Positions 1-33,875 of a stretch of 33,875 nt of DNA are shown in pieces; position 1 is the stretch's first letter; each line of letters opens with the position of its first letter. Made by a program: the position numbers and the translations under genes. Origin of the DNA: Clostridiales bacterium (GTDB taxonomy: Bacteria; Bacillota; Clostridia; Oscillospirales; Oscillospiraceae). The notes beneath the pieces are model-generated. The model did no database searches and was not told where the DNA came from. It saw nothing but the letters and a program-made list of their open reading frames with translations. The DNA is taken from contig JAAVHX010000029.1 in NCBI GenBank assembly GCA_014799475.1, positions 1-33,875 of the forward strand. The letters are read 5' to 3'.

Positions 1-711
1 ATACAGTGACTGCTTATAGCGGGTTATCCTGGTCAATTCCTTTTCCTTTGCGGCAATCTGGTCGTTAAGGCGGTGGGATTGACTTTTTTTCAGCGGGGCC
101 GAATTGATACGGGCAATCAGCTCCGAGTAGGAAACGGCGGTGTTCACTTGATACTGGATAGCGAACAGAACGGCGGCCTCCAGGCGGTTATGCTTGATAG
201 AGTGCATGGAGCAGGCCGTCCGGGAGCGGTTCTTGTAAGTGGAGCAGGCGTAGTACACATTTTTCCCGCTCACGCTGCGGGTGATGGATTTCCCGCAGTC
301 GGCACATTTCAGAAAACCGCTGAACAAGTGAACTTCCCGCCCCTTGGGGGATGTCCGGGTATCGCGGAGCAGGAGGGCCTGCACCTTGTCGAAGGTTTCA
401 TGGGGGATGATAGCCTCGTGGGTATCAGGCACCCGCACCCATTCCTCCTCCGGCACCGCCTCGATCTGGTGTACCTTGTAGCTTTTCACCCGGCGGCGGC
501 CCTGTACCAAGTCCCCGGTGTAAATGGGGTTGGTGAGGATTTCATGTATCATCCGGGCTCCCCACATGGGGTCGTCAGCCACGGCGGACGAAACGGGCAA
601 GCCTTTCATGCGGCGGTAGGCCGTGGGGCTGGGTATGCCGTGTTCGTTCAGATACAGAGCGATGGCCCTTTTAGACGAGCCTTGCAGGAGCATGGAATAA
701 ACGCGCTTGAG
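1..711 (-). pseudogene. Large serine recombinase, C-terminal part only (runs off window start)
   Basis: The minus strand has an open frame from about 711 to the window edge with no stop. It encodes the part of a large serine recombinase that follows the catalytic domain. The start reads ALKRVYSMLLQGSSKRAIAL, followed by NEHGIPSP, which is the usual Recombinase-domain pattern. Next comes a stretch around IYTGDLVQG and HEAIIPHETFDKVQ, then a zinc beta-ribbon with CADCGKSIT and YYACSTYKNRSRTAC, then the start of a charged coiled coil (NDQIAAKEKEL). The N-terminal resolvase domain with its nucleophilic serine is absent: upstream in the direction of reading the sequence switches abruptly to an IS3 transposase. 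It is therefore a broken gene unless the missing half lies elsewhere. The family cuts and rejoins att sites for element integration. Confidence 0.8.
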
Positions 712-1477
712 TGCTATTCTTCTTTGATAGCTTATATGCGACTACTTTGCGAGAAAAAAGATCTAAAATCACACAAGTATATAGGCAACGATTTCCCAGC
801 TTAAAACAAGTCACATCACTGACCCAGATCTGATTTGGCGTGTCCGCATGGAATTGCTGTCGAAGAACATTCTTTTTCTCTGGCTCTCGGAGCTTTAAAT
901 AGTCTTGCTTTGCTGTGGTACGAACACTGGTCAAGCCCATCTCCCGCATTCGGTCAGCTACAAACTTTGTGCTGACCTGATATCCTCGCTGCATGAGGAT
1001 CGTGCGAATTTTTTCAGCGCCCAATACTTGATGATACTCATCAAATACTTCCTGGATCAGAATACGGTACTCCTCCCGGCGTCTCTCAAACCATGTGTTG
1101 CCACGTTTATTGCGGAGGATATGGTTATAAAAGGTGCCCCGAGAAACATCCAAAGCCTCACAAAGTGTGTGGACATCATACTGACCATAAAGCAGTTCTA
1201 ATTCGTGCAATTTCTTTTTCAAAGGATCATGGACAGTACAATTAACTGCTTTCAATACGGCAATGATATTTTCTAGTTTGCTGACACGGCGAACGAGCAT
1301 ATCATATTCTTTAGCTGTAAAGGTTCGTTTTCCACTTGAATTCATTTCTGAATATAGTTTTGCCCAACGGTAAATTGTACGCACACATATTCCGCATTCT
1401 GCACTTAGGTTTTGGGCAGACCGTCCCTGCTTGTACTGTGCAATAATGCTAGCTTTTTCTTGATCGGTATAGGCCAT
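707..1477 (-). pseudogene. IS3-family transposase, 3' end lost
   Basis: This is a fused orfAB-like IS3 transposase starting at ATG 1477. Residues 1-40 form a helix-turn-helix (TDQEKASIIAQYKQGRSAQ), residues 94-118 a second HTH-like segment (YGQYDVHTLCEALDVSRG), and the rve integrase core begins near 215 (NQIWVSDVTCF). The first two acidic residues of the DDE triad are present, D221 in VSDVT and D239 in VILDLFSRK. The match stops at about residue 257 (KKNSTQ), after which the frame reads into the serine recombinase DNA, so the third catalytic residue (E) is missing. Transposition activity should be lost. The gene is AT-rich like the island, and no terminal inverted repeat could be placed with confidence upstream of 1477. 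Confidence 0.85.
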
Positions 1478-1554
1478 AGATCATGACTTCCTCTCATGCA
1501 ATATACCCCAGCATATCATATAAAGCGGAACACAGGCCAGAGATTTGATATGTG

Positions 1555-1583
1555 TTGCATATAGAGGATAGATTTGGTATAAT
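1555..1583 (+). promoter_or_regulatory. Sigma-A type promoter for the 533-aa gene
   Basis: TTGCAT at 1555-1560 and TATAAT at 1578-1583 are separated by exactly 17 bases. The predicted transcript starts near 1590 and runs into the gene whose chosen start is 1703, leaving a leader of about 110 nt. The promoter sits just upstream of the IS3 transposase start, reading the opposite way. Confidence 0.65.
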
Positions 1584-1702
1584 TAACTATCCAGACTATA
1601 TTGGAGCCGTTTGATCTTTATAGATTGCTTTGTCCTGATGCAATATTTAAGGCGAACAATTGGATGATCATTCACTTCATCAGAAAGAAAGTTGTGAGGA
1701 AT

Positions 1703-3304
1703 ATGAATAAAGCGGATACAAAAGATGGAATAATCATTGCTTTCATATTTGACAGTGGCAAGATTGAAGACTGCTTCTATGGGAACACAGCGTTTAAATA
1801 CATTTTCAGCGGCAAAGAGGTCATGAGCAATCCCCAAAAAATTATCGTTTCGTTGGGCGATATTGTTGATTATCATGTTTTTGAAGATATTACGCCATAT
1901 TTAATCCGAAATGATTTGTGTACGGTGAAAAGGAATCAACAACAGTATAAGGATAACCTTTTTGTTTTCCTTCTTGAAGATATAGACATCGATATTGCCA
2001 AGAGTATAGACATGCGCCTGAATAAAGAGTTTAGTGCATACATCGGCATGACTTCAATAGATGTAACATCCACTGATGTGCGCAAGCAATTTTGGAAAGC
2101 CCTGATTCGTTGTTTTAGTGTTGAGTACGACTCGATCACGGCGTTTGGCTTGGCGGAAGAGGAGCCATTTCAGTATTACGAGGCTGCGTCGACCCTGGGA
2201 TTCCGTGTCAGCTACGACAATTTCCCCTATGAAATTGACGGCTATGGTGACACATTATTTTCTACGCGTCAGTCAACGATTATCCATTCAGCTTCGCAGC
2301 TGCGGCTTGTCGAGGGGAAGAGCGATTCGGATCGCGGGATTCTTGAAATGAATTTTTCTCTTGTGAAAGAAGTGGAAATTGCGGGTGTTCAGATTTGGAA
2401 AGCAATTGAAGATATCAATCGTGTCACTGTGACAAAAGAGGATGATGCATATAGCTTTATCATAACAGACTATTTGTTCACTTCTTTATATCAGGCCGCA
2501 CAGGGAATGGAGCGCCTCCTAAAGGTACTGATTGAGTTATACGCATATGATGTGACCGATGAGAAGGAACGAACAAAAACGAACGACCTATTGTATAGTC
2601 ATAATCATTTAGCAATGTCTGATTTTTTACTCGAAAAGGACGATTTGAAACTCAAGCCAACCGGTAAAAAGTTGTTAAATGCGTTGACGACCTTTTATTC
2701 CAAAGCAAGGTATCATAGATACAGTTACAGTAATGATAACAAGCTTGAATTGAAAATACTGAGGGATTTCGGTTCAGATGTCACCAAAGAAAATTTTGAT
2801 GATGCTGTTAAGCATCTATATGGCAAAGCAATCGGACAAACATCTCATATATTTTATAAACATATCATAAAATTATCCCACAAATTAAACATCTTTGCCT
2901 ATGAGATAAATAACAGATCCGTTGCAAGTTTTGCCTTAAACAGTTATTATGGCGATGATTTATATGATTTATTGAAACGAATTGAGCTGTCAAAAAAGGA
3001 ACTACTTTGGTATCTCATTCAAAACGGCAGCGGATTACCCGCTGCTAGATTTTCAAATGAATTTTCAGCCCTACCGTTTGAGCAATGCGATATACCTGAA
3101 TTTGTGAAAGATCTGATTACTGATAAGAACTCAAGCAGCATGCTTTATGACTTTGTATCAGATGCTTACGACGAGCTTGTTGAAGCGGATAAGGCCAAAT
3201 GGAAAGACCGTATTGAAGCGATTGATGTACTTGTTGGGAATACTGATGTATACTTTGAAGAATTTGATGATTTATGTGATGACGATTTCGATACGGATGA
3301 ATAG
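1703..3304 (+). CDS. Protein of unknown function, 533 aa, island-encoded
   Basis: I do not recognise a family. The frame is open from 1601 (TTG). ATG 1703 was chosen because GTGAGGA lies just before it, although the spacing is very short; ATG 1664 is an alternative. The protein is soluble, with no signal or membrane segment. A mixed alpha/beta N-terminal third (GIIIAFIFDSGKIEDCFYG, then LFVFLLEDIDIDIAKS) is followed by a helical middle around residues 255-370 (SLYQAAQGMERLLKVLIEL, LLYSHNHLAMSDFLLEKDD, TTFYSKARYHRYSY). That middle has the two-helix look of HEPN-like domains, but no clear R-x4-6-H motif is present. The tail is very acidic (DDLCDDDFDTDE). It has its own promoter and lies between a broken transposase and recombinases, upstream of SIR2-HerA, so a defence role is possible but unproven. 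Confidence 0.75.
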   Translation: MNKADTKDGIIIAFIFDSGKIEDCFYGNTAFKYIFSGKEVMSNPQKIIVSLGDIVDYHVFEDITPYLIRNDLCTVKRNQQQYKDNLFVFLLEDIDIDIAKSIDMRLNKEFSAYIGMTSIDVTSTDVRKQFWKALIRCFSVEYDSITAFGLAEEEPFQYYEAASTLGFRVSYDNFPYEIDGYGDTLFSTRQSTIIHSASQLRLVEGKSDSDRGILEMNFSLVKEVEIAGVQIWKAIEDINRVTVTKEDDAYSFIITDYLFTSLYQAAQGMERLLKVLIELYAYDVTDEKERTKTNDLLYSHNHLAMSDFLLEKDDLKLKPTGKKLLNALTTFYSKARYHRYSYSNDNKLELKILRDFGSDVTKENFDDAVKHLYGKAIGQTSHIFYKHIIKLSHKLNIFAYEINNRSVASFALNSYYGDDLYDLLKRIELSKKELLWYLIQNGSGLPAARFSNEFSALPFEQCDIPEFVKDLITDKNSSSMLYDFVSDAYDELVEADKAKWKDRIEAIDVLVGNTDVYFEEFDDLCDDDFDTDE

Positions 3305-3457
3305 CTGTGATAGTTTTATGATTTGTCTTTTGAGAGATAATGAACACAAATATCTATGATGTTTTGCTGTTACATGTATGGGCGATTTTTCGATGGCCGC
3401 ATTTCAGTATAGTCTCGGATACATGCATCTTTTTTGTCAACGCAAGACATGATAAGT

Positions 3458-3517
3458 TGACAAACTCTGAGGCCTAAAAGTGATTGGTTTCATGAGTTTG
3501 TCAGCTTTTCTTTAACT
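3458..3517 (+). terminator. Long-loop inverted repeat with T-rich tail
   Basis: TGACAAACTC at 3458-3467 is perfectly repeated in inverse at 3494-3503 with a 26-base loop, followed by a pyrimidine-rich tail (CTTTTCTTTAACTTTTTT). It may end transcription of the 533-aa gene or be an element end. The loop is long for a classical terminator. Confidence 0.4.
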
Positions 3518-3595
3518 TTTTTGGTGCAGTAAAAATATTGGGATGCATTTAGAGGGACTCGAACCGTCCACCATTACTAATAATCTCATGGATTT

Positions 3596-3625
3596 GGCAC
3601 AGCCTTCGGGCTGTGCCTTTGCTAT
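3596..3625 (+). terminator. UUCG-tetraloop hairpin upstream of recombinase gene
   Basis: GGCACAGCC (3596-3604), loop TTCG, GGCTGTGCC (3609-3617) form a perfect 9-bp stem followed by TTTGCTATTT. It could act as a terminator for read-through from upstream, or as a structured leader shortly before the recombinase ribosome site at 3641. Confidence 0.5.
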
Positions 3626-3658
3626 TTGGAATTGAAATCTGGAAAGGAATATGTTACC

Positions 3659-4129
3659 ATGGAGATAACAAAAAGTGAGCAAATTCGTATTGGACTGCAA
3701 AAAAGCTTTCAGAGCGGAAAATCCGCTAAGGCATCTACTGCCTGTTATGGCTATCAAGTCACTCCATCTGGGGAACTTTCGATTGATTCAGCAGAGGCCA
3801 GCATTGTAACCTTCATCTTTGAATGTTTTGCTAAAGGTGACAGCTTGGGGAAAATCTCTTATGTGTTAGCCCGTATGGATGTTGCTTCTCCTGCAGGAAA
3901 AGAGACTTGGAGTCGTGAAGCAATTTCAAAGCTTTTGGCAAATGAAAAATATACAGGTGATGTTATTTTAGGAAAAACTCATGTAGTCGATGGTGTCCAA
4001 GTGAAGTCTCATGATGTCAATAAGCAGGTTTTCATAAAAGATCACCATCCTGCGATTATTTCTCATGAACTCTTTCGTACTGTGCAGCAGGAAAAGCGTA
4101 GAAGGAGCAGAAGCCGAGCTGTTAGGTAA
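3659..4129 (+). CDS. Serine recombinase lacking the catalytic domain
   Basis: A 156-aa protein made only of the Recombinase (DNA-binding) domain found after the resolvase domain in large serine recombinases. ATG 3659 was chosen because GGAAAGGA at 3641-3648 is 10 bases upstream. It opens with SEQIRIGLQKSFQSGKSA, continues through TACYGYQVTPSGELSI and ETWSREAISKLLANEKYTG, and ends with DHHPAIISHELFRTVQQE and a basic tail (KRRRSRSRAVR). No serine-containing catalytic segment, zinc ribbon or coiled coil is present. It ends 19 bp before the next gene, which does have the catalytic domain, so the two look like one operon. It could be a DNA-binding partner of that recombinase or a decayed gene; the good ribosome site favours expression. 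Confidence 0.75.
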   Translation: MEITKSEQIRIGLQKSFQSGKSAKASTACYGYQVTPSGELSIDSAEASIVTFIFECFAKGDSLGKISYVLARMDVASPAGKETWSREAISKLLANEKYTGDVILGKTHVVDGVQVKSHDVNKQVFIKDHHPAIISHELFRTVQQEKRRRSRSRAVR

Positions 4130-4148
4130 AGCGTAAGGGGTCTGAACC

Positions 4149-5015
4149 ATGCCTACTGTCAAGAAAATCCTCCCTCAAAGCAAGAAATTGCCTTTGAAAA
4201 AGGTAGCTGCCTATTGTCGAGTCAGTACAAAAGTACAGGAGCAGCTTGATAGCTTGGCGGCTCAGGAGCGTTACTATGAGGACAGAATTAGGGCAAACCC
4301 TAATTGGCAGTTTGCTGGCGTCTATTCTGATGTAGGTAGCGGAACAACGGTAAAAGGTCGTAAGCAGTTTAATGCCCTGATATCTGCCAGCAGACGCGGT
4401 AAGATTGACATGGTTTTGATCAAATCGGCTTCGCGCTTTGCCCGGAATACTGTGGATGCCTTGAATATCATTCGTATGCTGCGCCAATGGAAAGTCGACA
4501 TTTACTTCGAAGCAGATGATATCCATACCTTCAATGAAGATCCTGAATTTATAATGACATTGATCTGCGCTCGGGCCCAAGATGAGAGCGAATCAAAAAG
4601 CGCAGATATAAAGTGGGGTATACGAAAATCCTTTGCAAATCCTGATTCCAAGTATTATCAAAGAAAGTGCTATGGCTATAAGCACGATGAAAAAGGACAG
4701 TTAGTAATTGATGAGAAAGAAGCCGAAGTTGTCAGGCTGATCTTTCGCATGTCGAAAGAAGGGGCAAGCTTGTCGCAGATTGCTCAAACGCTACAGGAAC
4801 AGGGCATTCCCTCACCAAGGGGGAAAACAGTATGGAGCAGAGAAACCTTGAGAAAAATCCTACATAATGAAAAGTATTTTGGGATAGTAATACTTCAAAA
4901 AACATTTGTGTCAAGTTGTTTAGATCATAAACAGGTTAAAAACATTGGTCAGCGAGACCAATACAAGAATATCGGCAATCATAAACCAGTTATAGTAAAT
5001 CTAAACGACAACTAA
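4149..5015 (+). CDS. Serine recombinase with resolvase domain, short form
   Basis: A 288-aa site-specific recombinase. AAGGGG stands 8 bases before ATG 4149. The resolvase domain covers about residues 18-160: the nucleophile is S26 in YCRVSTKVQEQLDSL, and KSASRFARNTVDAL carries the conserved catalytic arginines. The Recombinase domain follows (IKWGIRKSFANP, CYGYKHDEKGQLVID, VWSRETLRKILHNEKYFG). The usual zinc ribbon and coiled coil are missing: the protein stops soon after GNHKPVIV, about 200 residues short of typical large serine recombinases, so it may be 3'-truncated. With the catalytic-less recombinase upstream it is the likely mover of this part of the island, inferred from position only. 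Confidence 0.85.
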   Translation: MPTVKKILPQSKKLPLKKVAAYCRVSTKVQEQLDSLAAQERYYEDRIRANPNWQFAGVYSDVGSGTTVKGRKQFNALISASRRGKIDMVLIKSASRFARNTVDALNIIRMLRQWKVDIYFEADDIHTFNEDPEFIMTLICARAQDESESKSADIKWGIRKSFANPDSKYYQRKCYGYKHDEKGQLVIDEKEAEVVRLIFRMSKEGASLSQIAQTLQEQGIPSPRGKTVWSRETLRKILHNEKYFGIVILQKTFVSSCLDHKQVKNIGQRDQYKNIGNHKPVIVNLNDN

Positions 5016-5034
5016 CAGAGATGTTTGCTTTTTA

Positions 5035-5063
5035 TTGCACTGAAATCACTGCTTGATTGTACT
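5035..5063 (+). promoter_or_regulatory. Possible promoter for SIR2-HerA
   Basis: TTGCAC (5035-5040), 17 bases, TGTACT (5058-5063). The -10 match is imperfect and it lies only 15 bases before the SIR2 start, so the leader would be very short. Read-through from the recombinases is an alternative. Confidence 0.35.
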
Positions 5064-5077
5064 GAGAAGGTGAACAA

Positions 5078-6109
5078 ATGGATATAGACACATTAAAGAA
5101 AACAATTCAAGATTTTTTCCAAGAAAACACCTTGACAATTGTTGGTTCAGGCCTTTCTCTATCAGAAGGTATACCTGGGATGAAGGAACTCTCTGTTGAA
5201 CTGACAGCAAAAGTTCCTCTTTTGCTGTCAGATGCTTCAGACATAAGTGTTTGGAATAAAATTGATAGCGATTTATCAGCAAATGTTGGTTTAGAGCAGG
5301 CTCTTCATAATACAGAACCAAGCCCATATATTGAGGATTGCATTAGAAAAATAACAGCAAAGTTCATTGGTAGTGCCGAGACAAAGGTTTTACTTGATAT
5401 AATCCAGCGTGGCAAAGTATTGAGATTTACGGAGTATTTGCATCATTTCAATATACGCAACAACGGATTAGTAGTTGTCACCACAAATTATGATAGGCTT
5501 ATTGAATATGCCTGTGAATACAACAATATACGCGTTGACACACTTTTTATCGGAAGATTTTTAGCGCATTTTGAACCAGAACAAAGTAGATATTCATTTT
5601 GCCAAAACATTGTTAAACGACCTGGCAAAAAACCTGAGGCGGTTTTTGCGCCCAAAGTAACCATCTTGAAGCCGCACGGATGCTTAAGTTGGCATATGGT
5701 AAATGGAGAACCGTATTCTATACCAAACTATCCATTCGATGACTGCTTAATTATTACACCCGGCGTCAATAAATATAAAGAAGGATATAGTAATCCTTTT
5801 GATGCGCACAGAACAAGAGCAAATTTGGAAATTGATTGTGCGCAGAGATACATTATTATCGGCTATGGGTTTGGAGATGACCATCTGGAAACACACCTAA
5901 TCAAACAGTTAGAATGCGGGAAACCCGCATTGATACTGACATACGCACTATCACAAAAAGCGAAGGAACTTGTCAAACGCTGTAAATATGTAACGGCCAT
6001 CATACACGATGGGGCGAATGGCTCAATCCTTATAACAGCGTCCGGAGAAACACAATTCCGAGATGTTAACTTATGGGATTTGCAGGCAATGTTAAGGGAG
6101 GTTTTTTAA
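5078..6109 (+). CDS. SIR2-like NADase of a SIR2-HerA defence system
   Basis: A 343-aa cytoplasmic protein of the SIR2-like (SIR2_2) class. These proteins hydrolyse NAD+ during abortive antiphage defence. The NAD-binding fingerprint is at residues 20-33 (TIVGSGLSLSEGIP). The catalytic Asn/Asp lie in VTTNYDRLIEYA (N137, D139), the catalytic His in LKPHGCLSWH (H200), and the Rossmann end strand is IIIGYGFGDDHL (261-270). All expected active-site residues are present. GAGAAGGTG lies five bases before ATG 5078. Its TAA overlaps the HerA ATG (TAATG), so the two are translationally coupled. This arrangement matches known SIR2-HerA operons, in which the two proteins form a large complex and HerA controls the nuclease/NADase output. 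Base use is AT-rich, unlike the core genes. Confidence 0.9.
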   Translation: MDIDTLKKTIQDFFQENTLTIVGSGLSLSEGIPGMKELSVELTAKVPLLLSDASDISVWNKIDSDLSANVGLEQALHNTEPSPYIEDCIRKITAKFIGSAETKVLLDIIQRGKVLRFTEYLHHFNIRNNGLVVVTTNYDRLIEYACEYNNIRVDTLFIGRFLAHFEPEQSRYSFCQNIVKRPGKKPEAVFAPKVTILKPHGCLSWHMVNGEPYSIPNYPFDDCLIITPGVNKYKEGYSNPFDAHRTRANLEIDCAQRYIIIGYGFGDDHLETHLIKQLECGKPALILTYALSQKAKELVKRCKYVTAIIHDGANGSILITASGETQFRDVNLWDLQAMLREVF

Positions 6110-7848
6110 TGCCACAATTACTTGCTTTTACAGAGAATGATTTTCTAGGACGAGTAACATATGTAGACACAGAGCAAATCATCGTTGAAATTGAAAATTC
6201 TAATATTATGAACCAAATTTGCGTAGGAAATATTACTGCAATAGAAACCGGAAAGCGACACGAGCAACTAATTGCGCTGATTGATAAGGTCACAAGAAAA
6301 TATGTTGATGACCTTGACAAAGACGCCGCTGATCAAAATGAGATGATGATATCCTCTGCAGATTATGTTAGGGTCAGTGTAATTGGGACATATCATTCTG
6401 TCTTTGGTACAGCACATGATATTTTTAAACGCGGTGTAGATACGTTCCCCCGAATTGAAAGTAAATGTTATTGTGTATCCGGCAACAATCTTCAAGGCTT
6501 TATGAATATCCTAAGCAAGGATATCGCAACAGAAAAAAGGTTAAAGATTGGTTCTTTTTTAATGGATGTACATGCAGATGCTGTCCTAGATGGGAATCGC
6601 TTCTTTCAACGCCATGCCGCCGTTCTGGGGAGCACTGGTTCCGGAAAAAGTTGGTGTATTGCCAACATATTAGAAAAGGCAAGCGCATTGAAGTATAGTA
6701 ATATCATTGTGTTTGACATGCATGGCGAATATTCTAAATTGGCAGAGGGTCCAAATAAGATTGCTGAGCGATTTCGTATCGCTGGACCTGGAGATTTAGA
6801 GAATGCTGAACAGAATGTGTTGTTTCTGCCATATTGGCTTTTAAATCGCGAGGAGCTTTTATCAATGATTCTCGACCGGAGCGACTCAAATGCGCCAAAC
6901 CAAGCTTCACGGTTTACTTTGCATGTACGGGAATTGAAAGCAGAAACGTTAACTCACGAAGGGAAAACTGAGACATTGAAAACATTTACAGTGGACTCTC
7001 CAGTGCCCTTCTTGATGACAGATCTCCTAGCTCGCCTAAAAGATGATGACACACGTAAAGGAGTAGGGAAAAATAACGCACCAGTGAAAGGTGACTGGGA
7101 AGGAAAGCTAACTCGCTTTATTTCACGGCTGGAGAGCAAACTAGAGGATAAGACATATGGTTTTATGTTCCAACCCGCAGATGAATCTCAAAGCTATGAC
7201 TGGCTCAGTAAAATACTATGCAAATTACTGGGATACACCGATGGTCATACCGGCATAAAAATTATTGACTTTTCGGAGGTGCCGTCTGATGTGTTGCCTG
7301 TTATCACTGGTACATTGGCACGTCTCCTATATAATATTCAATTTTGGATGAATCCAGATCAGAGAACACCGTTTACACTCATATGTGATGAGGCACATCT
7401 GTATTTGCCAATTAGAGAAGATGCTGATGCAGTGCAGAGACAAGCCCTCTATAATTTTGAACGCATTGCGAAGGAGGGCCGAAAATACGGAGTATCAATT
7501 CTTGTGGTCAGTCAGCGGCCAGCCGATGTAAGCAAAACAATTTTGAGTCAGTGCAATAACTTTATTGTGCTAAGACTGACAAATGAACGAGATAAAAGTG
7601 TCATTAAAAATTTGTTGCCAGATTCGTTGAAGAGTACGATTGAATTCCTCCCGCTACTTGATGTTGGTGAGGCTTTGGTAGTGGGAGATGCAATCTTGCT
7701 ACCCAGCAAACTGCTCTTAGACAAGCCAACTGAAGATCACCAACCAATTAGTGCTACCAAGAATTTCTGGGATGAATGGGATCAAAATAAACCAGATAAT
7801 GATGCCGTTATGGGTGCGGTGGAGGCATTACGCCGTCAAAGTAGATAA
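6109..7848 (+). CDS. herA: HerA-type hexameric ATPase of SIR2-HerA
   Basis: A 579-aa DUF87/HerA ATPase. ATG 6109 was chosen over upstream in-frame starts because AAGGGAGG is 8 bases before it and it couples to the SIR2 stop codon. Residues 10-60 look like a HAS-barrel (FLGRVTYVDTEQIIVEIEN). Walker A is GSTGSGKS (174-181), followed by FDMHGEYSKL (202-211), typical of HerA/FtsK. Walker B is TLICDEAHLYLP (D427, E428), followed by VVSQRPADVSKTILSQCNN (469 onward) with the likely arginine finger, and a C-terminal LLPSKLLLDKP brace. All ATPase motifs are intact. HerA hexamers translocate on DNA; here the partner is the SIR2 protein, so it probably acts as sensor and scaffold of the defence complex. 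No nuclease domain is fused to it. Confidence 0.9.
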   Translation: MPQLLAFTENDFLGRVTYVDTEQIIVEIENSNIMNQICVGNITAIETGKRHEQLIALIDKVTRKYVDDLDKDAADQNEMMISSADYVRVSVIGTYHSVFGTAHDIFKRGVDTFPRIESKCYCVSGNNLQGFMNILSKDIATEKRLKIGSFLMDVHADAVLDGNRFFQRHAAVLGSTGSGKSWCIANILEKASALKYSNIIVFDMHGEYSKLAEGPNKIAERFRIAGPGDLENAEQNVLFLPYWLLNREELLSMILDRSDSNAPNQASRFTLHVRELKAETLTHEGKTETLKTFTVDSPVPFLMTDLLARLKDDDTRKGVGKNNAPVKGDWEGKLTRFISRLESKLEDKTYGFMFQPADESQSYDWLSKILCKLLGYTDGHTGIKIIDFSEVPSDVLPVITGTLARLLYNIQFWMNPDQRTPFTLICDEAHLYLPIREDADAVQRQALYNFERIAKEGRKYGVSILVVSQRPADVSKTILSQCNNFIVLRLTNERDKSVIKNLLPDSLKSTIEFLPLLDVGEALVVGDAILLPSKLLLDKPTEDHQPISATKNFWDEWDQNKPDNDAVMGAVEALRRQSR

Positions 7849-7877
7849 CGGTTACGGGGTTGCATCTTTTTTGTCTG

Positions 7878-7945
7878 AACGACCCTACCCAACCCGAACA
7901 GTTATCATGAAACTGACGGATTGGGTGGGGTCGTTTTGTGGCTGA
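7878..7945 (+). repeat. Palindromic hairpin element, copy 1 (also terminator-like)
   Basis: AACGACCCTACCCAA at 7878-7892 pairs with TTGGGTGGGGTCGTT at 7921-7935 and is followed by TTGTGG. The same sequence with the same fold recurs at 9687-9745 on the other side of the MATE gene. It lies just after herA and could end that operon. Confidence 0.7.
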
Positions 7946-8194
7946 AAACCTTGATACGAAAGGCTTTCAGCCATTTCTACGTCTACGCTGGAAATGAGAC
8001 ATGAAAACACAAAAAGTTTGAAATCAAATTGCAAAACGGAAGATTTCTGAAGTCTGAACCCCTATGTTTCATGAACACATAAATCAGGTGACAGATCTGC
8101 CAAGGTGTGGGTCTGTCTTTTCTTGTCTCAGTTCATTGTATACAGCGAGGGACTCCGTTGAAAATCCACGCCGGCGTCCGCCTGGAAAACTCTC

Positions 8195-8223
8195 TCGACT
8201 TCATCGGCGAAATATGCTATACT
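8195..8223 (+). promoter_or_regulatory. Promoter of the MATE gene
   Basis: TCGACT (8195-8200), 17-base spacer, TATACT (8218-8223). The -35 box matches four of six consensus bases. The start codon is 32 bases downstream. Confidence 0.55.
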
Positions 8224-8254
8224 GAGAAAAATCATCACAAGGGGCCAAGTCTAT

Positions 8255-9604
8255 ATGAGTCGGTCAATGGCAACCAACCTGACAGAGGGAAATGTGGCGG
8301 GTCTGCTGCTGCGCTTTGCGTTCCCCCTCTTCATTTCAAACGCCTTGCAGGCGGTTTACAACATTGTGGATATGATCGTCGTGGGCCAATACATCGGCGG
8401 AGCAGGAATGTCCGCCGTGTCCATCGGCGGCGATATCCTGCATCTGCTGACCTTTGCCGCCATGGGCTTTTCCTCGGCGGGACAGGTCCTCATTGCCCAG
8501 GATGTGGGCGGAACCAGGATGGAGGACGTCAGGCAGACGATAGGGACCATGTTCACCGTGCTGCTGAGCGCTTCCCTGCTGATTGCGGGGATCTGCTTTT
8601 TCCTGCGCCATCCGATTCTGGTATTGTTAAACACACCGGCGGAGTCCTACGCCTATACGCTGGACTACACCGTCACCTGCATCGCGGGCCTGCCGTTCAT
8701 CTACGGATACAACACGGTCAGCGCCATCCTGCGGGGCATGGGGGACAGCAAACGACCCTTTGTATTCATCGCCATTGCGGCGGTTTTGAACATGATCCTG
8801 GATGTGTTGTTTGTTGTTGGATTGGGGATGGAGGTCTTTGGCGCCGCCCTGGCCACGGTAATCGGCCAAGGAATCAGCTTTCTTGTATCGCTGGCCTATC
8901 TCTACCGGCGGCGGGAGTCTTTTGGATTTGACTTCAAAAAAGAGAGCTTTGTTCCCCAGCCCGCCGCGCTGAAACGGCTGTTGGCTCTGGGTATCCCGAT
9001 GGCGATCCAATCGGCGGCGGTCAGCTTTTCCAAAATCGTGCTGATGGCGTGGATCAACCTATACGGTGTGGTGTTCTCCGCTCTGGCAGGCGTGTACAAT
9101 AAAATCAACACCGTGGTGAGCGTTGTCTCCAACTCCTTCACTACGGCGGGAAGCTCCATGGTCGGGCAAAGCCTTGGCGCGGAAAAATACGACCGGGTCC
9201 CTCAAGTCCTCCGGACGGTACTCCTCTGTGGGGTGGTCATCGCTGTCTTTCTCTCCGGTGTGATCCTCCTGTTCCCAGACCAGGTATTCCTACTGTTTAC
9301 CAAGGACTCTATGGTCTTGGCAACGGCATCCATACTCATCATACCCACTGTACTGAATTTTTTTGGCTCAGCTACCCGCAGCTGGGGTTTTTCCCTGATC
9401 AACGGCTCAGGGAACACAAAGCTGAACCTGGCCGTGGCGTTGATCGATGGCATGATGAGCCGTATGGGGATCGCGGCCCTGCTGGGCTATGCCATGGGCA
9501 TGGACTGCCTGGGATTCTGGTTGGGTGACGCACTGGCGGGGTTCATGCCGTTCCTCATTGGCACCTGTTATTTTGCCTCGGGACGGTGGAGGGCTTCTCG
9601 CTAA
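8255..9604 (+). CDS. MATE family multidrug efflux transporter
   Basis: A 449-aa integral membrane protein with about 12 hydrophobic segments in two related halves, the usual length for a bacterial MATE (DinF/NorM-like) exporter. These couple Na+ or H+ influx to export of drugs or metabolites. Supporting motifs are LLLRFAFPLFISNALQAVYN and VDMIVVGQYIGGAGMSAVS at the N terminus, VSAILRGMGDSKRPF after the fifth or sixth segment, and the second-half counterpart LALGIPMAIQSAAVSFSKIV. AAGGGG stands about 10 bases before ATG 8255. The gene is GC-richer than its neighbours and is bounded by palindromic hairpin copies at 7878 and 9687, so it looks like a separate cassette inside the island. The substrate cannot be told from sequence. 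Confidence 0.92.
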   Translation: MSRSMATNLTEGNVAGLLLRFAFPLFISNALQAVYNIVDMIVVGQYIGGAGMSAVSIGGDILHLLTFAAMGFSSAGQVLIAQDVGGTRMEDVRQTIGTMFTVLLSASLLIAGICFFLRHPILVLLNTPAESYAYTLDYTVTCIAGLPFIYGYNTVSAILRGMGDSKRPFVFIAIAAVLNMILDVLFVVGLGMEVFGAALATVIGQGISFLVSLAYLYRRRESFGFDFKKESFVPQPAALKRLLALGIPMAIQSAAVSFSKIVLMAWINLYGVVFSALAGVYNKINTVVSVVSNSFTTAGSSMVGQSLGAEKYDRVPQVLRTVLLCGVVIAVFLSGVILLFPDQVFLLFTKDSMVLATASILIIPTVLNFFGSATRSWGFSLINGSGNTKLNLAVALIDGMMSRMGIAALLGYAMGMDCLGFWLGDALAGFMPFLIGTCYFASGRWRASR

Positions 9605-9686
9605 ATGACCCTGCCCAAGCTGAACAATAAAGCAAAAAGAAACGACAGCCACTCTGAAACCGTTGCGCCGCAACGGCTTCCGGCTG

Positions 9687-9750
9687 AACGACCCTACCCA
9701 ATCTGAACAAATTGTTGTCAGTTGTTCGGATTAGGTAGGGTCGTTCATTG
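9687..9750 (+). repeat. Palindromic hairpin element, copy 2
   Basis: The left arm 9687-9710 begins AACGACCCTACCCAA and pairs with the right arm 9722-9745 ending TAGGTAGGGTCGTT, over 24 bases with two G-U type mismatches and an 11-base loop. It shares sequence with copy 1 at 7878. A degenerate half copy (TGACCCTGCCCAAGCTGAACAA) lies at 9606-9627, right after the MATE stop codon. It may serve as the MATE terminator. Confidence 0.75.
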
Positions 9751-9991
9751 CTTATAGTCCTTGCATTTCAAGGGTTACGGGCTTTTTGACTTAGGATACC
9801 TTGTGTCACTGGCTGGAAACAAGCAATCCACAGTCAGAGAACAAAACGTGTAAATGAAGGGATTCGAACCCCTGCTGATATCACCATATCAACCTTAGGC
9901 TTTGCGGTTCATGGCTTTTCTCCCTCTGAACTCCTTGCTCGATATGGTTGACAATCCTACACAGTATTTGTCACGCCAACTAATGTAAAAC

Positions 9992-10020
9992 TTGCAAATA
10001 CTTTATCTACATGGTAAAAT
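9992..10020 (+). promoter_or_regulatory. Promoter of the metallopeptidase operon
   Basis: TTGCAA (9992-9997), 17-base spacer, TAAAAT (10015-10020). A TATAAT-like sequence also occurs about 10 bases further on. The first gene of the pair starts at 10117. Confidence 0.5.
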
Positions 10021-10116
10021 ACAATAATATAATATATCAGGTTCAAAAGCATAATACTGCACATATAAGAATTTTTATTGATTGTATGCCACAGTTACTC
10101 GAAGGAGGAGAAGATA

Positions 10117-10455
10117 ATGGAATTAGTTGTTTCTTTTTCAAAGGATGATACAGAATTGATTACGGCATTGGAGAAACAGTTTGGGCATACAATACAATGT
10201 GAAGAAAATAAAAATTTCGATGGATTAGATGTATTGTTGACCGTGGCTATCCCAATTGCTGCCGTTAGCGTTCAAATCGTTGATTTTATTCTTTCTCATT
10301 TTTATAGCGATAAGGGAAAACATAACAACAAGGGAAAGCAGCGAGTGCTTATTTTGCCAAATGGAAGTATTGATTTAAGGGGATATACCGAAAAAGAGGC
10401 CAGAAGAATTATAGAATGCTATTTCAAAAATCAGAATAAGAACAATGATGAATGA
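10117..10455 (+). CDS. Small membrane-segment protein, EACC1-like (conflict-system component)
   Basis: A 112-aa protein. ATG 10117 was chosen because AAGGAGGAG lies 7 bases before it. Its order is a short beta/charged start (MELVVSFSKDDTELITALEK), one hydrophobic segment at about 37-60 (GLDVLLTVAIPIAAVSVQIV), a Lys/Asn-rich linker, and a C-terminal strand-turn-helix (QRVLILPNGSIDLRGYTEKE). This layout resembles EACC1, the small constant component that accompanies peptidase and other effectors in predicted bacterial conflict systems. In EACC1 a hydrophobic middle is followed by a 'V-x-PNG-x-x-L...eEA' C-terminal unit. The resemblance is by eye and the family call is an inference. Its stop codon overlaps the metallopeptidase start by 11 bases, so the two are coupled. 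Confidence 0.6.
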   Translation: MELVVSFSKDDTELITALEKQFGHTIQCEENKNFDGLDVLLTVAIPIAAVSVQIVDFILSHFYSDKGKHNNKGKQRVLILPNGSIDLRGYTEKEARRIIECYFKNQNKNNDE

Positions 10456-11497
10456 TATTAAGTTCGCGGATATTAAGAAAAGTCTACGCCGTGAAAGAAC
10501 CTTTGTTGAGGCCGAACAGAGGAACAAAATAATTGACAGCATTGTGAAGAAGCTTGAGCATGTAGATGTTTTTTATATACGCAGTGAAAACCCAGCAAAT
10601 TCTGTAAAATTTTTGGACAATGATGCGATTATTGTGTGGGATGAGAATTATTGGGATGTTTTTGCAAGATATGTTAAATGCGTAGAGAATTGTAGATTAA
10701 CTCGGGGAAATGTCACTCAAGGTATCATTGTCGAAATGGCGGATTTTCTGGGTAGCAAATATTCTTTCTGTAAAGAGATTGAGCATTTTCTGAAGCAAAT
10801 TCCTGAACAATTTTCTATTGGGGCGCAGAGCAAGGAAGACAATAGTGTTATTCAGCTTTACATTCAGATTGCACAATTATTTTCTTTATTTCATGAACTG
10901 GCGCATATAGAATCATGTAAAGGTAATAATAGTCAAATTCTGGTATGTCGAGAGTTAGTCTTGGATATGTTTAGTTCATTAAATGAGGAGACCTTCACTC
11001 ATTTAGGCCATTGGGGAGAATTAGGTAGAAAAGTAGCAGCGTTAGACTGTGAGATGTCGGAGGATATCTTTGAGGAAATAGTATCGGACGTATTCGCCAT
11101 TTTTCAAACAATTGATTTTTTGAATATATGTTATCATGTGAGTGAATGGAAATTGGCGTGTTATTGCACTACTGCAATAGACCACCTTTTGACATTTCAA
11201 AATATGTTCAACGCAATTAGCTCAGCATGGAATAACCATTTTGCAGAGATCATGTTCAGACTCCCGGTTCGGGTTCATGAGATTGATACATATGTAAATG
11301 AACTGGCAATGGCAAGATGTGGTCTAGGTTCTCTGATTTTGGTGATTGTAACTTATTCTAAGCAGGGGCTGTCCAAAGAGCAAATCAATGATTTATGGGA
11401 GTATAGAGACATATATCATGTTGATAATGCGGGAGTTATTGCTTGCTTAGCGGATGAAAAGTTTATTTGCACAACAATAGAGGAAGCTTTTTCATAA
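10445..11497 (+). CDS. Zinc metallopeptidase (HExxH), second gene of the pair
   Basis: A 350-aa protein with a gluzincin-like site. HELAH is at residues 150-154 in LFSLFHELAHIES, and a downstream EEIVSD (E211, D215) sits where the third zinc ligand is expected. The first ~130 residues are a mixed domain (VFYIRSENPANSVKFLDND, AIIVWDENYWDVFARYV). The C-terminal ~130 are helical and hydrophobic in places. No signal peptide is present, so it should act in the cytoplasm or at the inner face of the membrane through its small partner. Start ATG 10445 has no clear ribosome site and relies on coupling; ATG 10448 directly follows. Such cytosolic zincins in conflict operons are thought to cleave a cell or phage target upon activation. 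I know of no exact match. Confidence 0.75.
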   Translation: MMNDIKFADIKKSLRRERTFVEAEQRNKIIDSIVKKLEHVDVFYIRSENPANSVKFLDNDAIIVWDENYWDVFARYVKCVENCRLTRGNVTQGIIVEMADFLGSKYSFCKEIEHFLKQIPEQFSIGAQSKEDNSVIQLYIQIAQLFSLFHELAHIESCKGNNSQILVCRELVLDMFSSLNEETFTHLGHWGELGRKVAALDCEMSEDIFEEIVSDVFAIFQTIDFLNICYHVSEWKLACYCTTAIDHLLTFQNMFNAISSAWNNHFAEIMFRLPVRVHEIDTYVNELAMARCGLGSLILVIVTYSKQGLSKEQINDLWEYRDIYHVDNAGVIACLADEKFICTTIEEAFS

Positions 11498-11639
11498 AAG
11501 CCTTTGCTTGAGCTCCTTTATTCAAATTTGAACGACTTTGAGGTGGACCAGGATGAATAGGGTTGTTTCGTGTCTCAGAGAATTGAAACGTAAGTAATTT
11601 GAGAGAACCCCCGCCGTATGTAAATGAACTTTTTCTGGA

Positions 11640-11865
11640 AATGGAGTGATTCTCCAACAAAAAATATACGGGACGAGTATTGCTCCAGAAAACTATCAGC
11701 GTATGCAGCCCCAAAATCAAAAACGATGGCTTCATGGATCGGTATCTGTACTCCAATTCCCATGAGGCCATTATATCTGACGAGATATTTAGGGCGGTTC
11801 AGCAGGAGAAGTTTGAGCAAACAATTCATCCGGAAAAAGAACATCATGTACAGATATTCTTTTAG
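11640..11865 (+). pseudogene. Serine recombinase relic
   Basis: In frame with the TAG at 11863-11865, the DNA reads SNKKYTGRVLLQKT, then KIKNDGFMDRYLYSNSHEAI, then ISDEIFRAVQQEKFEQT. This is the same Recombinase-domain segment seen at 3659-4129 (NEKYTG..., HHPAIISHELFRTVQQE). A TGA interrupts the frame just before SNKKYTG, no domain start is left, and the frame stops soon after. It is a fragment of a third recombinase and indicates that this segment was carried by a related element. Confidence 0.75.
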
Positions 11866-12246
11866 TTTGGCCAAAATGCTGCACGCTGTTATATAGCAGA
11901 TAACAAATCTTGTCAAGCGAGTATCCACTAAGCAATATATTCAACATTTAAAACTGTTCTCTTGCACAGATAATATTTTACCTATAATATGACATTTTTC
12001 TTGAATGGGTATGGTAATTTTTATTTGTTGTGTTATAATGTAGATTAGACGAATAATAATGCCAAAATAACTGTGAACCTGTTCTTCCAATTTTTCAAAT
12101 GATGTGCAACCATTTCCATATTAACAGGCGGAGCAATTTGCCTTGTTTTACCAAAGCATCCAAAACAGAAACACTATTTTGTTTTTCAAAACTGACTTAG
12201 AATCAGATTTTGAAAGATTAACTACACAATATTAGTATTGCCCCTA

Positions 12247-12276
12247 CTTGGACGAGATGTCCAAGCTGTAATTTTT
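12247..12276 (+). terminator. Weak hairpin with T-run
   Basis: CTTGGAC (12247-12253), loop GAGAT, GTCCAAG (12259-12265), then CTGTAATTTTTTG. The T-run starts several bases after the stem, so it would be a weak terminator. Confidence 0.35.
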
Positions 12277-12543
12277 TGCCTTTAGCTTTTTAATGGATTG
12301 TTAGAAAAAGTAAACGGATTTTCCCGGTTTCTGGTTCGAATCCCTGTGCTGGGTTAATCTGTTCACATAATAATCTGGCCTGGTTGTCAAGTGAGAAGTT
12401 TCTCTTCACTGTCTTGCCTTCGATTGAAAAAAGATTGAACTGTGCTTGTGATATCTAATGTTTCAGCGTCCAGACTTATTAAAGTTGAAAAGTATCATAA
12501 AAACATCTGGTCAAAGCCGTCAGTAAAAATTATAGCTTTTTAT

Positions 12544-12571
12544 TTGACACAAGTTCTGGCAGTATTATACT
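12544..12571 (+). promoter_or_regulatory. Promoter of the Dcd-like pair
   Basis: A perfect -35 TTGACA (12544-12549), 16-base spacer, and TATACT (12566-12571). The first start codon is at 12619, preceded by GGAGAGATAA. Confidence 0.65.
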
Positions 12572-12618
12572 GATTTTAACATTTAATGATGACCACATTA
12601 TGTAATGGAGAGATAAAT

Positions 12619-13230
12619 ATGTCCGTCATTGATTTAAATAAGAGAATTACACATGATTGGAATGAGTATAGCATAAATGCAAAGTCGCACGAAAGCTTAA
12701 TTTTTATTGAGCCCACAGAAGATTGTTTTATTCAAGTTGGAACTTCAATCGATATAACAATTGGAGATGTCTGGTATAGTAATAAAAGGCATACCGATCT
12801 CAAAATACCCGACAAAGGAATCAAAATAAAATCAAAAAGTTACGCTGTATTTAAAACACAACAACATCTTGCATTGCCATACAATGTATATGGCATTGTT
12901 GTAGGAAAAGGGATTAATATATTTAATGGGGGGGTAGTTTCAACTGGTAAAATAGCTCCGGGCTATAATGGAAAATTACGAATAGGATACTACAATGCAA
13001 GCAGCAAAACCGTCATATTGCATAAGAATGATGTTGTTGGTTGTTGCGTATTTTATAATACTGAAAGCACTTCTTTAAGTGAAAACACGAGTGACCAATT
13101 TGACAATCCTCCAGCATTAGAGTCAATTTCAATATTGGAAATGCTTTTTGAATGGATTGGTGAGAATTGGTACAATAGTGTATCTTTGCTCGTAGCTCTA
13201 TCAGCATTAATAGTTGCAATAATTAAATAA
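12619..13230 (+). CDS. dCTP deaminase/dUTPase-fold protein with C-terminal membrane helix
   Basis: A 203-aa protein. ATG 12619 follows GGAGAGATAAAT. Residues 25-150 match the Dcd/dUTPase beta-barrel: LIFIEPTEDCFIQVGTSID, YAVFKTQQHLALPYNVYGIV, and APGYNGKLRIGYYNASSKTV, which corresponds to the family's DPGYxGxLxLxxxN signature. The usual GRSS-LAR substrate loop is replaced by GKGINIFNGG, and the Asp of DPG is Ala, so catalysis is doubtful. After a linker the last ~19 residues form one membrane helix (SVSLLVALSALIVAIIK), which is unusual for this fold. A second family member starts 13 bp downstream. It may be a membrane-bound nucleotide sensor or effector rather than an enzyme; this is an inference. 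Confidence 0.75.
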   Translation: MSVIDLNKRITHDWNEYSINAKSHESLIFIEPTEDCFIQVGTSIDITIGDVWYSNKRHTDLKIPDKGIKIKSKSYAVFKTQQHLALPYNVYGIVVGKGINIFNGGVVSTGKIAPGYNGKLRIGYYNASSKTVILHKNDVVGCCVFYNTESTSLSENTSDQFDNPPALESISILEMLFEWIGENWYNSVSLLVALSALIVAIIK

Positions 13231-13243
13231 TGGGGAATTAAGT

Positions 13244-13771
13244 ATGTTTATAGTTGGGGAGAATTTAATAAGTTTAGTTAAAAAGCATCATATTATAGAT
13301 GATATTCGTGATGTTTCTGAGACTTGTATAGAATTAAAATTGAATCACATCATCAAAAGAATGCGTAGAACTAACGATTGTGACACTTTAAATTACGGGG
13401 AACGGATTCCTGCAAAATATATAATGGAAGAGAGTATCTTAGATGAAGGATTGATTCTTAAACCACAGAAAGCTGTTCTTGCATGTTCAAGTAAATCGGT
13501 TCATATTCCATGTGGATATATGGGAATGATTCAGACAAAAGGTTCATTAGCAAGACTATTTGTTTTTGTTCACTGCTCAGATTCACAAGTTGATAGCGGA
13601 TTTAAGGGTTGCATAACTTTTGAATTGTATAATGCATCTGAATTTAATGTTCGTATCCAAGCAGGGCAGAAAGTCGCAAATCTATATATATTGCCAGTTT
13701 CTGATAAAAATGTTAAAGCATATGAAGGAAAATATAAAGATGCAGACAAACCGACCATTCAGCTACCATAA
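13244..13771 (+). CDS. dCTP deaminase-like protein
   Basis: A 175-aa protein of the dCTP deaminase/dUTPase superfamily, about the size of Dcd. Residues 79-150 carry the family core: LACSSKSVHIPCGYMGMIQT, SLARLFVFVHCSD (101-113), VDSGFKGCITFELYN (116-130) with the likely catalytic Glu E127, and AGQKVANLYILPVSD. The SLAR arginine is kept, but the Arg-Ser before it is Lys-Gly, so substrate or activity may differ from Dcd. ATG 13244 follows GGGGAA. It forms an operon with the membrane-anchored homologue 13 bp upstream. dCTP deaminases are known antiphage effectors that drain dCTP pools, and the setting in a recombinase-rich island supports such a role. Housekeeping dUTP supply is the alternative. 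Confidence 0.8.
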   Translation: MFIVGENLISLVKKHHIIDDIRDVSETCIELKLNHIIKRMRRTNDCDTLNYGERIPAKYIMEESILDEGLILKPQKAVLACSSKSVHIPCGYMGMIQTKGSLARLFVFVHCSDSQVDSGFKGCITFELYNASEFNVRIQAGQKVANLYILPVSDKNVKAYEGKYKDADKPTIQLP

Positions 13772-14008
13772 AATGTGCAACTACAGTAGATTAATGGCAT
13801 ATTGAATAAGAGCTGTTTTTGAAAAGCCTTGATACATCAGGATTTTTCTTTCTGTGTTTGAGTGACATTTTTGTTCCAACCCTGATTTGAACGATAAAAC
13901 GATCTGTTTCATATCTCTGAATGTCACCTCTGAACCGGCTTGTCCGAATCAGGCAGGATCATGCCGGGACCAACCAAAAAAGTCGAAAAGCGATTTCGTA
14001 GTGACAAG

Positions 14009-14081
14009 CCAACGGAGTCGACAAATTTCGACAAAAAATTTGCCGACTTCCCCTTTTGCTGAGATGTTTTTCTGTGGCATC
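14009..14081 (-). repeat. 73-bp dispersed repeat, copy A
   Basis: Read on the minus strand it starts GATGCCACAGAAAAACATC, continues through AAAAGGGGAAGTCGGCAAAT and ends ATTTGTCGACTCCGTTGG. The same unit with few changes lies at 28739-28809 on the plus strand, beside tRNA-Leu. Its two halves form an imperfect hairpin. Confidence 0.8.
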
Positions 14082-14122
14082 CAAAGTGTTCGCCCTTTCC
14101 AACTTGCATTGACAAAAAAGAT

Positions 14123-14161
14123 GCAGGCAAAAATCCCGCACTTCGGTGCGGGATTTTTGCG
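14123..14161 (+). terminator. Bidirectional terminator hairpin (island side)
   Basis: AAAAATCCCGCAC, loop TTCG, GTGCGGGATTTTT form a near-perfect stem flanked by A- and T-runs. Upstream it shares 'GATGCAGGCAAAAA' with the tex terminator at 14450-14490 read in the other direction, so it looks like a copied terminator. Confidence 0.7.
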
Positions 14162-14231
14162 TATGAAAGAGAAAACAAAAGATTTTCAGAATAATAAATG
14201 AGCATTTACAAAATCGGGAAGCATAAAATAA

Positions 14232-14378
14232 AAATAACGCACCGGAGATGCAAATCCGCCTGATTTGGGAGTTTTTGAAGACACGCATGACTCGAACTCC
14301 CCGCACACAATTTTTCAACGCTAAAAACCTCAAAAAGCCATGGCTTTTGCCCAGATTTGCATCTCCAAAGCGTTATTT
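14232..14378. repeat. 147-bp element with 25-bp inverted ends
   Basis: The left end AAATAACGCACCGGAGATGC (14232 onward, to 14256) and the right end 14354-14378 are inverse copies differing at only three central positions. The 13-base cores GGAGATGCAAATC and GATTTGCATCTCC are perfect. Inside, the minus strand has a T-arm-like GAGTTCGAGTC. It has the size and form of a small non-coding mobile element, with no coding frame of note. Confidence 0.6.
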
Positions 14379-14449
14379 CAAAATCACGTCTCCTGCTTTT
14401 AGAAATTCGCTCACTTTGTTCTTGATTTTGGAAGAAGTGCTCATCTAAG

Positions 14450-14490
14450 GCGCAAAAAATCCGCACGGAAGTGCGGATTTTTTGCCTGCA
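14450..14490 (-). terminator. tex operon terminator
   Basis: On the minus strand GCAAAAAATCCGCACTTCCG is followed by TGCGGATTTTTTGCG. It forms a perfect stem with a T-run a few bases after the tex stop codon at 14500, and can also work in the opposite direction. Confidence 0.8.
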
Positions 14491-14499
14491 TCTCTTTTG

Positions 14500-16662
14500 T
14501 CAACACAGTTTGTCCTTCCGCATGGTCAGGGAGATGCGCTTCTTTTTCTCGTCCACTTCCTTCACCCACACCGTCACCACATCCCCCACACTGAGTACCT
14601 CGGAGGGGTGCTTCAGATATCGGTCGCAAATCTGGCTGATATGCACCAGACCGTCCTGGTGGACGCCAATATCCACGAAGGCCCCGAAGTCGATGACGTT
14701 GCGCACGGTGCCGCGCAATTCCATGCCGGGCTTCAGGTCCTTCATATCCATCACGTCGGTGCGCAGCACGGGGGCGGGCAGCTCGTCCCGGGGGTCCCGG
14801 CCCGGCTTGACCAGTTCGGCAGCCACGTCCAGCAGAGTGGGCACGCCCACGCTGCACTCCGCCGCCGCCTTGTCTAGGCCGTAGGCGGCAAGACGGCCTT
14901 TGAGGTCGCCCAGCCTGCCCGCCTTCACATCCGCCATGTTCTGGCCGCACAGAGCCAGCAGCTTTTCCGCCGCGGCGTAGCTCTCCGGGTGGACGGCGGT
15001 GTTGTCCAGGGGAGATTTGCTCTCCGGCACCCGCAGGAAGCCAGCCGACTGCTGAAACGCCTTGGGTCCCAGCTTGGGCACCTTCAAAATCTGCTTTCGG
15101 GTGGTAAAGGGACCGTTTTCCGCACGGTATTTCACAATATTTTTGGCCGTGGTGCCGTTCAGCCCCGCCACCCGGGTGAGCAGAGGCGCGGAGGCGGTGT
15201 TCACATCCACGCCCACGGCGTTGACGCAGTCCTCCACCACGCCGTCCAGGGTCTCTCCCAGCCGGGCCTGGGGCATATCGTGCTGATACTGACCCACACC
15301 GATGGACTTGGGGTCGATCTTCACCAGCTCCGCCAGCGGGTCCTGGAGGCGCCGGGCAATGGATACGGCGGAGCGCAGATTCACGTCGAACTCCGGGAAC
15401 TCCTCCGCCGCCAGCTTGGAGGCGGAATAAACCGACGCCCCCGCCTCGTTGACAATGGCATAGCTGACTCCGCCGCCCACTTTGCGGATGAGCTCCACCG
15501 TCATCTGCTCGGTCTCCCGGCTGGCGGTGCCGTTGCCGATGGCAATGTGGGCAACCTTGTGCTTTTTGATGAGAACGGCCAGCTTTTCGATGGCCTCGTT
15601 CTTTCCCCGTTCGCCGTGGGTGGGGTAGACAACCGTGGTGTCCAGCACTTTGCCGGTGGGGTCAACCACTGCCACTTTACACCCCATGCGATAGCCCGGG
15701 TCCAACCCCATAGTGACGAAGCCCTTTACCGGCGGCTGCATCAACAGGGGCTTTAGGTTCAGCGCAAACTGGCCAATGGCTCCCTCGCTGGCCCTGTCCG
15801 TCAGCTCGGAGCGCACCTCCCGCTCCAGGGACGGGGCAATGAGCCGGTCATAGGCGTCCTCGGCGGCGGCTTTGACAAACTCCATGGCTGCCCGCCCCGG
15901 CACCACCTTCCGGCACAGAGCCGCCAGCGCGGTTTCCCGGTCCATCTCCACAGAGACCTTCAAAATCTCCTCCCGCTCACCCCGGTTCATGGCCAGCACC
16001 TGATACCCCTGTGTTTTCAATAAAGCACTTGAAAACTCATAGTAAAGGCGGTACACGCTGTCCTCCGGTTCCTTGGCCGCCGCTTTAGAGGTAATGCTAC
16101 CCCGCCGCCAATACAGCTCCCGCAGCATTTTACGCACGTCGGCGTCGTCGGAGATGATCTCCGCCACAATGTCGGACGCGCCCTGTAAAGCGTCCTCCGC
16201 CGTCTCCACACCCTTTTCCGCGTCAATATAGTTCGCCGCCTCGGCCAGCGGGTCGGGGCAGGGAGCGCCCTTTGCAAACAACAGCTCTGCCAGGGGCTCC
16301 AGCCCCTTCTCGCGTGCCTGCGTGGCGCGGGTGCGGCGCTTTTGTTTGTAGGGTCTGTAAAGGTCCTCCACTTCTGCCAGGGTGGAGGCGGCGTCGATGG
16401 CGGCGGACAGCTCGTCGGTCAGCTTGCCCTGGCCCTCGATGGACTGCTTCACCTCATCCCGGCGGGTCTGCAAATTGCGCAGGTACTGTAAGCGGTCCGC
16501 CAGCTGACGGATCAGCTGGTCGTCCATGGCCCCGTGCAGCTCCTTGCGGTAGCGGGCGATGAAGGGCACCGTATTCCCCTCGTCCAGCAGGGTGATGATG
16601 TTTTCGATATGCTGCTCCGGGCGTTCCAGTTCCCGGGCCAGAATCTGTATAATCGTCTCCAT
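14500..16662 (-). CDS. tex: Tex family RNA-binding transcription accessory protein
   Basis: A 720-aa protein of normal Tex length. ATG 16662 follows AAGGAG by six bases. The Tex N-terminal helical region covers residues 1-190 (ITLLDEGNTVPFIARYRKE, EVEDLYRPYKQKRRTRA). A YqgF/RNase H-like domain begins near 325 (FVTMGLDPGYRMGCKVAVVD). HhH motifs follow (SIGVGQYQHDM, NTASAPLLTRVAGLNGTTAK). The S1 RNA-binding domain forms the last ~75 residues (GMELRGTVRNVIDFGAFVDI, DGLVHISQIC). Tex binds nucleic acid and associates with RNA polymerase and mRNA in the cytoplasm; its exact task in Clostridia is not settled. It is 22 bp downstream of the C_GCAxxG_C_C gene and ends at a strong terminator. Confidence 0.95.
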   Translation of the reverse strand: METIIQILARELERPEQHIENIITLLDEGNTVPFIARYRKELHGAMDDQLIRQLADRLQYLRNLQTRRDEVKQSIEGQGKLTDELSAAIDAASTLAEVEDLYRPYKQKRRTRATQAREKGLEPLAELLFAKGAPCPDPLAEAANYIDAEKGVETAEDALQGASDIVAEIISDDADVRKMLRELYWRRGSITSKAAAKEPEDSVYRLYYEFSSALLKTQGYQVLAMNRGEREEILKVSVEMDRETALAALCRKVVPGRAAMEFVKAAAEDAYDRLIAPSLEREVRSELTDRASEGAIGQFALNLKPLLMQPPVKGFVTMGLDPGYRMGCKVAVVDPTGKVLDTTVVYPTHGERGKNEAIEKLAVLIKKHKVAHIAIGNGTASRETEQMTVELIRKVGGGVSYAIVNEAGASVYSASKLAAEEFPEFDVNLRSAVSIARRLQDPLAELVKIDPKSIGVGQYQHDMPQARLGETLDGVVEDCVNAVGVDVNTASAPLLTRVAGLNGTTAKNIVKYRAENGPFTTRKQILKVPKLGPKAFQQSAGFLRVPESKSPLDNTAVHPESYAAAEKLLALCGQNMADVKAGRLGDLKGRLAAYGLDKAAAECSVGVPTLLDVAAELVKPGRDPRDELPAPVLRTDVMDMKDLKPGMELRGTVRNVIDFGAFVDIGVHQDGLVHISQICDRYLKHPSEVLSVGDVVTVWVKEVDEKKKRISLTMRKDKLC

Positions 16663-16684
16663 TTATATCTCCTTGTTATCGGTT

Positions 16685-17071
16685 TTACTCCAAGCCTGTC
16701 TCTTGACAGACAAAATCCACACACTGCCGCACCATACGGTCGCAGTGGGGCTTCTTTTCCTCGCCCCGCTCAAAGGCCGCCTTCAACAGCGCGGCGCAGT
16801 CGATGGCCCCATTTTCCGCGCGGAACTGCCGGATCAGCTCCAGACGCTTCTCTTGAGGCAGGCCCAGTCCGCCCAGGGCGGTGAGGGCCCCCACCAGCGC
16901 TCCGCAGGTGGCGCCGCAGCCCATGCCGCCGCCAAAGTTCAGGGCCATGTCATAGGCCTGCTCCCGGCTGATGCCCATGTCACGGGCGAAGGGGACCACC
17001 ACCGCCTGGGCGCAGTTATAGTGGACCTGGGTATCCGCCCGCAGGGCGGCCATATCTTCTCTTCTCGTCAT
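16685..17071 (-). CDS. C_GCAxxG_C_C family redox protein
   Basis: A 128-aa protein. ATG 17071 was chosen because AAGGAGCGATCACA precedes it; an upstream in-frame ATG at 17182 lacks a ribosome site and would add an unrelated extension. The family's signature is clear: YNCAQAVV (first Cys), then GGGMGCGATCGALVGAL (GCAxxG-type core with two Cys), and C-terminal cysteines in DCAALLK, HCDRMVRQC and FVC. Members are small soluble proteins thought to bind a metal or take part in redox chemistry, often near electron-transfer genes. The gene is co-directional with and 22 bp ahead of tex, so they are probably co-transcribed. No specific substrate can be assigned. Confidence 0.88.
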   Translation of the reverse strand: MTRREDMAALRADTQVHYNCAQAVVVPFARDMGISREQAYDMALNFGGGMGCGATCGALVGALTALGGLGLPQEKRLELIRQFRAENGAIDCAALLKAAFERGEEKKPHCDRMVRQCVDFVCQETGLE

Positions 17072-17173
17072 TGTGATCGCTCCTTGTTTTGATGGCAGAG
17101 CGCACCTGGCGGCGCTCTGCCTGAGCTTAAAGTATATCACAGTTTTGCCCGCTTGAAAAGCAATGGCGGCAGA

Positions 17174-17201
17174 AGCCGACAATGCTCACACATTGTCGGC
17201 T
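17174..17201 (-). terminator. Perfect 11-bp hairpin after the PP2C operon
   Basis: AGCCGACAATG (17174-17184), six-base loop, CATTGTCGGCT (17191-17201). It lies about 65 bases after the PP2C stop codon. No T-run follows on the minus strand, so it may be a 3' stability hairpin more than a factor-independent terminator. Confidence 0.45.
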
Positions 17202-17266
17202 CTCTTGCGCCTTAATTCAACATTCTCTCAAAAAGATTCCTATGTGTCTACCTTTCGTTTACAGTT

Positions 17267-18064
17267 TCACTTTGCCGGAAGTCCTGACTTATGAATTGGC
17301 GCGGATGCGTCTTTTCTGCTTCTGAACGTCTGGTCATCCCAGGCAATCACGACAAGGCCGAGGTCGTCTCCACTGCGCTTGGAGAAAATCTGCCGCATAT
17401 TGAACTCCAGAGCCTGGCTGATAGTCTCTTCATCGCCGTCCTCAAGCCAGCGCGCAATGGTGCCGCAAGCCGGGGCGGGTTCCCCCGTGCTTTGCTGGTA
17501 CAGGCTCTCCGCCATGCCGTCGCTCATCATCAGCAGCGCTCCCGGATCTTCCAGTCTGCCTCTGTGAAGGCGGAGATGCTCCGCCGCATCGTCGGTGGTA
17601 ATGAAGAAGGTCTCGTTTTGATACACTCCATTTTCCGGAGGGCTGAATACCAAAGCTGTGCCGTTCTGAACGAACACCTGGACACCGTCTCCCAGGTGCC
17701 CGGAGAGATAACGGCCATCGGCATGACCGGCAAAGAACAGCAGCGTGCTGGCCAACTCATAAATCGGAGGCTCCTGCTGGCAAAGAACCCGCGTACAAGT
17801 CTGTATCAGTTCCTCCGCTAGAACGCCATCCTCCATGGCCCAGAGATCATCGAACCGCCGGCACAGCAGCTCCGAGGTGCACTGCGTCACGCAGGCCGCC
17901 CCCAGATCGCTGCTGGCACAGCTTCCCGCTCCGTCCGCTAGGGCGGCGCAGACTGCGTATCCGTTCCGATACAGCGCGACCTTGTCCTGACAGGGGCGGC
18001 CGGCGGAGAGGTGGCTGCGGCCCGCACAGGCGGCCAGGCTGATTTTATACTCCATCCGCCTCAC
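17267..18064 (-). CDS. PP2C-type protein phosphatase of the kinase/VWA operon
   Basis: A 265-aa PP2C-fold Ser/Thr phosphatase (PP2C_2-like), cytoplasmic. Metal-binding motifs are in the expected order: RPCQDKVALY (first Asp), ALADGAGSCASSDLGA (DG-G motif, here DGAGS), GHLGDGVQVF, LLMMSDGMAESLY and the closing SGDDLGLVVI. Start GTG 18064 overlaps the VWA stop codon by four bases (GTGA); ATG 18055 three codons further in is an alternative and gives a more usual family start (MEYKISLAACAGRSHLSAG). It is the last gene of the operon with the Sel1, kinase and VWA genes, and probably removes the phosphates set by the kinase. Kinase, PP2C and TerY-like VWA together match the TerY-P triad described by comparative genomics. 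Confidence 0.9.
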   Translation of the reverse strand: MRRMEYKISLAACAGRSHLSAGRPCQDKVALYRNGYAVCAALADGAGSCASSDLGAACVTQCTSELLCRRFDDLWAMEDGVLAEELIQTCTRVLCQQEPPIYELASTLLFFAGHADGRYLSGHLGDGVQVFVQNGTALVFSPPENGVYQNETFFITTDDAAEHLRLHRGRLEDPGALLMMSDGMAESLYQQSTGEPAPACGTIARWLEDGDEETISQALEFNMRQIFSKRSGDDLGLVVIAWDDQTFRSRKDASAPIHKSGLPAK

Positions 18065-18813
18065 CGCTGCTTCCGCTCCAGGACCTCACCCCAGGTGGTG
18101 GTGGGGTCATAGCGGACTTCCTCCCCGCTCATGGACTGACTGGTCTTTTCAATGCTCCGGCTGAGCCAGGCGAAGAATTCCTGGAACTTCATATCCCGCA
18201 GATATTGGATTCTGCCATCCGGCGAGAGGGTCATTAAAGAAGCGCACTTCATCCGCTGCTCATCGCCCACGGTGATGCACAGCACATTCAGGTGCTTGGC
18301 GTCACTTTCTGCCTTCAGAAGTTCCGCCGCGTGAGCCAGTTCCCGGGGAGATTGGCTCTCGTCACCGTCGCCGATCAGAATAAGCCAGGGGCGGTACCAG
18401 GTGATACCGTTGTCCCGGTAGCGGCGCTTGCGCAGCTCCAGGTTCTCCAGTGCGGTCTTCACCGCATCCGCAAGGGGCGTAGCCCCATCGGCGGTGAGCC
18501 TGGGGAGCCCCTGCTCAAGGATGCGGTCCGGTGTGGCAAAGTCCCGCTCCACCCGGGCCATGGGGCCGCCATAACTGATGATACAAAGCTCCGCCGAATC
18601 CCTGGCAATGGGGTCCCGCTCCATGTCGCGGCAGAAGGAGTCCAGCCCCTCCAGCACCCGGTCCAATCGCCGCTGCTGGCGCATGGAGAAGGAACAGTCC
18701 ACACAGATGACCACCGGCGTGCGGGTCTCGGGGTTGGTGACCAGGTCGCCCTCCTCCAGCAGATAGTCCTCCGGCGTTTTGTTGGGGAATCTCCCCGCTG
18801 TTTTTTTCGGCAT
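18061..18813 (-). CDS. TerY-like VWA domain protein
   Basis: A 250-aa protein. ATG 18813 is preferred: AGGAAGGAG stands eight bases before it, whereas GTG 18822 lies within that site. The von Willebrand A domain covers about residues 25-215. It has an intact MIDAS: DCSFSM (DxSxS) after VVICV, the Thr in DGATPLADAVKTAL, and the Asp in LILIGDGDES. The stretch GITWYRPWLILIGDGDE is the TerY signature. VWA proteins of this type are thought to be scaffolds that bind partners through a metal in response to a signal. It starts 35 bp after the kinase and overlaps the phosphatase, so all are one transcript. Confidence 0.9.
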   Translation of the reverse strand: MPKKTAGRFPNKTPEDYLLEEGDLVTNPETRTPVVICVDCSFSMRQQRRLDRVLEGLDSFCRDMERDPIARDSAELCIISYGGPMARVERDFATPDRILEQGLPRLTADGATPLADAVKTALENLELRKRRYRDNGITWYRPWLILIGDGDESQSPRELAHAAELLKAESDAKHLNVLCITVGDEQRMKCASLMTLSPDGRIQYLRDMKFQEFFAWLSRSIEKTSQSMSGEEVRYDPTTTWGEVLERKQR

Positions 18814-18847
18814 TTCTGTCACTCCTTCCTGAGTTTAGCCGCCCTTT

Positions 18848-21800
18848 TCAGCGCCACGCATTAAGGCACTTGGGACAGAGGACCGGCTTCCCGAACCGGC
18901 GGAGCCGCTCCAGCTTGTCCCGGCCGGTGCGGAAGGTCTCCCGGCAGTCCGGCCCCTCACAGGAAACCAGGGGCCGCTCATAGTCCAGGCAGCTGGGGCA
19001 CAGCGGCCGGATATTCCTGGAGCGCAGCTCCTCCAGCCAGTCCCGGGAGATCGTGTAGCTGCTGCCGCAGCGGCTGCAGGCGGTTTGGGCATTGGCGCAG
19101 TCCGGGCAAAGCATGGGCAGTCCCTTCCACGTCCGCTCCCGCCAAATGGAAACCAGCGTCTCAAAGGGAGTCCCGCAGACATCGCAGGGGATCGTGTACT
19201 TCCGTTCCCGGAAATTTCGGTACATGATGCGGTGGGTGGGACAGAGGTCCGGCTCCCGGTCGCTGCGGCGGCGATAGGTCGCCTCGTCAATATTATAGGA
19301 TTTTCCGCACTCTGAACAAACTTTATCCAGCATGGTGCCGTCTATATCCTTGAAGCCCTCCGGGGTCAGCTCATCGCTGCTGTGCACCAGTTCGATCTGA
19401 CGGACATACTCCCGCAGGATCCCCTCCCACTCCCCGGCGGAGAGGCGGCCCTTTCCTGTAAAGGTGCTGTGGAAAGCCGATTTTACCTGGTAGGTCATGT
19501 GGCTCCAGATCTCCCGCCACCGTCCTACCGGAGTCTGGTCCGTGTAGCCCTCCTCCTCGCCGGCGCGGAAGGGATAGGGAAAGTTCCCAGCGATGATGGC
19601 GTCCAGCACATTGTCGCTGTCCGTGCTGCGGCTCTCGTAGGGAGATTTGCCCAGCATCAGGACCTCAAACAGCACCACGGCCATGGAATACCGCTCGTGA
19701 TCCAGCGTCCGGAGGTAATTGTAGTTCTCCTGGCCGCTCCGGCGAACCTCCTTCAGAACCTCCGGCGGCGTATACCGGTCCGACCGCACCGGACAGGGAA
19801 AACCGCCGAACTGATAGCTGTCACAGTCCACGAAATAGACAGCGCAGTTGGGGGCCACCATAAAGTTCCTGGGATTGACATCCCCCATCAGGATGCCCTT
19901 TTCGTGCATTTGCGCAAAGGCCCCCGCGATATTGGCGGCGATGAGGGCCAGGCTTTTCCGGGTCCAGCCCAGGGCCATGATATTCCGGTTGTTCCGGCCC
20001 GGCTTATAAACGGTCTGGCACAGCTCCCTGGCCTCGGCTTTGGGCATCAGATAGCCCGCCCATTCGCCGCCGGAAGTAAAGACCAGCGCCTGGGGCCAGC
20101 AGAGTCCCGGAATATCGGGAGAGGCCGCCGTCATATGGCGCAGCTTTTCCCGCCGTTCCTCCGTTAGCTGGTCCTGATGATAAATTTTGACCACGGCCCG
20201 ATTCCGCCGGCTTACGGCATAGACGGTGCCTTCGCCTCCGGCGCTGCCCACCGGGCTGCCCAAAATAAGCTCCTGACGGGATCCGTCAGGCAGCTCCGCC
20301 GTGACACGGCTTCCAGTTTTGGGCTGCTTCTTCATAGAAAGGAGCGTCTTAGAGGAACCGCCTTGGGCCAGGACAGGCGGGGCGGATTCCGCCTGACGCG
20401 GCCGGGGCTCTTGCGGCGCCGAGGCCTCCGGAGCCCTGCCGGACGGCGGCGGAGGGGCTTCCGGTTCTGATTTATCCTCCGTTAGCATAGCCAGATAGCT
20501 GGCCCTGGTATCCCGGTACAAAAGCAGCTCCCCGTCTACGCAGGGCTTGGCGGCGGCGGCGTTGGGGAACTCCTTCAGTTCCCCGGCCAGCTGCCGATCC
20601 ATGGTCAGCGCCAGGAATCGGTTTTCCGGATAATCCTCCGCCACCTGGCGGATGTTTACATAGCTCCGGGTGCTGGAGGTAGGGCTGAACACCACCTCCA
20701 GGCACTTGCGCTGGCGCAGGAACCGGAGGGTCTTGATGGCGGTTTTGCTGTTTTTATGGGCTTTCTGGCGCTGGTCGGACAGCTCTTCCGCCATATCCGG
20801 ATCCAGTTCCGCCAGCTCCAGGGCGGTGTAGGGCGCGCTGCCGCGAAACGCGCTGAACAACCCCGCCACCACAGATTCATCCACCAGAAGCTTTTCGTGC
20901 CGCCGCGCCAGCAGAGGCGCCAGCCGTTCATTCAGCAGCTCGCGGCCCTCGGCAGAGAGAAACATGCTCTCGTCCACCAGCAGCGTAAAGCAGTCCAGTA
21001 TGGCAGACAAGACGCTCTCCCGGGGCGGGAGCATGGTCCCGGTTCGCTGAAGCAGCGCGGCGGCGTCTCTGTGGCTTCTCAATGGGCGGAGGAGCCGCTT
21101 CTCATGCTGCCGGGAGGTTTTTTTTGCCGCAGGGCGTTTCTGCGCCCGCTCCGCGGCCTCCCCTTGAGTAGCGGCGGGCTTTTTGCCCAGCAGGGCGGCT
21201 ACGCTGGGAGACCAGCTCAGCTTCTCTTTGAGAACTTGCCGGTCCTCCTCATAGACCATGCCATTTTGGCACGAAAGCCGCAGAAAGTCGGCGGCCTCCT
21301 CCAGCGCCTGTGTCTGCTGAGGAGTGAGGCCGTCCTCGGAGAGGAACAGCTCCCGGCCCAGCTCCTCCAGGGAAATGGGCGGGTATCCGAACATGTCCCG
21401 GCACCTGGCCTCAATCCGCTCCCAATATGCCTCCAAGGGCTCCAGGGGGTCTTTCCAGTCAGGCGTCCAGCCGGTTTTCCGCTGGATGGGCGCGGTGAGC
21501 TGTTCCAGGAGATTTAGGTCGTTTTCAATGGATTCCCGTGTGATTCCATCCACTTCTTCAGAGCCGTCATGCGCTTTCCGATTGCGCAACTTGATGGATT
21601 CCCGGAGCACATCTTCATAGGGTGCTTTGGGATAGCGGCAGCCGCGCTTCCCGGTGCGGATACCCACCTGGAAGGTCTTGAAGAAATTCAGGCTGTCTGA
21701 GGCGAATCCCTTGCCGTCCGGCAGCTCCCGTTCCCCGCCATAGAGCAGATACTTGTTATAAGCTTGAATATCCAGCTTTTCATAGGGACATTCGGGGCAT

Positions 21801-22024
21801 TTCCTGGGGTTGTTTCCGTCCCACTCTTTCATGATCGCTTCACCCCTGCCTCCGATGAGGAACAGGTTCTTCCAGAATACCTCGTCCGTCAGCTTCGCCT
21901 CATGGTTGGCATACTTCACCGCCGCGGCTACGTAGTTGGTGATTTGGAACAGCACCTCTTTGACGAAGAAATGGCCCTTCCGCCGCTGTTCCGCATCAAG
22001 CTCCAGGTTTTTTTGCTCACTCAA
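18848..22024 (-). CDS. Multidomain kinase: HEPN-like + PIN-like + protein kinase + zinc ribbons
   Basis: A 1058-aa protein starting at TTG 22024 with GGAGG eight bases upstream. Residues 1-185 are helical with a CPECP knuckle (76-80) and KLRNRKAHDG, an R-x4-H motif (R147...H152) typical of HEPN RNases. Residues ~345-510 look like a PIN nuclease: FTLLVDESMF (D351), KLLVDESVVAGL, TALELAELDPD, SKTAIKTLRFL and ALTMDRQLAGEL (D476). After a Pro-rich linker (518-560) comes a Ser/Thr kinase (590-880): glycine loop GSAGGEGTVYAV, VVKIY lysine, catalytic MGDVNPRNFM (HRD altered to MGD), and DCDSY in place of DFG. Four CxxC...CPxC zinc-ribbon-like units fill 903-1053. It sits 30 bp after the Sel1 gene and before VWA and PP2C. 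Kinase and zinc ribbons are firm; the HEPN and PIN calls are by motif only. Confidence 0.8.
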   Translation of the reverse strand: MSEQKNLELDAEQRRKGHFFVKEVLFQITNYVAAAVKYANHEAKLTDEVFWKNLFLIGGRGEAIMKEWDGNNPRKCPECPYEKLDIQAYNKYLLYGGERELPDGKGFASDSLNFFKTFQVGIRTGKRGCRYPKAPYEDVLRESIKLRNRKAHDGSEEVDGITRESIENDLNLLEQLTAPIQRKTGWTPDWKDPLEPLEAYWERIEARCRDMFGYPPISLEELGRELFLSEDGLTPQQTQALEEAADFLRLSCQNGMVYEEDRQVLKEKLSWSPSVAALLGKKPAATQGEAAERAQKRPAAKKTSRQHEKRLLRPLRSHRDAAALLQRTGTMLPPRESVLSAILDCFTLLVDESMFLSAEGRELLNERLAPLLARRHEKLLVDESVVAGLFSAFRGSAPYTALELAELDPDMAEELSDQRQKAHKNSKTAIKTLRFLRQRKCLEVVFSPTSSTRSYVNIRQVAEDYPENRFLALTMDRQLAGELKEFPNAAAAKPCVDGELLLYRDTRASYLAMLTEDKSEPEAPPPPSGRAPEASAPQEPRPRQAESAPPVLAQGGSSKTLLSMKKQPKTGSRVTAELPDGSRQELILGSPVGSAGGEGTVYAVSRRNRAVVKIYHQDQLTEERREKLRHMTAASPDIPGLCWPQALVFTSGGEWAGYLMPKAEARELCQTVYKPGRNNRNIMALGWTRKSLALIAANIAGAFAQMHEKGILMGDVNPRNFMVAPNCAVYFVDCDSYQFGGFPCPVRSDRYTPPEVLKEVRRSGQENYNYLRTLDHERYSMAVVLFEVLMLGKSPYESRSTDSDNVLDAIIAGNFPYPFRAGEEEGYTDQTPVGRWREIWSHMTYQVKSAFHSTFTGKGRLSAGEWEGILREYVRQIELVHSSDELTPEGFKDIDGTMLDKVCSECGKSYNIDEATYRRRSDREPDLCPTHRIMYRNFRERKYTIPCDVCGTPFETLVSIWRERTWKGLPMLCPDCANAQTACSRCGSSYTISRDWLEELRSRNIRPLCPSCLDYERPLVSCEGPDCRETFRTGRDKLERLRRFGKPVLCPKCLNAWR

Positions 22025-22054
22025 CTGCGCGCCCTCCTCTCTCTGTTGTTCCGG

Positions 22055-25039
22055 TCAGCGGATGTCAAGCTCTTTTTGGGCCTTTTCGTGGCCCTGGTCC
22101 GCCGCCTTTTGCAGCCACTCCCGGGCCTCCTGGGGCAAGCCCCGGCTGAAAAAGCTCTTTTTCGTCTCCTTGTAAAGCATCCCCAGCTCATACTGGGCGT
22201 CAGCCAGGCCCTGGTCAGCGGCCAGCTTCAGCAGCCGTTCCGCCTCGGCCAGATTTTTGGCAATGCCCCGGCCGTTTTTATAGTTCCTGCCAAGGTTGCA
22301 CTGTCCCCAGTAATACCCCTGTTCCGCCGCCTTGCGGTACCATTCGTTGGCCTGGGCAAGGTCCTGCTGTACGCCTTTCCCATTGGAATAGCAAGCCCCC
22401 AATGTGTTCTGCGCATACTTGTTGCCCTGTTTGGCAGCCTTCAGGTACCATTGCACCGCCTGGGCGTAGTCCTGTCGTACACCCCTGCCGAAGTAATAAC
22501 AGCTTCCAATACCGTTCTGCGCCTCCGCGTCTCCCTGTTCGGCGGCTTTGCGGAACCATTCTGCGGCCTGAGCGTAATCCTGTTTCACACACCGGCCATG
22601 GTAATATAATAGGCCTAAGCTTCTTTGGGAAATGACGTGACCCTGTTCAGCCGCCTTGCGGTACCAAATCACGGCTTGGGCGGCATCTTTTTCCACACCC
22701 CAGCCTTCCTCGTAAAAGCGCCCCAGCCAGTTCTGCGCGTCCTTGTCCTCCTGTTCGGCGGCTTTACGGAACCATTGCATGGCTTGAATATAGTCTTGTT
22801 CTACACCTGTGCCATTCTTGAAGCACATGCCCATATTGTGCTGGGCGGCGGCCAGTCCCGCCTCGGCGGCTCTGCGATACCATGCCACGGCTTGAACGAC
22901 ATCCTTCTCCACGCCCCAGCCTTCCTCATAGCAGCGCCCCAGCCAGTTCTGGCCATTGGGGTCATTTTGATCCGCGGCTCTGCGGAACCACTGCATCGCC
23001 TGGGCTCGATCCTTCTCCACGCCCCAGCCGTCCAGATAACTGTGTCCCAATTCGCACTGAGCCTGTGCGTCGCTGGCCTCCGCGTAAGTGCGCCATCCTC
23101 TGACAGCCTGAGCGGAGTCCGCTGTCCAGAACTTCCTGGAAAAGATGTTGTCTATCTGATCCTGAGCTCGCTCATTGCCCTGCTTTGCCGCGGCGCGCAG
23201 AAGCTGCAAGCCTCGAGCGGGGTTCTCCTCAACAATGTCGCCTTTAAAATAGTGGTTGGCCAACAGGTACTGCGCCAGGTCACAGCCCAGCTCCGCCCCC
23301 TTCTGGAAGCAGAACGCTGCCTGGGCCGGGTCCTTCTCCACGCCCTTGCCCTCTAAATAGCACTCTCCCAGATTCTTATACGCGAAGGAAACATTTTGCT
23401 CTGCCGCTTTCCGAAGCCAGAAAATTGCTTTTTCGAAGTCTATGGACACACCGCAACCGTCAAGATAATAGAATCCCAACTGGTTTTGGGCTTCGCCGTG
23501 CCCCTGTTCCGCAGCCTTATAAAGCCAGGGAAACGCGGAATCATAATCAAAATCATAGTATTCATTTCCATAAAGGTACCCCAGATTGTACTGGGCTTCG
23601 GCCAGTCCCTGCTCCGCCGCTTTGGTGTACCACAGCTTCGCCTGGTCAAAATTTTCCTGCATGCCATTGCCAAAGAAATAGCAGTCGCCTAAATAGTTCT
23701 GGGCCCGGGCAAGGCCCTGTTCGGTAGCTTTGCGGAACCATTCCACTGCGGAAGCATGGTTTTGCTCAACACCGATGCCCCAATAGTAGCATTCGCCCAG
23801 GATGCTCTGAGCATTGGCATGGCCCTGCTCCGCGGCCTTGCGGTACCAATCCGCGGCCAGAGTTTTGTCCTCCTCGACTCCTTTGCCGTTGTAATAGCCG
23901 AAGCCCAGATTGTACTGCGCTTCGGCAAACCCCTGTTCCGCAGCCTTCCGGTACCACTCCATCGCTAAAGCTGCATCTACCTCAACGCCCTGTCCGTAAT
24001 AATAGCAGGTTCCCAATTGATTCTGCGCTTCCGCAAGCCCCTGCTCGGCGGCTTTACGGAACCATTCCACGGCCAGAGGTTCGTCTTTCTCAAACTCTGT
24101 GCCCCAGTAATAGCACCTGCCCAGACTATACTGGGCCCCGGCGTGCCCCCGCTCCGCTAGGATGCGGAAAAGCTCAGCCGCAAAGGCGTCGTCCCGTTCC
24201 TCCGAATCGAAACGGGAGAACCGCAGGGCGGCGTCGTAGACTTCATTCTCATCGTCCACTTGGGCGCAGCGGAGCAGGTCTTCCTTTTCCTGGGCCAATT
24301 CTGCCTGCCGGGCCTCCCGGGCCCGCTCCTCGGCGTAGAAACGCTCCTCCGCATTCTCGACCCCCGCGGCCTGGGCCTTCCGCAGCCAGCTCAGCGCCCG
24401 GGCCGGGCTGACGGCCACCAGGTCCCCGGTTTTGTACCGGCGGGCCAGGGACAGCTTGTCCTCTCCGCCGCCCAGGTCCGCGGCCCGGGTGAACCACAGC
24501 TCCGCCTCGTTAAGGTCCTGGTCCACGCCACAGCCTTGGCCGTAGCACACCGCCAGCACTACCATAGCCTCCGGCAGGCCGCAGTCGGCGGCGTTCCGCA
24601 ACAGTGCTGCCGCTTCCTTGTCCTTTCCCTGGCCCTGCCACCGCTTGGCCAGCGTCAGGCAGGCTTGGGGATGGCCCTGGTCCACGGCCATGGAGAGATA
24701 GCGCTCCGCGTCCGCATCGCCTCCGACCATGCCGCCCTCCATTAAAAACCGCGCCACCTGATACTGGGCCTCCGCATCGCCGTCCTCCGCCGCCACGCAC
24801 CAGTCCGGCAGAGTTTCCTCGGTCAGAATCTCAGAGATTGATTCCGTCTGGCCGGAGCCCAGCAGTGCCTGCGCCGAGCTGTGGCCCTGTTCCGCCGCCC
24901 GGCGAAGCCACCGCTCCGCCTGCTGTCCGTCTTTTTCTGTGCCTGTACCGTGGAGCCAGCAGAGCCCCAGCTGATATTGCACCTCCGGATCGGATTGATC
25001 AGATTCCAGCAAATCCTCAAAACGTTCTTCATCTGTCAC
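22055..25039 (-). CDS. Giant Sel1-repeat protein, first gene of the kinase operon
   Basis: A 994-aa protein starting at GTG 25039, with AAAGGGG eight bases upstream. Almost the whole chain is about 25 Sel1-like (TPR-related) repeats of ~36 residues with the consensus A-x-W-[FY]-R-K-A-A-E-Q-G-x-x-x-A-Q-x-x-L-G followed by YY-x-G-x-G-V-x-x-D. Repeats near residues 140-260 and 560-600 are degenerate. There is no signal peptide, so it is probably a cytoplasmic superhelical scaffold or sensor that binds peptides or partner proteins. A consensus promoter lies just upstream, and the kinase follows after 30 bp. In this operon it most likely recruits substrate or an activating ligand to the kinase. 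The near-identical repeats may cause length variation between strains. Confidence 0.9.
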   Translation of the reverse strand: MTDEERFEDLLESDQSDPEVQYQLGLCWLHGTGTEKDGQQAERWLRRAAEQGHSSAQALLGSGQTESISEILTEETLPDWCVAAEDGDAEAQYQVARFLMEGGMVGGDADAERYLSMAVDQGHPQACLTLAKRWQGQGKDKEAAALLRNAADCGLPEAMVVLAVCYGQGCGVDQDLNEAELWFTRAADLGGGEDKLSLARRYKTGDLVAVSPARALSWLRKAQAAGVENAEERFYAEERAREARQAELAQEKEDLLRCAQVDDENEVYDAALRFSRFDSEERDDAFAAELFRILAERGHAGAQYSLGRCYYWGTEFEKDEPLAVEWFRKAAEQGLAEAQNQLGTCYYYGQGVEVDAALAMEWYRKAAEQGFAEAQYNLGFGYYNGKGVEEDKTLAADWYRKAAEQGHANAQSILGECYYWGIGVEQNHASAVEWFRKATEQGLARAQNYLGDCYFFGNGMQENFDQAKLWYTKAAEQGLAEAQYNLGYLYGNEYYDFDYDSAFPWLYKAAEQGHGEAQNQLGFYYLDGCGVSIDFEKAIFWLRKAAEQNVSFAYKNLGECYLEGKGVEKDPAQAAFCFQKGAELGCDLAQYLLANHYFKGDIVEENPARGLQLLRAAAKQGNERAQDQIDNIFSRKFWTADSAQAVRGWRTYAEASDAQAQCELGHSYLDGWGVEKDRAQAMQWFRRAADQNDPNGQNWLGRCYEEGWGVEKDVVQAVAWYRRAAEAGLAAAQHNMGMCFKNGTGVEQDYIQAMQWFRKAAEQEDKDAQNWLGRFYEEGWGVEKDAAQAVIWYRKAAEQGHVISQRSLGLLYYHGRCVKQDYAQAAEWFRKAAEQGDAEAQNGIGSCYYFGRGVRQDYAQAVQWYLKAAKQGNKYAQNTLGACYSNGKGVQQDLAQANEWYRKAAEQGYYWGQCNLGRNYKNGRGIAKNLAEAERLLKLAADQGLADAQYELGMLYKETKKSFFSRGLPQEAREWLQKAADQGHEKAQKELDIR

Positions 25040-25101
25040 GGTGGAATCCCCTTTCCCACATTGTAATCTCTCTATAGGTCAAGGCTGGTTTTTCGGGATT
25101 T

Positions 25102-25130
25102 ATTATAGATTCTTTCCAGCTGATTTGCAA
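25102..25130 (-). promoter_or_regulatory. Promoter of the Sel1-kinase-VWA-PP2C operon
   Basis: On the minus strand TTGCAA (25130-25125), 17-base spacer, perfect TATAAT (25107-25102). The transcript would start near 25095, 55 bases before the GTG start of the Sel1 gene. The promoter lies inside a decayed gene fragment. Confidence 0.7.
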
Positions 25131-25325
25131 GAACCAGCTGAAAAACCGCCGAGCTGAAAAGTACAGTATGGATGGCTTTTACGCTATTGAATCCATCCAC
25201 ATACAGCTTGTGATCGGCGGTGCTCCGCCTGTAGTCGTCCTCGTAGCCGAGTGCCTTGGCCTGGGCTGCGGTAAGGTTTCAGGCCTCCACCCGGCCCTCG
25301 TTCAGATACTTCTGCTCCAAGTAAA
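25108..25325 (-). pseudogene. Decayed gene fragment, unknown
   Basis: The minus strand reads YLEQKYLNEGRVEA, a TGA stop, then NLTAAQAKALGYEDDY, RRSTADHKLYVDGF and a tail ending LANQLE, in one frame. The composition is protein-like and GC-rich, but there is no start and one internal stop. It may be debris of a mobile-element gene; I do not recognise the family. Confidence 0.45.
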
Positions 25326-25327
25326 AA

Positions 25328-26041
25328 ATGTATTCTATTGTTGCAGGTATTCCCGACGTTGGCTTCGGAGTATCACAGGTTATGCCGGTGCTTGTGGAGC
25401 TTTTTTATGCTCCTGTTGGCGCAACAATACTAATGGAGCAGCCGGAACTGCATCTGCATCCAAGCGCTCAAGCTGCGCTTGCAGATGTGATGATTTCAGC
25501 TATAAAAGCTAGAGAAGATGCAAAACAACGTAATATTCAATTGATTATTGAGACTCATTCAGAACACTTTCTGCGCCGTTTCCAAAGACGAATTGCTGAG
25601 GGAAGCATTGATTCCAGCCAAGTGTGTGGGTACTTTGTAAATACAACCAATGTACCCGTTACTTTAGAGGCGCTGCAAATAGATTTATTTGGAAATATCA
25701 TCAACTGGCTAAAGCATTCTATTTATTATGATCATCTTCCAGATTACTTCATTGCATTTGATGTGTTTGATACAAAAGAACAAAAGTTTTTTTCTGTTCA
25801 AAGGCGAAATGCGCTGCTGAAAAAGACCAATGTTGCAATTGTACCTAAAATTGGATATGGAAGGTTTGATTTGGACTATTTGTTAGCAATGGAATTTACC
25901 TCAAGTTATGGAGACGAAACGAGCGAAGGAATCTATTTAAGGCGCGATTCTGAAAAATGGTTAGAATGCAGAGCTAAAATCGTTAGGGCTAATTTCTCAC
26001 AGAGCATAGGAGTGCATTGGAGTAAAAAACTTTGGAACTAA
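25328..26041 (+). pseudogene. Chimera: DUF3696-type ATPase tail fused to RNA ligase tail
   Basis: An open 237-codon frame joins two unrelated gene ends. Residues 1-~118 are the end of an AAA_21/DUF3696 (OLD-like) ATPase: DVGFGVSQVMPVLVEL, Walker B ILMEQPELHLHPSAQ, IIETHSEHFLRRFQRRI and TLEALQIDLFGNI. No Walker A is present. From about residue 123 it becomes the last part of an Rnl-type RNA ligase: HSIYYDHLPDYFIAFDVFD (motif III-like), VPKIGYGRF, SSYGDETSEGIYLRRD (motif IV) and RAKIVRANFSQSI with HWSKK (motif V). The KxDG lysine of motif I is missing. ATG 25328 has no good ribosome site. Both halves lack their catalytic start, so it is probably a deletion scar from two defence or repair genes, though an in-frame fusion protein could be made. 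Confidence 0.7.
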
Positions 26042-26752
26042 ATCGATTGCAGTATTAGGGTATATTTTTTAAGTAGAGGTTATATTCAGATGCTAACAAT
26101 AGTATTTGGCAGATAGGTTGGCAGAGCTGATTTAGGTACTTGTTGATTGCTTGTGGGATATACTTTCCCAATTATTCTGTCCTTTGCCCGAGATCAAATA
26201 GTACCATGTGAGGCATTTTCACAGACCAGCTATGATTGGTCGAAAATCAAAAGCTGGTCTGCTAGATTCTAATAAGGATTAGCAGACCAGTTTTCTATCC
26301 TGCTGTCGAAGGCAGGACCGCTGTATTGGCATCTATGTTTGGCAGGGTTTGCATTATACGTTTGTTCGCTTTTTAGCGTTTTTTCTACACTTTGGAGTAA
26401 AAACGCTGTTCTACGCCCAAAAATCCATTCTCGCTTTTTCCTCGAAACCGTTGGCGGCAAAGAATTCCTTGGTTCTCAAAACCTCCCAACTTCTCTTAAA
26501 ATCCGTTTCTCCACATGACTTAAACCGTGTGGGTCAAGAGTCCTAAAACCGTTGATACGCCTGCCTCTCCGGAGTTTGGATAACACCTGTCTACACTTTT
26601 TCTACACCCTATTTTCGTAATTCATTTGACTCCAAGTCGCAGTGGAATCGGGTACTGGAGGGGCTTAAAATCTCTTAAAAATTTTTATCTTCACAATAAG
26701 TTGAACAACTCGAAATTAAATAATCTATCCGGAAAACTGAATATTCATGCAC
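26042..26752. other. Gene-free stretch before tRNA-Ser
   Basis: Apart from the terminator at 26253, no coding or RNA feature can be supported. Two near-identical pieces ('TTTTCTACAC' at about 26382 and 26600) occur. The stretch may be worn integrase or att DNA next to the tRNA gene, but no frame resembles an integrase. Confidence 0.4.
26253..26294 (+). terminator. Terminator after the chimera
   Basis: CTGGTCTGCTA (26253-26263), 15-base loop, TAGCAGACCAG (26279-26289), then TTTTCT. The perfect 11-bp stem plus T-run is consistent with a factor-independent terminator. Confidence 0.7.
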
Positions 26753-26841
26753 GGAGCGGTATCGAAGTGGTTGTAACGAGCTTGACTCGAAATCAAGTTG
26801 TCCGCAAGGGCACGTGGGTTCGAATCCCACCCGCTCCGCCA
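26753..26841 (+). tRNA. tRNA-Ser (anticodon CGA)
   Basis: The acceptor arms GGAGCGG (26753-26759) and CCGCTCC (26831-26837) pair perfectly and are followed by GCCA. The anticodon stem-loop CTTGA-CTCGAAA-TCAAG gives CGA. A long variable arm (TTGTCCGCAAGGGCA) fits a class II tRNA-Ser, and the T-arm is GTGGGTTCGAATCCCAC. It reads UCG codons. Confidence 0.96.
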
Positions 26842-26842
26842 C

Positions 26843-26882
26843 AAACCCCTTGAAATCCAATGGCTTTCAAGGGGTTTCCTTT
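26843..26882 (+). terminator. tRNA-Ser terminator
   Basis: AAACCCCTTGAAA (26843-26855), loop TCCAATGGC, TTTCAAGGGGTTT (26865-26877), then CCTTTT. The stem begins two bases after the tRNA CCA. Confidence 0.8.
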
Positions 26883-26920
26883 TGCCCTTACGAAGATGGG
26901 TTTGGGGTAAGTGTGAAAAT

Positions 26921-26959
26921 GGTGCCCTGATTTGTGGTGCCCAAATGGTGCCCGGCACC
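26921..26959 (+). repeat. Three direct GGTGCCC repeats plus inverse copy
   Basis: GGTGCCC occurs at 26921, 26936 and 26947, and GGCACC at 26954-26959. The cluster is just 3' of tRNA-Ser, the usual place for tyrosine-integrase att and arm sites, but no integrase is in the window. Confidence 0.45.
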
Positions 26960-26992
26960 GTAGAATAGTTGAGTTGCCCCAAAAAGGATACC

Positions 26993-27021
26993 TTGACTTT
27001 TCCTATCATTCTGCTTATAAT
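26993..27021 (+). promoter_or_regulatory. Promoter of marR-tauE
   Basis: TTGACT (26993-26998), 17-base spacer, perfect TATAAT (27016-27021). The MarR start codon is 37 bases after the -10 box. Confidence 0.8.
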
Positions 27022-27023
27022 TA

Positions 27024-27042
27024 AAGTTATGAAATATAACTT
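27024..27042 (+). promoter_or_regulatory. Candidate MarR operator
   Basis: AAGTTAT (27024-27030), GAAAT, ATAACTT (27036-27042) is a perfect 7-bp inverted repeat placed directly after the -10 box, over the predicted transcript start. This is a typical site for autorepression by the MarR protein encoded downstream. Confidence 0.6.
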
Positions 27043-27057
27043 GTTGGGAGGGGCAGT

Positions 27058-27522
27058 ATGCACACAGCGCTTTTGAAATACATGACTGACTCTGGAAAAC
27101 TTTACGCTCAGATGCTGGTTCCAGCCCGGAAGGCTTTCGGGCTGACCCAAGCGGAGTTGGACATCCTCCTGTTTCTGGCCAACAATCCGGAATATGATAC
27201 GGCCTCTGACATTGTAGCGATACGCCATTTGGCCAAGTCCAATGTTTCGGTAGGCATCCGGAGTTTGGAGGCCAAAGGGCTTATCCACCGCCGCGCCGAT
27301 GGGCAGGATCGCCGGGTGGATCATCTTGAACTTACCGCTGCCGCCCAGGCGCCGGTAGGGCTGGGCCAGGAGGGACAACAACGGTTCAAGGCGCTGCTCT
27401 TTCAGGGTTTTTCCGCTGAAGACCGGGCAGAGCTGGAGCGCTTGATGGGCCGTATCCAGCAGAACATCTCTCAAGTATTGGATACTTGGACTGACCACAG
27501 AAAGGAAGGAAAATCGTTATGA
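27058..27522 (+). CDS. MarR family transcriptional regulator
   Basis: A 154-aa winged-helix regulator. ATG 27058 follows GGGAGGGG. Helical dimer ends flank a central wHTH: LTQAELDILLFLANNPEYDT, then ASDIVAIRHLAKSNVSVGIR (recognition helix) and SLEAKGLIHRRADGQDRRVD (wing with the DxR-type tip typical of MarR). It is the first gene of a two-gene operon and overlaps tauE by four bases (ATGA). With the palindrome at 27024-27042 it probably represses its own operon and is released by a small ligand. Given the neighbour, a sulfur or organosulfonate compound is one possibility; that part is inference. Confidence 0.92.
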   Translation: MHTALLKYMTDSGKLYAQMLVPARKAFGLTQAELDILLFLANNPEYDTASDIVAIRHLAKSNVSVGIRSLEAKGLIHRRADGQDRRVDHLELTAAAQAPVGLGQEGQQRFKALLFQGFSAEDRAELERLMGRIQQNISQVLDTWTDHRKEGKSL

Positions 27523-28304
27523 CGCTGCTGATGACCATACTTGTCTGTTTCTTTGCCGGAATGGGGGCCGGATTGGGCACTGGATTTGCTGGGATGAGCG
27601 CCGCCGCCGTTATTACTCCCATGTTGGTGGGTCTGCTGGGAGTGGAGGCATATCAGGCTATTGGCATCGCCTTGGCCTCCGACGTACTGGCCAGTGCTGT
27701 ATCTGCTTACACCTACCACAAAAACAAGAATCTGGATGTGAAAAACGGAATGGTGATGATGGCCTCGGTGCTGACCTTCACTTTGGTGGGCAGTTGGGTG
27801 TCCAGTCTGATCCCCAACCAGACGATGGGCAGTTTCTCCACTTGGATGCTCCTGCTGTTGGGAGTAAAATTCCTGGTCAAGCCCGTTATGACCACCAAGG
27901 AGAGTATGGAGGCCATCTCCCCTAAAAAGCGGGTCATTCAGTCTCTGCTTGGAGGTGCGATGATCGGGTTTATCTGTGGTTTTATCGGAGCCGGAGGTGG
28001 GATGATGATGCTGTTTATCCTCACCAGCATCCTGGGTTACGAGTTGAAAACCGCTGTGGGCACCAGCGTGTTCATCATGACCTTCACCGCTGCTACCGGT
28101 GCCTTGTCTCATTTTGCCATTGGTGGTGCGCCTGACCTTCTCCTGCTGATCCTGTGTGTGATCTTCACCTTGATGTGGGCCCGTTTGGCGGCCCGCTTCG
28201 CTAACCGGGCCGCTCCAGAGGTTTTGAACCGGGCTATGGGCGGCGTGCTGACTATCTTGGGTGCTGCGCTACTCATCCTCCGGGCACTTGGCATTAGTGG
28301 ATAA
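27519..28304 (+). CDS. TauE/SafE family sulfite/anion exporter
   Basis: A 261-aa membrane protein with about eight hydrophobic segments, normal for TauE/SafE (DUF81). The family motifs are in place: GAGLGTGFAGMSAAAV in the first segment, SDVLASAVSAYTYHKNKNLD after the second, and the second-half repeat FICGFIGAGGGMMMLFILTS with GTSVFIMTFTAATG. Such carriers export sulfite, sulfoacetate or related anions, or import sulfur compounds in some species; the substrate here is unknown. Start ATG 27519 overlaps the marR stop codon, so expression is coupled to the regulator. Confidence 0.92.
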   Translation: MTLLMTILVCFFAGMGAGLGTGFAGMSAAAVITPMLVGLLGVEAYQAIGIALASDVLASAVSAYTYHKNKNLDVKNGMVMMASVLTFTLVGSWVSSLIPNQTMGSFSTWMLLLLGVKFLVKPVMTTKESMEAISPKKRVIQSLLGGAMIGFICGFIGAGGGMMMLFILTSILGYELKTAVGTSVFIMTFTAATGALSHFAIGGAPDLLLLILCVIFTLMWARLAARFANRAAPEVLNRAMGGVLTILGAALLILRALGISG

Positions 28305-28404
28305 TCGTTACTTGCGAAATGAAATTTTCTTCCATGGTTGCTTCAAACAAGGTCTGGAGCCTATTTCTTAGCGATCTGGTACATCAGCTCATATCGCCCG
28401 TTGT

Positions 28405-28511
28405 CTCAGCCGGACATCCTTGCTTTCTATGATAGTGAGGAAGGTCAGCGGGAATTTGCCGAGTGGAAGGCACGAAAGGCTACAGAACATCAGGCACACG
28501 AAAAGGAATAA
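28405..28511 (+). pseudogene. C-terminal relic of a mobile-element gene
   Basis: The frame ending at TAA 28509-28511 reads QPDILAFYDSEEGQREF, then AEWKARKATEHQAHEKE. The pattern 'DI..FY...EG...FA.WKA' recalls the end of small proteins carried by Firmicutes conjugative elements. No start or upstream domain remains. The exact family is not certain. Confidence 0.45.
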
Positions 28512-28525
28512 AAATCATAAGCGGA

Positions 28526-28564
28526 CGGGCACATCGTTGGAAGCGATGCGCCCGCCTTTTTCTC
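28526..28564 (+). terminator. Terminator hairpin
   Basis: CGGGCACATCG (28526-28536) and CGATGCGCCCG (28544-28554) form an 11-bp stem with one mismatch, followed by CCTTTTTCTCTTT. Confidence 0.7.
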
Positions 28565-28738
28565 TTTATGTAGCCTGCTTCTTTTTTCTCGGCCCTCTCG
28601 GTTTGGAGGTCGGCTTCCTCTGTACCCCATTGCGGAAGTAGGTACTCTCGTATCGGTCAAAGAAAACCAATAATCCGAACCCGTCTCCTATCGGAAAAAG
28701 GTTCGGATTATATGGGTTTGGCAAGGGTGAACGGTTTA

Positions 28739-28809
28739 GATGCCACAGAAAAACATCCCGGTAAAAGGGGAGTCGACAAATCCCTGTCGGAATTTGTCGA
28801 CTCCGTTGG
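28739..28809 (+). repeat. 71-bp dispersed repeat, copy B
   Basis: It begins GATGCCACAGAAAAACATCC and ends GACTCCGTTGG. Within it GGAGTCGACAAAT (28769-28781) and ATTTGTCGACTCC (28792-28804) form a perfect 13-bp hairpin. Copy A lies at 14009-14081 in the opposite orientation. Copy B overlaps the 3' CCA of tRNA-Leu by three bases and could act as its terminator. Confidence 0.8.
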
Positions 28810-28891
28810 TGCCGGTGGCCGGACTCGAACCGGCACGCCTCGCGGCGCTTGATTTTGAGTCAAGTACGTCTACCAATTCCATCACACCGGC
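28807..28891 (-). tRNA. tRNA-Leu (anticodon CAA)
   Basis: Read on the minus strand, acceptor GCCGGTG pairs with CACCGGC and is followed by ACCA. The D-arm contains GGAATTGGTAGAC. The anticodon stem-loop CTTGA-CTCAAAA-TCAAG gives CAA. A long variable arm (CGCCGCGAGGCG) and T-arm GCCGGTTCGAGTCCGGC fit a class II tRNA-Leu. It reads UUG codons. Confidence 0.96.
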
Positions 28892-28936
28892 AAGCGCATG
28901 GGGTATTATACTATACTTTTGCCCCAAACGCAAGGG

Positions 28937-30418
28937 TCATTCTTTGGGATTTTCCGAATTTTCCGCCTCATCGCCCTCTTCCAGATCCAGGTCGGCCACC
29001 GTCAGCGCCATCAGATCCTCGATCTTCGGCGACTCCATGGCCGCCACCCGGTTTGCCTGGCGGGCTACCGCGGCCTCAAACACGTTGCGCACGTCCCGGG
29101 CGTTGCCAAAGTTCTCATCCCGGCGGTCATACATCACCTGGAACGCCTCCGCCGCCGCTTTGTCCGTCTCCTCGTCCAGCTCGTAGCCGTTCTTTTTGCA
29201 GACAGAGCGGAAAATCTCCGCCAGCTGCCCGCCGTCGTAGTCCTCAAAGTAGAAATACTTGTTGAACCGGCTCTCCAGACCGGGGTTGGCGTGGATGAAA
29301 TCACCCATCAGGTCGGTGTACCCCGCCACAATGACGATGAGATCGTCCCGATGATCTTCCATCCCCTTGAGCAGCACCTCAATGGCCTCCCGGCCAAAGT
29401 CATTGGCGTTGTCCTGGTTGGCCAGGGCATAGGCCTCGTCGATGAACAGCACGCCGCCCAAGGCTTTGTCGATGGCCTCCTGGGTTTTGAGGGCGGTCTG
29501 GCCCACAAAGCCGGCCACCAGCCCGGAGCGGTCCACCTCCACCAGCTGGCCCTTGGACAGCACGCCCACGGCGTGGTAGATCTTGGCCAGCAGCCGGGCC
29601 ACGGTGGTCTTGCCGGTGCCGGGGTTGCCCATGAACACCAGATGCAGGGACATGGGCGGCACGGGCAGTCCCGCCTCCTGGCGCAGCTTGCGCACCTTCA
29701 CCAGGTTGATGAGGCTCTTGACGTCCTCTTTCACCTTGTCCAGCCCGCACAGCCCGTCCAGCTGGGCCAGCAGCTCGTCCAGCGTCTCCTCTGGTTTTGC
29801 CGGAGCTTCCTCTTCCTTTGCCTCTTCCACTTTGGCGGGGGCAGGGGAGACCGCCTCGTCCTCCGGTTTCCCGGTCTTGACGGGCGCGCCGTCGGTGCGG
29901 CGGGCCACAAACTCGTTCACATCCAGATCGGATTTACCCCCGGCCACCCCGGCGTGGTCGCAGTAGGCGGACAGGGAGTCGGCGCAGGCGTTGACAAACC
30001 CCGCTTCCGCCTCGCTCACCTTGCCGTCCACGGCGGCGAACAGGAGCAGCATCAATGTAAAGGTGTCCACAAACCGGCGGCTCTGGCCGCGCCCCTGCTC
30101 CAGATCCGCCCGGACCAGGCGGCGGAAGAAATTGGGCAGCACGAAGCCGCCATAGCCCTCCACGGCGGAGGCCAGCTCCCAGTACAGGGCGGTGGGCACC
30201 GGGTTGCCCTTGGAGTAGATGGCGTTGTAGTGCTCCACATGGCGGGGAGTGAGCCCCTGGTCGGTCTGCCACACGCCGCAGGCACAGCTGCGCATAAAGC
30301 CGTCGGCCTCGCGGCCAAAGGCCACCCGGGCAGAGGGGTCCGCGATCTGGCGGCGGAAGGCGGTCATCGCCTCGTCATACTGCTTGTGGACGGCGGCGGG
30401 GGTCATGGGCTGGGACAT
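28937..30418 (-). CDS. AAA+ ATPase of the CbbX/SpoVK type with a TerB-like N-terminal region
   Basis: A 493-aa cytoplasmic protein. ATG 30418 was chosen because AAAAAGGAG precedes it by 11 bases, behind a consensus promoter; the open frame extends further up without support. Residues 20-160 are helical and include LLLFAAVDGKVSEAEAGFV, which has the look of TerB-like metal-binding domains. A Lys/Glu/Pro linker (180-212) follows. The CbbX-class AAA+ module spans 213-480: GLDKVKEDVKSLINLVKVRK, Walker A GNPGTGKT (264-271), Walker B VLFIDEAYAL (D327, E328), IVAGYTDLM sensor strand and LESRFNKYFYFEDY box. Such proteins remodel partner complexes. No substrate is evident, and the neighbour is a dead barnase gene on the other strand. 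Confidence 0.88.
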   Translation of the reverse strand: MSQPMTPAAVHKQYDEAMTAFRRQIADPSARVAFGREADGFMRSCACGVWQTDQGLTPRHVEHYNAIYSKGNPVPTALYWELASAVEGYGGFVLPNFFRRLVRADLEQGRGQSRRFVDTFTLMLLLFAAVDGKVSEAEAGFVNACADSLSAYCDHAGVAGGKSDLDVNEFVARRTDGAPVKTGKPEDEAVSPAPAKVEEAKEEEAPAKPEETLDELLAQLDGLCGLDKVKEDVKSLINLVKVRKLRQEAGLPVPPMSLHLVFMGNPGTGKTTVARLLAKIYHAVGVLSKGQLVEVDRSGLVAGFVGQTALKTQEAIDKALGGVLFIDEAYALANQDNANDFGREAIEVLLKGMEDHRDDLIVIVAGYTDLMGDFIHANPGLESRFNKYFYFEDYDGGQLAEIFRSVCKKNGYELDEETDKAAAEAFQVMYDRRDENFGNARDVRNVFEAAVARQANRVAAMESPKIEDLMALTVADLDLEEGDEAENSENPKE

Positions 30419-30460
30419 GGCGGGCACGCTCCTTTTTCTCTTGGCGTTGATTCGGCTCCT

Positions 30461-30489
30461 ATTATAAACCTTTTTTTCAAAAGCCGCAA
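30461..30489 (-). promoter_or_regulatory. Promoter of the AAA+ gene
   Basis: On the minus strand TTGCGG (30489-30484), 17-base spacer, perfect TATAAT (30466-30461), 43 bases before the start codon. Confidence 0.7.
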
Positions 30490-30501
30490 GGGTAAAACGG
30501 G

Positions 30502-30840
30502 TTGACAGGCGCCGTTGTGTCGGAGGGACCGTCCCATGCGCCGGAGTCGGAACCTCCCGCCGAAACGGAGCGGACAGAAACCCAGACGCCGGAGATACAG
30601 GAGCCTGAGACGCAGACGCCTGAAACCCGGGCCCCGGAGAGCGAGCTTCCCGCCGTCGCCGAGGACGGCTGGTACAGCTCCAAGGAGGAGGTGGCGCTGT
30701 ACATTCATCTCTACGGCCATCTGCCGGGCAACTACGTGACCAAGCGGCAGGCCGAGGACAAGGGCTGGAGCGGCGGCAGCGTGGAGCGCTACACCGGGGA
30801 TCATTATGAGAGCTTTGGGCTGCTCTATGGGGAGCCTTGA
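30502..30840 (+). pseudogene. Barnase-type RNase with its catalytic middle deleted
   Basis: A 112-codon frame from TTG 30502, without a ribosome site or signal peptide. Residues 12-50 are a Glu/Pro/Thr-rich spacer as in secreted RNases. From residue 55 the barnase start is clear: DGWYSSKEEVALYIHLYGHL, then PGNYVTKRQAEDKGWSGGSV, keeping the barnase Lys27 equivalent (K81). It then jumps to ERYTGDHYESFGLLYGEP, the barnase C terminus with the catalytic His (H101). The ~55 residues between them, which would hold the general-base Glu and the two active-site Arg of barnase, are missing without a frame break. Its 5' end is probably also lost. It cannot be an active RNase. The barstar gene follows at once. 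Confidence 0.8.
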
Positions 30841-30842
30841 CG

Positions 30843-31106
30843 ATGGAGACGATCAGATTAGACGGCGTCCAGCTGCGCGACCGGGAAGATGCCATGGAGC
30901 TGCTGGGGCAGGCGCTGGCCCTGCCGGAGTGGTGGGGGCAGAACCTGGACGCCCTGTATGACTGCCTGACGGACCTGGGCGGGCCGGTGCGGCTGGGGGT
31001 GTTCCGCCGGGAGGCGATGATGGAGACGCCCTTTGGCCGCCGCCTGCTTCGGGTGCTGAGGGACGCGGCGGAGGAGCTGCCCTGGCTGGAGCTGGAACTG
31101 GATTAA
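30843..31106 (+). CDS. Barstar-family RNase inhibitor
   Basis: An 87-aa barstar-fold protein, the usual length. ATG 30843 follows GGAG by eight bases; the frame also opens at TTG 30837. Hallmarks are DGVQLRDREDAMELLGQALA, then PEWWGQNLDALYDCLTDLGG, the segment that plugs the barnase active site in the known complex (barstar Asp and neighbouring residues). It binds and blocks a cognate secreted RNase in the cytoplasm. Its start lies two bases after the end of the truncated barnase, within whose last codons its ribosome site sits. The inhibitor looks intact while the toxin is dead, so it may now protect against RNases from relatives. It ends directly at a strong terminator. Confidence 0.9.
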   Translation: METIRLDGVQLRDREDAMELLGQALALPEWWGQNLDALYDCLTDLGGPVRLGVFRREAMMETPFGRRLLRVLRDAAEELPWLELELD

Positions 31107-31145
31107 GCAAAGAGCGCCCCCGCGTTTGCGGGGGCGCTCTTTGCT
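31106..31145 (+). terminator. Strong bidirectional terminator
   Basis: AGCAAAGAGCGCCCCCGC (31106-31123), loop GTTT, and its exact complement (31128-31145). An 18-bp stem serves barstar on one strand and the small gene 31144-31335 on the other. Confidence 0.85.
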
Positions 31146-31335
31146 AAAGTTCCGGCGAGTGGAACAGCTCCGGATCCTGCCAGTCGTCCAGCTCAAACCC
31201 CGGTCTGGGGGGTGTGGACTGGGGGCCGGCCTGCATCCGCCCCGCCACCAGGCTGGACAGATCCTCATAGGGGGGCGGACGGTATCGGGGATCCTGGGCC
31301 GCCAGCTCCCGCTCATCGGGCTTTTTGTGCTTCAT
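31144..31335 (-). CDS. Small hydrophilic protein, unknown
   Basis: A 63-aa protein starting at ATG 31335 with a full AGGAGG site six bases upstream, which makes translation likely. It is Pro-rich and charged (KHKKPDERELAAQDPRYRPP, PPYEDLSSLVAGRMQAG) and has no membrane segment or known motif. The stop codon lies inside the shared terminator. Function is unknown. Confidence 0.7.
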   Translation of the reverse strand: MKHKKPDERELAAQDPRYRPPPYEDLSSLVAGRMQAGPQSTPPRPGFELDDWQDPELFHSPEL

Positions 31336-31395
31336 GGCGTTTCCTCCTGTAAAGCGGAAACGGAGGGCGGCTGCGCCCTCCGTCTCCCGCCCAAC

Positions 31396-31551
31396 TCAGT
31401 AGCCCCGGCTGTTGTTCCGGTTCTCGGGGTTGTTGGAGTCCTTCTTGTTCTGGCCGTTCTGCTGGTTCTTGTTCTGGCCGCTCTGCTGGTTCTTGTTCTG
31501 GCTGTTCTGCTGATTCTTGTTTTCAGAGTTGTTGAAATTGCGGTTATCCAT
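31396..31551 (-). CDS. Small Asn/Gln-rich low-complexity protein
   Basis: A 51-aa protein. ATG 31551 was chosen because GTGAGGTGAT lies just before it; the frame extends further up without a ribosome site. About half of the residues are Asn or Gln, built from tandem units of the type KNQQ[NS]GQN repeated four times at DNA and protein level. There is no hydrophobic segment. Such proteins in spore formers can be coat or small acid-soluble proteins, but nothing here proves that. Function is unknown. Confidence 0.6.
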   Translation of the reverse strand: MDNRNFNNSENKNQQNSQNKNQQSGQNKNQQNGQNKKDSNNPENRNNSRGY

Positions 31552-31715
31552 GATTATCACCTCACGCAGGACAGTATGCCACCCTTGACGCCGGGTTATA
31601 CGGGCTGGAAAAAATTTTTTAAAAATAGTACCCATTTATGACGCCCTGTGATATAATAACCCCGAGGCGACAATTATACTTAAATTTCATGCCGCCTGGA
31701 AGGATGGATGCTGCC

Positions 31716-32171
31716 GTGAAATGCCCATATTGCGCCCATTTGGAGAGTAAGGTCGTGGACTCCCGCCCCGCCGACGAGGGGAGCAGCATCCGCCGCCGCC
31801 GGGAGTGCCTTGCCTGTCGGAAGCGCTTCACCACCTATGAGATCATGGAAAGTTTGCCGCTGATGGTCATCAAGCGGGACGGCAGCCGTCAGGCGTTCGA
31901 CAGGAACAAGCTGCTGGGCAGTATGCTCAAGTCCTGCGAGAAGCGCTCCGTCCCCACCTCCACGCTGGAGCGGCTGGCGGCTGAGATCGAGCAGTCCCTG
32001 CAAAACGAGATGGAGCGGGAGGTGCCCACCACCGAGATCGGCGAGTTGGTCATGGAAAAGCTGAAGGACGTGGACGAGGTATCCTACGTCCGCTTCGCCT
32101 CCGTCTACCGCCAGTTCAAGGACATCAACACCTTCATGGCGGAGCTGACTAAGCTGCTGGAGGAAAAGTGA
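31716..32171 (+). CDS. nrdR: Transcriptional repressor NrdR
   Basis: A 151-aa protein of standard NrdR length. GTG 31716 was chosen because family members start MKCPYC; GGAAGGA is about 11 bases upstream, and the frame opens further up at 31638. The N-terminal zinc ribbon has C3, C6, C31 and C34 ([22 protein letters not shown]). The ATP-cone domain covers 48-138 ([36 protein letters not shown]). NrdR senses ATP/dATP and represses ribonucleotide reductase genes by binding NrdR boxes. TATAAT-like boxes lie at 31652 and 31675. It is followed by a clean terminator and is probably a single-gene unit. Confidence 0.96.
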
Positions 32172-32187
32172 AGCAAAACTGATAATA

Positions 32188-32222
32188 AAAACCCCCGCAG
32201 TCCATGACTGCGGGGGTTTTTG
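32188..32222 (+). terminator. nrdR terminator
   Basis: CCCCCGCAGT (32192-32201), loop CCATG, ACTGCGGGGG (32207-32216), then TTTTTTG. A perfect 10-bp stem. Confidence 0.88.
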
Positions 32223-32241
32223 CGCTGTGGCACAGACAAAA

Positions 32242-32296
32242 CCTAATACTATCTTAATGCCGGCTTAACGATAGCTTGGTGTCCGGGCGGTAGAAT
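32242..32296 (+). promoter_or_regulatory. Direct repeats with 11-base period ahead of yxeA-like gene
   Basis: CCTAA (32242), CTTAA (32253), CTTAA (32264) and CTTGG (32275) recur every 11 bases. A -10-like TAGAAT is at 32291-32296 with no good -35 box. The pattern fits dimers of an OmpR/PhoB-class response regulator binding one face of the helix to activate the promoter. This is inferred from spacing only. Confidence 0.5.
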
Positions 32297-32351
32297 CCTA
32301 TGACAGATGGGCCAGCCCATCGCCAAAACACCACTACTGGAGGTTATGAAC

Positions 32352-32738
32352 ATGAATAAAAAAATGCTTATCCCCGTCGCAATCGCCGCAGTCCTTGTCT
32401 TGGGCATTGTGCTCGGCTGCAACTGGTTTTTTTCCGGCGCGGGCGGCACCAGTTACTACACCCAAGTTGACAATACCAAGCTCAGTCAGGTGTCGCCGCA
32501 GGGGGCGGTTGACCTGTCCGGCAACGGGGGCATGGACCACTCTTATACCCTGACCTCCTACGATGAACACGGCAATGAAAAGGACGTTACATTCGGCACA
32601 TCGCGGGAACTGCGGGAGGGCGCGTTTTTGTGCCTGAAGGTGAGCCCCCTCCGCGGTGTACTGGAATGGAGCGAGGTGCAGTATGACGAGCTTCCCCCAG
32701 CTGTGCAGGAGCGCTATGCCGCGCCTGTAAACAACTGA
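32352..32738 (+). CDS. YxeA-like (DUF1093) exported or membrane-anchored protein
   Basis: A 128-aa protein. ATG 32352 sits eight bases after GGAGG. The first ~25 residues are a signal or anchor segment (KKMLIPVAIAAVLVLGIVLG) ending near a Cys. The rest forms a small beta domain typical of YxeA: SYYTQVDNTKLSQVS, SYTLTSYDEHGNEKDVTF, LREGAFLCLKVSPLRGVLEW and a closing DELPPAVQERY. YxeA proteins are small extracytoplasmic proteins often controlled by two-component systems near lantibiotic-resistance exporters; their activity is unknown. Here the upstream 11-base repeats suggest response-regulator control, but no regulator or ABC exporter lies nearby. Confidence 0.8.
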   Translation: MNKKMLIPVAIAAVLVLGIVLGCNWFFSGAGGTSYYTQVDNTKLSQVSPQGAVDLSGNGGMDHSYTLTSYDEHGNEKDVTFGTSRELREGAFLCLKVSPLRGVLEWSEVQYDELPPAVQERYAAPVNN

Positions 32739-32755
32739 CCCAAGCAATGCGGAAG

Positions 32756-32786
32756 GCCCCCGGACAAAGTCCGGGGGCTTTTTTAT
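32756..32786 (+). terminator. Terminator after the yxeA-like gene
   Basis: GCCCCCGGAC (32756-32765), loop AAA, GTCCGGGGGC (32769-32778), TTTTTT. A perfect stem with a T-run. Confidence 0.88.
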
Positions 32787-32801
32787 AACTTATTTTCCGA
32801 T

Positions 32802-32866
32802 CAATACATCCCCATATCCGGCGCGGCGGGAGGCGCGACAGGAGCGGGGGGCTCGGGCTTGTCGGC
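32802..32866 (-). pseudogene. Duplicate of the groEL 3' end
   Basis: On the minus strand this encodes [20 protein letters not shown] followed by Y and a TGA stop. It is nearly the same as the real GroEL tail at 33030-33095 ([19 protein letters not shown], stop TAA), with one extra Ala and several silent changes. Nothing upstream continues the GroEL frame. It is a separate copy of the last ~60 bases of the gene. Confidence 0.75.
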
Positions 32867-32870
32867 GTTC

Positions 32871-32986
32871 CCCATCGGGCAGGCCCGATGGGGGCCCCTT
32901 TTGATTTAGTATGCTCGGGCGAAGTGAATTCGCCCTGCGCCGAGGTTTTGCCTGCGGCAAAACACTCGTGACGCCGCACTCGCGGC
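32871..32986. repeat. Cluster of four consecutive hairpins
   Basis: Stems in order are CCCATCGGGC/GCCCGATGGG (32871-32892), GGGCGAA/TTCGCCC (32917-32935), GTTTTGCC/GGCAAAAC (32945-32963) and GCCGC/GCGGC (32973-32986). They fill the space between the groEL tail copy and an inverted piece of groEL (CTGGTGGCCGACAAGCCCG at 32991-33009). It could be a small structured mobile element. No gene is seen between 32787 and 33029. Confidence 0.65.
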
Positions 32987-33029
32987 GGCCCTGGTGGCCG
33001 ACAAGCCCGTTAAATCCATCAGCTTTCGC

Positions 33030-33875
33030 TTAGTACATCCCCATATCAGGGGCGGGAGGCGCGACAGGGGCGGGGGGCTCGGGCTTGTCGGCCACCAGGG
33101 ACTCGGTGGTCAGCAGCACGGCGGCCACGGAGGCGGCGTTCTCCAGGGCGGAGCGGGTCACCTTGGTGGGATCCACAATGCCGGAGGCGATCATGTCGCA
33201 GTACTCCTCCTTGTAGGCGTCGAAGCCGTAGCCGGTCTTGCCGGCGGACTTCACGCGCTCCAGTACCACGGAGCCATCGATGCCGGCGTTGGCGGCGATC
33301 TGCTTCATGGGCTCGGTCAGGGCCTTGGCCACGATGTTGGCGCCGGTCTTCTCGTCGCCCTCCAGGGTGCTCACCAGCTTCTCCACGGCGGGGACGGCGT
33401 CCACATAAGCGGTGCCGCCGCCGGCCACGATGCCCTCCTCAACGGCGGCCCGGGTGGCGTTCAGCGCGTCCTCGATGCGCAGCTTCTTCTCCTTCATCTC
33501 GGCCTCGGTAGCGGCGCCCACGCGGATGATGGCCACGCCGCCGGCCAGCTTGGCCAGACGCTCCTGGAGCTTCTCCTTGTCGTAGTCGGAGGTGGTGGTC
33601 TCGATGGCCTTGCGGATCTGGGCCACGCGGGCGGAGATGGCGTCGGTGGAGCCCGCGCCGTCCACAATGATGGTGTTCTCCTTCTGGACCTTCACCTGAC
33701 GGGCAGTGCCCAGCATATCCATGGTGGCTTCCTTCACGTCCATGCCCAGGTCGGAGGAAATCACCTGGCCGCCGGTGAGGATGGCGATATCCTGAAGCAT
33801 CTCCTTGCGGCGGTCGCCGAAGCCGGGGGCCTTGACGCAGACCACGTTCAGGGTGCCGCGGAGGCGGTTCACGAT
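33030..33875 (-). CDS. groEL: Chaperonin GroEL, C-terminal half (partial, runs off window end)
   Basis: The minus-strand frame enters at the window edge (IVNRLRGTL) and ends at TAA 33030, covering about the last 281 residues of a ~540-aa protein. Clear GroEL motifs are [20 protein letters not shown] (apical domain end), [60 protein letters not shown] and [20 protein letters not shown]. The tail is Pro-rich ([17 protein letters not shown]) rather than the common GGM repeat. GroEL folds proteins in the cytoplasm as a 14-mer with GroES. The start and the expected groES lie outside the window. Its 3' end is duplicated 200 bp downstream. Confidence 0.97.

Follow-up and report, generated by a model that had tools for sequence, protein, structure and literature searches.

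Sequence comparison indicates that four adjacent genes, encoding a Sel1-repeat protein, a kinase, a VWA protein and a PP2C phosphatase, form a real and rare variant of the TerY-P system in which a HEPN-like part is fused to the kinase and a Sel1 protein is a constant partner. The genes lie, in that order and all on the minus strand, in a window of 33,875 bases that constitutes a whole contig of a 46-contig assembly from a gut bacterium (Table 1). We read the operon as a TerY-P-type phospho-signalling module with an RNase effector built into the kinase protein, a reading to which we give a probability of about 0.55; on the sequence evidence, one phosphorylation-controlled RNase, not two, appears most likely.

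Table 1. Features of the four-gene operon, in window coordinates.
Feature	Position	Strand	Remarks
Promoter-like site upstream of Sel1, TTGCAA, 17, TATAAT	25102..25130	-	Consensus match only
Sel1-repeat protein	22055..25039	-	994 aa, GTG start; Pfam match; homologues beside the other three HEPN-kinases
HEPN-PIN-kinase-zinc-ribbon protein	18848..22024	-	1058 aa, TTG start
HEPN-like domain, residues 1-180 of kinase protein	21485..22024	-	Motif, helix layout, weak profile similarity
Putative HEPN catalytic motif, R147-N148-R-K-A-H152	21569..21586	-	Only invariant Arg and only invariant His among gap-free columns
PIN-fold domain, residues 336-515, acidic site eroded	20480..21019	-	D351 and D476 kept; E2 and D3 lost
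Ser/Thr kinase domain, residues 585-880	19385..20272	-	K613, D715, N720, D733 intact
C-terminal zinc-ribbon region, residues 885-1056	18857..19372	-	Six C-x2-C pairs
TerY-like VWA protein	18061..18822	-	253 aa; Pfam match and intact MIDAS
PP2C phosphatase	17267..18064	-	265 aa; Pfam match and intact metal-site motifs

The genes are as tightly packed as an earlier note on this DNA had described, with 30 bp between Sel1 and the kinase gene, 25 bp between the kinase and VWA genes, and a 4-bp overlap of VWA and PP2C. Of the single promoter proposed there, the consensus-like site is present (10 of 12 matches to the -35/-10 consensus); the single-promoter reading is suggestive only, because a scan of 8.7 kb found six promoter-like sites on both strands where shuffles average 2.3, and 19 terminator-like ones, some within the genes, where shuffles average 9.2. 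Just upstream of the promoter-like site sits a short ORF (25328-26041) that joins the end of an AAA ATPase (HEC-03B-like) to an RNA-ligase domain and looks truncated. NCBIfam gave no match above its curated cut-offs for any of the four proteins, and PADLOC returned weak generic kinase matches (PD-T4-6, mad6, MkoA), one PtuA match within a Sel1 repeat (E 4e-7), and nothing for VWA or PP2C.

Relatives of the kinase were sought at several depths. Among 99 related genomes, the only nearly full-length match outside the window's own genome was G055 (42%), accompanied by four partial kinase matches. A scan of contigs from 84,980 species, based on a two-row alignment and two patterns that both fall in the HEPN-like part, such that divergent relatives can escape it, matched 110 stretches; two were confirmed, L013 (on the same contig as G055) and L014 (65%). 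G270 came from a further search, which covered 394 genomes of the order. The full architecture is consequently known from four distinct loci (the window, L013, L014 and G270), all in one bacterial family, and the two relatives that carry titles are Oscillospiraceae MAGs. Kinase, VWA, PP2C and Sel1 are present at every one of them; Sel1 lies upstream in two loci, the window and L014, and downstream in the other two, G270 and L013, the latter with two copies. The four-gene arrangement is not chance, recurring as it does in three other genomes. It is also rare: within the family the HEPN-like profile hit 4 of 400 genomes, a count that includes the window's own genome and one fragment (G1236), and within the phylum 1 of 398, again its own. 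The fragment (L063:8943-9110) is a remnant of the HEPN-like part, with no kinase match in the 19.5 kb read. At L014:7758-13085, Sel1 and kinase are each split over two frames, through sequencing error or decay. No relative of the window kinase appeared in viral contigs, and a phage collection gave one weak kinase match; the wider kinase alignment drew in 39 viral loci, of which L074 is the one read.

The three partner proteins match what had been described from the letters alone. The large Sel1 protein has a Pfam match (PF08238) at E 1.3e-185 over 20 stretches, and its full-length copies align over some 230 N-terminal residues, after which the Sel1 repeats follow. The idea that it is a chance neighbour was rejected, since each of the four HEPN-kinase operons has a Sel1 homologue next to it, whether upstream or downstream. 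A tblastn search at E up to 1e-5 of 15 further loci that encode related kinases found no Sel1; three of these loci are only 3.7-6.7 kb long, and L051 and L053 do not belong to the set. Under looser settings a single match of 60 residues appeared, in L048. The G270 copy looks membrane-anchored, having one strongly hydrophobic stretch (KD 2.44 at 322) with a long part beyond it, and no clear membrane segment was seen in the three full-length copies scanned from the window and L013 (hydrophobic peaks 1.23 for the window, 0.74 and 1.02 for L013). The VWA protein matches VWA_2 at E 6.9e-10 and retains the DxSxS, T and D of its MIDAS, and the phosphatase matches PP2C_2 at E 9.8e-38 with its metal-site motifs intact.

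Together with these adjacent VWA and PP2C genes, a kinase bearing C-terminal C-x2-C pairs reproduces the TerY-P-like triad that had been recognized at the outset. The Pfam Pkinase match to the kinase protein (E 5.4e-5) is under the gathering score. Inspection of the catalytic residues in an alignment of 17 rows, from which the long-branched G162 and Photobacterium rows had been left out, nonetheless bears out a kinase with a glycine loop and catalytic Asp: Lys613, Asp715, Asn720 and Asp733 are kept in all 17, and 16 rows have a glycine loop ending in GGEG or GGQG, L014 having VGEG. Zinc ribbons are present as well, although not in the fixed number of four that had been counted, with six C-x2-C pairs in the window (at 903, 947, 973, 983, 1009 and 1050), six in L014, and four each in L013 and G270. 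In kinase trees the HEPN proteins can form one group beside the PIN-kinases, at support 45/83 with 19 rows and 68/84 with the 17 rows above; the group requires a single origin, which these values support weakly.

The N-terminal region of the kinase protein carries the R147-x4-H152 motif on which its HEPN-like assignment was first based. An R-x4-6-H motif, with RN, is kept in all four members, G270 having one residue inserted (RN-x4-H, R-x5-H), even though the domains of the relatives share just 28-55% identity with that of the window. Invariant columns number 26 of the 162 that are gap-free across the four sequences, R147, N148 and H152 included; in 20,000 column shuffles an invariant RN-x3-5-H arose in 0.015% and an R-x4-6-H in 1.9%. 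An AlphaFold2 model built from the four rows predicts, at middling confidence, a helical residue 1-180 region (block pLDDT 45-84) with helices at 11-43, 86-95, 136-150 and 163-176, such that the motif falls at the end of a predicted helix and is followed by a further helix, as in Swt1-type HEPN domains. A single-sequence fold of the whole kinase (mean pLDDT 36.5) was set aside. Structural comparison of the 525-residue model gave no HEPN entry among the best 50 matches listed, a list that the PIN part fills and that does not speak against a HEPN fold.

Profile comparisons relate this region weakly to one HEPN family. Pfam HEPN families do not match the window domain even at E 10 (HEPN_AbiU2 matches one of the four relatives at E 0.089), a PDB sequence search with the HEPN-like part gave no match at E 10, and the HEPN_Swt1 profile found none at E 10 in the kinase loci of the four genomes. 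Profile-profile comparison with hhalign placed Swt1-type HEPN first among three HEPN families and four controls, at scores of 28.7 (two Swt1 rows) and 22.3 (three rows) versus 15.9 for Abi_2, 11.2 for AbiU2, 9.6-12.2 for the controls and 13.7 for a reversed Abi_2 comparison; by these scores the HEPN-like profile is not distinct against Abi_2 or AbiU2, and Swt1 is the one family of the three that stands out. On a twelve-row Swt1 target the score was 22.2; the highest of 60 column shuffles reached 17.3 and the reversed profile 12.2. Used as queries against this target, PIN scored 18.8, kinase 16.7, linker 13.7 and Sel1 8.6, and two accepted HEPN families 25.4 (Abi_2) and 19.8 (AbiU2). The Swt1 match spans only 24 columns around the motif, at a probability of 4.8% (30% with two Swt1 rows). 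Of five HEPN_Swt1 matches, L054 and L055 entered the twelve-row profile, the divergent L056 was used in one Swt1 profile (that scoring 22.3) and then left out, and L057 and L058 were under the cut-off. A HEPN_Swt1 match in the window's own genome (C24) was set aside, its 3.4-kb locus holding no match to the four proteins. We call the region HEPN-like without placing it in any named HEPN family, because no family profile matches significantly; from the motif, the helix layout and the weak profile similarity taken together, we judge it quite likely that residues 1-180 are a HEPN domain.

A different picture emerges for the second domain. Structure prediction and structural comparison identify residues 340-515 as a PIN fold, and the two aspartates singled out earlier are in place; in the window protein, however, E2 has become Gly and D3 Ser. 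Across the four members D1 is kept in 4/4, E2 in 1/4, D3 in 0/4 and D4 in 3/4, as compared with E2 and D3 in 9/9 and D4 in 8/9 of the PIN-kinases outside the HEPN group. The PIN of the window protein is thus probably a non-working nuclease, because the catalytic acids are mostly lost in the four proteins. Measured by the refuting conditions that the earlier note had named, the outcome is mixed, with R-x4-H and the PIN fold kept and the PIN acids mostly gone; two live nucleases were rejected as the main reading on the loss of E2 and D3.

In the reading we prefer, the kinase domain and PP2C would together control how far the kinase protein is phosphorylated, as we infer from what is reported for E. 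coli YegI/PphC; the VWA protein would serve as a metal-dependent adaptor, and the Sel1 protein as the input that senses or recruits a trigger. The trigger would lead to kinase autophosphorylation and dimerisation, bringing two N-terminal HEPN domains together, and the paired domains would cleave RNA and stop growth, whether as phage defence or as stress arrest, with PP2C resetting the switch. For the PIN, most of its catalytic acids lost, RNA binding or support of the fold is probably the only role left, and the zinc ribbons may do likewise. We infer in this scheme the RNase activity, the direction of the switch, the trigger and the defence role.

The kinase might instead be the effector, phosphorylating host or phage proteins to stop growth, with the HEPN-like and PIN-like domains acting as RNA-binding sensors without catalysis. 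The depleted PIN acids mean that catalytic loss has already occurred in one of the two domains, the kinase residues are intact in every row checked, and eukaryotic Swt1 HEPN is described as possibly inactive and RNA-sensing (PMC3710099). Selection points the same way: between the window and L014, dN/dS (Nei-Gojobori) is lowest of the six parts in the kinase domain (0.10), with 0.15 for VWA, 0.20 for PP2C, 0.23 for HEPN, 0.27 for PIN and 0.41 for the ribbons, the HEPN dS, at 1.5, being almost saturated. Saturation is stronger in the other three pairs compared, where dS runs from 1.06 to values beyond correction and the ratios that can be computed span 0.12-0.54. Window-L014 identity is lowest in the HEPN-like part (56%) and highest in VWA (85%). 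A binding role alone, however, needs no such conservation as that of the HEPN R, N and H in all four divergent members, and we regard a kinase effector as unlikely.

It also seems improbable that the operon is a module for housekeeping stress signalling rather than defence, in the manner of E. coli YegI/PphC(YegK)/YegL, with N-terminal domains that only localise it. Such a module has a precedent in YegI, which autophosphorylates and is dephosphorylated by PphC (PMC13232886), and the operon shares its high G+C with the neighbouring tex gene, unlike the low-G+C stretches of the window. Yet the very sparse spread described above would be unusual for housekeeping genes, and mobile elements lie near the relatives: a serine recombinase about 3 kb from the L013 kinase, at a locus that also encodes a Schlafen AlbA_2 protein, and, at a similar distance of about 3 kb from the kinase of G270, where WYL proteins occur as well, a fragment of a phage integrase that scores right at its cut-off. 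Recombinase genes of the window itself, in its first 5 kb, are about 12 kb or more from the operon. Equally improbable is a new helical domain in which RN-x3-H is coincidental and there is no HEPN RNase, a reading that fits the lack of a significant profile or PDB match, the 4.8% hhalign probability and the failure to match Abi_2 or AbiU2, but that runs against a motif holding the region's only invariant Arg and His, its Swt1-like position between helices, and Swt1-HEPN as the best-scoring profile compared.

Several neighbours bear on function. In the window, overlapping SIR2-like and HerA genes (5078-7848; PADLOC E 3.3e-133 and 4.8e-235) form a known SIR2-HerA defence pair. On the viral contig L074 (5335-8814), a HEPN-less PIN-kinase/VWA/PP2C triad comes right after tail and lysozyme-like genes, a usual place for phage cargo. 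This placement supports a phage-conflict role for the wider PIN-kinase family and is no proof for the window operon, whose putative role in defence is suggested by its kin (TerY-P, CoCoNuT), the L074 triad and the SIR2-HerA pair.

Other PIN-kinase loci show variations of their own. An HTH protein with a degraded PIN-like part is encoded directly upstream of the PIN-kinase at L009:4349-5257 and L116:4872-5798, perhaps as a regulator or antitoxin-like partner; the PIN-kinase at L114:1282-3816 starts with an IF2_N-like domain (E 1.4e-4, under the gathering score), a possible link to translation; and L113:6801-13936 holds, in a row, a tandem pair of PIN-kinases, a pair of VWA genes and a single PP2C, one PIN having Asn at D4. 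A Hsp70-like protein is encoded beside the triad at L046:8304-11060, and Hsp70 homologues are also carried by CoCoNuTs (PMC11090510).

With kinase and presumed effector on one chain, the link between TerY-P phosphorylation and an effector becomes directly testable with one protein and point mutants. If the HEPN assignment is true, kinase and HEPN are joined here in a protein other than the eukaryotic KEN ones, whose fusion is the sole direct one listed in the available part of a 2013 HEPN survey (PMC3710099). That survey also describes Swt1 as uniting HEPN and PIN, and notes kinases to which N-terminal domains of AbiJ are fused. We advance, tentatively and as the less probable elaboration, that the system is an independent bacterial counterpart of IRE1/RNase L within TerY-P, in which a PIN-kinase gained a HEPN activated by the kinase's own phosphorylation, the PIN then decayed to a pseudo-nuclease, and the Sel1 solenoid is an exchangeable sensor.

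The combination had not been recognized by the earlier note, and a search of open-licence papers likewise found no description of HEPN-PIN-kinase with VWA, PP2C and Sel1. Its closest framework is the TerY-P triad, with which it shares VWA, PP2C and a Ser/Thr kinase with C-terminal zinc ribbons at close spacing, and to which it adds the N-terminal HEPN-like and PIN domains, several ribbons, and Sel1. PMC11090510 defines TerY-P, reports that the triads accompany restriction and RNA-targeting systems and share operons with HEPN effectors, and cites TerY-P-like modules that act against phages on their own, to which PMC7699616 also refers; kinase, PP2C and VWA genes also accompany GAP1-N2 systems (PMC7159879). 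CoCoNuT types II and III-A similarly place a HEPN RNase, the effector CnuE, in an operon with TerY-P, but there the HEPN is carried by a protein of its own, alongside helicase and McrBC parts, whereas in the window kinase and HEPN-like part form one chain; the 27 window ORFs scanned gave no match to an McrB or McrC family.

The nearest relatives outside the HEPN group are the PIN-kinase/VWA/PP2C triads of Paenarthrobacter and Lysinibacillus plasmids, Fusobacterium, L074, G269, G651, G670 and G876, in which a PIN directly precedes the same kinase type; their PIN acids are largely intact, and no HEPN and no Sel1 were seen in the loci read. The E. coli set, of which we take YegL to be the VWA protein, includes a related kinase, about 30% identical across the kinase domain, and a PP2C partner, but YegI is membrane-bound and, in the available part of its description, does not appear with HEPN, PIN or Sel1. 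IRE1 and RNase L, stress sensors found in animal and yeast cells, carry a kinase and a HEPN-type RNase (KEN) on one chain; the resemblance is superficial and the analogy functional, the eukaryotic KEN being C-terminal to the kinase and the HEPN-like part here N-terminal. Swt1, finally, unites HEPN and PIN on one chain and gives the best, if weak, profile match of the three HEPN families, but in that protein, according to PMC3710099, the PIN is the nuclease and the HEPN possibly inactive, whereas the window protein suggests the reverse.
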